From positions 1 to 48,846 of the forward strand of contig DATFVL010000240.1 in NCBI GenBank assembly GCA_035260325.1: 48,846 nucleotides of DNA, read 5' to 3'. The notes under the pieces are model-generated. The model was not told the DNA's origin. It was given only the letters and a program-made list of their open reading frames with translations, and did not search any database. This document shows, one piece after another, positions 1-48,846 of the stretch (positions within the stretch are counted from its first letter, which is position 1; each line of letters opens with the position of its first letter). This DNA comes from Candidatus Methylomirabilota bacterium (GTDB lineage Bacteria; Methylomirabilota; Methylomirabilia; Rokubacteriales; CSP1-6). Both the position numbers and the translations under genes were made by a program.

Positions 1-1
1 C

Positions 2-520
2 CGCCACTTCCTGCCCGCGGCCCTGGCGCTCGGCGACGCCCACGAGGCGGTGGGCGAGCGCCGCGAAGCCGTCCGCGCGTGGGAGCGGGCCGCGGAGGTC
101 CAGCCCGCGCTGCCGCTCCTCGCGCGGCTCGAGCGCGCCTACCGCGAGGAGGGGCGCCCGAGCCGGATGATCGCGCTCTACCGCGGGGCGATCGACCGGG
201 CGCCCGACGACCTGTCGCTCGCCGTCGCGCTCGGGCGCGTCTTCTTCGAGCTCGAGATGCTCGACGAGGCCGCCGACGAGCTCGAGAAGGTCGAGGTCCG
301 GGCGCCCGACCTCCCGGCCGTCCACGCCTTCCTGGGCGCGGTGTTCGAGCGGCGCGGCGAGACCCGTGAGGCGTTCGCCGAGTACCGGCGCGCCCTCCAG
401 CTCGCCCAGGGGTTCGACTGGCCGCACCGCTGCGCGGCGTGCGGCGCCACGGCGCCGACCTGGCAAGACCGCTGCCCGCGCTGCCGCCGCTGGAACACGC
501 TGCGCCCCGCGCACCGCTGA
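2..520 (+). CDS. lapB: LapB/YciM-like TPR protein, C-terminal part
   Basis: The reading frame is open from the left edge, so the gene is 5'-truncated by the window. The visible part has helical TPR-type repeats with the A/L/Y spacing typical of the fold. It ends in a rubredoxin-like metal-binding knuckle, C-x2-C then C-x2-C in the last 30 residues, with a W-N-T-L-R-P tail. TPRs followed by this zinc ribbon are the signature of LapB (YciM), the inner-membrane-anchored regulator of LPS assembly and LpxC turnover. The N-terminal membrane anchor lies outside the window and cannot be checked. It is followed 18 bases later by comF. Another TPR protein with a zinc ribbon is possible, but the C-terminal ribbon resembles LapB most closely. 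Confidence 0.7.
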   Translation, partial: RHFLPAALALGDAHEAVGERREAVRAWERAAEVQPALPLLARLERAYREEGRPSRMIALYRGAIDRAPDDLSLAVALGRVFFELEMLDEAADELEKVEVRAPDLPAVHAFLGAVFERRGETREAFAEYRRALQLAQGFDWPHRCAACGATAPTWQDRCPRCRRWNTLRPAHR

Positions 521-538
521 GCGGGAGCGTCGCCGCCC

Positions 539-1234
539 GTGAAGACGGTCGCCACCGCCCTCCTGGACCTCGTCTTTCCCGCGCTCTGTCCGGTCTGCCA
601 GACCCGCCTGGGCGCCGGCCGGCGCGATCCCCTCTGCGGGGGATGCTGGGACGCGATCGAGCGCATCGCGCCGCCCTACTGCGACGCGTGCGGCGCGCCG
701 GGGCCGCCGCGCTGCGCGTCCTGCGCCGCGGCGCCGCCCGCGTGGGACTACGCGCGTAGCGCCGCGCGCTACGCCGGCCCGCTGCGCGAAGCGCTCCACG
801 CGTTCAAGTTCGCGGGGCGGCGCGCGCTCGCGCGGCCGCTGGCCGACCTCCTGGTCGAGGAGTGTCTTCCCGCGCTGCCTCCGGGCATCGCCGCGGTCGT
901 CCCGGTGCCGCTCGGGTGGGAGCGCGAGCGGGAGCGTGGCTTCAACCAGGCGCGCCTCCTGGCCGAGCGCGTGGCGGGGCGCCTCGGCGTCCCGCTCCGT
1001 CCACGCTGGACGGTCCGGGTGCGCGCGACCCCGCCGCAGAGCGACCTCGCCGCGGCGGAGCGGCGGGCGAACGTCCGGGGGGCGTTCCGCGCGTCGGCCG
1101 CGGCCGCCGGGCGGCACGTGCTCGTCGTGGACGACGTCTTCACCACCGGCGCGACGCTCGGCGAGTGCGCGACGGCGCTCCGCGACGCCGGCGCGGCCCG
1201 TATCGGGCTCCTGACAGTTGCCCGCGTCCTCTGA
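539..1234 (+). CDS. comF: ComF family phosphoribosyltransferase-like protein
   Basis: 231 residues with the ComF plan: an N-terminal cysteine-rich zinc-finger part (C-P-V-C, C-G-G-C, C-D-A-C, C-A-S-C within the first ~70 residues) and a C-terminal type I phosphoribosyltransferase domain. The PRPP loop is visible as V-V-D-D-V-F-T-T-G-A-T near residue 198. ComF proteins are linked to DNA uptake and recombination in competent bacteria; outside competent species the role is unclear and the name is often given on homology alone. The GTG start follows a GGGAG box. No other competence gene is nearby, so a role in transformation is only family knowledge. Confidence 0.85.
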   Translation: MKTVATALLDLVFPALCPVCQTRLGAGRRDPLCGGCWDAIERIAPPYCDACGAPGPPRCASCAAAPPAWDYARSAARYAGPLREALHAFKFAGRRALARPLADLLVEECLPALPPGIAAVVPVPLGWERERERGFNQARLLAERVAGRLGVPLRPRWTVRVRATPPQSDLAAAERRANVRGAFRASAAAAGRHVLVVDDVFTTGATLGECATALRDAGAARIGLLTVARVL

Positions 1235-1247
1235 GCCACCGTATAAT
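1218..1247 (+). promoter_or_regulatory. sigma70-type promoter of the gap operon
   Basis: A perfect TATAAT (1242-1247) lies 18 bases after TTGCCC (1218-1223), partly inside the end of comF. The hexamer stands out against a ~70% GC background. It would give a leader of about 45 bases before gap, whose Shine-Dalgarno AAGGAG is just upstream of its ATG. Confidence 0.6.
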
Positions 1248-1270
1248 CGGATGACGCTGTCCGGTACTGA

Positions 1271-2305
<1,035 letters not shown>

Positions 2306-2312
2306 GCCGGGC

Positions 2313-3494
2313 TTGCCGAAGCTCACGCTCGAGCAGCTGGACCTCGCGGGCAAGCGCGTCTTCCTCCGCGCCGACCTCAACGTCCCGCTCGCGGAGGGCG
2401 GGATCGCGGACGACACCCGGCTCCGGGCGGTGCTTCCTACGATCCGGTACGCGCTGAAGGCCGGCGCCGCGGTCGTCCTCGCCTCCCACCTGGGCCGGCC
2501 GAAGGGCCGGGACCCGCGGTACTCGCTGCGGCCCGTCGGCGAGCGCCTCGCGGCGCTCCTGGGCCAGGCGGTCGAGCTTGCCCCCGACTGCGTCGGGCCC
2601 GAGACCGCCGCGCGCGCGCGGGCGCTCGCGCCGGGCGACGTCCTGCTCCTGGAGAACCTCCGGTTCCATCCCGGGGAGGAGAAGAACGACGACGCGTTCG
2701 CCCGCGAGCTCGCCGCGCTCGCCGACTGCTACGTGAACGACGCGTTCGCCGCCGCGCACCGGGCGCACGCCTCGATCGACGCGATCACGCGCCACCTCCG
2801 GCCCGCCGCGGCCGGGCTGCTCATGCGGCGGGAGCTCGACGCGCTCGGCAGGATCCTCGAGGCGCCGGCCCGGCCGCTCGTGGCGATCCTCGGCGGCGCG
2901 AAGGTCTCGGACAAGCTCGCGCTCGTCGGCCACCTGCTCGAGCGGGTGGACGCCCTCCTGATCGGCGGCGCCATGGCCTTCACGTTCCTCCAGGCGTTGG
3001 GCCACGCGGTGGGGCGCTCGCTCGTCGAGGCCGGCCGCGTCGAGACGGCGCGCGGCGCGCTCGAGACGGCGCGGCGGCGCGGCGTCCGCGTCGGGCTGCC
3101 CGTGGACGCGCTCGTCGCCGAGGGCCTCGACAGCCCGTCGGGCCGCGCGGTCGGCGTGCGCGAGATCCCGCCCGACCTCATGGGCCTCGACATCGGCCCG
3201 CGCACGGCGGAGGCGTTCGCGGCCGAGCTGCGCACGGCGCGGACGATCGCGTGGAACGGGCCCATGGGCGTCTTCGAGAAGGCGCCGTTCGCCGGCGGCA
3301 CGCTCGCGGTCGCGCGCGCCGTGGCCGCGGCCCCCGCGTTCTCGGTCGTCGGCGGCGGCGACACGATCGCCGCGGTCGCCCAGGCCGGCGTGGCCGACCG
3401 CATCGGCTACGTCTCGACGGCGGGCGGCGCGTTCCTCGAGTACCTCGAGGGGCGGAAGCTCCCGGGCGTCGAGGCGCTGGCGGAGGCCGCGTGA
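2313..3494 (+). CDS. pgk: Phosphoglycerate kinase
   Basis: 393 residues, the standard bacterial length. It transfers phosphate from 1,3-bisphosphoglycerate to ADP. The N-terminal substrate site R-A-D-L-N-V-P-L, the H-L-G-R-P (about residue 62) and the C-terminal nucleotide loop V-V-G-G-G-D-T-I are all present. The start is TTG at 2313, seven bases after the gap stop; it puts the conserved K-L-T-L-E-Q-L-D-L start in place, and no ATG or GTG upstream fits. There is no strong ribosome site, so translation is probably coupled to gap. Confidence 0.97.
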   Translation: MPKLTLEQLDLAGKRVFLRADLNVPLAEGGIADDTRLRAVLPTIRYALKAGAAVVLASHLGRPKGRDPRYSLRPVGERLAALLGQAVELAPDCVGPETAARARALAPGDVLLLENLRFHPGEEKNDDAFARELAALADCYVNDAFAAAHRAHASIDAITRHLRPAAAGLLMRRELDALGRILEAPARPLVAILGGAKVSDKLALVGHLLERVDALLIGGAMAFTFLQALGHAVGRSLVEAGRVETARGALETARRRGVRVGLPVDALVAEGLDSPSGRAVGVREIPPDLMGLDIGPRTAEAFAAELRTARTIAWNGPMGVFEKAPFAGGTLAVARAVAAAPAFSVVGGGDTIAAVAQAGVADRIGYVSTAGGAFLEYLEGRKLPGVEALAEAA

Positions 3495-4270
3495 GGACGC
3501 CGCTCGTCATCGGCAACTGGAAGATGAACGGCGCCGTCGCGGAGTCGAAGGCGCTCGCCGGCGCGCTCCGCGAGGGCCTCAAGCGCCCGCGCGGCGTGCA
3601 GGTGGTCGTCTGCCCGCCGTTCACGGCGCTCGCGGCGGTCGGGGAGATCCTCGCCGGCGGGCCGATCCTCCTCGGCGCGCAGACCTGCCACCACGAGCCG
3701 TCGGGCGCCCACACGGGCGAGATCGCGCCGCCGATGCTCGTGGAGCTCGGCTGCCGCTACGTGCTGCTCGGCCACTCCGAGCGCCGGCGGGAGATCGGGG
3801 AGTCCGACGAGCTGATCAACAAGAAAGTCCGCGGCGCGCTCGCGCACGGCCTCACGCCGGTGCTCTGCGTCGGCGAGACCGCCGACGAGCGGCGGCAGGG
3901 GCTCACGTTCCCGACGGTCGAGGGCCAGCTCCGCGCCGGGCTCGCCGGCCTGGCGCCGGACCAGCTCGACAAGGCCACCCTCGCCTACGAGCCCGTCTGG
4001 GCGATCGGCACGGGTGTCAACGCGACCGCCGGCCAGGCGGCCGAGGTGCACGGCTACCTCCGCGGGCTCGTCGCCGAGCTCGCGTCGAAGGAGATCGCGC
4101 AGGCGGCCCGGATCCTCTACGGCGGCAGCGTCAACGCCGAGAACGCCGAGGGGCTCGTCGCCGAGGTCGAGATCGACGGCGCGCTCGTCGGGGGCGCCAG
4201 CCTGAGCGCGCCGACGTTCATCACGATCGTCAGGAAGGCGGCGCGCGGCGGCGCGGCGTCGAAGGAGTGA
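3491..4270 (+). CDS. tpiA: Triosephosphate isomerase
   Basis: 259 residues. It interconverts dihydroxyacetone phosphate and glyceraldehyde 3-phosphate. All catalytic residues are visible: Asn9/Lys11 in G-N-W-K-M-N, His95 in L-L-G-H-S-E-R-R and Glu167 in A-Y-E-P-V-W-A-I-G-T-G, plus the phosphate loop L-Y-G-G-S-V. The open frame extends further upstream, but the GTG at 3491, overlapping the pgk stop as GTGA, is the start that matches the family N-terminus. The overlap implies translational coupling. Confidence 0.97.
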   Translation: MRTPLVIGNWKMNGAVAESKALAGALREGLKRPRGVQVVVCPPFTALAAVGEILAGGPILLGAQTCHHEPSGAHTGEIAPPMLVELGCRYVLLGHSERRREIGESDELINKKVRGALAHGLTPVLCVGETADERRQGLTFPTVEGQLRAGLAGLAPDQLDKATLAYEPVWAIGTGVNATAGQAAEVHGYLRGLVAELASKEIAQAARILYGGSVNAENAEGLVAEVEIDGALVGGASLSAPTFITIVRKAARGGAASKE

Positions 4271-4274
4271 GGGA

Positions 4275-4619
4275 ATGCACATCGCGCTGATCGTCGTCCA
4301 CGTCCTCGCGTGCTTCGCGATCATGGGCATCGTGCTCCTCCAGGCGGGCAAGGGCGCCGACATCGGCTCCGCGTTCGGCGGCGCCGGCACGCAGGCGGTC
4401 TTCGGCTCGATGGGGACGCCGACGATCCTCGGGAAGATCACGACCGTGATCGCGATCGTCTTCACGCTGACCTCGTTCAGCCTCGCCCTGATGGGCGGCG
4501 AGCGCGGGGGCTCGGTCGTGCGCGAGGCCCCGTCCGCGCCGGCCGCCCCGGCACCGAGCGTCCCGGCCCCGGCCGCGCCGGCCCCCGCGGCGCCCGCGCC
4601 GCCCGTAGCGCCGCGCTGA
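4275..4619 (+). CDS. secG: Preprotein translocase subunit SecG
   Basis: 114 residues with two hydrophobic segments (about 3-22 and 53-73) joined by the conserved glycine-rich loop L-L-Q-x-G-K-G-A-D-I-G-S-A-F-G-G. SecG is the small accessory subunit of the SecYEG channel in the inner membrane. The last 35 residues form a long Ala/Pro tail (A-P-A-P repeats) often seen in high-GC relatives. AAGGAG lies immediately before the start, overlapping the tpiA stop region. secG next to tpiA is a conserved neighbourhood. Confidence 0.95.
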   Translation: MHIALIVVHVLACFAIMGIVLLQAGKGADIGSAFGGAGTQAVFGSMGTPTILGKITTVIAIVFTLTSFSLALMGGERGGSVVREAPSAPAAPAPSVPAPAAPAPAAPAPPVAPR

Positions 4620-4621
4620 GC

Positions 4622-6277
4622 GTGAGACCGGCCGCCGCCGTCCCAGCCCTGGCGCTCGCGGTCGCCCTCGCCGTCGCGGCGTGCGGCGGCGAGGCCGACA
4701 GCGCCGTCGACCAGGGCGTCGGCCGCCCGGGCGACACGCCCGCCCACGGCGACACCTTCATCGAGGCGCTGACCGGCAACATCTCGGGCCTGATCCCGAA
4801 CGTGCTGACCGACAGCCCGTCGTTCGAGGTCGGCTCGCTGATCTACAACGGCCTCGTGACGCGCGATCGCGACCTCAACCTCGTGGGCGAGCTCGCGGAG
4901 TCATGGAAGTTCAGCCGGGACTGCCTCGACCTCACCCTCACCCTGCGCCGGAACGCGCGCTGGCACGACGGCCGGCCCTTCACCGCCGCGGACGTCATCT
5001 TCACGTACGAGACGATGATCAACCCCAAGACGCCGACCGCGTACCGCGAGGACTTCAAGGCGGTCGAGTCCGTCGAGGCGCCGGCCCCGTACACCGTGCA
5101 CGTCCGCTACAAGCAGCCCTACGCGAAGGCCCTGCAGAGCTGGGGAATCTGGATGCTGCCCCGGCACCTGCTCGAGCCGTACGTGCGCGAGGGCAAGCTT
5201 CGCGAGGCGCCCCAGAACCGCACGAGCCCGGTCGGCACGGGCGCGTACCGGTTCCGCGAGTGGAAGCCCGGCGAGAAGGTGGTGCTCGTCGCCAACCCCG
5301 ACTACTTCGAGGGCCAGCCGTACATCTCGCGCGTCGTGTACCGCATCATCCCGAGCCAGGCGACGATCTTCCTCGAGCTGAAGGCCAGAGGCGTCGACGC
5401 GGCGGGGCTCACCGCGCTGCAGTTCAAGCGCCAGACCGAGTACCCCGCCTTCCGCAAGGCGTACCACAAGTACGAGTACCCGGCGAACGCCTATACCTAT
5501 CTCGGCTTCAACCTGAAGGACCCGCGCTTCGCCGACCGGCGCGTGCGGCAGGCGATCGCGCACGCCATCGACAAGCAGGAGCTGATCGACGGCGTGCTGC
5601 TCGGCCTCGGGCGCGACGCCACGGGCCCCTACAAGCCCGGGACGTGGGCCCACAACCCGAACGTCAAGCGTTACCCGCACGACATGGCGAAGGCGCGCGC
5701 GCTGCTCGCGGAGGCGGGGTGGAAGGCGAACGACGACGGCGTGCTCGTGGACACGCACGGCCAGCCGTTCGCGTTCGAGCTCCTGACGAACCAGGGGAAC
5801 GACGAGCGCAAGAAGGTCGCGGAGATCGTCCAGGCCTCGCTGAAAGACCTCGGCATCCACGTGGACATCCGTGTGATCGAGTGGGCGTCCTTCCTCAAGG
5901 AGTACATCAAGAAGCGCCGGTTCGACGCGATCATCCTCGGCTGGGGCATCGGGCTCGACCCCGACCAGTACGAGATCTGGCACTCGTCGAAGACCGGGCC
6001 GGACGAGCTCAACCACATCTCCTACACGAACCCCGAGGTGGACGCGTTGCTCGAGCAGGGGCGGCGGTCGTGCCGGCAGGCGGAGCGCAAGACGTACTAC
6101 GACCGGCTCCAGGCGATCCTCGCCGAGGACCAGCCGATCGTGTTCCTCTACTTCCGCGACGCGCTGCCCGTCGTCTCCTCGCGCGTCCGCGGCATCGTGC
6201 CGGCGCCGAACGGGATCCGGTACAACTTCAACGAGTGGTATGTGCCGAAGCACCTGCAGCGCTACACGGCGGGGTGA
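4622..6277 (+). CDS. ABC transporter substrate-binding lipoprotein, peptide/nickel family (SBP_bac_5)
   Basis: 551 residues from the GTG at 4622, two bases after the secG stop. This start leaves a proper lipoprotein signal: an Ala/Val/Leu core and lipobox V-A-A-C with Cys21; longer upstream starts would bury it. The mature part has the Family 5 solute-binding look (D-S-P-S-F-E-V-G-S-L-I-Y-N-G-L, then R-R-N-A-R-W-H-D-G-R-P-F-T-A-A-D-V near residue 110), known from DppA/OppA. It would capture oligopeptides or related solutes in the periplasm and hand them to the two permeases that follow. The actual ligand cannot be read from sequence. Confidence 0.93.
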   Translation: MRPAAAVPALALAVALAVAACGGEADSAVDQGVGRPGDTPAHGDTFIEALTGNISGLIPNVLTDSPSFEVGSLIYNGLVTRDRDLNLVGELAESWKFSRDCLDLTLTLRRNARWHDGRPFTAADVIFTYETMINPKTPTAYREDFKAVESVEAPAPYTVHVRYKQPYAKALQSWGIWMLPRHLLEPYVREGKLREAPQNRTSPVGTGAYRFREWKPGEKVVLVANPDYFEGQPYISRVVYRIIPSQATIFLELKARGVDAAGLTALQFKRQTEYPAFRKAYHKYEYPANAYTYLGFNLKDPRFADRRVRQAIAHAIDKQELIDGVLLGLGRDATGPYKPGTWAHNPNVKRYPHDMAKARALLAEAGWKANDDGVLVDTHGQPFAFELLTNQGNDERKKVAEIVQASLKDLGIHVDIRVIEWASFLKEYIKKRRFDAIILGWGIGLDPDQYEIWHSSKTGPDELNHISYTNPEVDALLEQGRRSCRQAERKTYYDRLQAILAEDQPIVFLYFRDALPVVSSRVRGIVPAPNGIRYNFNEWYVPKHLQRYTAG

Positions 6278-6291
6278 CCGCGCGGGTACGA

Positions 6292-6297
6292 TAGAAT
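6292..6297 (+). promoter_or_regulatory. Candidate -10 element before the permease gene
   Basis: TAGAAT ends eight bases before the ATG of the permease gene, in an otherwise GC-rich 28-base gap. No convincing -35 is visible. If used, the transcript would begin almost at the start codon. There is no Shine-Dalgarno in this gap, which fits a leaderless internal transcript. Confidence 0.35.
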
Positions 6298-6305
6298 AAC
6301 GCGGC

Positions 6306-7301
6306 ATGTTCCGGTACGCGCTCCGGCGTCTCCTCCTGGCGTTCCCCCTCCTGATCGGCATCACCTTCGTCTCCTTCGTCGTGATCCACCTGGCGCCGGG
6401 TCGCCCCGGCGAGGTGGTGACGGGCGAGCTGAGCGCCGAGTCGCAGAAGGAGCTGTGGCAGATGCTGGAGAAGGAGTACGGGCTCGACAAGCCGCTCCAC
6501 GTCCAGTACTGGACCTGGCTCGGCCGGCTCGCCCGGCTCGACTTCGGCCGGTCGTTCTCGCCCGACGCGCGGCCCGTCCTCCAGAAGATCGGCGAGCGGC
6601 TCCCGATCACGCTGCTCCTCAACATCATCGAGATGCTGATCATCATTGCGTTCGCCGTCCCGATCGGCGTCCTCTCGGCGACGCGCCAGTACTCGCTGTT
6701 CGACAAGGTCACCACGGTCTTCGTCTTCGTCGGCTTCGCGACGCCCGACTTCTGGCTCGCGCTGCTCCTCATGATCCTCTTCGGCGTGCAGCTCGGGTGG
6801 CTGCCCATCTCGGGCCTGCGCTCGCTCAACTGGGAGTACCTGTCGTTCTGGCGCCAGCAGTGGGACTTCGCGGGCCACCTCCTCCTGCCGATCGTCGTCG
6901 CCACCTTCGGCGGGCTCGCCGGCTTCTCCCGCTACATGCGCCAGTCCATGCTCGAGGTCATCCGGCAGGACTACGTGCAGTCGGCGCGCGCCAAGGGGCT
7001 CCCGGAGCGCGTCGTGATCGGCAAGCACGCGCTCCGGAACGCGATGCTCCCGGTCGTGACCGTGCTGGGCCTGTCGCTGCCGGGGCTCATCGGCGGCAGC
7101 GTGATCGTGGAGTCCATCTTCGCGATCCCCGGGATGGGCCAGCTCATGGTCCAGGCGGTGTTCGAGCGCGACTACCCGGTGATCATGGGCAACCTCGTCA
7201 TCGTCTCGACCCTCACGCTGGGCGCCAACCTCCTCGCCGACCTCACCTACAGCCTCGTCGATCCGCGGATCCGCGTCGGCGCGCGCCGGGGTCGACGGTG
7301 A
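6306..7301 (+). CDS. ABC transporter permease, DppB/OppB type
   Basis: 331 residues, a normal DppB length. An N-terminal membrane segment (about 9-28) is followed by a periplasmic loop containing L-A-P-G-R-P-G and the Y-G-L-D-K-P-L-x-V-Q-Y signature. Several further membrane segments follow. The EAA loop that contacts the ATPase is visible as [10 protein letters not shown] around residue 222. It forms the inner-membrane channel with the next gene, fed by the binding lipoprotein upstream. Confidence 0.94.
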
Positions 7302-7305
7302 GCGC

Positions 7306-8163
7306 GTGAGGGCGTTCTGGAAGGCGTTCCGCCGCAACCGCCTGGCGCTGGTCGGCGGGGTGGTCGTGGCCTTGCTCGCCGCGCTCGCGATCCTGGCGCC
7401 CGCGATCGCGCCGTGGGACGCCAACCGGCCCGACGTGAAGAAGATCCTCGACGCCCCGTCGCAGATCCACCCGCTCGGCACCGACCTGCTCGGCCGTGAC
7501 GTGCTCTCGCGGATGCTCTACGGCGCGCGCGTGTCGCTCGCCGTGGGCTTCGTCTCCGTCGGCATCGCGTCGCTGATCGGCACCATGCTGGGCGCCGCCG
7601 CCGGCTACAACGGCGGCGTCGTGGACGGGGCCATCATGCGGCTCGTGGACCTCATGCTCGTGTTCCCGCGCTTCTTCCTGCTGCTCGCGGTCCTCGCCTT
7701 CCTGCGCCCGTCCATCTGGACGATCATGGCGGTCATCGGGCTCACGGGCTGGATGGGGGTCGCGCGCCTCGTGCGCGCCGAGTTTCTCGCGCTGAAGGAG
7801 CGCGAGTTCGTCCTCTGGTCGCAGGCGGTCGGCGCGAGCGGCTTCCGGGTCATCTGGCGCCACATCCTGCCGAACGCCATGGCGCCCGTGCTCGTCGCGA
7901 TGACGCTCGGCATCCCGGCCGCGATCCTGACGGAGTCGGGCCTGTCCTTCCTCGGCCTCGGCGTCCAGCCGCCCCACGCGTCGTGGGGCAACATCCTGAA
8001 CGAGGGCAAGGACGCGATCGAGATCGGCTGGTGGCTCTCCGTCTACCCCGGGCTCGCGATCCTCGTCACCGTGCTGTCCTACAACCTCCTCGGCGAGGGG
8101 ATCCGCGACGCGCTCGATCCGCGGCTCCGGCAGAGCGTCGGGCGAATTGCCGCGCGCCGGTAG
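7306..8163 (+). CDS. ABC transporter permease, DppC/OppC type
   Basis: 285 residues. A first membrane segment (about 12-34) precedes [15 protein letters not shown], the hallmark of DppC/OppC permeases, then the EAA-like loop near [13 protein letters not shown] and the C-terminal D-P-R-L-R. GTG start, four bases after the upstream permease stop. The operon stops here: no DppD/DppF ATPase genes follow, so the ATPases must be encoded elsewhere. Confidence 0.94.
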
Positions 8164-8175
8164 GCGCGTTATACT
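8147..8175 (+). promoter_or_regulatory. Promoter of tRNA-Leu
   Basis: TTGCCG (8147-8152), 17 bases, then TATACT (8170-8175). Transcription would begin near 8182, about nine bases before the mature tRNA. The -35 lies in the last codons of the permease gene. Confidence 0.6.
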
Positions 8176-8190
8176 CCGCTCTCGTCTCGC

Positions 8191-8275
<85 letters not shown>

Positions 8276-8324
8276 TCTCCTCCCGACCGTCCGGACCCAC
8301 CTGCAGGCGCCCGTTTCGCTGTGG

Positions 8325-8330
8325 CATAAT
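8325..8330 (+). promoter_or_regulatory. Candidate -10 element upstream of lipA
   Basis: CATAAT in an AT-richer patch between the tRNA and lipA. A possible in-frame ATG at 8329 overlaps this element, one reason for preferring the ATG at 8362 as the lipA start. No good -35 is seen. Confidence 0.35.
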
Positions 8331-8361
8331 GATACGGTTTGAGCGGAAAGAACGACTGCGT

Positions 8362-9267
8362 ATGACGCGCTCCCTCCCGGTCATCCAGCCCGAGAGCCTC
8401 CACGAGGGGCGCAAGCCGCCGTGGCTCAAGGTGCGCGCGCCCGGCGGGCCGAACTACATGCGTCTCAAGCACCGCATGCGCGAGTGGAACCTCCACTCCG
8501 TCTGCGAGGAGGCGCGCTGCCCCAACATCGGCGAGTGCTGGGAGGAGGCGACCGCGACGTTCATGATCCTGGGCGACGTGTGCACGCGCAACTGCGGCTA
8601 CTGCGCGATCGCGCATGGCCGGCCCACGTGGGAGGACCGCGAGGAGCCCGAGCGCCTCGGGCGCGCGGTCGGCGAGCTCGGCCTCGAGTACGTGGTGATC
8701 ACCTCCGTCAACCGCGACGACCTCGCCGACGGCGGCGCGGCCCACTGGGCGGCGACGATCCGCGCGGTCCACCGGCACGCACCGCGCTGCCGGGTCGAGG
8801 CGCTGATCCCCGACTTCCAGGGGAGCGGGGCGTCGCTCGCGGCCGTGCTCGAGGCGCGGCCCGAGGTCCTGAACCACAACACGGAAACCGTTCCGAGTCT
8901 CTACAAGTACGCGCGTCACGGCGGCCGCTACGAGCGCGTGCTCGAGCTCTTCCGCCGCGCGCGCGCGTGGGCGCCGGCGCTGCCGACGAAGTCGGGGATC
9001 ATCCTGGGGCTCGGCGAGGAACGGGACGAGCTGGTCGCGACGCTGCGTGATCTCCGCGAGGTCGGCGTCTCGATCGTGACGCTCGGCCAGTACCTGCGGC
9101 CCTCGGCGCAGCATCTGCCGGTCGCGCGCTATTACCACCCCGACGAGTTCGCCGAGCTCGCCGCGCTCGGGCGCGCGCTCGGCTTCGCGCACGTGGAGTC
9201 GGGCCCGCTCGTGCGCAGCTCGTACCACGCGAAGCGCCAGACGGACGCGGCGGGAGTAGGCGCGTGA
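8362..9267 (+). CDS. lipA: Lipoyl synthase
   Basis: 301 residues. This radical-SAM enzyme inserts two sulfurs into protein-bound octanoyl groups to make lipoyl cofactors. The auxiliary 4Fe-4S cluster motif C-x4-C-x5-C is at Cys48/53/59, the radical-SAM C-x3-C-x2-C at Cys74/78/81, and the C-terminal R-S-S-Y ligand motif is present. I chose ATG 8362, preceded by a GGAAAG-type ribosome site; an ATG 33 bases upstream overlaps a -10-like hexamer. Context is telling: the lipoyl-dependent pyruvate dehydrogenase genes lie 9 kb downstream in the same direction. No lipB is seen here. Confidence 0.97.
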   Translation: MTRSLPVIQPESLHEGRKPPWLKVRAPGGPNYMRLKHRMREWNLHSVCEEARCPNIGECWEEATATFMILGDVCTRNCGYCAIAHGRPTWEDREEPERLGRAVGELGLEYVVITSVNRDDLADGGAAHWAATIRAVHRHAPRCRVEALIPDFQGSGASLAAVLEARPEVLNHNTETVPSLYKYARHGGRYERVLELFRRARAWAPALPTKSGIILGLGEERDELVATLRDLREVGVSIVTLGQYLRPSAQHLPVARYYHPDEFAELAALGRALGFAHVESGPLVRSSYHAKRQTDAAGVGA

Positions 9268-9614
9268 GCGCCGTGACGATCCTCATGACCTTCGCCTTCG
9301 CCGCGCTCGTCACGGGCGCGCTGCTCGGGATCCCCAAGCTCGTGGCGCCGCGGCGGCTCACGCCGGTGAAGGCCGAGCCGTTCGAGTGCGGCAAGGACCC
9401 GATTGCCATCGCCGAGGGGCGCTTCGCGATCAAGTTCTCGACGGTCGCGATCTTCTTCATCCTGATCGACATCGAGCTCCTCTTCATCTGGCCCTGGGCG
9501 CTCCTCTACCGGCGGCTCGGCTGGTTCGGGTTCGCCGAGATGATGGTCTTCCTCGCCATCCTCATGCTCGGGTTCCTCTACATCTGGCGCAAGGGAGGGC
9601 TCGAGTGGGACTAG
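9264..9614 (+). CDS. nuoA: NADH-quinone oxidoreductase subunit A
   Basis: 116 residues with three membrane helices (about 7-26, 58-78, 89-109). The conserved loop K-A-E-P-F-E-C-G and the segment F-A-I-K-F-S-T-V-A-I-F-F-I-L-I-D-I-E identify NuoA, a small proton-module subunit near the quinone site. The GTG start overlaps the lipA stop as GTGA. It opens the nuo operon. Confidence 0.95.
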   Translation: MSAVTILMTFAFAALVTGALLGIPKLVAPRRLTPVKAEPFECGKDPIAIAEGRFAIKFSTVAIFFILIDIELLFIWPWALLYRRLGWFGFAEMMVFLAILMLGFLYIWRKGGLEWD

Positions 9615-10063
9615 GCACGTTCTTCACGTCGAAGATCGACGGGGCCATCGGCTGGGCGCGGAAATACTCGATCTTCCAGTACCCGTTCGTCACCGCGTGC
9701 TGCGGCATGGAGTACATGGCGACGGCGTGCTCGCACTACGACATCGACCGCTTCGGCGCGGGGCTCCCGCGCTTCTCGCCGCGCCAGGCGGACGTGCTCT
9801 TCGTCGTCGGGACGATCAGCCACAAGATGGCGCCGGTCCTCAAGCGCGTCTACGACCAGATGACCGAGCCGAAGTGGGTCGTCGCGTTCGGCGTGTGCAC
9901 GTGCACGGGCGGCTTCTACAACAACTACGCGACGGTCCAGGGGATCGACACGCTCATCCCGGTGGACGTCTACATCCCGGGCTGCCCGCCGCGCCCCGAG
10001 TCGGTCATCGACGGGCTCATGAAGCTCCAGGACAAGATCGCCGCGCAGGCCCAGAGGTACTAG
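9605..10063 (+). CDS. nuoB: NADH-quinone oxidoreductase subunit B
   Basis: 152 residues. It carries the N2 4Fe-4S cluster that passes electrons to quinone: adjacent Cys32-Cys33 in A-C-C-G-M-E-Y-M, then G-V-C-T-C-T-G-G and P-G-C-P-P-R-P-E supply the remaining ligands. The GTG at 9605 overlaps the last ten bases of nuoA and places the family N-terminus correctly; the frame is open further upstream only as a shadow of nuoA. Confidence 0.96.
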   Translation: MGLGTFFTSKIDGAIGWARKYSIFQYPFVTACCGMEYMATACSHYDIDRFGAGLPRFSPRQADVLFVVGTISHKMAPVLKRVYDQMTEPKWVVAFGVCTCTGGFYNNYATVQGIDTLIPVDVYIPGCPPRPESVIDGLMKLQDKIAAQAQRY

Positions 10064-10070
10064 GGGCGTG

Positions 10071-10110
10071 GGCGTGCGACGCCGCAGCACGGCCGAGGTG
10101 CCGCAGGCAC
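10071..10110 (+). repeat. Pair of short hairpins in the nuoB-nuoC gap
   Basis: Two compact inverted repeats sit in the 69-base gap: GGCGT-GCG-ACGCC (10071-10083) and GTGCC-GCA-GGCAC (10098-10110). No T-tract follows, so a terminator is unlikely. They may tune mRNA stability or translation inside the operon. This is one of the few real gaps in an operon whose genes otherwise overlap. Confidence 0.4.
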
Positions 10111-10132
10111 GAGCGTGCGAGGCGAGCCGGTG

Positions 10133-10630
10133 ATGGACGGCGCGGCGATCCTGGATGCGCTCCGGGCGCGGTTCGGCGCCGGCGTGGTCGAGGCGCACGA
10201 CCACCACGGCGATCACACCGCGGTCGTGACGCGCGACGCGCTGCCCGGCGCGCTCGCGTTCTGCCGCGACCAGCCCGAGCTCGCCTTCGACATGCTGATG
10301 GACCTCACCGCGGTCGACTACCTGAAATTCCCCGGGCGCGAGGACGGGCCGCGCTTCGAGGTCGTCTACCATCTCTACTCGGTGGCGCACAACCACCGCG
10401 TGCGTATCAAGACGCGGGTGGACGAGGACGACGCGGTCGTGACGAGCGCCGTCCCGCTCTGGCCGATCGCGAACTGGTTCGAGCGCGAGGTGTGGGACAT
10501 GTTCGGGGTGCGCTTCGCCGGCCACCCGGACCCGCGGCGCCTCCTCATGTACGAGGAGTTCGTCGGTCACCCGCTGCGCAAGGACTACCCGATCGACCGG
10601 CGGCAGCCCCTGATCGGTCCCGCGGACTAG
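10133..10630 (+). CDS. nuoC: NADH-quinone oxidoreductase subunit C
   Basis: 165 residues from ATG 10133; a GTG at 10115 is an alternative but has no ribosome site, whereas GAGG lies ten bases before the ATG. The 30-kDa subunit signature is present: M-D-L-T-A-V-D-Y near residue 50, Y-H-L-Y-S-V, then W-P-I-A-N-W-F-E-R-E-V-W-D-M-F-G-V and H-P-L-R-K-D-Y-P. NuoC is in the hydrophilic arm and contacts NuoD and NuoB. It is separate from nuoD here, unlike the fused nuoCD of enterobacteria. Confidence 0.94.
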   Translation: MDGAAILDALRARFGAGVVEAHDHHGDHTAVVTRDALPGALAFCRDQPELAFDMLMDLTAVDYLKFPGREDGPRFEVVYHLYSVAHNHRVRIKTRVDEDDAVVTSAVPLWPIANWFEREVWDMFGVRFAGHPDPRRLLMYEEFVGHPLRKDYPIDRRQPLIGPAD

Positions 10631-10631
10631 G

Positions 10632-12011
10632 ATGGCCATGGCCGAGACGGCGCGTCGCGAGTTCATGCTCGGTGAGGGGAGCGGCACCGGCGGCGGGAGC
10701 CAGAACCTGCACGTCGGCATGGGGCCGGCGCACCCGGCGATGCACGGCATCATCCGGATCACGACCGAGCTCGACGGCGAGACCATCGTGCACGCGGACG
10801 TCGAGATCGGCTACCTGCACCGCGCGTTCGAGAAGGAGTGTGAAGTCGGCGGCTACAATAACGCCATCCCGTATACCGACCGGCTGAATTACGTCTCGCC
10901 GCTGATCAACAACTTCGGCTATGCGTCGGCGATCGAGAAGCTCCTGGGCATCGACGTCACCGAGCGCTGCAAGTACATCCGCGTGATCATGTCGGAGATC
11001 TCGCGGATCTCGGACCATCTCACGTGCATCGGCGCCTCGGCGATGGAGCTCGGCGCCTTCACCGTCTTCCTCTACATGATCAAGGCGCGCGAGTTCCTGT
11101 GGGAGCTGATCGAGGACGTCACCGGCGCACGGCTCACGATCTCCTACGGCCGCGTCGGCGGCGTGAAGGCCGACCTCCCGGACGGCTTCGCCGAGAAGAC
11201 GGCGAAGGCGTTCAAGGAGACGCGCGAGGTCCTCGACGAGGTGCATCGCCTCCTGACCGGCAACCGGATCTTCATGGACCGGATGATCGGCGTCGGCGCG
11301 CTCTCGCGCGAGGAGACCATCGGGTACGCGATCACCGGCCCGCTCCTCCGCGCGGTCGGCGTGCCCTACGACGTGCGCCGCGCCTCGCCCTACTACGTCT
11401 ACGACCGGCTCGAGTGGGAGGTCCCGACGCAGAAGGACGGCGACAACTACGCGCGCTACCTCGTGCGCATCGCCGAGATGGAGCAGTCGATGCGCATCGT
11501 CGAGCAGGCGCTCGCGCTGATCCCGGGCGGGCCGATCAACGTGGACTTCCAGGGCCGGCCGATCGACCCCGCGGCGTACGTGGACCGCGGCAAGCAGGGG
11601 AAGACCGAGGGGCTGCTGCTCGTGCCGATCACGCTGTCGCCCAACCTGCAGGGCTCGGAGCGGCCCGCCTACGATCGCGTCAACGCGCAGGACAAGCGGG
11701 TCGTCCTGCCGCCCAAGGAGACGACGTACGGCTCGATCGAGGGCCTGATGAACCACTTCATGCTGATCATGGAGGGGTTCGGGATCCGGCCCCCGCAGGG
11801 CGAGGCGTACTTCGCGGTCGAGGGCGCGAACGGCGAGCTCGGCTTCTACGTCGTCTCCGACGGCACCGACCGCCCCTACCGCGTGCGCTGCCGGCCGCCG
11901 TGCCTGCCGCCGATGGCCGCGCTCCACCGCATGATCGAGGGCGAGATGATCGCCGATCTCATCCCGACGTTCGGCTCCGTGAACATGATCGGCGGGGAGC
12001 TCGACCGGTGA
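10632..12011 (+). CDS. nuoD: NADH-quinone oxidoreductase subunit D, enlarged
   Basis: 459 residues, longer than the usual ~400. The quinone-site motifs M-G-P-x-H-P-x-M-H-G near residue 30 and G-Y-L-H-R-A-F-E-K-E (60-69) are present, as is the C-terminal V-N-M-I-G-G-E-L-D-R. About 47 extra residues (roughly 306-352) sit between G-G-P-I-N-V and K-R-V-V-L-P-P-K-E, where most homologues pass directly from one to the other. The frame and codon use are intact across the insert. ATG at 10632, with a second ATG two codons on. The nuoC stop lies just before it. Confidence 0.95.
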   Translation: MAMAETARREFMLGEGSGTGGGSQNLHVGMGPAHPAMHGIIRITTELDGETIVHADVEIGYLHRAFEKECEVGGYNNAIPYTDRLNYVSPLINNFGYASAIEKLLGIDVTERCKYIRVIMSEISRISDHLTCIGASAMELGAFTVFLYMIKAREFLWELIEDVTGARLTISYGRVGGVKADLPDGFAEKTAKAFKETREVLDEVHRLLTGNRIFMDRMIGVGALSREETIGYAITGPLLRAVGVPYDVRRASPYYVYDRLEWEVPTQKDGDNYARYLVRIAEMEQSMRIVEQALALIPGGPINVDFQGRPIDPAAYVDRGKQGKTEGLLLVPITLSPNLQGSERPAYDRVNAQDKRVVLPPKETTYGSIEGLMNHFMLIMEGFGIRPPQGEAYFAVEGANGELGFYVVSDGTDRPYRVRCRPPCLPPMAALHRMIEGEMIADLIPTFGSVNMIGGELDR

Positions 12012-12490
12012 GCGCGTCCACGCTCGTGTTCTCCGAGGCGCAGCTCGCGGAGGTGCGAAGCCTCCAGGCGCTCTACCCGGACCCGCGCGCCGCGCTGTTG
12101 CCGGTGCTCCACATGGCCCAGGAGACGTTCGGCTACGTCTCGCTGGAGGTCGAGGAGTACGTCGCGGGCCTCTTCGGCCTCTCGCCGGCCCACGTCCACG
12201 AGGTCGTGACCTTCTACACGCTCTACTTCCGGGCCCCGAAGGGCCGCCACGTCGTCGCCGTCTGCCACAACCTCTCCTGCCACCTGGCGGGGGCGAAGAG
12301 CATCCTCGAGCACCTCGAGGCGCGGCTCGGCGTCGAGGCCGGCGAGACGACCCCCGACGGCCGCGTGACGCTCCAGGCGGTCGAGTGCCTCTGCGCGTGC
12401 GAGCACGCGCCGATGATGCAGGTGGACGACCGCTACGAGCTCGACCTCACGCCCGCGAAGGTGGACCGGATCCTCGAGGGGCTCCGGTGA
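12008..12490 (+). CDS. nuoE: NADH-quinone oxidoreductase subunit E
   Basis: 160 residues of thioredoxin-like 24-kDa subunit. It binds the N1a 2Fe-2S cluster through C-x4-C (C-H-N-L-S-C) and C-x3-C (C-L-C-A-C). The helical N-terminal part contains the typical L-P-V-L-H-M-A-Q-E-x-F-G-Y-V and E-V-V-T-F-Y-T-L-Y. GTG start overlapping the nuoD stop as GTGA. Works with NuoF in NADH oxidation. Confidence 0.95.
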   Translation: MSASTLVFSEAQLAEVRSLQALYPDPRAALLPVLHMAQETFGYVSLEVEEYVAGLFGLSPAHVHEVVTFYTLYFRAPKGRHVVAVCHNLSCHLAGAKSILEHLEARLGVEAGETTPDGRVTLQAVECLCACEHAPMMQVDDRYELDLTPAKVDRILEGLR

Positions 12491-13716
12491 CGGCCGAGAA
12501 GATCCTCACGAAGAACTTCGACCGCGCCGACTCGCACACGCTCCGGGCGTACCTCGAGACCGGCGGCTACACCGCCTGGCGGAAGGCGCAGGCGATGGAG
12601 CCCGGCGCGATCACCGAGGAGGTCAAGCGCTCGAACCTCCGCGGCCTCGGCGGCGCCGGGTTCCCGACGGGGACCAAGTGGTCGTTCATCCCGAAGAACC
12701 ACCCGGGCCCGGTCTACCTCGTCATCAACGCCGACGAGGGCGAGCCGGGGACGTTCAAGGACCGCTACCTGCTCGAGCGCGACCCGCACGCGCTGCTCGA
12801 GGGCATGCTCATCGCCGCGCGCGCGATCCGCTCGGCGACGGGCTTCGTCTACGTCCGCGGCGAGTACGTGGAGCCCTGGCGGCGCTTCGCGGCCGCCGTC
12901 CGGGAGGCGTACGACGCCGGCTATCTGGGGAAGGGCTTCGACGTCGTGGTGCATCGAGGCGCGGGCGCCTACATCTGTGGTGAAGAGACCGGGCTGATCT
13001 CGTCGCTGGAGGGCAAGAAGGGCTGGCCGAAGCTCAAGCCGCCGTTCCCGGCGATCAAGGGGGCCTTCGGCGCTCCGACGATCGTGAACAACGTGGAGAC
13101 GATCTGCCATGTGCCGCCGATCATCGACCGCGGCGCCGCGTGGTTCGCGTCGCTCGGCACCAAGACCCAGGGCGGCACGCGGATGTACTCGGTCTCGGGA
13201 CGGGTGAAGCGGCCGGGCGTCTACGAGGTGTCGGTGGCGACCACGCTGCGGCAGCTCGTCCACGAGCTGGCCGGCGGTGTCGCCGGCAACGGACGGCTCA
13301 AGGCGGTCGTCCCGGGCGGCTCGTCGGCGGCGATCCTGCGCGCCGACGAGATCGACGTGACGCTCGACGTGGACGGCCTCCGGAACGCGGGGAGCATGGC
13401 GGGCTCGGCAGGGGTCATCGTGATGGACGAGACCGTGTCCATCCCCGAGGCCCTCATGGTGGTCGCGCGCTTCTACGCCCACGAGTCTTGCGGCCAGTGC
13501 ACGCCGTGTCGCGAGTCCACCGGCTGGATCTACAAAATGTGCCGGCGGATCGTCGAGGGCCGCGGCGAGAAGGACGACCTCGACAAGATCCTCGACGTGG
13601 CCAAGCGCGGCGCCGGCACCACGATCTGCGCCTTCTACGACGGCGCCGTCGGCCCGTATATCTCGTACATCGAGAAGTTCCGCGATGAGTTCGAGGCGCT
13701 GATCCCGCATGCCTAA
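12487..13716 (+). CDS. nuoF: NADH-quinone oxidoreductase subunit F
   Basis: 409 residues. The NADH- and FMN-binding subunit. Visible motifs are the FMN/NADH glycine loop G-L-G-G-A-G-F-P-T-G-T-K-W, the A-Y-I-C-G-E-E-T motif followed by S-L-E-G-K-K-G, and the N3 4Fe-4S ligands in S-C-G-Q-C-x2-C with a last Cys in T-T-I-C about 40 residues on. GTG start overlapping the nuoE stop as GTGA. Confidence 0.97.
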   Translation: MTAEKILTKNFDRADSHTLRAYLETGGYTAWRKAQAMEPGAITEEVKRSNLRGLGGAGFPTGTKWSFIPKNHPGPVYLVINADEGEPGTFKDRYLLERDPHALLEGMLIAARAIRSATGFVYVRGEYVEPWRRFAAAVREAYDAGYLGKGFDVVVHRGAGAYICGEETGLISSLEGKKGWPKLKPPFPAIKGAFGAPTIVNNVETICHVPPIIDRGAAWFASLGTKTQGGTRMYSVSGRVKRPGVYEVSVATTLRQLVHELAGGVAGNGRLKAVVPGGSSAAILRADEIDVTLDVDGLRNAGSMAGSAGVIVMDETVSIPEALMVVARFYAHESCGQCTPCRESTGWIYKMCRRIVEGRGEKDDLDKILDVAKRGAGTTICAFYDGAVGPYISYIEKFRDEFEALIPHA

Positions 13717-15346
13717 GCTCACGATCAACGGCACGGAGGTCGTGGTCCCCGCGGGGACCAACCTGATCGAGGCGGCGCGCGCCGTCGGCGTCGAGGTCCC
13801 GCACTACTGCTACCATCCCGGCCTCTCGATCGCCGGCCAGTGCCGGCTCTGCATGGTGGACATCGAGAAGACGCCGCGCCCGACGATCGCGTGCAACACG
13901 CCGGCCGCCGAGGGCATGGCGGTGTGGACCGAGACCGAGCGCGTCAAGGACACGCGCCGGGCGATCATGGAGTTCCACCTGATCAACCACCCGCTCGACT
14001 GCCCCGTGTGCGACCAGGCGGGGGAGTGCTGGCTGCAGATCTACTACATGCAGCACGGCCTCTACGACCCGCGGATGACGGACGAGAAGGTGCACAAGCC
14101 GAAGGCGGTGCCCCTCGGCCCGCACGTCATCCTGGACGCCGAGCGCTGCATCCTCTGCTCCCGCTGCGTGCGCTTCTGCGACGAGATCACCGGCACGGGC
14201 GAGCTCGGCATCTTCCACCGGGGCGACCACTCCGAGATCGGCCTCTTCCCGGGCACGGAGCTCGCCAACGCGTACTCGGCGAACGTCGTGGACATCTGCC
14301 CCGTGGGCGCCCTGACCGACCGCGACTTCCGCTTCGCCGTGCGGGTCTGGTACCTGGATGTCGCGAAGTCCGTCTGCCCCGGCTGCGCGCGCGGGTGCAA
14401 CATCGAGGTGCACGTCAACCGCCGGCGCCCGCACCACAACGAGGGCCGGCGCGTCGCGCGGCTCAAGCCGCGCTTCAACGCCGACGTCAACAAGTGGTGG
14501 ATCTGCGACGCGGGGCGCTACGGGTTCAAGGCCGTGGACGACAAGACGCGGATCGTGGAGCCCTTCCGCCGCGACGGCGGCGCTCCGGCCGACGCGAGCT
14601 GGGACGAGGCGATCGCGGCGCTGGCCGGCGCCCTCGGCCGGTGCGCCCCGGACGAGGTCGGCGTCCTCGCCTCGCCCGGGATGGCCAACGAGGACCTCTT
14701 CGCGCTCCGCCGCGTGCTCGAGCGCCGCGGCATCCGCCGCGTGGCCTTCCACGTGCCGCCGGCCGCGCCGGGCGACCAGGACGACTTCCTGATCCGCGCG
14801 GACAAGAACCCGAACTCGCGCGGGGCCGAGCTCCTGGGCTTCGGCGGTGACGCGGCGGCGATCCTCGGCGCCGCGCGCGCGCGACAGGTGAAGTGCCTCT
14901 GGATCTTCGGCCACGACCTCCTCGCCGCCGGCTGGCCCGAGGCCGACGTGCGCGGCGCGCTCAGCGCGGCCGAGACGGTGATCTGGGTCGGCGCGAACGC
15001 GAACGGCACGAGCGAGTGCGCCCACTGGGTGCTGCCGGCCGCGGCGTGGGTCGAGCGCGAGGGGACGTGGACGAACTTCGAGGGGCGCGTCCAGCGCTTC
15101 CGCCAGGCCGTCGAGCCGCTCGGGCAGGCGCTGCCCGAGTGGGAGATCCTGGGGCGCCTGCTCGAGGCGCTCGGCGCCGGCGCCCGGCCGCCGCGCGCGG
15201 AGCGCTGGTTCCGGGAGCTCGCCGCGGCGGTCCCGGCCTTCGCGGGGCTCACCTACCAGTCGCTCGGCGACGCCGGAACGGCGCTGGGCGCATCTGCGGC
15301 AGGCCACCCACGGTCCGAGCCGGCCTCACGGACCCCGCTACAATGA
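13709..15346 (+). CDS. nuoG: NADH-quinone oxidoreductase subunit G, short form
   Basis: 545 residues, shorter than the common 680-900. It carries 2Fe-2S ligands C-x10-C-x2-C-x13-C (from Cys34), H-x3-C-x2-C-x5-C (H-P-L-D-C-P-V-C), two ferredoxin-type 4Fe-4S sets (C-I-L-C-S-R-C and V-D-I-C-P), and the N7-type C-x2-C-x3-C set (C-P-G-C-A-R-G-C) with a distant Cys. The molybdopterin-like C-terminal domain is reduced. The last 14 residues (G-H-P-R-S-E-P-A-S-R-T-P-L-Q) are encoded by the first copy of a 47-bp direct repeat. Eight-base overlap with nuoF. Confidence 0.95.
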   Translation: MPKLTINGTEVVVPAGTNLIEAARAVGVEVPHYCYHPGLSIAGQCRLCMVDIEKTPRPTIACNTPAAEGMAVWTETERVKDTRRAIMEFHLINHPLDCPVCDQAGECWLQIYYMQHGLYDPRMTDEKVHKPKAVPLGPHVILDAERCILCSRCVRFCDEITGTGELGIFHRGDHSEIGLFPGTELANAYSANVVDICPVGALTDRDFRFAVRVWYLDVAKSVCPGCARGCNIEVHVNRRRPHHNEGRRVARLKPRFNADVNKWWICDAGRYGFKAVDDKTRIVEPFRRDGGAPADASWDEAIAALAGALGRCAPDEVGVLASPGMANEDLFALRRVLERRGIRRVAFHVPPAAPGDQDDFLIRADKNPNSRGAELLGFGGDAAAILGAARARQVKCLWIFGHDLLAAGWPEADVRGALSAAETVIWVGANANGTSECAHWVLPAAAWVEREGTWTNFEGRVQRFRQAVEPLGQALPEWEILGRLLEALGAGARPPRAERWFRELAAAVPAFAGLTYQSLGDAGTALGASAAGHPRSEPASRTPLQ

Positions 15347-15412
15347 CGCCACGCGCGCCTCTCTCAGGCCACCCACGATCCGAGCCGGCCTCGCGGACCC
15401 CGCTACAATGAC
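15301..15412 (+). repeat. 47-bp direct repeat spanning the nuoG-nuoH junction
   Basis: Copies at 15301-15347 and 15366-15412 match at 45 of 47 bases by eye and are 65 bases apart start to start. Each copy contains an imperfect hairpin (a GGTCCG/CGGACC stem in copy 1) and ends in CTACAATGAC. In copy 1, ATGA holds the nuoG stop; in copy 2, the same ATGA holds the nuoH start. TACAAT in each copy also resembles a -10 element. Either a tandem duplication of the original nuoG/nuoH junction or two copies of a mobile intergenic repeat. Confidence 0.8.
15343..15411 (+). CDS. Possible 22-codon bridging mini-ORF between nuoG and nuoH
   Basis: ATG at 15343 overlaps the nuoG stop and its frame runs to TGA at 15409-15411, which overlaps the nuoH ATG. 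Its last 14 residues equal the last 14 of NuoG, because both derive from the repeat. It could keep ribosomes moving from nuoG to nuoH after the duplication. There is no independent evidence that it is translated into a functional peptide. Confidence 0.25.
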   Translation: MTPRAPLSGHPRSEPASRTPLQ

Positions 15413-16502
15413 CCTCGCCACGGACCTCGGGATCGCCTTCGGCCGCGTGGCCTTCGTGATGCTCTTCGTCCTCAACATGGGCGGGCTCCTCGCCTGGGTC
15501 GAACGCAAGCAGTCGGCGATCATGCAGGACCGCATCGGCGCGAACCGGGCGTCGATCCTGGGCTTCCGCGCGCTCGGACTCTTCCACCCGATCGCCGACG
15601 CGATCAAGCTCTTGACGAAGGAGGACTTCCGGCCCGCGCGCGCGGACCGGTTCCTGTTCGGGCTGGCGCCGTTCGTCTCGGTCTTCTTCGGGCTGGTGGC
15701 GTTCGCCTCGATCCCGTTCGGCGACACGCTGCGCGTCGCGGGACGCGAGATCCCGCTCCAGGCGGTGACGCTGAACGTCGGCGTCCTCTACGTGTTCGCG
15801 ATGCTCTCGCTCGGCGTGTACGGCGTCATGATGGCGGGCTGGGCCTCGGCGAACAACTACGCGCTCCTCGGCGGCCAGCGCGCGGCCGCCCTCATGATCT
15901 CGGCGGAGATCGCGATCGGCGCCTCGATCATGGGCGTGATCATGGTCTACGGCTCGCTCGACCTCCAGGACATCGCGCGCGGGCAGGGGCGCCTCCTCTG
16001 GGGGTGGCTCCCGGCCTGGGGCATCGTCACCCAGCCCCTCGGGTTCATCCTGTTCCTGACCGCGGGGATCGCCGCGACCAAGCGGGTGCCCTTCGACACG
16101 CCGGAGGGCGAGTCGGAGATCATCGGGTACTTCATCGAGTACAGCGGGATGAAGGCCGGCATGTTCATGATGGCCGATTTCCTCGAGACGGTGGTCGTCG
16201 CGGGGCTGACGACCGCGCTCTTCCTCGGCGGCTGGCAGGTGCCTTTCCTCTACGCCGAGGGCTTGCGCCTGCCGTGGGGCTTCGCGTGGACGCTGCCCCA
16301 CCTGCTCGTCGTCCTCCTGCAGGTCGGCGCGTTCGTCCTGAAGGTCTGCGCCATCATCTTCGTCATGATGCTGATCCGCTGGACCCTGCCGCGGTTCCGC
16401 TACGATCAGGCGATGCGCCTCGGGTGGCTCGGCCTCTTCCCCCTCTCCGTCGCCAACATCGTGCTGACGGGGCTCTTGCTCCTCGCCTGGGGGGCCCGGT
16501 GA
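15408..16502 (+). CDS. nuoH: NADH-quinone oxidoreductase subunit H
   Basis: 364 residues, about eight membrane helices. Signatures are E-R-K-Q-S-A-I-M-Q-D-R-I-G-A-N-R-A in the first cytoplasmic loop, P-I-A-D-A-I-K-L-L-T-K-E-D, and K-R-V-P-F-D-T-P-E-G-E-S-E-I-I-G-Y followed by E-Y-S-G-M-K. NuoH anchors the hydrophilic arm and lines the quinone chamber. The ATG lies in copy 2 of the direct repeat. No strong ribosome site precedes it, so it probably depends on coupling. Confidence 0.96.
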   Translation: MTLATDLGIAFGRVAFVMLFVLNMGGLLAWVERKQSAIMQDRIGANRASILGFRALGLFHPIADAIKLLTKEDFRPARADRFLFGLAPFVSVFFGLVAFASIPFGDTLRVAGREIPLQAVTLNVGVLYVFAMLSLGVYGVMMAGWASANNYALLGGQRAAALMISAEIAIGASIMGVIMVYGSLDLQDIARGQGRLLWGWLPAWGIVTQPLGFILFLTAGIAATKRVPFDTPEGESEIIGYFIEYSGMKAGMFMMADFLETVVVAGLTTALFLGGWQVPFLYAEGLRLPWGFAWTLPHLLVVLLQVGAFVLKVCAIIFVMMLIRWTLPRFRYDQAMRLGWLGLFPLSVANIVLTGLLLLAWGAR

Positions 16503-17038
16503 ACCTCCGCCAGCGGTTCTACCTCGCGGAGGTCGTCGCGGGCGTGGGGGTCACCGGGGCCCACTTCTTCCGCAACATGGGCCGGCACGTCGCGCACGCG
16601 CTCGGCCGGAAGGACGCGCGCGGCGCCGTCACGATCCAGTACCCGGAGGAGCGACGGCCCTACTCGCCGCGCCTCCGCTCGCTCCACCGGCTCGTGCGGC
16701 GCGAGGACGGCTCGCCCCGCTGCGTGGCGTGCATGATGTGCGAGACGGTGTGCCCGGCGCGCTGCATCTACATCGTCGCGGCCGAGCACCCGAACCCGGA
16801 GATCGAGAAGGTCCCGGCGCGCTTCGATATCGACGTCGGCAAGTGCGTGTTCTGCGGCTACTGCGTCGAGGCGTGCCCGGAGGACGCGATCCGGATGGAC
16901 ACGGGGATCCTCGAGTTCTCCGCGTACAGCCGGGCCGGCATGATCTACACGAAGGACACGCTGCTCGCGCTCGAGCCCGCGGGGCCCGACGGGCGCCCGC
17001 GCTCGCCGGTGCCGATCCCGGCGGACCGGACGCCGTGA
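16499..17038 (+). CDS. nuoI: NADH-quinone oxidoreductase subunit I
   Basis: 179 residues. Two 4Fe-4S ferredoxin motifs bind clusters N6a and N6b: [12 protein letters not shown] and [12 protein letters not shown]. Downstream of them is the family segment Y-T-K-D-T-L-L. GTG start overlapping the nuoH stop as GTGA. It bridges NuoG and NuoB in electron flow. Confidence 0.96.
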
Positions 17039-17529
17039 TGGCCCACGTGGCGTTCGTCGTGATCGCCGCGCTCGCGGTCGGCTCGGCGCTCGGGCTCGTG
17101 CTCAAGCGCAACGCGATCCACGGCGCGCTCTTCCTCGTCGTGAACCTGGGCTCGGTGGCCGCGTTCTACCTGATGCTCGGCGCCGAGTTCCTCGCGGCGG
17201 CGCAGGTCATCGTGTACGCGGGCGCGATCATGGTGCTCTTCGTGTTCGCGATCATGGTCCTGATCCCGGGCAAGGAGGAGACGGGGCCCGACCCGCGGCG
17301 CGGCTGGCGCCTCCTGGCGCTCCCCGTCGGCGCGCTGCTCGCCTTCCAGCTCCTCCTGGTCGTCCGCGCGCGCGTCGCCCCGGCGGGGCCCGGCGCGGCC
17401 GTGCCGGGGGGCGTCGAGGCGATCGCCCGTCTGCTCTTCACCCAGTACCTGTTGCCCTTCGAGCTCACGTCGGTGCTGCTGCTCGCCGCGATGGTGGGCG
17501 TGCTGCTCCTGGCGCGGCGGCGGGCCTGA
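17038..17529 (+). CDS. nuoJ: NADH-quinone oxidoreductase subunit J
   Basis: 163 residues with about five hydrophobic segments. The family segment [21 protein letters not shown] (about 50-70), which forms the pi-bulge helix implicated in coupling, is intact. ATG overlaps the nuoI stop by one base (TGATG). Confidence 0.94.
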
Positions 17530-17831
17530 TGGTCCCCGAGTCCTGGTATGTCGCGCTCTCCGCGGTCCTCTTCACGATCGGCGTGGTCGGCGTCGTCGTA
17601 CGCCGCAACCCCCTCGTGATGTTCATGTCCATCGAGCTCATGCTGAACGCGGCCAACCTGGCCTTCGTGGCCTTCGGCCACCGGGCGGGCACCGCGGACG
17701 GCCAGGCCGTGGTGTTCTTCGTGATGGCCGTCGCGGCGGCGGAGGCGGCGGTGGGGCTCGCCATCATCGTCACGATCTTTCGCCTCCGCTCGCGGCTCAG
17801 CGTGGACGACCTCAGCCTGATGCGCTGGTAG
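17529..17831 (+). CDS. nuoK: NADH-quinone oxidoreductase subunit K
   Basis: 100 residues and three membrane helices. The conserved glutamates are visible in [12 protein letters not shown] (first) and [10 protein letters not shown] (second), both needed for proton pumping. ATG overlaps the nuoJ stop as TGATG. It is the last nuo gene here: the antiporter-like subunits nuoL, nuoM and nuoN do not follow, and pdhA begins 12 bases later. Confidence 0.95.
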
Positions 17832-17843
17832 CGGGAGGGAGAG

Positions 17844-18851
17844 ATGGCCAAGACGATGCCGCAGGCGAAGGCGACCGGGGCGTCGCCCGACCCGGCGCTG
17901 GCGAAGAAGCTCCTGAGCCAGATGCTCCTCATCCGCCGCTTCGAGGAGAAGGCGGCCGAGGCCTACGCGCTCGGCAAGATCGGGGGCTTCCTGCACCTCT
18001 ACATCGGCGAGGAGGCGGTCGCGGTGGGGGCGACCTCGGTCCTCCGCCCCGACGACTACGTCATCTCGGCGTACCGCGAGCACGGCCACTGCCTGGCGAA
18101 GGGCGCCGACCCGAAGCGGATGATGGCCGAGCTGTTCGGGCGCCGCGACGGCCTCTCGAAGGGCAAGGGCGGCTCGATGCACCTCTTCGACAAGAGCGTG
18201 AACTTCCTCGGCGGCCACGCGATCGTCGGCGCGCACCTGCCCGTCGCGGCCGGTGTCGCCTTCGCGATCAAGTACGAGGAGCGCGACCAGGTGATCGTGT
18301 GCTACTTCGGTGACGGCGCGGTGCCGCAGGGCGAGTTCCACGAGTCCCTGAACCTGGCCGCGCTGTGGAAGCTGCCCGTCGTCTACCTGTGCGAGAACAA
18401 CCGCTACGCGATGGGCACCTCGATCGAGCGGGCGCTCGCGCAGACGCAGATCTGGAAGTTCGGCGAGACGTACGGGATCCCGGCCGAGAAGGTGGACGGG
18501 ATGGACGTGCTCGCCGTGCGCGAGGTCGTCGCGCGCGCCGTCGAGCGCGCGCGCCGCGACAAGACGCCGTCGCTCATCGAGGCCGATACCTACCGCTTCC
18601 GGGGCCACTCGATGCGCGACCCGGCGGGCGCGGTGTACCGGACGAAGGAGGAGGTCGAGCGCGAGAAGGAGCGCGACCCGATCACCCTCTTCCGCGAGCG
18701 GGTGCTCCGGAGCGGCGCCCTGTCGGAGGCGGACGTCCGGGCGATCGAGAAGGACGTCAACGACCGGATGGACGAGGCGGTGGCGTTCGCCGACGCCTCG
18801 CCCGAGCCGCCCGCCGAGTGGCTGTTCACCGACATCTACAAGGAGGCGTGA
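17844..18851 (+). CDS. pdhA: Pyruvate dehydrogenase E1 component, alpha subunit
   Basis: 335 residues. The thiamine diphosphate motif begins G-D-G-A-V-P-Q-G and ends E-N-N (about 153-180), and the loop Y-R-F-R-G-H-S-M-R-D-P is intact. Together with PdhB it decarboxylates pyruvate and acetylates the E2 lipoyl group. A GGGAGGGAG ribosome site precedes the ATG. Close relatives act on acetoin or branched-chain 2-oxo acids, but the four-gene order E1a-E1b-E2-E3 beside lipA and nuo favours pyruvate. Confidence 0.93.
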   Translation: MAKTMPQAKATGASPDPALAKKLLSQMLLIRRFEEKAAEAYALGKIGGFLHLYIGEEAVAVGATSVLRPDDYVISAYREHGHCLAKGADPKRMMAELFGRRDGLSKGKGGSMHLFDKSVNFLGGHAIVGAHLPVAAGVAFAIKYEERDQVIVCYFGDGAVPQGEFHESLNLAALWKLPVVYLCENNRYAMGTSIERALAQTQIWKFGETYGIPAEKVDGMDVLAVREVVARAVERARRDKTPSLIEADTYRFRGHSMRDPAGAVYRTKEEVEREKERDPITLFRERVLRSGALSEADVRAIEKDVNDRMDEAVAFADASPEPPAEWLFTDIYKEA

Positions 18852-18852
18852 G

Positions 18853-19842
18853 ATGGCGGTGACGACGTACCGCGAGGCCCTGAACCAGGCGCTGCGCGAG
18901 GAAATGCGCCGCGACCCGCGCGTGTTCCTGATCGGCGAGGAGGTCGGGCTCTACGACGGCGCCTACAAGGTCACGCAGGGGCTGCTCAAGGAGTTCGGGC
19001 CCAAGCGCGTCGTGGACACGCCCATCTGCGAGTCGGGGTTCACCGGCGTCGGCATCGGCGCCGCGATGGTGGGGCTCCGCCCCGTCGTCGAGATGATGAC
19101 GTTCAACTTCTCCCTCGTGGCGATCGACCAGATCGTCAACACGGCGGCGAAGCTCCACTACATGTCGGGCGGCCAGTTCAGCGTGCCCATGGTGATCCGC
19201 GGCCCCGGCGGGCCGGCGTCGCAGCTCGCCGCGCAGCACTCGCAGTCGATGGAGACGTACTTCTACCACGTGCCCGGGCTGAAGGTCGTGCGCCCGACGA
19301 CGCCGGCGGACGCCAAGGGGCTGCTGAAATCGGCGATCCGCGACGACAACCCGGTCATCTTCATCGAGGCCGAGACGCTCTACAACGTGAAGGGCGAGGT
19401 GCCCGACGACCCGGACTTCCTGATCCCGCTCGGTCAGGCGATCGTCCGCCGCGAGGGGACCGACGTGACCGTCATCGCCTACATGGGCATGATGTACCGG
19501 GCGCTCGAGGCGGCCGAGGAGCTCGCGAAGGAGGGCATCTCCGTCGAGCTCGTCGATCCCCGCACGCTGCGTCCCATGGACACCGAGACGATCGTCGGCT
19601 CCGTGCGGAAGACCCACCGCGCCGTCGTCGTGGAGGCGGGCGCGGGCTTCGCCGGCATGGGCTCGGAGATCGCGTCGTCCATCACCGAGCAGGCCTTCGA
19701 CGACCTCGACGCGCCCGTCGAGCGCGTCACCGGCGCGAACGCGCCGATGCCCTACGCGAAGAACCTCGAGAAGCTCAAGACGCCGACGAAGGAGCGGATC
19801 CTCGCCGCGATCCGCCGCGTCTGCAACGCGAACGGGGGCTGA
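18853..19842 (+). CDS. pdhB: Pyruvate dehydrogenase E1 component, beta subunit
   Basis: 329 residues, family length. Early signature G-E-E-V-G-L-Y-D-G-A-Y-K-V-T-Q-G-L and D-T-P-I-C-E-S-G-F-T-G, the conserved Glu of which activates thiamine diphosphate. The C-terminal domain has V-D-P-R-T-L-R-P-M-D. It starts one base after the pdhA stop, consistent with stoichiometric heterotetramer production. Confidence 0.94.
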   Translation: MAVTTYREALNQALREEMRRDPRVFLIGEEVGLYDGAYKVTQGLLKEFGPKRVVDTPICESGFTGVGIGAAMVGLRPVVEMMTFNFSLVAIDQIVNTAAKLHYMSGGQFSVPMVIRGPGGPASQLAAQHSQSMETYFYHVPGLKVVRPTTPADAKGLLKSAIRDDNPVIFIEAETLYNVKGEVPDDPDFLIPLGQAIVRREGTDVTVIAYMGMMYRALEAAEELAKEGISVELVDPRTLRPMDTETIVGSVRKTHRAVVVEAGAGFAGMGSEIASSITEQAFDDLDAPVERVTGANAPMPYAKNLEKLKTPTKERILAAIRRVCNANGG

Positions 19843-19845
19843 GCC

Positions 19846-21162
19846 ATGGCCATCTCCAAGGTCGTCATGCCGAAGCTCTCCGAGGCGATGGAGAGCGGCA
19901 AGATCATCAAGTGGCTGAAGCGCGAAGGGGACCGCGTCCAGGGGGGCGACATCCTCGCGGAGGTGGAGACCGACAAGGCCGACGTCGAGATGGAGGCGTT
20001 CGGCGCGGGCGTCCTCCGCAAGATCCTCGTCCCGGCCGGCGAGAAGGCGCCGGTGGGGACGCTGATCGCCGTCATCGCCGAGCCGGCCGACGACATCTCG
20101 GCGCTGCTCGCGTCAGCGCCGACCGCTGTCGCCGCGGAGGCCGGGGCGGCGGGGAGCGCTTCCGCTCGGAACGACACTCGCTCAGCGCCCCCCGCCGCCC
20201 CGGTCCCCGCCGCGGCACCGGCAGCCGCCCCGCCGCGGCCCACCGTGGTGTCGCCCCCGGCTCCGACGACGCCCGCAGTCAGCGTCGCGGTACCGGCAGC
20301 GACCGGGCGCGTGAAGGCGTCGCCGCTCGCGAAGAAGATCGCGGCCCAGTCGGGCGTGGACCTCCGGCTCCTCCAGGGGTCGGGCCCGGGCGGACGCATC
20401 ATCCGCCGCGACGTCGAGGCCGCCTCGCAGCGCGGCCCGGGCCCGATGCCGGCCGTCGGCGTGCCGGCGGTCGAGGGCCCCGAGTACGAGGACCGGCCGC
20501 TCACGCAGATCCGGGCCGCGATCGCGCGGCAGATGCCCCTGTCGAAGGCCCCCGTGCCCCACTTCTACGTCACGAGCGAGGTCGCGATGGACCGGGCGTG
20601 GGCCCTCCGCGAGGAGCTCCACGCGCTCGAGGGCCAGCCAAAGATCTCGGTGAACGACCTCGTCGTCCGCGCGTGCGCCCTCACCCTGCTGCGGCACCCC
20701 GGCGTGAACGCCTCGTTCCAGGGCGCCTCGATCCGCGTCTACCACCGCGCCCACATCGGCATCGCGGTCGCGCTCGAGGACGGCCTCATCACGCCGGTCC
20801 TCCGCGACTGCCAGGCGAAGTCGCTCGCTCAGATCGCCGTCGAGGCGCGTGACCTCGCCGAGCGCGCGCGGACGCGCAAGCTGCGCGTGAGCGAGATCTC
20901 GGGCGCGACGTTCTCCATCTCGAACCTCGGGATGTTCGATGTCGCCGAGTTCTCGGCGATCATCAACCCGCCCGAGGGCGCGATCCTCGCCGTCGGCTCG
21001 GTGCGCCGCGTGCCCGTCGTCGAGGACGCGGGCCTGGGCGTCGGGCGTCGCATGATGCTGACGCTCTCCTGCGACCATCGCGTCATGGACGGCGCGATGG
21101 GCGCGCGCTTCCTCCAGGACCTCAAGCGGCTCCTCGAGGAGCCGCTGCGCCTCCTGGTCTAG
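19846..21162 (+). CDS. pdhC: Dihydrolipoyllysine acetyltransferase (PDH E2)
   Basis: 438 residues with the modular E2 build. Lipoyl domain 1-80 with the modified lysine at 44 in E-T-D-K-A. An Ala/Pro-rich linker covers about 88-155. The E3/E1-binding domain (about 157-195) contains K-A-S-P-L-A-K-K-I-A and G-S-G-P-G-G-R-I. The catalytic domain ends with D-H-R-V-M-D-G, His411 being the acyltransfer base. One lipoyl domain only. The lipoyl group would come from LipA encoded upstream. Three bases separate it from pdhB. Confidence 0.95.
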   Translation: MAISKVVMPKLSEAMESGKIIKWLKREGDRVQGGDILAEVETDKADVEMEAFGAGVLRKILVPAGEKAPVGTLIAVIAEPADDISALLASAPTAVAAEAGAAGSASARNDTRSAPPAAPVPAAAPAAAPPRPTVVSPPAPTTPAVSVAVPAATGRVKASPLAKKIAAQSGVDLRLLQGSGPGGRIIRRDVEAASQRGPGPMPAVGVPAVEGPEYEDRPLTQIRAAIARQMPLSKAPVPHFYVTSEVAMDRAWALREELHALEGQPKISVNDLVVRACALTLLRHPGVNASFQGASIRVYHRAHIGIAVALEDGLITPVLRDCQAKSLAQIAVEARDLAERARTRKLRVSEISGATFSISNLGMFDVAEFSAIINPPEGAILAVGSVRRVPVVEDAGLGVGRRMMLTLSCDHRVMDGAMGARFLQDLKRLLEEPLRLLV

Positions 21163-21166
21163 CGCG

Positions 21167-22549
21167 ATGGCCCGGCACGCCTTCGACGTCGCCGTGGTGG
21201 GCACCGGCCCGGGCGGCTACGTCGCCGCGATCCGCTGCGCCCAGCTCGGGCTCTCCGTCGCGACCGTCGAGGACGACCGGCCGGGCGGGGTCTGCCTCAA
21301 CTGGGGCTGCATCCCGACGAAGGCACTCCTGCGCAACGCCGAGGTCCTCGACCTCATCGGCCGCGCCGCCGAGTTCGGGATCCGTGTGAGCGGCGTCGAG
21401 GCGAGCTACGCGGAGGCGGTCCAGCGCAGCCGCCGGGTGGCCGACCGCATGGCCAAGGGCGTCGAGTTCCTCTTCCGGAAGAACAAGATCACGCTCTTCC
21501 CGGGGCGCGGCGTGCTCCGGGCGCGCGGCACGGTCGAGGTGACGGGCGCGTCGGGCGTGGAGACGCTCGAGGCGAAGGCGGTGATCCTCGCGACCGGCTC
21601 CGAGCCGAAGTCGCTGCCCGGCGTCGCGATCGACGAGAAGACGGTCGTCTCGTCGAACGGCGCCGTGCGGAACGAGACGAAGCCCGCCTCGCTCGTCATC
21701 ATCGGCGCCGGGGCGGTCGGCGTCGAGTTCGCCGACGTGTACGCGGCCTACGGCGTCAGGGTGACGGTCCTGGAAGCGCTCCCGCGCATCGTCCCGATCG
21801 AGGACGAGGACTGCTCGAAGGAGCTGGCGCGCGCGTTCGGCCGGCGCGGCATCGAGCTCAAGACCGGGGTGAAGGTCGCCTCGGTCAAGGCCGGCGGGCG
21901 GGGCGCGATCGTCGAGACCGACGCGGGCAAGCTCGAGGCCGAGCAGGTGCTGATGGCCGTCGGCCGCGGCGCGAAGGTGACGGGGCTCGGCCTCGAGGCG
22001 CTCGGCGCAGAGCTCGAGCGCGGCTTCGTGAAGGTGTCGCCGCGGATGGAGACCGGGGCGAAGGGAGTCTACGCGATCGGCGACATGGCCGGCCCGCCGC
22101 TCCTCGCGCACAAGGCGATGGCCGAGGGCGTCGTCGCCGCCGAGGCGATCGCCGGGCGCGACCCGCGCCCGGTGGACTACGCCGGCGTGCCGTCGTGCAC
22201 GTACTGCCGGCCCCAGGTCGCGTCGATCGGCGCGACCGAGGCGGCGGCGCGCGCGAAGGGCCGTGAGGTCGCCGTCGGGAAGTTCCCGTTCACCGCGAGC
22301 GGCAAGGCCGTGGCGCTCGGCGAGACCGAGGGCTTCGTGAAGGTCGTCGCCGACAAGGCGACGGGCGAGATCCTCGGGGTCCACATCGTCGGCCCGGAGG
22401 CGACCGAGATCATCCACGAGTTCGCCGTCGGCCGAACGCTCGAGGCGACGCTGGAGGAGATGATCCACACGATCCACGCCCACCCGACCCTGTCCGAGGC
22501 GGCGCTCGAGGCGACGCTCGGCGCGCTCGGGCAGGCGATCCACCTCTAG
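21167..22549 (+). CDS. lpdA: Dihydrolipoyl dehydrogenase (E3)
   Basis: 460 residues. The FAD loop G-T-G-P-G-G-Y-V-A-A is at the N-terminus and the redox-active disulfide in G-G-V-C-L-N-W-G-C-I-P-T-K follows. A second dinucleotide loop, G-A-G-A-V-G-V-E-F-A, binds NAD. The C-terminal catalytic pair lies in H-A-H-P-T-L-S-E. It reoxidises dihydrolipoamide on E2 and makes NADH for complex I. It closes the pdh cluster. Confidence 0.96.
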   Translation: MARHAFDVAVVGTGPGGYVAAIRCAQLGLSVATVEDDRPGGVCLNWGCIPTKALLRNAEVLDLIGRAAEFGIRVSGVEASYAEAVQRSRRVADRMAKGVEFLFRKNKITLFPGRGVLRARGTVEVTGASGVETLEAKAVILATGSEPKSLPGVAIDEKTVVSSNGAVRNETKPASLVIIGAGAVGVEFADVYAAYGVRVTVLEALPRIVPIEDEDCSKELARAFGRRGIELKTGVKVASVKAGGRGAIVETDAGKLEAEQVLMAVGRGAKVTGLGLEALGAELERGFVKVSPRMETGAKGVYAIGDMAGPPLLAHKAMAEGVVAAEAIAGRDPRPVDYAGVPSCTYCRPQVASIGATEAAARAKGREVAVGKFPFTASGKAVALGETEGFVKVVADKATGEILGVHIVGPEATEIIHEFAVGRTLEATLEEMIHTIHAHPTLSEAALEATLGALGQAIHL

Positions 22550-22629
22550 GGCGCCCGGCGGCGGCCCGCCCCGCCGGACCTCCGTGTCCGCGCGTCCCGG
22601 CCCGCATGGAGTCGCCGGCCCCGCGGCGG

Positions 22630-22635
22630 TAGAAT
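22630..22635 (+). promoter_or_regulatory. Candidate -10 element
   Basis: TAGAAT ends five bases before the ATG of the small exported protein gene. No -35 is recognisable, and there is no ribosome site between it and the ATG. The arrangement fits a leaderless transcript. Confidence 0.35.
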
Positions 22636-22640
22636 CGGCC

Positions 22641-22928
22641 ATGACCCGGCGCCGCTGGCTCCGGCTCTCGCTGACCCTCGTGGTGCTCGGGGCGCCCGTG
22701 GCGGCCGCCGCCAGCGTCCCCGATCCATCGTGGATCGGCGGGCTCTACGACGGCGCCGACGGCGACGAGCTGGTCGCCCTCGTCTGGGACCAGTCCCCGG
22801 GGCTCGAGGCTTCCGCGGTCGTGATCGCGCCGCCGCCGAGCGCCGCGAGCCCGCCGCCGGCGGCGGGCGCGACCGCGGGAGGCGCCTGCGCCACGTCGGC
22901 GGTCTCGCGCGCGCCCCCCGCCGCCTGA
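22641..22928 (+). CDS. Small exported protein, unknown function
   Basis: 95 residues from ATG 22641. R-R-R-W then a hydrophobic stretch and A-A-A-A-S form a credible Sec signal peptide cleaved near residue 23. The mature part contains P-D-P-S-W-I-G-G-L-Y-D-G-A-D and D-E-L-V-A-L-V-W-D, followed by a low-complexity Ala/Pro/Ser tail with a single Cys. I do not recognise a named domain. It lies between lpdA and tatA. A longer open frame begins at GTG 22584, but that would bury the signal peptide. Confidence 0.6.
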   Translation: MTRRRWLRLSLTLVVLGAPVAAAASVPDPSWIGGLYDGADGDELVALVWDQSPGLEASAVVIAPPPSAASPPPAAGATAGGACATSAVSRAPPAA

Positions 22929-22994
22929 CGCTCGGTCCGCGACGGCCTGCGGAGAACGAACGTTCACCGGCGCTCGCGCCAGGGAGGTTCCGAC

Positions 22995-23186
22995 ATGTTT
23001 GGACTCGGAAGCCAGGAGCTGATCGTCATCCTCGTCATCGCGCTCGTGCTGTTCGGCGGAAGCAAGCTGCCCGAGCTCGCGCGCTCGCTCGGCCGGTCCC
23101 TCAACGAGTTCAAGAAGGGCGTCAACGAGGGCCTGAAGCCGGAGGACGGGCCCCCGAAGGACGAGAAGAAGGACGAGAAGAAGTAG
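22995..23186 (+). CDS. tatA: Sec-independent translocase protein TatA
   Basis: 63 residues. A short N-terminal membrane helix (about 7-20) followed by [14 protein letters not shown] and an amphipathic helix, then a Lys/Asp/Glu tail, is the TatA/TatE pattern. It forms the pore for folded, often cofactor-bearing proteins. AGGGAGG provides a strong ribosome site. No tatB or tatC is nearby. Confidence 0.93.
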
Positions 23187-23203
23187 CCGCGTCGTCCCGG
23201 CGC

Positions 23204-23707
23204 ATGCCGACGCTCTGGACGCCGGAGGTCGCGGTCTGGGAGAAGATCGTCAGGTCGGTCGTGATCTACCTCTTCATGCTCCTGGCGTTCCGGTTCACCG
23301 GGAAGCGCCAGGTGGGCCAGCTCACGCCGTTCGACCTGGTCGTCCTGCTCATCATCTCGAACGTCGTCCAGAACGCGGTGATCGGCCCCGACAACTCGCT
23401 CGGCGGGGGCATCCTGGGCGCGGTCGTGATCCTCGCGCTCAACTGGCTCGTGGTGGAGGTCACCTACCGCTCGAAGCGGCTCCGGCGCCTGCTCGAGGCC
23501 ACGCCGACGCTCCTCGTGCACAACGGCCGGATCCTCCACGCGAACCTCCAGAAGGAGCGGCTCACGCTCGACGACCTGCACGCCGCGCTGCGGCGGGCGG
23601 GCGTCGCGGACTTCGAGCACGTGCGGGTCGCGGTGCTCGAGGAGAACGGTGGGATCAGCGTGATCCCCCGCGCGGCTGGCGCGCCGGGGGAGTTCCCCGG
23701 CCGCTAG
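23204..23707 (+). CDS. DUF421 (YetF-like) membrane protein
   Basis: 167 residues from ATG 23204. Three N-terminal hydrophobic segments carry the DUF421 landmarks F-R-F-T-G-K-R-Q-V-G-Q-L-T-P-F-D-L-V-V and I-S-N-V-V-Q-N-A. The soluble C-terminal part has P-T-L-L-V-H-N-G-R-I and a later L-R-R-A-G-V-A-D-F. Family function is not established beyond membrane association and links to sporulation or stress in Firmicutes. It sits 17 bases after tatA. Confidence 0.85.
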   Translation: MPTLWTPEVAVWEKIVRSVVIYLFMLLAFRFTGKRQVGQLTPFDLVVLLIISNVVQNAVIGPDNSLGGGILGAVVILALNWLVVEVTYRSKRLRRLLEATPTLLVHNGRILHANLQKERLTLDDLHAALRRAGVADFEHVRVAVLEENGGISVIPRAAGAPGEFPGR

Positions 23708-23729
23708 CCCTCACTGTGTGCGCGTTCGA

Positions 23730-23818
23730 GCGCCGGCTGTGCCGGCGCAACCGGCTCGGGGGCACGGTCGCCGACGGTGACCGGTGGGGGGTGTCGGGGG
23801 GAGCGGCGCCGCTCCCCC
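23730..23818. terminator. Hairpins between convergent genes
   Basis: Two strong inverted repeats in the 120-base gap between convergent genes: GCGCCGGC-TGT-GCCGGCGC (23730-23748) and a perfect 22-base palindrome at 23797-23818 (half-site GGGGGAGCGGC). Neither is followed by a T-tract. The convergent location suggests a two-way transcription stop, perhaps Rho-assisted. No gene is seen in the gap. Confidence 0.5.
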
Positions 23819-23827
23819 TGACGCCGT

Positions 23828-24427
23828 CTAGTGCGCGGGGCCGTGGTGGAGGAACGGCAGCGTGAAGAGCTGCAGGAACCCGTTCGACGTGAGGCCCGCG
23901 CCGATCACGGCGAGCCCGAGGGAGAACCAGAACATGGGCCGTGAGGTGGACAGGATGGACACCGACGCGGTCACGATCGCGATCTGGAGGAACACCTCGG
24001 CGAAGTCGAAGTAGGGATCGCGGTTCCGGTGCCGGTCCCGCTCCGCCTCGAGCCTCTTGGCGTCCTTCTCGATGTCCTTTTTCTCGGCGTTGTAGCGCTT
24101 CTCCTCCTCGGCGAACCGCTTGGCGAGCGCCTCGTACTTCCCGCGCTCGGCGCCCTTCCAGGGCGAGGGCTCGGCAAGCTGCGTCTCGAGGAGGAGCTTC
24201 TGCCCGCGGTACTGGTGCTCGCGGATCACCTTCGCCTGGTAGAACGCCCACTGGTCGGAGGACTGCTGCTGGGCGAGCAGCATCTCCTTCATCGCGTTGC
24301 TTCCGCCGAGCGAGGCGATCGCGAGGACGACCGCGTAGATTGCGGTCGTCAGCGCCACGCGCCGGCTGAAGGCGTGCTCGGCGTGCTCGCGCAGCTCCTC
24401 GGGCCTGGGGAGCTCGACCTCAGTCAC
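23828..24427 (-). CDS. DUF4337 family membrane protein
   Basis: 199 residues. It has an N-terminal membrane segment after E-H-A-E-H-A-F-S-R-R-V-A, then Q-Q-Q-S-S-D-Q-W-A-F-Y-Q-A-K and a charged helical stretch rich in E/K/R (about 90-135) that may form a coiled coil. Two further membrane segments follow near the C-terminus. This layout matches DUF4337, a family without an assigned role. Its start overlaps the upstream YtxH gene by eight bases, so it is the third gene of a minus-strand operon. Confidence 0.8.
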   Translation of the reverse strand: MTEVELPRPEELREHAEHAFSRRVALTTAIYAVVLAIASLGGSNAMKEMLLAQQQSSDQWAFYQAKVIREHQYRGQKLLLETQLAEPSPWKGAERGKYEALAKRFAEEEKRYNAEKKDIEKDAKRLEAERDRHRNRDPYFDFAEVFLQIAIVTASVSILSTSRPMFWFSLGLAVIGAGLTSNGFLQLFTLPFLHHGPAH

Positions 24428-24740
24428 GCGAGGGGGTCGACCCCTTGCGGATCTCCTCCCGCATCGCGTCTTTGCCGGCCTCGAACGCGCTCATGAGGCG
24501 CTGCGTCTGCTCCTCGAAGAGCTCGCGGCTCTTGTCGAGCCACTCGCCCGCGCGCCCCTGCGCCTCGGTCGCGAACTCCTGCGCCCGCCGCGCCACCTCG
24601 CCGCCCTGCTCGCGCAGGAGCTCGCGCGCCTGCTGCCCGGTCTTCGGCGTCAGCAGGACCGCCGCCGCCGCGCCGAGCGCCGCGCCCAGGAAGAACCAGC
24701 CGAGATACCCCGCGGCGTCGCCTTTCCGCTCGTCACTCAT
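24420..24740 (-). CDS. YtxH-domain protein
   Basis: 106 residues. One N-terminal membrane segment with W-F-F-L-G-A-A-L-G-A-A-A-A-V-L-L-T-P-K-T-G is the YtxH/gas-vesicle-GvpP-like signature; the remainder is an amphipathic helix with A-x3-A spacing. Family members are general-stress envelope proteins of unclear function. It overlaps the DUF948 gene by eight bases and the DUF4337 gene by eight. Confidence 0.85.
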   Translation of the reverse strand: MSDERKGDAAGYLGWFFLGAALGAAAAVLLTPKTGQQARELLREQGGEVARRAQEFATEAQGRAGEWLDKSRELFEEQTQRLMSAFEAGKDAMREEIRKGSTPSRD

Positions 24741-25125
24741 GATGGTCTCCTTCGTTCTTCTGCAGGCGCCGGACGAACACCTCGACGCCCTTCTTCAGGC
24801 CCGCCGCCAGGCCGACGAGCTGCCCGGCCCGCGTGAGGCCGCCCAGGATGCCGGCGACCCGGCCGAAGCCGTCGGCCACCTGGTGGACGCGGTCGGTGAC
24901 GGCGCCGATGCGCTCGAGCTCGTGGCCCGCCTGGCGCGTGAGCGCGCGCACGTCCTCGGTGAGCGCGTGCGCCTGCCCGACCAGCGGCCGCAGCTCCTGC
25001 TCGACGATCGTCAGGACGCCCTCGGCGCGCTGGGCGACCCGGCGGAGCGCCAGGACGGCGGCGCAGAGCGCCACCATCAGCGCCAGCGCGGCCAGGCTCA
25101 AGAGCGTCTGGGCCCAGAGAGGCAT
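24733..25125 (-). CDS. DUF948-like membrane protein
   Basis: 130 residues from the ATG at 25125. One N-terminal membrane helix (about 6-27) is followed by a long helix with heptad-like spacing and the R-x2-Q-x-A-E, V-x-A-L and V-x-D-R-V-x-Q-V-A pattern of DUF948, a family that often neighbours YtxH proteins. The open frame extends far upstream only as a shadow of the carboxyltransferase gene. It is first in the minus-strand trio; its start codon lies just after a near-consensus promoter. Confidence 0.8.
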   Translation of the reverse strand: MPLWAQTLLSLAALALMVALCAAVLALRRVAQRAEGVLTIVEQELRPLVGQAHALTEDVRALTRQAGHELERIGAVTDRVHQVADGFGRVAGILGGLTRAGQLVGLAAGLKKGVEVFVRRLQKNEGDHHE

Positions 25126-25134
25126 GGAGTCGTA

Positions 25135-25164
25135 ATTATTGGTGGAAAACGGGACGGAAGTCAA
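25135..25164 (-). promoter_or_regulatory. Promoter of the DUF948-YtxH-DUF4337 operon
   Basis: On the minus strand TTGACT (25159-25164), 18 bases, then AATAAT (25135-25140). The ATG at 25125 is nine bases after the -10, so transcription would begin within about three bases of the start codon, giving a nearly leaderless mRNA. The region is AT-rich compared with its surroundings. Confidence 0.6.
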
Positions 25165-25180
25165 TGAAACTGGGAGCTTG

Positions 25181-26731
25181 ATGTCACTCGAGGACCGGTT
25201 CGAGGAGCTGCGCCGGCGCCACGCCCAGGCCGAGCTCGCCGGGGGCGAGGAGCGCGTGCGCCGCCAGCACAAGGCGGGCAAGAAGACCGCGCGGGAGCGG
25301 CTCGAGCTCCTGCTCGACTCGGGCTCCTTCCTGGAGATCGACAAGTTCGTGGTGCACCAGAGCCACGACTTCGAGATGCAGGGCCAGAAGTTCCTCGGCG
25401 ACGGGGTGGTCACGGGCTCGGGGCGGATCCACGGGCGGCCCGTCTTCGTCTTCGCCCAGGACTTCACCGTCTTCGGCGGCTCCCTCTCGGAGGCGTACGC
25501 GCGCAAGATCTGCAAGGTGATGGACCTGGCGCTGAAGACGGGCGCCCCGATCATCGGGCTCAACGACTCGGGCGGCGCCCGGATCCAGGAGGGGGTGGTC
25601 TCGCTCGCGGGTTACGCCGACATCTTCCTCCGCAACACGCTCGCCTCCGGGGTCGTGCCGCAGATCTCGGCGATCCTCGGGCCGTGCGCGGGCGGCGCCG
25701 TGTACTCGCCGGCGATCACCGACTTCGTCTTCATGGTCAAGAACACGTCGTACATGTTCGTCACGGGCCCGGACGTCATCAAGGCGGTGACCCACGAGAA
25801 CGTCTCGGCCGAGGAGCTCGGGGGCGCCCAGGCCCACGGGACCACGTCCGGCGTCGCCCACTTCGTGGCCGACGGCGAGGAGGAGTGCCTCGCGCTCATC
25901 CGCGAGCTCATGACCTTCCTGCCCCAGAACAACATGGAGGACCCGCCGCTCCGCCCGACCCAGGACCCGGTGGACCGGCGCGACGACGCGCTCCAGACGA
26001 TCGTGCCCGACCAGCCGAACAAGGCGTACAACATGCTCGACATCATCCGTGCCGTGCTGGACGATCGTTACTTCTTCGAGGTGCAAGCGGCGTTCGCTCC
26101 GAATCTGGTGATCGGCTTCGGCCGGCTCGGCGGGCGCCCCGTCGGGATCGTCGCGAACCAGCCCGCCCACCTCGCCGGGTGCCTGGACATCAACGCGTCG
26201 CTCAAGGGCGCGCGCTTCGTCCGGTTCTGCGACTGCTTCAACCTCCCGCTCGTGACGTTCGAGGACGTGCCGGGTTTCCTGCCGGGCACGGCGCAGGAGC
26301 ACGGCGGGATCATCAAGCACGGCGCCAAGCTCCTCTTCGCCTTCTGCGAGGCGACGGTGCCCAAGCTGACCGTCATCACGCGCAAGGCGTACGGCGGGGC
26401 CTACTGCGTCATGTCGTCCAAGCACATCCGCGGGGACGCGAACTTCGCCTACCCGACGGCGGAGATCGCGGTGATGGGGCCGGACGGCGCGGTGAACATC
26501 CTCTACCGGCGGGAGCTCGAGCGGGCGGCCGACGCCGCGGGCTTCCGCGACGAGCGGACGCGCGAGTACCGCGAGAAGTTCGCGAACCCGTACGTGGCGG
26601 CCGAGCGCGGGTACGTCGACGAGGTGATCGAGCCCCGGGACACGCGCGCGCGCCTCTGCGCCGCGCTCGAGCTCACGCGGACCAAGCGCGACGCGAACCC
26701 GCCGAAGAAGCACGGCAACATCCCGCTGTGA
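25181..26731 (+). CDS. Acyl-CoA carboxylase carboxyltransferase subunit (propionyl/methylmalonyl-CoA type)
   Basis: 516 residues from ATG 25181, preceded by GGGAG; a TTG at 25139 lies in the divergent promoter region and is less likely. The two crotonase-fold halves show the oxyanion-hole motifs G-G-A-R-I-Q-E-G (about residue 125) and G-G-A-Y-C-V-M (about 406). The family transfers CO2 from carboxybiotin to propionyl-CoA (PccB) or works in methylmalonyl-CoA decarboxylases (MmdA). The methylmalonyl-CoA mutase gene next door supports a propionate/methylmalonyl pathway role. No biotin carboxylase or biotin carrier is encoded in the window. Confidence 0.93.
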
Positions 26732-26747
26732 GCGGCAGGGGAGAGTC

Positions 26748-28321
<1,574 letters not shown>

Positions 28322-28325
<4 letters not shown>

Positions 28326-29128
28326 GCCCGGGGACCGCGCGCGCCGCCGTCGCGCTCGTCCTCGTCCTGGCCGCCCCCGGCGTCGCGCACGCGGGGCTCG
28401 CCGACCAAGCGGGCGCCACCTTCGCCCTCATGGCCGACGACTTCGCCCAGGCGTTCCAGCCGGCCGAGGGGATGGTCGTCGCCGTGGAGGGCGAGACGAT
28501 CTACCTCGACCTCAGCGCGGCGCGCGGCGCGCAGGTCGGCCAGGAGTTCACGATCTTCCGCAAAGGTGCGGAGTTCGTCCATCCGCTCACCGCCAAGCCG
28601 CTCGGCCGGTACGAGGAGATGCTCGGCTACGCGCACGTCAAGCGCGTGCGGGAGCGCTTCTCCGAGGCCCAGTACGTGCCGGTGGACGGCCGGCCGCGGC
28701 CGCAGGAGGGCGACGGCGTGCGCATCACGCGCGGCCGGCTCAAGATCGCCGTCACCCCCGTGCTCGACCTCACGGCGTCGAAGGCCGACCTCCGGCGCGT
28801 GCCGTTCATGTTCGCGACGGTGCTCGAGCGCTCGAAGCGCTTCCAGGTGACGGACCCGCTCACGGTGGGCGAGCTGTTCGCGCACGGCGGCGCCCGGGTC
28901 GAGGAGGTGCTGGGCCTGCCCGACCGCGCGACGCGGCTCGCGAAGTCGCTCGACGTGACGGGCTGGGTCGTGCCCGTGCTTCTCGAGCGGCGCGGCGTCA
29001 CCTACCTCGACGCGACGTGGATCTCGGCCGTGACCGGCACCGCGCTCTTTTCCCGCCGTCTCCCGCTCGTGCCCCCCACGGGGGCGGAGGAGCAGCGCTT
29101 CCCGTGGGAACCGGGCGTCGAGGACTGA
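28322..29128 (+). CDS. Exported protein with FlgT-C-like and CsgG-like domains (family member A)
   Basis: 268 residues from TTG 28322, overlapping the mutase stop as TTGA. A signal peptide ends at A-H-A-G near residue 25. Residues ~50-138 form a small beta-rich domain with G-M-V-V-A-V-E-G and [10 protein letters not shown], similar to the C-terminal domain of the flagellar protein FlgT. Residues ~139-250 ([10 protein letters not shown] and [11 protein letters not shown]) resemble the CsgG/TolB-N-like fold and align with the protein at 34865. No flagellar gene is present. Probably periplasmic; function unknown. Confidence 0.7.
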
Positions 29129-29134
29129 GAACAT

Positions 29135-29228
29135 GGGGGGCCGCGACGGGCCCCCCAAGCCCCCCATTCGCTCGCACACGCCCCGGGGGACCCGGGGCGC
29201 GGCTCGACGGCCCGGGTCGTCCCCGGGC
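29135..29228 (+). terminator. Cluster of three GC-rich hairpins
   Basis: Three successive inverted repeats in a 131-base gap: GGGGGGCC/GGCCCCCC (29135-29156, six-base loop), a nine-pair stem with GGA loop (29179-29199) and GCCCGGG/CCCGGGC (29210-29228). No T-tract. The first may end the mutase transcript; the rest are unexplained. Confidence 0.45.
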
Positions 29229-29246
29229 GCCGACGCCGCGCTGTGC

Positions 29247-29252
29247 TATCTT
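29247..29252 (+). promoter_or_regulatory. Candidate extended -10 element
   Basis: TATCTT preceded by TGC, giving an extended TGn -10 form. It ends seven bases before the ATG of the next gene, with no ribosome site between, so a leaderless transcript is plausible. No clear -35. Confidence 0.35.
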
Positions 29253-29259
29253 GGACGCG

Positions 29260-29982
29260 ATGAAGCGGGCCCTCGCCTGGTGCCTCCTCGTCCTCCCGCT
29301 GCTCGCCGGATGCTCGGGCATGCGCCAAGTGCTCGGCGTGCAGGCCCCGCCCGAGCCGTCGATCGCCCTCAAGTCCGCCGAGACGCGCTGGCTCCTCATC
29401 AAGAATCCGCGCTTCGGCGACGTTCCGAGCGAGCCCGAATACGTCTGGGTCGAGGAGGACAAGATCCCGCTCACGCTCACGACGCTCGTCCGCGGCAAGA
29501 GCGCGATCATCGCCCCGCCCGAGATCGTCGTGAAGTACGGCGCCCCACCCGGCGGCGGCAAGATCAGCCCGCGCCAGGGCGTGCCCTACCAGACGGCGTC
29601 CGCCGAGCCCACGAAGGTGCCCGTCGCGCCGCGCGCGGCGGGGCCGGCCGCGGCGCCGCCGCCGACGGTCGCCGTCGGGCGCGACGGCGCCGCCGGCGTG
29701 CTCGTGGGCCCGAAGCGCGGCATCGTCGTCTACGTGGACACGACGCGCATCGTGACCGACCTCACGACGGCCGACGGCGTGAAGCCGGGCACGCTCCTGA
29801 GCCTGCGCCGCGACAAGATCCCGATCGTCCACCCCGTCACCGGCGAGGTGCTCGGCGAGCTCGACGACGAGATCGCGACGGCGCGCGTGACGGAGACGCG
29901 CGAGCGGTTCTCGATCGCCGACGTGCAGTCCGTGGCGCCGGGCGCCTCGATCAAGATCAAGGATCGCGTCGTCCCGAAGTAG
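29260..29982 (+). CDS. Lipoprotein with C-terminal FlgT-C-like domain (family member B)
   Basis: 240 residues. Signal with lipobox L-A-G-C (Cys18) marks it as a lipoprotein. Residues ~40-95 have an unrecognised beta-rich part (W-L-L-I-K-N-P, E-Y-V-W-V-E-E-D-K-I-P). A Pro/Ala linker follows (~112-138). Residues ~154-237 repeat the FlgT-C-like domain found in the genes at 28322 and 34865, with H-P-V-T-G-E-V-L-G. It lacks the CsgG-like part. The polyprenyl synthase gene begins eight bases after its stop. Likely anchored in the envelope; role unknown. Confidence 0.7.
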   Translation: MKRALAWCLLVLPLLAGCSGMRQVLGVQAPPEPSIALKSAETRWLLIKNPRFGDVPSEPEYVWVEEDKIPLTLTTLVRGKSAIIAPPEIVVKYGAPPGGGKISPRQGVPYQTASAEPTKVPVAPRAAGPAAAPPPTVAVGRDGAAGVLVGPKRGIVVYVDTTRIVTDLTTADGVKPGTLLSLRRDKIPIVHPVTGEVLGELDDEIATARVTETRERFSIADVQSVAPGASIKIKDRVVPK

Positions 29983-29989
29983 CGCCCGC

Positions 29990-30988
29990 GTGCCCACGCC
30001 CACCCTCGAACAGGTCCTGAAGGAGCGCGTGGCCGGCCTGGTCGGCGAGGACCTCGAGGCCGTCGAGGCGGCGATCCGCCGCGAGCTCGACTCGCCGGTC
30101 ACGCTCATCCAGGAGATGGGGGGCTACATCGCCGGCGCCGGCGGCAAGCGCCTGCGCCCGATCCTGCTGCTCCTGGCGGCGCGCCTGGCCGGCGCGCACG
30201 GCCCGCGCGCCGTGCGGCTCGCGTGCGTCGTCGAGCTTCTCCACACCGCGACGCTCATCCACGACGACGTGGTGGACCAGGCGCCGCTGCGCCGCGGGCG
30301 CCCCTCGGCGAACGCGCGCTGGGGCGACGACGCCTCGGTGCTCGTGGGCGACCACCTCTACTCGAAGTCCTTCGCGATGCTCGTCCGCGACAACGACCGC
30401 GGGGTGCTCGAGACCCTCGCGCGCGCGACCGTGTCCATGACCGAGGCGGAGGTCTTCCAGCTCCAGCAGAAGCGCAGCGGCGTGACGTCGGAGGCGGACT
30501 ACCTCCGGATCATCACCCAGAAGACCGCGTCGTTCATCTCCGCGTGCTGCCGGATCGGCGCGCTGCTCGGCGGGGCGCCGCCGGCCCGGGTCGAGGCGCT
30601 CACCCGGTACGGCCTCGACGTGGGGGTCGCCTTCCAGATCTCCGACGACTCGCTCGACTTCACCGCGGACGAGGCGCGCTTCGGCAAGGCGATCGGCGCC
30701 GACCTGCGCGAGGGCAAGCGCACGCTGCCCCTCATCGCGCTGCTCGAGCGGGCGCGGCCCGCCGAGCTCGAGCGCGTGCGGGCGCTGCTGCGCCGTCGCG
30801 CCCTCGAGGCCGCGGAGCTCGAGGAGCTCCGGCAGCTCGTCCTCGAGCATGATGGCGTCGAGTACGCCCGCGCGCGCGCCCACGCCTACGCGCGGGCGGC
30901 CAAGGCCGACCTCGACATCTTCCCGCCGTCCGAGGAGCGCGAGACGCTCGCGCTCGTCGCCGACTTTGTCGTGGATCGCGACCGATGA
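29990..30988 (+). CDS. ispB: Polyprenyl (octaprenyl-type) diphosphate synthase
   Basis: 332 residues. Trans-prenyltransferase with both Asp-rich motifs, D-D-V-V-D (92-96) and D-D-S-L-D (219-223), plus G-G-K-R-L-R-P near residue 51, which binds the allylic diphosphate. It elongates farnesyl diphosphate with isopentenyl units to make long chains for quinone side chains or undecaprenyl-like lipids. The GTG start is the first after the lipoprotein gene. Product chain length is not certain; the ispB label reflects the family most often found with quinones, fitting the complex I genes here. Confidence 0.88.
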   Translation: MPTPTLEQVLKERVAGLVGEDLEAVEAAIRRELDSPVTLIQEMGGYIAGAGGKRLRPILLLLAARLAGAHGPRAVRLACVVELLHTATLIHDDVVDQAPLRRGRPSANARWGDDASVLVGDHLYSKSFAMLVRDNDRGVLETLARATVSMTEAEVFQLQQKRSGVTSEADYLRIITQKTASFISACCRIGALLGGAPPARVEALTRYGLDVGVAFQISDDSLDFTADEARFGKAIGADLREGKRTLPLIALLERARPAELERVRALLRRRALEAAELEELRQLVLEHDGVEYARARAHAYARAAKADLDIFPPSEERETLALVADFVVDRDR

Positions 30989-31010
30989 CGGTCGCGGGCG
31001 CCCGGACAGC

Positions 31011-31850
31011 GTGGCCGCGATCGTCACGCTGACGACGGACTTCGGAACCCGCGACGGCTACGTCGCGGCGATGAAGGGCGCGATCCTCGGGATCGCGCGG
31101 TCGGTCCAGCTGGTCGACGTGACGCACGAGGTGGCGCCCCACGACGTCGCCGAGGGGGCGCTCGCCCTGGAGGCCGCGGCGCCGTACTTCCCGCCGGGCA
31201 CCGTGCACCTCGGGGTGGTGGATCCGGGCGTGGGGACGGCGCGACGCGGTCTCGCCGTCCTGGCGCGCGGTCAGGTGTTCGTCGGGCCGGACAATGGACT
31301 CTTCACGCCGTTCCTCGACGCCGGGGACTGGACCGCGTTCGAGCTCGCCGCGCCCGAGTACCGGCTGCCCGCAGTGAGCCGCACGTTCCACGGGCGCGAC
31401 GTCTTCGCGCCGGCGGCGGCCCACGTCGCGGCGGGGGTCGCGCCGTCGCGGCTCGGCCCGCGCGTGACCGACCCCGTGCGCCTCGCGTGGCCCGCGCCGG
31501 TGCCCTCGGCGGCGGGCGTGACGGGGGTGGTCGTCCACGTGGACCGGTTCGGCAACCTCGTGACGTCGATCCCCGCCGCGGCGCTCGCGGGCGCCGGCGC
31601 GGACGCCGTGCTGACCGTCGGCGGACGGAGGCTCGCGCTCGTCTCGACCTATGGCGAGCTCGAGCGCGGGCGCCCCGGAGCGCTCGTGGGCTCGACCGGA
31701 CGGATCGAGGTCGCCGTGCGCGAGGGGAGCGCCGCACGGCTGCTGCGCGCGGCGCGCGGGATGCGGGTCGTCCTCAGTCCGAGGACGATCCGGACGACTT
31801 CGGCGTCGAGGTCGACGGCCCCGACGAGGGCGCGGGGGCGTCCGCGGTGA
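31011..31850 (+). CDS. DUF62 SAM hydrolase (S-adenosyl-L-methionine hydroxide adenosyltransferase)
   Basis: 279 residues from GTG 31011. Family motifs are visible: I-V-T-L-T-T-D-F-G-T-R-D-G-Y-V at the start, V-V-D-P-G-V-G, V-G-P-D-N-G-L-F-T and V-D-R-F-G-N-L-V-T. The family hydrolyses S-adenosylmethionine to adenosine and methionine and is related to the fluorinase. The last ~25 residues (R/T/S-rich) are atypical and lie over the 3' end of the convergent fmdB gene. They look like readthrough into the antisense of fmdB after loss of the original stop. Confidence 0.9.
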   Translation: MAAIVTLTTDFGTRDGYVAAMKGAILGIARSVQLVDVTHEVAPHDVAEGALALEAAAPYFPPGTVHLGVVDPGVGTARRGLAVLARGQVFVGPDNGLFTPFLDAGDWTAFELAAPEYRLPAVSRTFHGRDVFAPAAAHVAAGVAPSRLGPRVTDPVRLAWPAPVPSAAGVTGVVVHVDRFGNLVTSIPAAALAGAGADAVLTVGGRRLALVSTYGELERGRPGALVGSTGRIEVAVREGSAARLLRAARGMRVVLSPRTIRTTSASRSTAPTRARGRPR

Positions 31851-32160
31851 CCTTCGCGGCCGCGGCGTCCTTCTTCTCGCTCTTCTTGCCGTCCGTGTCG
31901 CTCTTCTTGCCGTCCGTGTCACTCTTCTTGCTGTCTCCGCCGGGCGCGGACTTCTCGGATTCGAGCGCCTTCTTCCGGGCGTCGGACGGATAATCGGTGA
32001 CGTACCAGCCTTTACCCTTGAGGATGAATGGCGCGGCCGCGATGAGCCGCCGCACCTGGCCGCCGCAGGCGTCGCAGGTCGTGAGCGGCGCCGCGGAGAT
32101 CCGCTGCCGGACCTCGAAGACGCGGCCGCACTTGTCGCACTGGTACTCGTACGTGGGCAC
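31774..32160 (-). CDS. FmdB-family zinc-ribbon protein
   Basis: 128 residues. The N-terminal zinc ribbon has M-P-T-Y-E-Y-Q-C-D-K-C (Cys8, Cys11) and C-D-A-C (Cys29, Cys32), typical of the FmdB family of putative regulators. The C-terminal half is low-complexity Lys/Ser/Asp/Ala with a seven-residue repeat, K-K-S-D-T-D-G. It is convergent with DUF62, overlapping by 77 bases, and divergent from the TPR lipoprotein gene. Family function is not firmly known. Confidence 0.85.
   Translation of the reverse strand: MPTYEYQCDKCGRVFEVRQRISAAPLTTCDACGGQVRRLIAAAPFILKGKGWYVTDYPSDARKKALESEKSAPGGDSKKSDTDGKKSDTDGKKSEKKDAAAAKVTADAPAPSSGPSTSTPKSSGSSSD
31880..31930 (-). repeat. 21-bp tandem repeat in fmdB
   Basis: Two full 21-bp units (31880-31900 and 31901-31921, one mismatch) and a partial third encode the repeated K-K-S-D-T-D-G in the FmdB tail. 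Units are a multiple of three, so copy changes would keep the frame. Confidence 0.8.
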
Positions 32161-32189
32161 GGATCGAGGCTACATGGGGAGGGCTGAAC

Positions 32190-32858
32190 GTGTCAAGAAG
32201 ACGCGGACTTAGCTTCGCTCTGCTCGCCGTCCTCGCGTTGTCGTCCGGCTGCGCCTCGTCGCAGACGACGGAGGTCGAGAAGCTCCGCGCGCGCGCGGCG
32301 CACGAGCGCGGCCTGGCGGCGCTCGCCGACCGCAATCGGGGCGAGGCGCTCGTCGCCCTGCGCGAAGCGGTCGCGTTCGACCCGACCGCCGCGGCCTATC
32401 ACGACAGCTTCGGCCTCATCCTGCTCGACCTCGGCCAGGTCGAGGCGGCCACGGAGGAGTTCAGGAAGGCGCTCGATCTCGACGCGAAGCTCGCGGACAC
32501 CCACTTCCACCTCGGCACCGCCCTCGCCGAGGCCCGGCGCTGGGAGGAGGCCGTCCGGAGCTATCGCGCGGCGCTCGCGCTGCCGACGCTGACGGTCCCC
32601 GACTTCACGCATCAGAACCTCGGCCTGGCGCTCTATCACCTCAAGCGCTACGGCGAGGCCGAGCAGGCGCTCAGGTTCGCCCTGAGCCTCGACCCGGAGA
32701 TGCAGGCCGCCTACTACAACCTCGGGCTGGTCCTCGTCGCCGAGGACCGGAAAGAGGAGGCCAAGGCGGCCTTCCGCCAGGCCCGGAAGCTGGGCCCCGA
32801 ATCGGCCCTCGGCCAGGCCGCGAAGGAGCGTCTCAAGGACCTCGGCGAGGAGAGCTAA
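32190..32858 (+). CDS. TPR-repeat lipoprotein
   Basis: 222 residues from GTG 32190 with GGGGAGGG upstream. The signal ends in lipobox S-S-G-C (Cys21). At least four TPR units follow (A-Y-H-D-S-F-G-L-I-L-L-D-L-G; T-H-F-H-L-G-T-A-L-A-E-A; Q-N-L-G-L-A-L-Y; A-Y-Y-N-L-G-L-V-L). This layout resembles PilF/PilW-type lipoproteins that stabilise type IV pilus secretins, but no pilus genes are present, so that role is speculative. Confidence 0.82.
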   Translation: MSRRRGLSFALLAVLALSSGCASSQTTEVEKLRARAAHERGLAALADRNRGEALVALREAVAFDPTAAAYHDSFGLILLDLGQVEAATEEFRKALDLDAKLADTHFHLGTALAEARRWEEAVRSYRAALALPTLTVPDFTHQNLGLALYHLKRYGEAEQALRFALSLDPEMQAAYYNLGLVLVAEDRKEEAKAAFRQARKLGPESALGQAAKERLKDLGEES

Positions 32859-32871
32859 GTCCAGTTTTTGC

Positions 32872-32901
32872 TTGACGTTCAGTCTCGGCCTGAAGTAGAA
32901 A
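32872..32901 (+). promoter_or_regulatory. Promoter of the porin gene
   Basis: TTGACG (32872-32877), 18 bases, then TAGAAA (32896-32901). It gives a leader of about 95 bases ending in a full AGGAGG (32990-32995) before the ATG. This 142-base gap is AT-richer than its surroundings, as expected for a strong promoter and leader. Confidence 0.55.
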
Positions 32902-33000
32902 AGACGCGCTGCCTGCGGTATGCCTTGCAACTGTTGGTGATGTCGGCCGAAGGAGGGGAGTTGGTTCACTTCGCAACTCATCACATTTGAGGAGGCGGTA

Positions 33001-34728
33001 ATGAGGAAAGTCCTCATCGTTGCAGTCTTCGCGGTCGCCTTCCTCGGGATGCTCGCGCCGCCTGTCTTCGCACAGGCGCCGGCCCCGAAGGTGACGATCA
33101 CAGGCCTGTTCGACCAGGTGCTGTCGGGAGGCCAGAACTTCTACGACGGCAACTACAGCCGCAACGGCGATCGTGAGTGGTACGCACGGACGCGGTTCCG
33201 TCCCGACTTCGTCTTCGAGGTCGGGCGGACCAAGGCCGTCCTGGGCCTTGAGCTCGACGCGGACTATGGCCAGACCAGCACGTGCGGCGCGGGTCCTGGC
33301 AAGGCGCCCTTTAGCTGCACGGGTATGCATTTTGGCTCGACGGCGTCGGCCGGTCTCAACACCGACGTCGCGGGAATCGTCGAGATCAAATGGATGTACA
33401 CGGAGTTCGACCTGACCGGCAAGGACAGCCTCATGCCGTTCATTCCGGTTGGGACGGTCGCGCGAGCGGGCCTGCAGGCGTTCGGCACGCTCGCGAGCTA
33501 CAAGGTCACCTACGCGAACGGTGACTTCGCCGGTTTCTCGGCGGTCTCGACGTTCGCGCCGAACATCAAGACCAACGTCACCTTCGTCGTGGTCGAGGAC
33601 GAGCTCGCCGGAACCGGGGGATTAACCCAGAACCGGGGGGTCGGCGCCGGCGCCAGGGTCACACGCGGCAAGGACAATGCGTGGATTCTCAGCGCCGATA
33701 TCACGCCGTTCCAGGGGCTGGACGTCAAACCTTTGTACTCGTACTTCCGGGCCGACGGCACGACCAGCGGTAGCGCCCGGCGCACCGCGACCGACCGATT
33801 CGTTGGCGGCGGGGCTAGCAACGCAGTGTTGAATGGTGGTGGGGGGTCGACGACGGCGGCGGCCGCGACCTACACCGGCGGCGGCGCCGTCCTCGGCGGC
33901 GGCCTCTACCTCAACGGCGATCCCTTCCTGCACGAGAACCGTCACACCTTCGGCGTCGACGCGCGCTGGCGCTCCGGGCCGTGGGGTTTCGATCCCACGG
34001 TCTATTATCAGGTGGGTAACCGGCACGTCCAGGCGGCCATAGCTCAGAGCGGCGGCGGCGCGTTCGTGGTAGGCAACCAGGAAACCTTCATGAATTCGTG
34101 GCTCCTCGACGGGATCGGCAGCTGGCAGTCGGGCCCGTTCCTGGTCGAGGTCCGCGGGATCTACAGCACCGGTAACAAGGCTACCGATAACCTCTCGAAG
34201 CGGATCAGCTACTTCGAGCCGCTCGACATGGACTCGAGCTACTACGCCGGCTGGGCCAATATCCTCGCCCTCGGTATCGACTACTTCAACGGCGGCGGTC
34301 CCACCAACAACAACATGGGCACGGCCATCGGCTACGACCGCTACGGCCGCATCCAGCTTGGCCTCCGCGGGACCTACAACTACACGCCGGCGCTCGCGTT
34401 CTACGGGGTCCTGAGCCCGACGTGGACGGCCCAGAAGGTCGACACGCACACGGGTCAAGGCGTGGGTACGGGTACCCGGACGATCATCGACGACGCGAGC
34501 TTCGCGGCGAAGAGCGACAGTGAGCAGTCGCGGTACATCGGGACCGAAGCAGACCTCGGCATGACCTGGAAGTTCGCGCCCAACACGGCCTTCGATCTTG
34601 TCGGCGCATGGCTCTTCGCGGGCAAGGCGCTCGACACGTTCGAGATTCCGGTCGTGGGCGCCCCCGCGGTCAGGCGGAAGGCGGAAGACGCCTGGACCAT
34701 CGCGTCACGCATAAGGCTGAGCTTCTAA
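33001..34728 (+). CDS. Outer-membrane beta-barrel porin
   Basis: 575 residues. Signal peptide with cleavage after V-F-A (Ala24). The mature chain alternates hydrophobic and polar residues in strand-length blocks with aromatic girdle residues (W-M-Y-T-E-F-D-L, Y-K-V-T-Y-A-N-G, W-R-S-G-P-W-G-F). It ends in R-L-S-F, a C-terminal aromatic as required for BAM insertion. Codon use and composition are less GC-biased than its neighbours, as is common for highly expressed genes. It is a single-gene unit with its own promoter and terminator. Specificity unknown; it likely serves general solute uptake. Confidence 0.85.
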   Translation: MRKVLIVAVFAVAFLGMLAPPVFAQAPAPKVTITGLFDQVLSGGQNFYDGNYSRNGDREWYARTRFRPDFVFEVGRTKAVLGLELDADYGQTSTCGAGPGKAPFSCTGMHFGSTASAGLNTDVAGIVEIKWMYTEFDLTGKDSLMPFIPVGTVARAGLQAFGTLASYKVTYANGDFAGFSAVSTFAPNIKTNVTFVVVEDELAGTGGLTQNRGVGAGARVTRGKDNAWILSADITPFQGLDVKPLYSYFRADGTTSGSARRTATDRFVGGGASNAVLNGGGGSTTAAAATYTGGGAVLGGGLYLNGDPFLHENRHTFGVDARWRSGPWGFDPTVYYQVGNRHVQAAIAQSGGGAFVVGNQETFMNSWLLDGIGSWQSGPFLVEVRGIYSTGNKATDNLSKRISYFEPLDMDSSYYAGWANILALGIDYFNGGGPTNNNMGTAIGYDRYGRIQLGLRGTYNYTPALAFYGVLSPTWTAQKVDTHTGQGVGTGTRTIIDDASFAAKSDSEQSRYIGTEADLGMTWKFAPNTAFDLVGAWLFAGKALDTFEIPVVGAPAVRRKAEDAWTIASRIRLSF

Positions 34729-34766
34729 GCTCGGCCAGCTCTCTGCAGGCAGCCGGCGGGGCATGG

Positions 34767-34799
34767 GCGGGGCATCGCTCATGCCCCGCTTCACTTTTT
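34767..34799 (+). terminator. Rho-independent terminator of the porin gene
   Basis: Nine-pair stem GCGGGGCAT/ATGCCCCGC with loop CGCTC, followed by TTCACTTTTT. It lies 38 bases after the porin stop. It is the only classic T-tract terminator I see in the window. Confidence 0.85.
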
Positions 34800-34817
34800 G
34801 GCAAGGGGGACGAGAAG

Positions 34818-34846
34818 TTGACTCGAATCGGTGCGCGGGCTAGGCT
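34818..34846 (+). promoter_or_regulatory. Promoter of the FlgT-like/VCBS gene
   Basis: TTGACT (34818-34823), 17 bases, TAGGCT (34841-34846), just after the porin terminator. A GGGAGA ribosome site and ATG at 34865 follow, giving a very short leader of about ten bases. Confidence 0.6.
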
Positions 34847-34864
34847 CGACGCGTGGGAGACGTC

Positions 34865-36718
34865 ATGAGGCCCTGGCTCGCGCGCGCCGCCGGCTGCGTC
34901 GCGCTCGTGCTCGCGGGCGCCGGCCCCGCCGCGGCCCAGACCGGGCCGCCCTCGCTCTCCGTCCTCGTCAACCAGGTCGTCGCGCTGTTCCCGCGGGTGA
35001 ACGGCGACGTCCTCGAAGTCCAGGGCGAGGCGGTCACGATCGCGATCGGCAAGCGGGACGGTCTCATCCCCGGCGTCGAGCTCGCGCTCTACCGCGAAGG
35101 GCGGGAGCTGCGTCATCCGAAGACCGGCGAGGTGCTCGGCAAGACCGAGCAGGCCGTGGGGCGGATGCTGGTCCAGGAGGTCTTCGAGGCCTACGCGACG
35201 GGCAAGGCCGCGCCCGGCAGCGACGTCAAGCCCGGCGACCGCGCGCGCGTCTCGGCGGGCAAGATCAAGCTCACCCTCCTGTCGCTCGTGGACGGCGTCA
35301 AGGACACGCTCGCGGAGGCGGCGACGTACGAGCTGGTCGAGGCGCTCAGCCGGACCGGGCGGTTCCAGGTCGCCCTGGGCGATGCGGTCAACGTGTGGCT
35401 CGCCCAGCAGGGCGTGAAGCGCCAGGACGTGCTCGACGGCAAGGCGCTGGCCCCGATCGCCGAGCGGTTCAAGCTCGAGAACCTCCTCGTCGTCGCCTAC
35501 ACGCGCGTCGAGCGGCGGCCGTACATGGACGTGCGGCTCTTCGCCTTTCCGGGGGCGAGCGCGCTCCTGACCACCGCGCTCTTCGTCCCGCCCTCGATCA
35601 AGCCGGCCGCCAAGGGCGACTTCTCGGCGGCGGGCAAGCCGAAGGAGAGCCAGACGCCGAACGTCGTGAAGTCCCTCCTCGCGCGGCTCCTGACGGGCGA
35701 GCTCGACGCCGGGACCTACTCGAGCGGCGAGTCGCAGATCCCGCTGAAGGAGATCGCGAAGTTTCCGTACGTCGTGATCGCGATGGACGTCGCGGTGGCG
35801 CCGCAGGACGGCGTCGCGCGGATGGTGGTCACCGACGGCGAGAAGGTGTACCTCTACAAGATCGTCGAGCGGGTGCTCGAGGCGGAATGGACCTATAAGG
35901 CGGCCGCGCTCGGGCGTGTGTTCAGCGTTCAGCTCGGCGACTTCAACGGCGACGGCGTGCTGGACGTCGTGGTCAACCGGTACAGCCCGAACCCCGCGGT
36001 GCTCATGAGGTCCTTCATCCTCACGACGCAGGCCGGCAAGCCGGCGATGCTGGTCGACGGCGTGAACGACATCCTGCTGGCGGTCGACCCCAACGGCGAG
36101 GGCGTGAAGAAGACGCTCTGGGCCCAGCCCTTCGACCAGAAGGGCTTCTTCAAGGCGGGCGACGTCCAGCGCATGGTCCTCCGCAATGGCAAGCTCGTCG
36201 CCGACGGGCGCGTCCGGGTGCCGAGCACCTTCCGCGCGACGGGCGCGACGTTCGCGGGGATCGCCGGCAAGGGTCTCCGCGCGCTGGCCTTCGTGGACGA
36301 GTACAGCCGCATTCGGATCGCGTCGGCGGACGCGGAGGACCTGTGGCGCTCCGCGGCCCCGGTGGGCGGGGGCGGCGTGAAGCTCGAGGTGATGACGAAC
36401 GTCGAGCGGGGCGGGCGCAGCTACATCTACACGTCGGAGCCCCAGCCGATCGCCGTGGACCTCGACGGCGACGGCGTCGAGGAGATCGTCGTGCCCCAGA
36501 ACCAGCTGCCGGGCCGCATGGCCGTCGTGTACAAGGGGCCCGCGGGGTACCGGTTCCAGACGGTCAACTCCGGCTTCGAGGGCACGCTGACGGCGCTCGG
36601 GGCGATCCCGGGCGACGGCCCCGGGTCGGCGCCGACGCTCGTCATCGCCGTCGTGCGCTACCAGAACGTCCTCAACACCACCGGCGAAACCCAGATCATC
36701 GTGACCACCGGGGAGTGA
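34865..36718 (+). CDS. Exported protein with FlgT-C-like, CsgG-like and VCBS/FG-GAP propeller regions (family member C)
   Basis: 617 residues from ATG 34865 (GTG 34853 is at the likely transcription start). Signal peptide ends at A-A-A (Ala24). Residues ~47-131 repeat the FlgT-C-like domain with H-P-K-T-G-E-V-L-G (84-92). Residues ~132-245 match the CsgG-like part of the gene at 28322. The C-terminal half is propeller-like, with Ca-binding FG-GAP motifs D-F-N-G-D-G-V-L-D (359-367) and D-L-D-G-D-G-V-E-E (532-540). Probably periplasmic or surface-exposed; function unknown. Confidence 0.75.
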   Translation: MRPWLARAAGCVALVLAGAGPAAAQTGPPSLSVLVNQVVALFPRVNGDVLEVQGEAVTIAIGKRDGLIPGVELALYREGRELRHPKTGEVLGKTEQAVGRMLVQEVFEAYATGKAAPGSDVKPGDRARVSAGKIKLTLLSLVDGVKDTLAEAATYELVEALSRTGRFQVALGDAVNVWLAQQGVKRQDVLDGKALAPIAERFKLENLLVVAYTRVERRPYMDVRLFAFPGASALLTTALFVPPSIKPAAKGDFSAAGKPKESQTPNVVKSLLARLLTGELDAGTYSSGESQIPLKEIAKFPYVVIAMDVAVAPQDGVARMVVTDGEKVYLYKIVERVLEAEWTYKAAALGRVFSVQLGDFNGDGVLDVVVNRYSPNPAVLMRSFILTTQAGKPAMLVDGVNDILLAVDPNGEGVKKTLWAQPFDQKGFFKAGDVQRMVLRNGKLVADGRVRVPSTFRATGATFAGIAGKGLRALAFVDEYSRIRIASADAEDLWRSAAPVGGGGVKLEVMTNVERGGRSYIYTSEPQPIAVDLDGDGVEEIVVPQNQLPGRMAVVYKGPAGYRFQTVNSGFEGTLTALGAIPGDGPGSAPTLVIAVVRYQNVLNTTGETQIIVTTGE

Positions 36719-36782
36719 GCCGGCACGCGTCCCCCGCTTCCCTGATTCCCCGCCTCCCGGCCGTGCCGATGACCGCGCGCCC

Positions 36783-38090
36783 ATGAAGTTCGAGACGGCG
36801 CCGCCGCGCGGGATGAAGGACCTGCTGCCGCGGGAGGTGGAGCTTCGCGACCGCGCGGCGGCGACGATCCTCGCCACGTACAGGAAGTACGGCTTTCGCC
36901 GGATCGAGACGCCGGCGCTCGAGAACCTCGGACTGCTGCTGAGCAGCGAGGGCGGAGAGAACGAGAAGCTCGTCTTCAAGGTGCTCAAGCGGGGCGCCAA
37001 GCTCGAATCGGTCGCGACGCTCCGGGAAGACGACCTCGCCGATCTCGGGCTGCGCTTCGACCTGACGGTGCCGCTCGCGCGGTACTACGCGCACAACCGC
37101 GCCGAGCTGCCGGACCCCTTCAAGGCCATCCAGATCGGCCCGGTCTGGCGGGCCGAGCGGCCGCAGAAGGGCCGGTTCCGGCAGTTCACCCAGTGCGACA
37201 TCGACATCCTGGGCGTCGCCTCCGAGGTCGCGGAGATCGAGCTCATCCTCGCGACCGCCGAGGCGCTCATCGAGCTCGGCCTCGAGCGCCCGCAGATCCG
37301 GCTGAACGATCGACGGCTCCTCGCGGCCATCGCGGCGCAGTGCGGCTTCGCGGGCCCCCGGCAGGGCGACGTCTTCGTCACCCTCGACAAGCTCGACAAG
37401 ATCGGGCGGGAGGGCGTCGAGCGGGAGCTCCGGGCGGTCGGCCACGACGCGCGCGCGATCGAGCGGCTCTTCACGCTGGTCCTGCCCTCGAAGGACGAGC
37501 GCGATCCCGTCGCCGCCCTCGCGCAGCTCGCCGAGACGATTCCGGCCGTCCGGGAGCCCGCCGAGACGCTCCGGACGATCGTGCGCACGATCGAGGCGGA
37601 GGCGGGCCCGCGCTACGGGATCGCCTTCGACCCCACGCTGGTCCGCGGCATGGGCTACTACACCGGGCCGATCTTCGAGGCCACCTGCGAGGGGTACGGC
37701 GCGTCGGTCGCCGGCGGCGGCCGGTACGACCGGATGATCGGCCGGCTCCTGGGCGAAGACGTGCCGGCGTGCGGCTTCTCGATCGGCTTCGAGCGCGTCG
37801 TGTCGATCCTCGAGGCGAAGAGCGGGCTCGTCCGGCCGGACCGCGACCGGGTCGCGCTGATCTTCGAGCGGGGCGACGGTCCGGGCGAGGTCATCGCGGC
37901 CGCGAACCGGCTCCGGAGCAGGGGCCGGGCCGTCTCGCTGACGCTCAAGCGGAAGAACCTCGCGAGGCAGCTCGACGATCTCGCGCGGGACGGATTCGGC
38001 TCGTACGCGATCTTCCGCGCCGGGGCGGGCGCCCCGGAGGTCAAGCCGCTCGCGCTGCGCACGCCGGAGGCGAAGCGCGCCGATGCATAG
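36783..38090 (+). CDS. hisS: Histidyl-tRNA synthetase
   Basis: 435 residues, class II. Motif 2 is visible as [17 protein letters not shown], the histidine-specific loop as [14 protein letters not shown], and motif 3 around C-G-F-S-I-G-F-E-R. The N-terminal P-R-G-M-K-D is typical. The C-terminal anticodon-binding domain is present. Lengths and motifs favour true HisS over the HisZ regulator. ATG at 36783; its stop overlaps aspS by eight bases. Confidence 0.95.
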
Positions 38091-39873
38091 CTACCGGACC
38101 CACACCTGCGGCGAGCTCCGGCTCGCGCACGCGGGGACGCCCGCCCGGCTCTCGGGATGGGTCCACCGCAAGCGCGACCACGGGGGCCTCCTCTTCATCG
38201 ACCTCCGCGACCACTACGGGCTCACCCAGTGCGTATTCGCGGGCGGGAGCCCCGCCTTCAAGGCCGCCGAGGCGCTCAGGCTCGAGAGCGTGATCACCGT
38301 GACCGGCACGGTCGTGCCGCGCGCGCCGGACGCGGTCAACCCGAAGCTCGCCACCGGACAGGTCGAGCTCCAGGTCGCGGAGCTCGCCGTCCAGTCCGTG
38401 GCGGAGCCGCTCCCGCTCCAGGTCGCGAGCGACGCCGAGTTCCCCGAGGAGACGCGGCTCCGGTACCGCTTCCTCGACCTCCGGCGCGAGCGGGTCCACC
38501 GCAACATCATGCTGCGGAGCCGCGTGATCGCCTCGATCCGCCGGCGGATGATCGACGCCGGGTTCACGGAGTTCCAGACGCCCATCCTCACGGCGAGCTC
38601 GCCCGAGGGGGCGCGCGACTATCTGGTGCCGAGCCGCGTCCATCCCGGCACGTTCTACGCGCTGCCCCAGGCGCCGCAGCAGTTCAAGCAGCTCCTGATG
38701 ACCGCGGGGTTCGACCGCTACTTCCAGATCGCGCCCTGCTTCCGCGACGAGGACGGCCGGGCCGACCGGTCGCCGGGCGAGTTCTACCAGCTCGACTTCG
38801 AGATGTCGTTCGTGACGCAGGAGGACGTCTTCGCCGCGATCGAGCCCGTGCTGCACGGGGTCTTCGAGGAGTTCGGGGGCGGCGCCGCGGTGACGCCGCC
38901 GCCGTTCCCGCGCATCCCGTTCGACGAGGCGATGCTCCGGTACGGCACGGACAAGCCGGACCTCCGCAACCCGCTCCTCGTCTCGGACGTGACCGAGACG
39001 TTCCGCGGCGGGAGCCTCGCGGTGTTCGCCGCGGCGATCGAGGCCGGTGCGGTCGTCCGGGCGGTGCAGGCACCCGGCGCCGCGGCCCAGCCGCGGAGCT
39101 TCTTCGACCGGCTCGGCCAGTGGGCGCGCGACGAGGGGGCGCCCGGGCTCGGCTACGTCGTCTTCACGGACGGCGGCGCCCGGGGGCCGATCGCGAAGTT
39201 CCTCGACGCCGACCGGCTCGCGCGCCTGCGCGCGGCGGCGGGCGTGGGGGAGGGCGACGCGGTGTTCTTCGTCTGCGACCGGAAGGCCGCGGCGGAGCGG
39301 CTCGCGGGCCGCGCGCGCGCGCGCGTGGGCGCGGAGCTCGGCCTCGTCGAACCCAACGCCTTCCGCTTCTGCTGGGTCACGGACTTCCCGATGTACGAGT
39401 ACAACGAGGAGACGAAGAAGATCGAGTTCAGCCACAACCCGTTCTCGATGCCCCAGGGCGGGCTCGCGGCGCTCGAGACCCAGGATCCGCTGGCGATCGA
39501 GGCCTACCAGTACGATATCGTGTGCAACGGCGTGGAGCTCTCGAGCGGTGCGATCCGCAACCACCGCGCCGACGTCATGTTCAAGGCCTTCGCCATCGCC
39601 GGCTACACGCGCGAGGAGGTGGAGGCGCGCTTCGGCGGCATGCTGAACGCGTTCCGGTACGGCGCGCCCCCGCACGGCGGGTCGGCGCCGGGCATCGATC
39701 GGATCGTGATGCTCCTCGCCGGCGAGACGAACATCCGCGAGGTCATCGCGTTCCCGATGAACCAGCAGGCCCAGGATCTGCTGATGCAGGCGCCTGCGCC
39801 GGTGCCGCCCGAGCGGCTCAAGGAACTGCACCTCCGGCTCGACCTGCCGAGTGTAGACTCGAAGAAGGACTGA
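38083..39873 (+). CDS. aspS: Aspartyl-tRNA synthetase, likely non-discriminating
   Basis: 596 residues, the bacterial type with an internal GAD-like insertion (about 290-420). The N-terminal OB domain has [11 protein letters not shown], motif 2 is C-F-R-D-E-D and motif 3 ends in [12 protein letters not shown]. His33 (in R-D-H-G-G), where E. coli has Leu (R-D-L-G), is the residue associated with non-discriminating enzymes that also charge tRNA-Asn with Asp. That would require the GatCAB amidotransferase, not seen here. Eight-base overlap with hisS. Confidence 0.95.
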
Positions 39874-39875
39874 GC

Positions 39876-40892
39876 GTGAGCGAAGCCACGACGATCACGC
39901 GCCGCATCTCGATCGCCCCGGACGTCGACCTGCTGCCCCTCCTCGGGCGCAACGACGATCATCTCCGGACCCTCGAGCACGAGCTCGACATCCGCATCGT
40001 CGCCCGCGGCCACGACCTGACGCTCCGGGGCGAGGAGCGCCAGGTGCGGAAGGCCGAGCGCGCGCTCGGCCAGCTGGCCGAGGTCGTGCGCTCGGGCGCC
40101 CCGCTGCGGGCGGTCGAGGTCCGCGCCGCGCTCCAGATGCTGTCGGAGGACGAGGACGCGGACCTGAAGGCGGTGTTCGCAGACGCGATTCCCGTCCCGT
40201 CGCGGAAGAAGTGGATCGCGCCGAAGACGCTGGGACAGAAGCGGTACGTCGACGCCATCCGCAAGCACGACATGGTGTTCGCGATCGGGCCCGCGGGCAC
40301 GGGCAAGTCGTACCTGGCCGTCGCGATGGCGGTGTCGGCGCTCATGAAGCGCGAGGTCGCCCGGATCGTGCTGACGCGGCCCGCGGTCGAGGCCGGTGAG
40401 CGCCTCGGCTTCCTCCCCGGCGACCTCTACGAGAAGGTCCATCCCTACCTCCGGCCGCTCTACGACGCGCTCTACGACATGCTCGAGGCCGAGAAGGTCC
40501 AGAGCCTCATGGAGAAGGGCGCGATCGAGATCGCGCCGCTCGCCTACATGCGCGGGCGCACGCTCAACGACTCGTTCATCATCCTCGACGAGGCGCAGAA
40601 CTCGACGAGCGAGCAGATGAAGATGTTCCTCACGCGGCTCGGGTTCAGCTCGAAGATGGTGATCACGGGCGACGTGACGCAGGTGGACCTGCCGGCCTCG
40701 CGCGGCTCGGGGCTCATCGAGGTCCAGCGGATCCTCCGGGACGTCGAGGGCATCCGGTTCGTCTACTTCGACGACCGGGACGTCATCCGTCACCAGCTGG
40801 TCTCCGCGATCGTCCGCGCGTACGAGGCCTGGACCGCGCCCCCGCGCGACGACGCGCCGCCGGGCGGCGGCGCCGCCGCCGCCCGCGCGTGA
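39876..40892 (+). CDS. phoH: PhoH-family ATPase/RNA-associated protein
   Basis: 338 residues from GTG 39876, two bases after aspS. An N-terminal KH-like part (~20-80) precedes the ATPase core with Walker A G-P-A-G-T-G-K-S and Walker [10 protein letters not shown]. The family is thought to act in RNA metabolism with YbeY, encoded next. Ala/Gly-rich C-terminal tail. The frame is open far upstream only as a shadow of aspS. Confidence 0.93.
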
Positions 40893-41353
40893 TGGCAGCG
40901 ACGGTCTCGCGCCGCCGGCATCGTCCCGCCGTCTCTCCGTCCCGCCTCGCGCGGGCCGCCGGCCGCGCGCTCGGGGCGCTCGGCCGGCCGCGGGGCCGGG
41001 TCGAGATCCTCGTCGTGGACGACGCCGGGATCCGGCGCCTGAACGCGGCGTGGCGCGGCGTCCGCCGGCGCACCGACGTCCTGGCCTTCCCGCTCGAGCT
41101 GGCCGACGCGCCCGCCGGTCTCGTCGGCCAGATCGTGATCTCGGCGGACACGGCGCGCCGCCAGGCGCGGCGGGGCGGCGTGCCGCTCGCCAGCGAGCTC
41201 GACCTCCTGGTCACGCACGGCGTTCTGCACGCGGTCGGCTGGGACGACCGCGACCCGGTCGAGGCGGGCCTCATGCACGCGCGCGAGCGCGCGATCCTCT
41301 CCGCCGGCGGCCGCCGGCCGCCGGCGGGGCTCTGGCGGGGGCTCCTCCCGTGA
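40892..41353 (+). CDS. ybeY: Endoribonuclease YbeY with altered metal site
   Basis: 153 residues from ATG 40892, overlapping the phoH stop by one base (TGATG). Family motif R-x-T-D-V-L-A-F-P is present. The zinc site normally reads H-G-x-L-H-x2-G-x-D-H; here it is H109-G-V-L-H113-A-V-G-W-D-D119, so the third His is replaced by Asp. Asp can bind zinc, so activity may persist. YbeY matures 16S rRNA 3' ends and helps ribosome quality control; the neighbouring era is its usual partner. Confidence 0.9.
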   Translation: MAATVSRRRHRPAVSPSRLARAAGRALGALGRPRGRVEILVVDDAGIRRLNAAWRGVRRRTDVLAFPLELADAPAGLVGQIVISADTARRQARRGGVPLASELDLLVTHGVLHAVGWDDRDPVEAGLMHARERAILSAGGRRPPAGLWRGLLP

Positions 41354-42258
41354 GGTCGGGCGCCAAGCACCGGGCGGGCTTCGTGTCGCTGATCGGCCGG
41401 CCGAACGCCGGCAAGTCCACGCTCCTCAATCGCCTCGTCGGCGAGAAGCTCGCGATCGTCTCGCCGCGGCCGCAGACGACGCGGAATCGGATCACGGCGA
41501 TCCGGAACCTGCCGGGGGCGCAGATCGTGTTCGTGGACACGCCGGGGCTCCAGCCCGGCGGCGGCAAGCTCGGCGCGTTCATGCAGAAGATCGCGGAGCG
41601 CGCAGTCGAGGACGTGGATCTCGTCTGCCTCGTCGTGGACGCGACCCGGCCCGCCGGGCCCGACCCGCTGCTGCTCGCGCCGCTCGCGTCGTATCAGGGC
41701 CCCGTCTTCTGCGTGCTGACCAAGACCGATCTCGTCAGGCCGAAGGTGCGGCTCCTCGAGGCGATCGCGGCGTGGCGCGGGGTCCGGTCCTTCCGCGAGA
41801 TCGTGCCCGTCTCGGCGCTCGACGGGACGAACTGCGACCGGCTGCTCGAGCTGGCCGTCGGCCTCCTGCCCGAGCACCCCGCCTTCTTCCCGCCGGACGC
41901 GACGAGCGACCAGCCCGAGACCTTCTACGTGGCCGAGGTCATCCGCGAGAAGATCTTCCTCCTGACGCGCGAGGAGGTGCCCTACGCCGCGGCGGTGCGC
42001 GTCGCGGAGCTCACCGAGCGCGTGCGGCCCCCGTGCCTGTACGTGCGCGCGACGATCTTCGTCGAGCAGGACTCGCAGAAGGGCATCCTCATCGGCAAGG
42101 GCGGCGCGATGCTCAAGCGGATCGGCACGGCCGCCCGGCGCGACCTCGAGGCGTTCTTCGGGATCAAGGTGTTCCTCGCCCTCGCGGTGGACGTGCGCCG
42201 GCGCTGGCGCCGCGACGACGCGGCGCTGCGCGAGTTCGGCTTCAGGCTGACGTCGTGA
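41350..42258 (+). CDS. era: GTPase Era
   Basis: 302 residues. G1 G-R-P-N-A-G-K-S-T, G3 D-T-P-G-L, G4 T-K-T-D and the C-terminal KH domain with I-G-K-G-G are visible. Era binds the 3' end of 16S rRNA and couples 30S maturation to the cell cycle. The GTG overlaps the ybeY stop as GTGA. Its stop overlaps a start-like ATGGGGCTCGG that is a copy of the recO beginning. Confidence 0.96.
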   Translation: MRSGAKHRAGFVSLIGRPNAGKSTLLNRLVGEKLAIVSPRPQTTRNRITAIRNLPGAQIVFVDTPGLQPGGGKLGAFMQKIAERAVEDVDLVCLVVDATRPAGPDPLLLAPLASYQGPVFCVLTKTDLVRPKVRLLEAIAAWRGVRSFREIVPVSALDGTNCDRLLELAVGLLPEHPAFFPPDATSDQPETFYVAEVIREKIFLLTREEVPYAAAVRVAELTERVRPPCLYVRATIFVEQDSQKGILIGKGGAMLKRIGTAARRDLEAFFGIKVFLALAVDVRRRWRRDDAALREFGFRLTS

Positions 42259-42689
42259 TGGGGCTCGGTGCCGTTCGGTGCCGCCCATGAGTACGGTGGG
42301 ACGCCTCGGGCTGATCGTCCTCGCCGTGGCGGCGGGCGGTCACGTGACCCCCTCCGGATCGAACACGACTCTCATGGCCGGCTGGGAGCGCCATTTCGCC
42401 CTGGAGTGGACGATCGAGGTGGAACAGGGCGGGACCCGTCGGCTCCGCGGCTACATCAACAACCAGCATGGGGAGTCTGTCGAGGACGTGAGGGTCCTCG
42501 CGCAGGCGCTGGACGCCTCCGGAACCGTCGTGGGCCGGCGCATCACCTGGGTTCTCGGTGTCGTTGGCGGATTCGGGCGTGCCTACTTCGAGGTCCAGCA
42601 TCTCCCTCCCGCCGACCACTACCTGCCGACGGTCTGGGACTACAGCTTCGTCCAGGGCCAGGGCGACGGCTGGTACTGATGGGGCTCGG
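42256..42689 (+). repeat. 13-bp direct repeats flanking a small exported gene
   Basis: TGATGGGGCTCGG occurs at 42256-42268, where it holds the era stop, and again at 42677-42689, where it holds the small gene's stop and the recO start. The first copy opens a dead-end ORF (M-G-L-G then stop at 42290). The pattern fits insertion of the small gene at an old era/recO TGATG junction. No inverted ends or transposase are seen, so this is not a standard IS. Confidence 0.6.
42287..42679 (+). CDS. Small exported protein inserted between era and recO
   Basis: 130 residues from ATG 42287 (GTG 42278 also possible). A signal-like hydrophobic stretch ([12 protein letters not shown]) leads a beta-rich domain: [27 protein letters not shown], then G-R-A-Y-F-E-V. 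This resembles FxLyD-like Ig-type domains found in exported proteins. Composition is less GC-rich than the neighbours. Unrelated to RNA or DNA maintenance, so probably a recent arrival. Function unknown. Confidence 0.65.
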
Positions 42690-43449
42690 CCGGACCGCGG
42701 CGGTCGTGATCGGCTCGTTCCCGCTCGGCGAGAGCGACCGTATCGTCACCTTCTACACGCGCGAGTTCGGCAAGCTCCGCGGCGTGGCCAAGGCCTCGCG
42801 GCGGCTCCGCTCGCGCTTCTCGGGCGCGCTCGAGCTCTTCACGCTGGGCGAGCTGGTCTTCTTCGACGGGGGCCGGAGCGAGCTGGTCCAGATCGACCAC
42901 TTCGACATCGTGCGGCCCTTCGCGCGCGTGCGCGAGGACCTCGCGCGGCTCGGCCGCGCCGCGTGGATCGTCGAGTGCGTCGCGCGCCTCACCGCCGAGC
43001 ACGACCGGCACGCCGCCCTCTACGGCCTTCTGGTGCGGAGCCTCAAGGCCCTCGAGGGCGCGGCGCCGCCCGCGCGCGTCGCGGTCTGCTTCGGGGTGCG
43101 CGGCCTCGACGCGCTCGGCCACCGGCCGCGCCTCGACGCGTGCACGGTGTGCGGGCGCGCCTACCCGTTCCGGCAGGCCGCCCTCGGGGCCGGAGGCGTC
43201 GTGTGCGAGGCGTGCGCGCGGCGCGAGCCGGGGCTCGTGCCGGTCTCGCCGGCGGCCGTCGCCGCCCTCGAGTGGCTCCGGTCGGCGCGCTGGGAGGAGG
43301 CGCTGGCGGCGCCGCTCGGCCGGAGCGAGGCCGAGCTCGTCGTGCTGCTCGATCGCCAGATGTCGGGGCTCATCGGCCAGCCGACCCGCACCACGAAGTT
43401 CCTGCGCGAGCTCGAGCGGCTCGAGCCCACCCCCGGAGGGCGCGCGTGA
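42679..43449 (+). CDS. recO: DNA repair protein RecO
   Basis: 256 residues from ATG 42679. N-terminal OB-fold with [20 protein letters not shown] and the family R-R-L-R-S-R-F. A zinc-finger C-T-V-C plus C-E-A-C lies mid-chain. RecO helps RecA load onto SSB-coated DNA. era-recO adjacency is widespread; here a small gene separates them. Its ATG overlaps that gene's stop by one base. Confidence 0.92.
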
Positions 43450-44927
43450 CGACCATGGACACGATCGTCTCGCTGTGCAAGCGGCGGGGCTTCGTCTTCC
43501 AGTCGAGCGAGATCTACGGCGGCATCGCCTCGTGCTGGGACTACGGGCCGCTGGGCGTCGAGCTGAAGAACAACGTCAAGCGGGTGTGGTGGCGGGACAA
43601 CGTGACCCTGCGCGCCGACATGGTCGGGCTCGACGCCGCGATCCTCATGCACCCAACCGTCTGGAAGGCGAGCGGCCACCTCGACCACTTCACCGACCCC
43701 ATGGTGGACTGCAAGGCGTGCCGGCGGCGGTTCCGCGCCGACAAGCTCGACGAGCAGCCGTGGACCCACTACTGTCCGGCGACGAAGGGCAACAAGTTCG
43801 AGGTGCCCGCGGGCGAGCCGTGCCGGCACTGCGGCGCCCGGCGTACGCTGTGTCCGGAATGCGGCAAGGGGGAGCTGACCGCGCCCCGGCAGTTCAACCT
43901 CATGTTCAAGACCTTCATGGGACCGGTCGAGGAGGACGCGGCGGTCACCTACCTCCGGCCCGAGACGGCGCAGGGCATCTTCGTGAACTTCGACAACGTC
44001 CTCCAGGCCATGCGCCTCAAGCTCCCGTTCGGCGTCGCCCAGATCGGGAAGGCCTTCCGCAACGAGATCACCCCCGGGAACTTCATCTTTCGCACGCACG
44101 AGTTCGAGCAGATGGAGATCGAGTTCTTCGTCAACCCGGCCGACACGCTCGACGGCCGCCCCGCCGACGAAGTCTGGCACGAGCGCTGGATCGAGGAGCG
44201 GTTCGCGTGGTACCCGCGCTACGGCATCCGTCGTGAGCACCTCCGGCTGCGCGAGCACGAGAAGGAGGAGCTCGCCCACTACGCCAAGCGGACCGCCGAC
44301 ATCGAGTACAAGTTCCCGATCGGCTGGAGCGAGCTCGAGGGCATCGCGAACCGCACCGACTTCGACCTCAAGCAGCACGCTCGGGCCAGCGGGAAGGCGC
44401 TCACGTACTTCGACGAGGAGCGGAAGACCCACGTGGTCCCCTACGTGATCGAGCCCTCGGCGGGCGCCGACCGCTCCGTCCTCGCGTTCCTCGTGGACGC
44501 CTATCGCGAGGAGGAGGTCCGCGGCGAGAAGCGCGTGGTGCTGCGCTTCCACCCGGACCTCGCGCCGATCAAGATCGCCGTGCTCCCGCTCCTCAAGAAG
44601 CGCCCGGAGATCGTCGCGACCGCTCGGGAGCTGCGCGCCCGGCTCGCGCGCCGCTGGATGAGCGTGTACGACGACACGGCGGCGATCGGCCGGCTCTATC
44701 GGCGTCAGGACGAGGTCGGCACGCCTTACTGCGTGACGGTGGACGTGCAGACCGTGGGCGACGCGGAGAAGGGCGAGACGGGCGACCGGAAGGTGACGAT
44801 CCGCGAGCGCGACTCGATGGAGCAGATCCGGGTGCCGATCGAGGAGCTGTCCGGGGTGTTCGGCGAGCTGTTCGACGGCGCCGCCTGGCGGACGGCGGCG
44901 GGGCGCTATCCGCCGGCGAAAGGCTAG
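43446..44927 (+). CDS. glyQS: Glycyl-tRNA synthetase, alpha2 type
   Basis: 493 residues. Single-chain class II GlyRS (eukaryote/archaeal-like) rather than the two-gene alpha/beta type. The N-terminal [16 protein letters not shown] and class II motif 1/2 region R-P-E-T-A-Q-G-I-F and F-R-N-E-I-T-P-G are present, with C-x2-C pairs (C-K-A-C, C-R-H-C, C-P-E-C) in an early insertion that may bind zinc. GTG 43446 overlaps the recO stop as GTGA; ATG 43455 is an alternative. Confidence 0.95.
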
Positions 44928-44942
44928 CAGGGCGAGCGAAAT

Positions 44943-47003
44943 CTAGGGACTCGGCGGCGCGGGGATGGGCGGCGCCTCGCCGCGGCGCTGGCCGACGCCG
45001 GCGCACGAGACCGCCGGCTCGGTGCCCTTGATGAAGGCCATCCGCACCGGGCGCACGCACTCGCCGGACGGGTCCTCGTCCACCAGCAGCGAGACGACGC
45101 CCTCGGGCACCGCGAAATCCTCGCGCGGGCTGTCGCCGAGGATCTTGGCCATGTACGCGACCCAGATCGGCACCGCGACGCGCGAGCCGGTCTCGTCGTG
45201 GCCGAGGCTCCGCGGCCGGTCGTACCCGACCCACACGCCCGTCGCCAGCCGGGGCGTGAAACCGATGAACCACGCGTTCGAGTAGTCGTTGGTCGTCCCC
45301 GTCTTCGCGGCGATCGGGCGGCCGAGGGCCTTGGCGGCCTGGCCCGTGCCGCGCTCGACGACGCCGCGGAGCATGCTGGTGATCACGTACGCGGTCTCCG
45401 GCGCGACGGCCTCACGGCCCTCGGGGACATGCTCCTCGAGCAGCTTGCCCTGTGCGTCGGTGACGTAACGGACCGTCACCGGGGGCATCCACAGGCCCTG
45501 GTTCGCGAGCGCGCTGTAGGCGGACGTGAGCTCGAGCAGCGAGAGGTCGGAGGTGCCGAGCGCCAGGCTCAGGTTGATCTCGAGGGGACTCGTGATGCCG
45601 AGCCGCCGCGCCACCTGGATCGTCTTGCTGAGCCCGATCCGCTCCTGGAGCTTCACGGTCACGACGTTCACCGACTCCTCGACGGCCTGCTGGAGCGTCG
45701 TGGGCCCGCGGAACTTGCGGTCGTAGTTCTCGGGCTTCCACGCCTGGCTGTTCGCCCCCACGGCGTACGAGACCGGCGCGTCCTCGATGCGCGTCGCGGG
45801 CGTGAAGCCCGCTTCGAGCGCCGCGATGTAGATGAAGGGCTTGAACGCCGAGCCGGGCTGGCGCTTGGCCTGGACCGCGCGGTTGAACTCGCTCCGGAGG
45901 AAGTCGTACCCGCCGACCATGGCCTTCACGTAGCCGGTCTGCGGCTCGATGGTGATGACGGCGCCCTCGGGATGCTCGCCGGGCCGCGGCTTCGCCGTGC
46001 GGCTCTCGACCGCCTTCAGGCCCTCGCGTAGCGCCTGCTCGGCGGCGAGCTGCATGGACGGGTTGAGCGTCGTGTAGACGTTGAGGCCGCCCTTGAACAC
46101 GAGGTCCGCGCCGTACTTGGTCTCGAGCGCCTGCTGGACGTAGTCGAGGAAGTACTGGCCCGTCGAGCGGCGGCGCTCGGGCGGGATCAGCCCGAGGTCG
46201 GTCTTCGCGAGCCGCTTGGCCTCGTCGTCCTTGAGCGCGCCGTACTCGGCCAGGCGCCGGAGCACGACCTCGCGCCGGCGCTTCGCGACGGCGGCGTGGT
46301 CGAACGGCGAATAGCTCGACGGCGCGCGCGGCAGCCCGGCGAGGAGCGCGGCCTCGCGCACGTCGAGGTCGGCGACCGACTTGCCGAAGTAGGTGCGCGC
46401 GGCCGCCTCGACGCCGTACGCGCCGTGCCCGAAGTAGACCTGGTTCAGGTACATCTCCAGGATGCGGTCCTTCGAGTAGCGGCGCTCGAGCTGGAGGGCC
46501 AGCGCCGCCTCCCGGAGCTTTCGGTCGAGGCTCTTGTCCGGCGTGAGGAAGAGCACCTTCGCGAGCTGCTGCGTGATCGTGCTGCCGCCCTCGACGATCC
46601 GCCCCCGCCGGTAGTTCTGCACGACGGCGCGCGCGATCCCGATCGGGTCCACGCCCCAGTGCGAGTAGAAGCGCCGGTCCTCGGTCGCGATGACCGCGTC
46701 GCGCAGCGGCTGGGGGATCTGGGCCAGCGGCACCAGGATGCGCCGCTCGACGTGGAGCTCGCTGATGACCTCGTCGTTGTCGTCGTAGATCTTGGTGCCC
46801 TGGATGGGCTGGAGCGTCTCGAGCGCGGTGACCGACGGGAGCGACCGGGGCAGGATCGTGAACGCCCAGAGCGCCGCCACGCCCACGGCCGAGGCGGCGA
46901 GGAGCGTCAGCACGCCGACGACCAGGAGCGCCCAGCGGAGGAGGCGGCGCGCGAGGGGCCGCGTCGGCCGGGATTCGGGGGGTGTGCGCCTCCGGACGAC
47001 CAT
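44943..47003 (-). CDS. mrcA: Class A penicillin-binding protein (PBP1A-type)
   Basis: 686 residues from ATG 47003. An N-terminal membrane anchor (~22-48) is followed by the GT51 glycosyltransferase with catalytic Glu108 (A-T-E-D-R-R-F) and G-G-S-T-I-T-Q-Q (139-146). The transpeptidase has S-A-F-K (385-388), S-V-N (444-446) and K-T-G-T (567-570). It polymerises and cross-links peptidoglycan. A TATAAT ends seven bases before this ATG; upstream in-frame ATGs at 47012 and 47057 overlap or precede that -10. The C-terminus ends in a short Pro/Ala tail. It is convergent with glyQS, with a 15-base gap. Confidence 0.95.
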   Translation of the reverse strand: MVVRRRTPPESRPTRPLARRLLRWALLVVGVLTLLAASAVGVAALWAFTILPRSLPSVTALETLQPIQGTKIYDDNDEVISELHVERRILVPLAQIPQPLRDAVIATEDRRFYSHWGVDPIGIARAVVQNYRRGRIVEGGSTITQQLAKVLFLTPDKSLDRKLREAALALQLERRYSKDRILEMYLNQVYFGHGAYGVEAAARTYFGKSVADLDVREAALLAGLPRAPSSYSPFDHAAVAKRRREVVLRRLAEYGALKDDEAKRLAKTDLGLIPPERRRSTGQYFLDYVQQALETKYGADLVFKGGLNVYTTLNPSMQLAAEQALREGLKAVESRTAKPRPGEHPEGAVITIEPQTGYVKAMVGGYDFLRSEFNRAVQAKRQPGSAFKPFIYIAALEAGFTPATRIEDAPVSYAVGANSQAWKPENYDRKFRGPTTLQQAVEESVNVVTVKLQERIGLSKTIQVARRLGITSPLEINLSLALGTSDLSLLELTSAYSALANQGLWMPPVTVRYVTDAQGKLLEEHVPEGREAVAPETAYVITSMLRGVVERGTGQAAKALGRPIAAKTGTTNDYSNAWFIGFTPRLATGVWVGYDRPRSLGHDETGSRVAVPIWVAYMAKILGDSPREDFAVPEGVVSLLVDEDPSGECVRPVRMAFIKGTEPAVSCAGVGQRRGEAPPIPAPPSP

Positions 47004-47010
47004 CCCGAAC

Positions 47011-47016
47011 ATTATA
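47011..47016 (-). promoter_or_regulatory. -10 element of the PBP gene
   Basis: A perfect TATAAT on the minus strand, ending seven bases before the chosen ATG. The -35 is weak. Start of transcription would fall within a base or two of the ATG, so the mRNA may be leaderless. Confidence 0.5.
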
Positions 47017-47044
47017 CCGTCCGCGCTGAGGCGCGGTACCCGCC

Positions 47045-47074
47045 TTGCGTCGTCCAACGCCGGTGTGATACAAC
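47045..47074 (+). promoter_or_regulatory. Candidate promoter of tyrS
   Basis: TTGCGT (47045-47050), 18 bases, TACAAC (47069-47074), preceded by TGA giving an extended -10. The tyrS TTG at 47084 is nine bases on, again suggesting a leaderless or near-leaderless message. It is divergent from the PBP promoter. Confidence 0.4.
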
Positions 47075-47083
47075 GCCGATGCT

Positions 47084-48304
47084 TTGAGCCGTCGTCCGTT
47101 CGCTCCCGCGGAAGAGCAGCTCCGTGTCGTCCGGCGCGGGACCGCTCAAATCATCGTGGAGACCGAGCTGCGGGACAAGCTCGAACGCTCACGGCGGAGC
47201 GGGGAGCCGCTCAAGGTGAAGCTCGGACTCGATCCGACCGCGCCGGACCTCCATCTCGGCCACACGGTGGTGCTGCGGAAGCTTCGCGACTTCCAGGACC
47301 TCGGCCACCAGATCATCGTCATCATCGGCGACTTCACGGGGATGATCGGGGACCCGACCGGGCGCTCGGAGACGCGCAAGCCGCTCACCTGGGACGAGAT
47401 CCGCGCGAACGCGGACACCTACCGCGGCCAGCTCGGGAAGGTGCTCGACATGACCCGGACCCGGATCGAGTTCAACTCGACGTGGCTCGCGAAGCTCACG
47501 TTCGAGCACGTGATCCGCGAAACCGCCCACCTCACGGTCGCCCGCATGCTCCAGCGCGAGGACTTCGCCGCGCGCCACGCCTCGGACCGCCCGATCAGCC
47601 TGCACGAGTTCCTCTACCCGATCGCCCAGGCCTACGACTCGGTCGCGCTCGGCGCCGACGTCGAGCTGGGCGGAACGGACCAGACCTTCAACCTGCTGGT
47701 GGGCCGCGATCTCCAGCGGGCGCACGGCCAGGAGCCCCAGATCGCGCTCACGGTCCCGATCCTCGAGGGGCTCGACGGCACGCAGAAGATGTCCAAGAGC
47801 CTCGGCAACTACGTGGGGATCAACGAGAAGCCCGAGGACATCTTCGGCAAGCTCATGTCGGTCTCGGACGAGCTGATGTGGCGCTATTACGAGCTCCTGA
47901 CGCGGATCCCGGAGAACGAGATCGCGTCGCTCCGCGCGGGCCACCCGATGGACGCGAAGAAGCGGCTGGCACGGACGCTCACGGCCCAGTACCACGGCGA
48001 GACCGCGGCCGCCGCGGCCGAGGCGCACTTCGTGCGCGTCCATCAGCAGCGGGACCGGCCGCCGACCGTCGAGCGGCAGCGGGTCGCCGCGCCGGGGGGA
48101 CGGATCACCCTGGTGCGCGCGCTGACGGCCACGGGCATGGTGGCCTCCAACTCCGAGGCGCGGCGGCAGATCCAGCAGGGCGCAGTGGAGGTGAATCGCG
48201 AGCGCGTGCGTCAGGTCGACGCCGAGCTCCGGGCCGGGCAGACGTACGCGGTCAAGGTCGGCAAGCGCCGGTTCCAGGAGATCGAGGTCACCGACGCCGG
48301 GTAA
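47084..48304 (+). CDS. tyrS: Tyrosyl-tRNA synthetase (TyrZ-like long type)
   Basis: 406 residues. Class I synthetase with D-P-T-A-P-D-L-H-L-G-H (50-60, HIGH motif) and K-M-S-K-S (234-238). The C-terminal ~65 residues form an S4-type RNA-binding domain (V-A-S-N-S-E-A-R-R-Q-I-Q-Q-G-A-V). The TTG at 47084 is the only reasonable start: the frame has a TGA 18 bases upstream, and the next start would cut conserved sequence. No ribosome site is visible. Confidence 0.95.
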   Translation: MSRRPFAPAEEQLRVVRRGTAQIIVETELRDKLERSRRSGEPLKVKLGLDPTAPDLHLGHTVVLRKLRDFQDLGHQIIVIIGDFTGMIGDPTGRSETRKPLTWDEIRANADTYRGQLGKVLDMTRTRIEFNSTWLAKLTFEHVIRETAHLTVARMLQREDFAARHASDRPISLHEFLYPIAQAYDSVALGADVELGGTDQTFNLLVGRDLQRAHGQEPQIALTVPILEGLDGTQKMSKSLGNYVGINEKPEDIFGKLMSVSDELMWRYYELLTRIPENEIASLRAGHPMDAKKRLARTLTAQYHGETAAAAAEAHFVRVHQQRDRPPTVERQRVAAPGGRITLVRALTATGMVASNSEARRQIQQGAVEVNRERVRQVDAELRAGQTYAVKVGKRRFQEIEVTDAG

Positions 48305-48326
48305 CCTGGCACCGCCGCCGAAGGAC

Positions 48327-48355
48327 TTGACATGCTGGGCCCCTATCCGTATAGT
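48327..48355 (+). promoter_or_regulatory. rRNA operon promoter
   Basis: TTGACA (48327-48332), 17 bases, TATAGT (48350-48355): the best-matching promoter in the window, as expected for an rrn operon. Transcription should start near 48362. Confidence 0.85.
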
Positions 48356-48361
48356 CAAGTT

Positions 48362-48559
48362 TCGCCCACGGTGACGTGGGCTTGTCGTGAAGCTCGGTCA
48401 CCTTCCAAAGCTGACCGCAGTGCTCTTTGAAAGCCGGATATGCTACTGGCTCACCGAAAAGGTGTGAGCACCCATCCGTTCTATCGAGCCTTGCGCTCGG
48501 CCGAGTAACTGTCGAGCAGCATCGCAGTGAAACGTTCGAGCTACCAGGGTTCATCGCTT
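48362..48559 (+). ncRNA. rRNA leader with boxA antitermination signal
   Basis: About 200 bases between the promoter and 16S. A seven-pair hairpin GCCCACG/CGTGGGC with a GTGA (GNRA) loop is at 48364-48381. A CGGTCA/TGACCG stem (48395-48417) may act as boxB. TGCTCTTTGAAA at 48421-48432 matches the rrn boxA bound by NusB/S10. A further stem GCTCAC/GTGAGC lies at 48449-48469. No protein gene is seen. Confidence 0.75.

Positions 48560-48846
<287 letters not shown>

Follow-up and report, generated by a model that had tools for sequence, protein, structure and literature searches.

A short dispersed repeat was found in two copies at the junction of nuoG and nuoH in a 48,846-nucleotide stretch of DNA from a Candidatus Methylomirabilota bacterium, analyzed here as a whole and called the window. 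The repeat recurs through the genome and is absent from most of the matching sites compared in relatives. It lies on gene stops and starts, and its ends show a preferred spacing with an open frame between them. We consider it likely that this is an independent element resembling the MIRUs, the mycobacterial interspersed repetitive units reportedly described by Supply and co-workers in 1997. Its two copies would have been inserted at the ATGA shared by nuoG and nuoH, preserving translational coupling between the genes through a mini-ORF that ribosomes are predicted to use.

Repeat copies at the nuoG-nuoH junction

A 47-base core is present twice, at 15300-15346 and 15365-15411, and both copies read CAGGCC...CTACAATGA. 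They are identical at 45 of 47 bases. Sixty shuffles of positions 14901-15800 (two-base blocks) gave no 47-base match better than 32, compared with 45 for the real pair. The two near-identical copies described in an initial annotation of this DNA are therefore real, but they had been placed one base too far to the right. The distance of 65 bases given there holds as the start-to-start period and not as a gap, since 18 bases lie between the cores. Across the 65-nt unit, the copies share 80% identity. The features, all on the + strand, are listed below by window position.

13709-15346, +, nuoG (NADH-quinone oxidoreductase subunit G), from translation and the Pfam families Fer4_Nqo3, Molybdopterin and Fer2_4
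15277-15346, +, repeat copy 1, core 15300-15346, matched by a sequence-only model at 15279-15346
15342-15411, +, repeat copy 2, 65-nt type A, ATGACGCC...CTACAATGA, core 15365-15411, model match 15348-15411
15343-15346, +, left ATGA, in which the nuoG stop overlaps the mini-ORF start
15343-15411, +, bridging mini-ORF of 22 codons, MTPRAPLSGHPRSEPASRTPLQ and stop, from translation
15408-15411, +, right ATGA, in which the mini-ORF stop overlaps the nuoH start
15408-16502, +, nuoH (NADH dehydrogenase subunit H), Pfam NADHdh, E 3.9e-100

The NuoF, NuoG and NuoH Pfam families match the three genes of the locus, and nuoH homologues were found in all 40 genomes searched. As had been annotated, the first ATGA supplies the nuoG stop and the second the nuoH start, and an ORF of 22 codons plus TGA runs from one to the other. 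A Pfam search with this mini-ORF gave no match. The window also contains the start of a 16S rRNA gene (48560-48846), cut by the contig end.

Repeat copy 1, the left boundary of which is approximate, resembles the ACGGAGCC type at its left end and is without the left ATGA. The C-terminus of NuoG from about 15278 is probably derived from this copy and has the tail ...GHPRSEPASRTPLQ followed by the stop. The NuoG tail AAGHPRSEPASRTPLQ is close to a repeat of the mini-ORF tail, and nuoG of the genus-mate stops a few codons past the same GDxG motif as is present here. NuoG at copy 1 is thus of the run-through kind, in which the upstream gene reads in frame into the element. The array test described below missed this case because it checked only the end of the two-copy array.

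Dispersal and anatomy of the repeat

A genome-wide search for the unit gave many copies, in agreement with the earlier suggestion of a dispersed repeat. A pattern search allowing up to 3 mismatches found four places in this genome, and BLAST found at least 41 matches (40 of 103 candidates scored). The sequence-only model, built on 39 copies from several genomes, found at least 74 copies in this genome (G000) and at least 124 in the genus-mate (G001), with 150 candidates scored per genome. When 40 genomes, its own included, were searched by BLAST, the element was found in 14; these were 14 of the 24 from the same family and none of the 16 from outside it. Among 57 genomes of the family, this one being among them, at least 39 carry the element at E up to 1e-6 and at least 28 hold ten or more copies, with 88 candidates scored per genome in both counts. 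A degenerate exact pattern, run against 84,980 species that were each represented by one genome, matched 19 stretches, and 19/19 were in MAGs of Candidatus Rokubacteria/Rokuibacteriota. The element was not found by BLAST of plasmids and phages or by a pattern scan of viruses. In G001, arrays L137, L138, L145, L160, L167 and L169 are no more than about 0.7 kb from contig ends and, therefore, such repeats may break assemblies.

Within the fetched stretches, a profile HMM mapped 158 copies (54 in G000 and 104 in G001), fewer than the 198 found by the model search. They form 125 arrays, of which 99 are single, 19 double and 7 triple. An NTGA stands at the right end of 29/54 copies in G000 and 83/104 in G001, and at the left end, at the 65-nt position, of 14/54 and 77/104, respectively. 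Both ends carry one in 74 copies (11 in G000 and 63 in G001). Among these 74, 51 are spaced by 65 nt and 53 have a spacing of 2 mod 3; the 21 that are off 2 mod 3 measure 63, 64, 66 or 67 nt. With a spacing of 2 mod 3, the mini-ORF closes on the next start. Fifty of the 74 are open exactly from NTGA to NTGA and 24 fail exact closure; some copies without exact closure stop on a nearby TAA or TAG. Among all NTGA pairs 41-130 nt apart (n=120), 81 are 2 mod 3, 26 are 1 and 13 are 0. Sixty-nine copies have a left NTGA together with ATG or GTG on the right. In 60 of them, the frame of the left start ends at most 8 nt from the right start, and the other two frames do so in 7 and 4. Because copies within one type are related, none of these counts is one of independent events.

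Three architectures were found: 65 nt, 65 nt in another frame, and 86 nt, each of them 2 mod 3. The core of type A reads ...GHPRSEPASRTPLQ and stop. Type B reads it one frame over, as MSDARLSQATHGSRRPRGPRYQ and stop; its left side has one base fewer and its right side one more, which leaves the total at 65. The long type is 86 nt, for example MNRALRNAAATHLSQGTSRVPPASRPPLQ and stop. Eleven of 12 NTGA pairs spaced by 86 nt are open, and 10 of these, all from G000, are of the long type. The other open pair (L157) has the B-type frame, and the pair at L183 is interrupted. A tandem array in G004 (L217) also has copies spaced by 86 nt. Diversity by codon position is weakly biased to the third position (.274/.203/.294 for type A and.119/.095/.143 for type B), which is unconvincing for a selected peptide, and that idea was rejected.

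Placement at gene ends and sites without the element

Genes at the arrays were called by open frames and codon-position G+C rather than by annotation. In the 117 arrays of G000 and G001 with enough flank, a gene start was found at the right end in 71, a stop at the left end in 44, and both in 28. Shifted controls (n=1107) gave 173, 5 and 0, and strand-flipped controls (n=116) gave 12, 18 and 1. No gene start was called at the right end of 46/117 arrays, and the chance rate of the same test is 173/1107. In 9/121 arrays, the upstream gene reads across the element to a stop at the element's right end, and in 8/121 the downstream coding signal is antisense. Many copies in G000 are in non-coding or antisense contexts and have degenerate ends. 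Shine-Dalgarno pairing before element-borne starts averaged -3.0 (n=90), compared with -5.4 for 19 starts hand-picked from the ORF list. Such weak pairing is expected if re-initiation supplies the ribosomes and also if the mini-ORF is idle.

At the nuoG-nuoH junction, the copy is absent in 26/26 relatives, and the junction of the genus-mate is a plain ATGA overlap. The initial annotation had raised the case of sister genomes that share both copies; none of these 26 does. Sixteen of the 48 arrays of this genome, hand-picked and mostly at gene junctions, were compared with relatives by locating their downstream flanks in G001, G022, G004 and G014. The addition of nuoG-nuoH and L020 brought the sites to 18. 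Both flanks were located in at least one relative for 16 of these and in none for L008 and L115. The 46 orthologous comparisons over the 16 sites found the element absent in 33 and present in 13; at 15/16 sites, one or more relatives are without it. In 17 of the 33 element-free comparisons, the two flank alignments come within 20 nt of each other; the rest show no element but are not clean empty sites, because other sequence or a diverged flank is there. The clearest site is L012, with a single ATGA in G001 and the element between two ATGAs here. At L011 and L014, the relatives' junctions are not simple ATGA overlaps.

Nine of the 16 sites are occupied in another genome also, at times by another type. 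L013 has type A here and two of type B in G001. At L009, there is a single B here, G022 has two B, G004 has two A-like copies and G001 has none. Since L003, L009 and L013 differ in element type or copy number between genomes, a site preference is suggested. Differing types at one junction suggest recurrent targeting or replacement.

Other repeats were seen near these sites. The nuoG-nuoH junctions of G013, G012 and G010 (L063, L066, L071) contain other G+C-rich sequence with inverted repeats, GAGCG...GCGCAA and then a G-run/C-run palindrome, and similar sequence is present at the L006 site in G004 (L198). A third short repeat, like GTGCGAGCCGCAGCCG.AGGCGAG.CGAGC, is at the nuoG-nuoH junction of G018 and G016 (L065, L067) and at the L016 site in G014 (L210). 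Several repeats may share the nuoG-nuoH junction as a hot spot. In G008 (L064:2678-2744) and G012 (L066:2612-2675), the element lies just downstream of nuoH and not upstream.

Possible origins and comparison with known systems

We propose that two copies of a short mobile repeat entered the overlapping stop and start of nuoG and nuoH. The form of the element would make such an insertion harmless: its right end would rebuild the NTGA overlap, and its typical NTGA-to-NTGA lengths of 65 and 86 nt, both 2 mod 3, would keep the mini-ORF open. A ribosome finishing the upstream gene could then re-start on the mini-ORF and pass to the downstream gene by the 4-nt overlap. Alternatively, as at copy 1, the upstream gene would fuse in frame with the element and end on the element's NTGA. 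The initial annotation had suggested that the mini-ORF keeps coupling. A bridging ORF with ATGA overlaps does recur across the repeat family, and we infer that ribosomes use it and that coupling is kept. The element would either go into NTGA overlaps or survive best there, and it is presumably an enzyme that moves it into NTGA sites.

Survival might by itself explain the pattern, if insertion is near-random, the only copies to persist are those harmlessly oriented at NTGA junctions, and the mini-ORF is a by-product that is not meaningfully translated. The many degenerate copies in non-coding or antisense contexts of G000, the lack of strong peptide selection and the weak Shine-Dalgarno pairing are consistent with this. 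Coupling too predicts the weak pairing, however, and three architectures hold the 2 mod 3 spacing and the open frame, while the changes of type and copy number at L003, L009 and L013 point to site preference. We therefore regard survival by itself as a somewhat doubtful explanation. A regulatory role, with TACAAT as a promoter or an RNA hairpin acting on nuoH and other genes, is unlikely. MIRUs can drive senX3-independent regX3 expression, according to the available part of one report (PMC4213456), and the element does have a TACAAT-like end. Exact TACAAT, noted in the initial annotation as a -10-like box, is present in 27/158 copies and missing in 131/158, and it overlaps the start codon itself (TACAATG), so transcripts would start inside the gene. 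An Rfam search gave no match at the repeat. The hairpin that had also been noted did not gain convincing covariation: the proposed stem is 76.9% paired, compared with 75.7% in shuffles, with one pair changed on both sides, which is not beyond these controls. Slid versions pair in 24-50%, so a weak stem may still exist. RNAalifold found no compensatory pair in its own predicted structure.

The reverse strand of the unit starts with GTAG and then has an imperfect, G+C-rich possible hairpin, as might a REP element mobilized by a RAYT (Y1 transposase). This explanation is very unlikely, since the stem lacks convincing covariation and the RAYT family PF01797, found in 11/57 family genomes, was found in 0/28 of those with ten or more copies, nor was it found in this genome, all within incomplete assemblies. 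In the 11 genomes with PF01797, the element has 0-6 copies. Two other enzyme families showed no association and were rejected. Reverse transcriptase (PF00078) was not found in G000 or G001 and is present in 5/28 genomes with ten or more copies and 20/57 overall; IS110 transposase (PF02371) is present in 19/28 and in 20/29 of the others. The tandem arrangement of the two copies would fit a local duplication or an assembly artefact at nuoG-nuoH alone, but we give this almost no credence. The copies differ (45/47 in the core and 80% over 65 nt), the family occurs in many assemblies, and 26/125 arrays contain two or three copies. A duplication confined to this locus is ruled out because the repeat is dispersed, and as a sole explanation either version is refuted. 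Thus, of the two origins offered in the initial annotation for the separation of nuoG and nuoH, repeat insertion is supported by the junctions without a copy in the 26 relatives, and local duplication is not, given single and multiple copies genome-wide.

Insertion of a coupling-preserving element, therefore, remains our preferred reading. Beyond it, we tentatively suggest, at somewhat short of an even chance, that mobile elements specialized for coupling sites form a class that has arisen repeatedly, with independent origins in Rokubacteria and mycobacteria, that machinery other than RAYT targets NTGA overlaps, and that selection keeps the 2 mod 3 length and the open frame, even switching frame over an unchanged core. 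The many copies, the matching element-free sites and the three length and frame types provide a natural experiment on how far coupling tolerates insertions, and the genomes of the family are a place to search for the mobilizing enzyme.

REP/REPIN sequences are short, have a high copy number and carry GTAG on one strand, and the element shares all three properties. It differs from them in its position on stop and start codons, in a stem without convincing covariation and in that none of the 28 genomes with at least ten copies gave a RAYT match. Rickettsia palindromic elements are short, mobile and palindromic; they lie within genes, where they insert in frame and extend proteins. Repeat copy 1 likewise seems to extend NuoG, but the element has no conserved palindrome and is often at gene junctions. 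The STAR elements of staphylococci are interspersed intergenic direct repeats (PMC3532100). The element is also an interspersed direct repeat, and the part of that source available does not state start/stop bridging for STAR.

The closest likeness is to MIRUs. The available part of a 2025 review describes them as apparently mobile units that are present in many mycobacteria and go into start codons, their internal ORF being coupled to the gene at -4 spacing (PMC12548453). Excerpts of other papers describe 77- and 53-bp units, with several in succession in senX3-regX3 (PMC4213456), and two or three 77-bp repeats there (PMC9392950). One excerpt limits the range to M. leprae and the M. tuberculosis complex (PMC4213456), as opposed to many mycobacteria in the review (PMC12548453). 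By arithmetic, 77 and 53 are both 2 mod 3, as are the 65 and 86 of the element. As far as these partial sources go, both systems are short dispersed repeats at many loci, single or in tandem, and apparently mobile; insertion at start codons and an internal ORF with a 4-nt overlap are shared by many copies of the element, though not all. Unlike in MIRUs, a single core serves several reading frames and unit lengths. The named hosts of the element are also Rokubacteria rather than mycobacteria, and its conserved pattern matched no other organism; the relatives of the present genome place it in Rokubacteria too. Among the open-access literature matches listed, none described such an element in Rokubacteria or a MIRU-like element outside mycobacteria. 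The element would thus be MIRU-like in its working but not a MIRU by host, nor by sequence to the extent that the pattern scan shows. The design, hitherto described for a seemingly unrelated mycobacterial repeat, has apparently evolved independently in Rokubacteria, and an apparently unrelated element with MIRU geometry in another phylum would turn insertion at coupling sites into a general strategy open to comparative tests.
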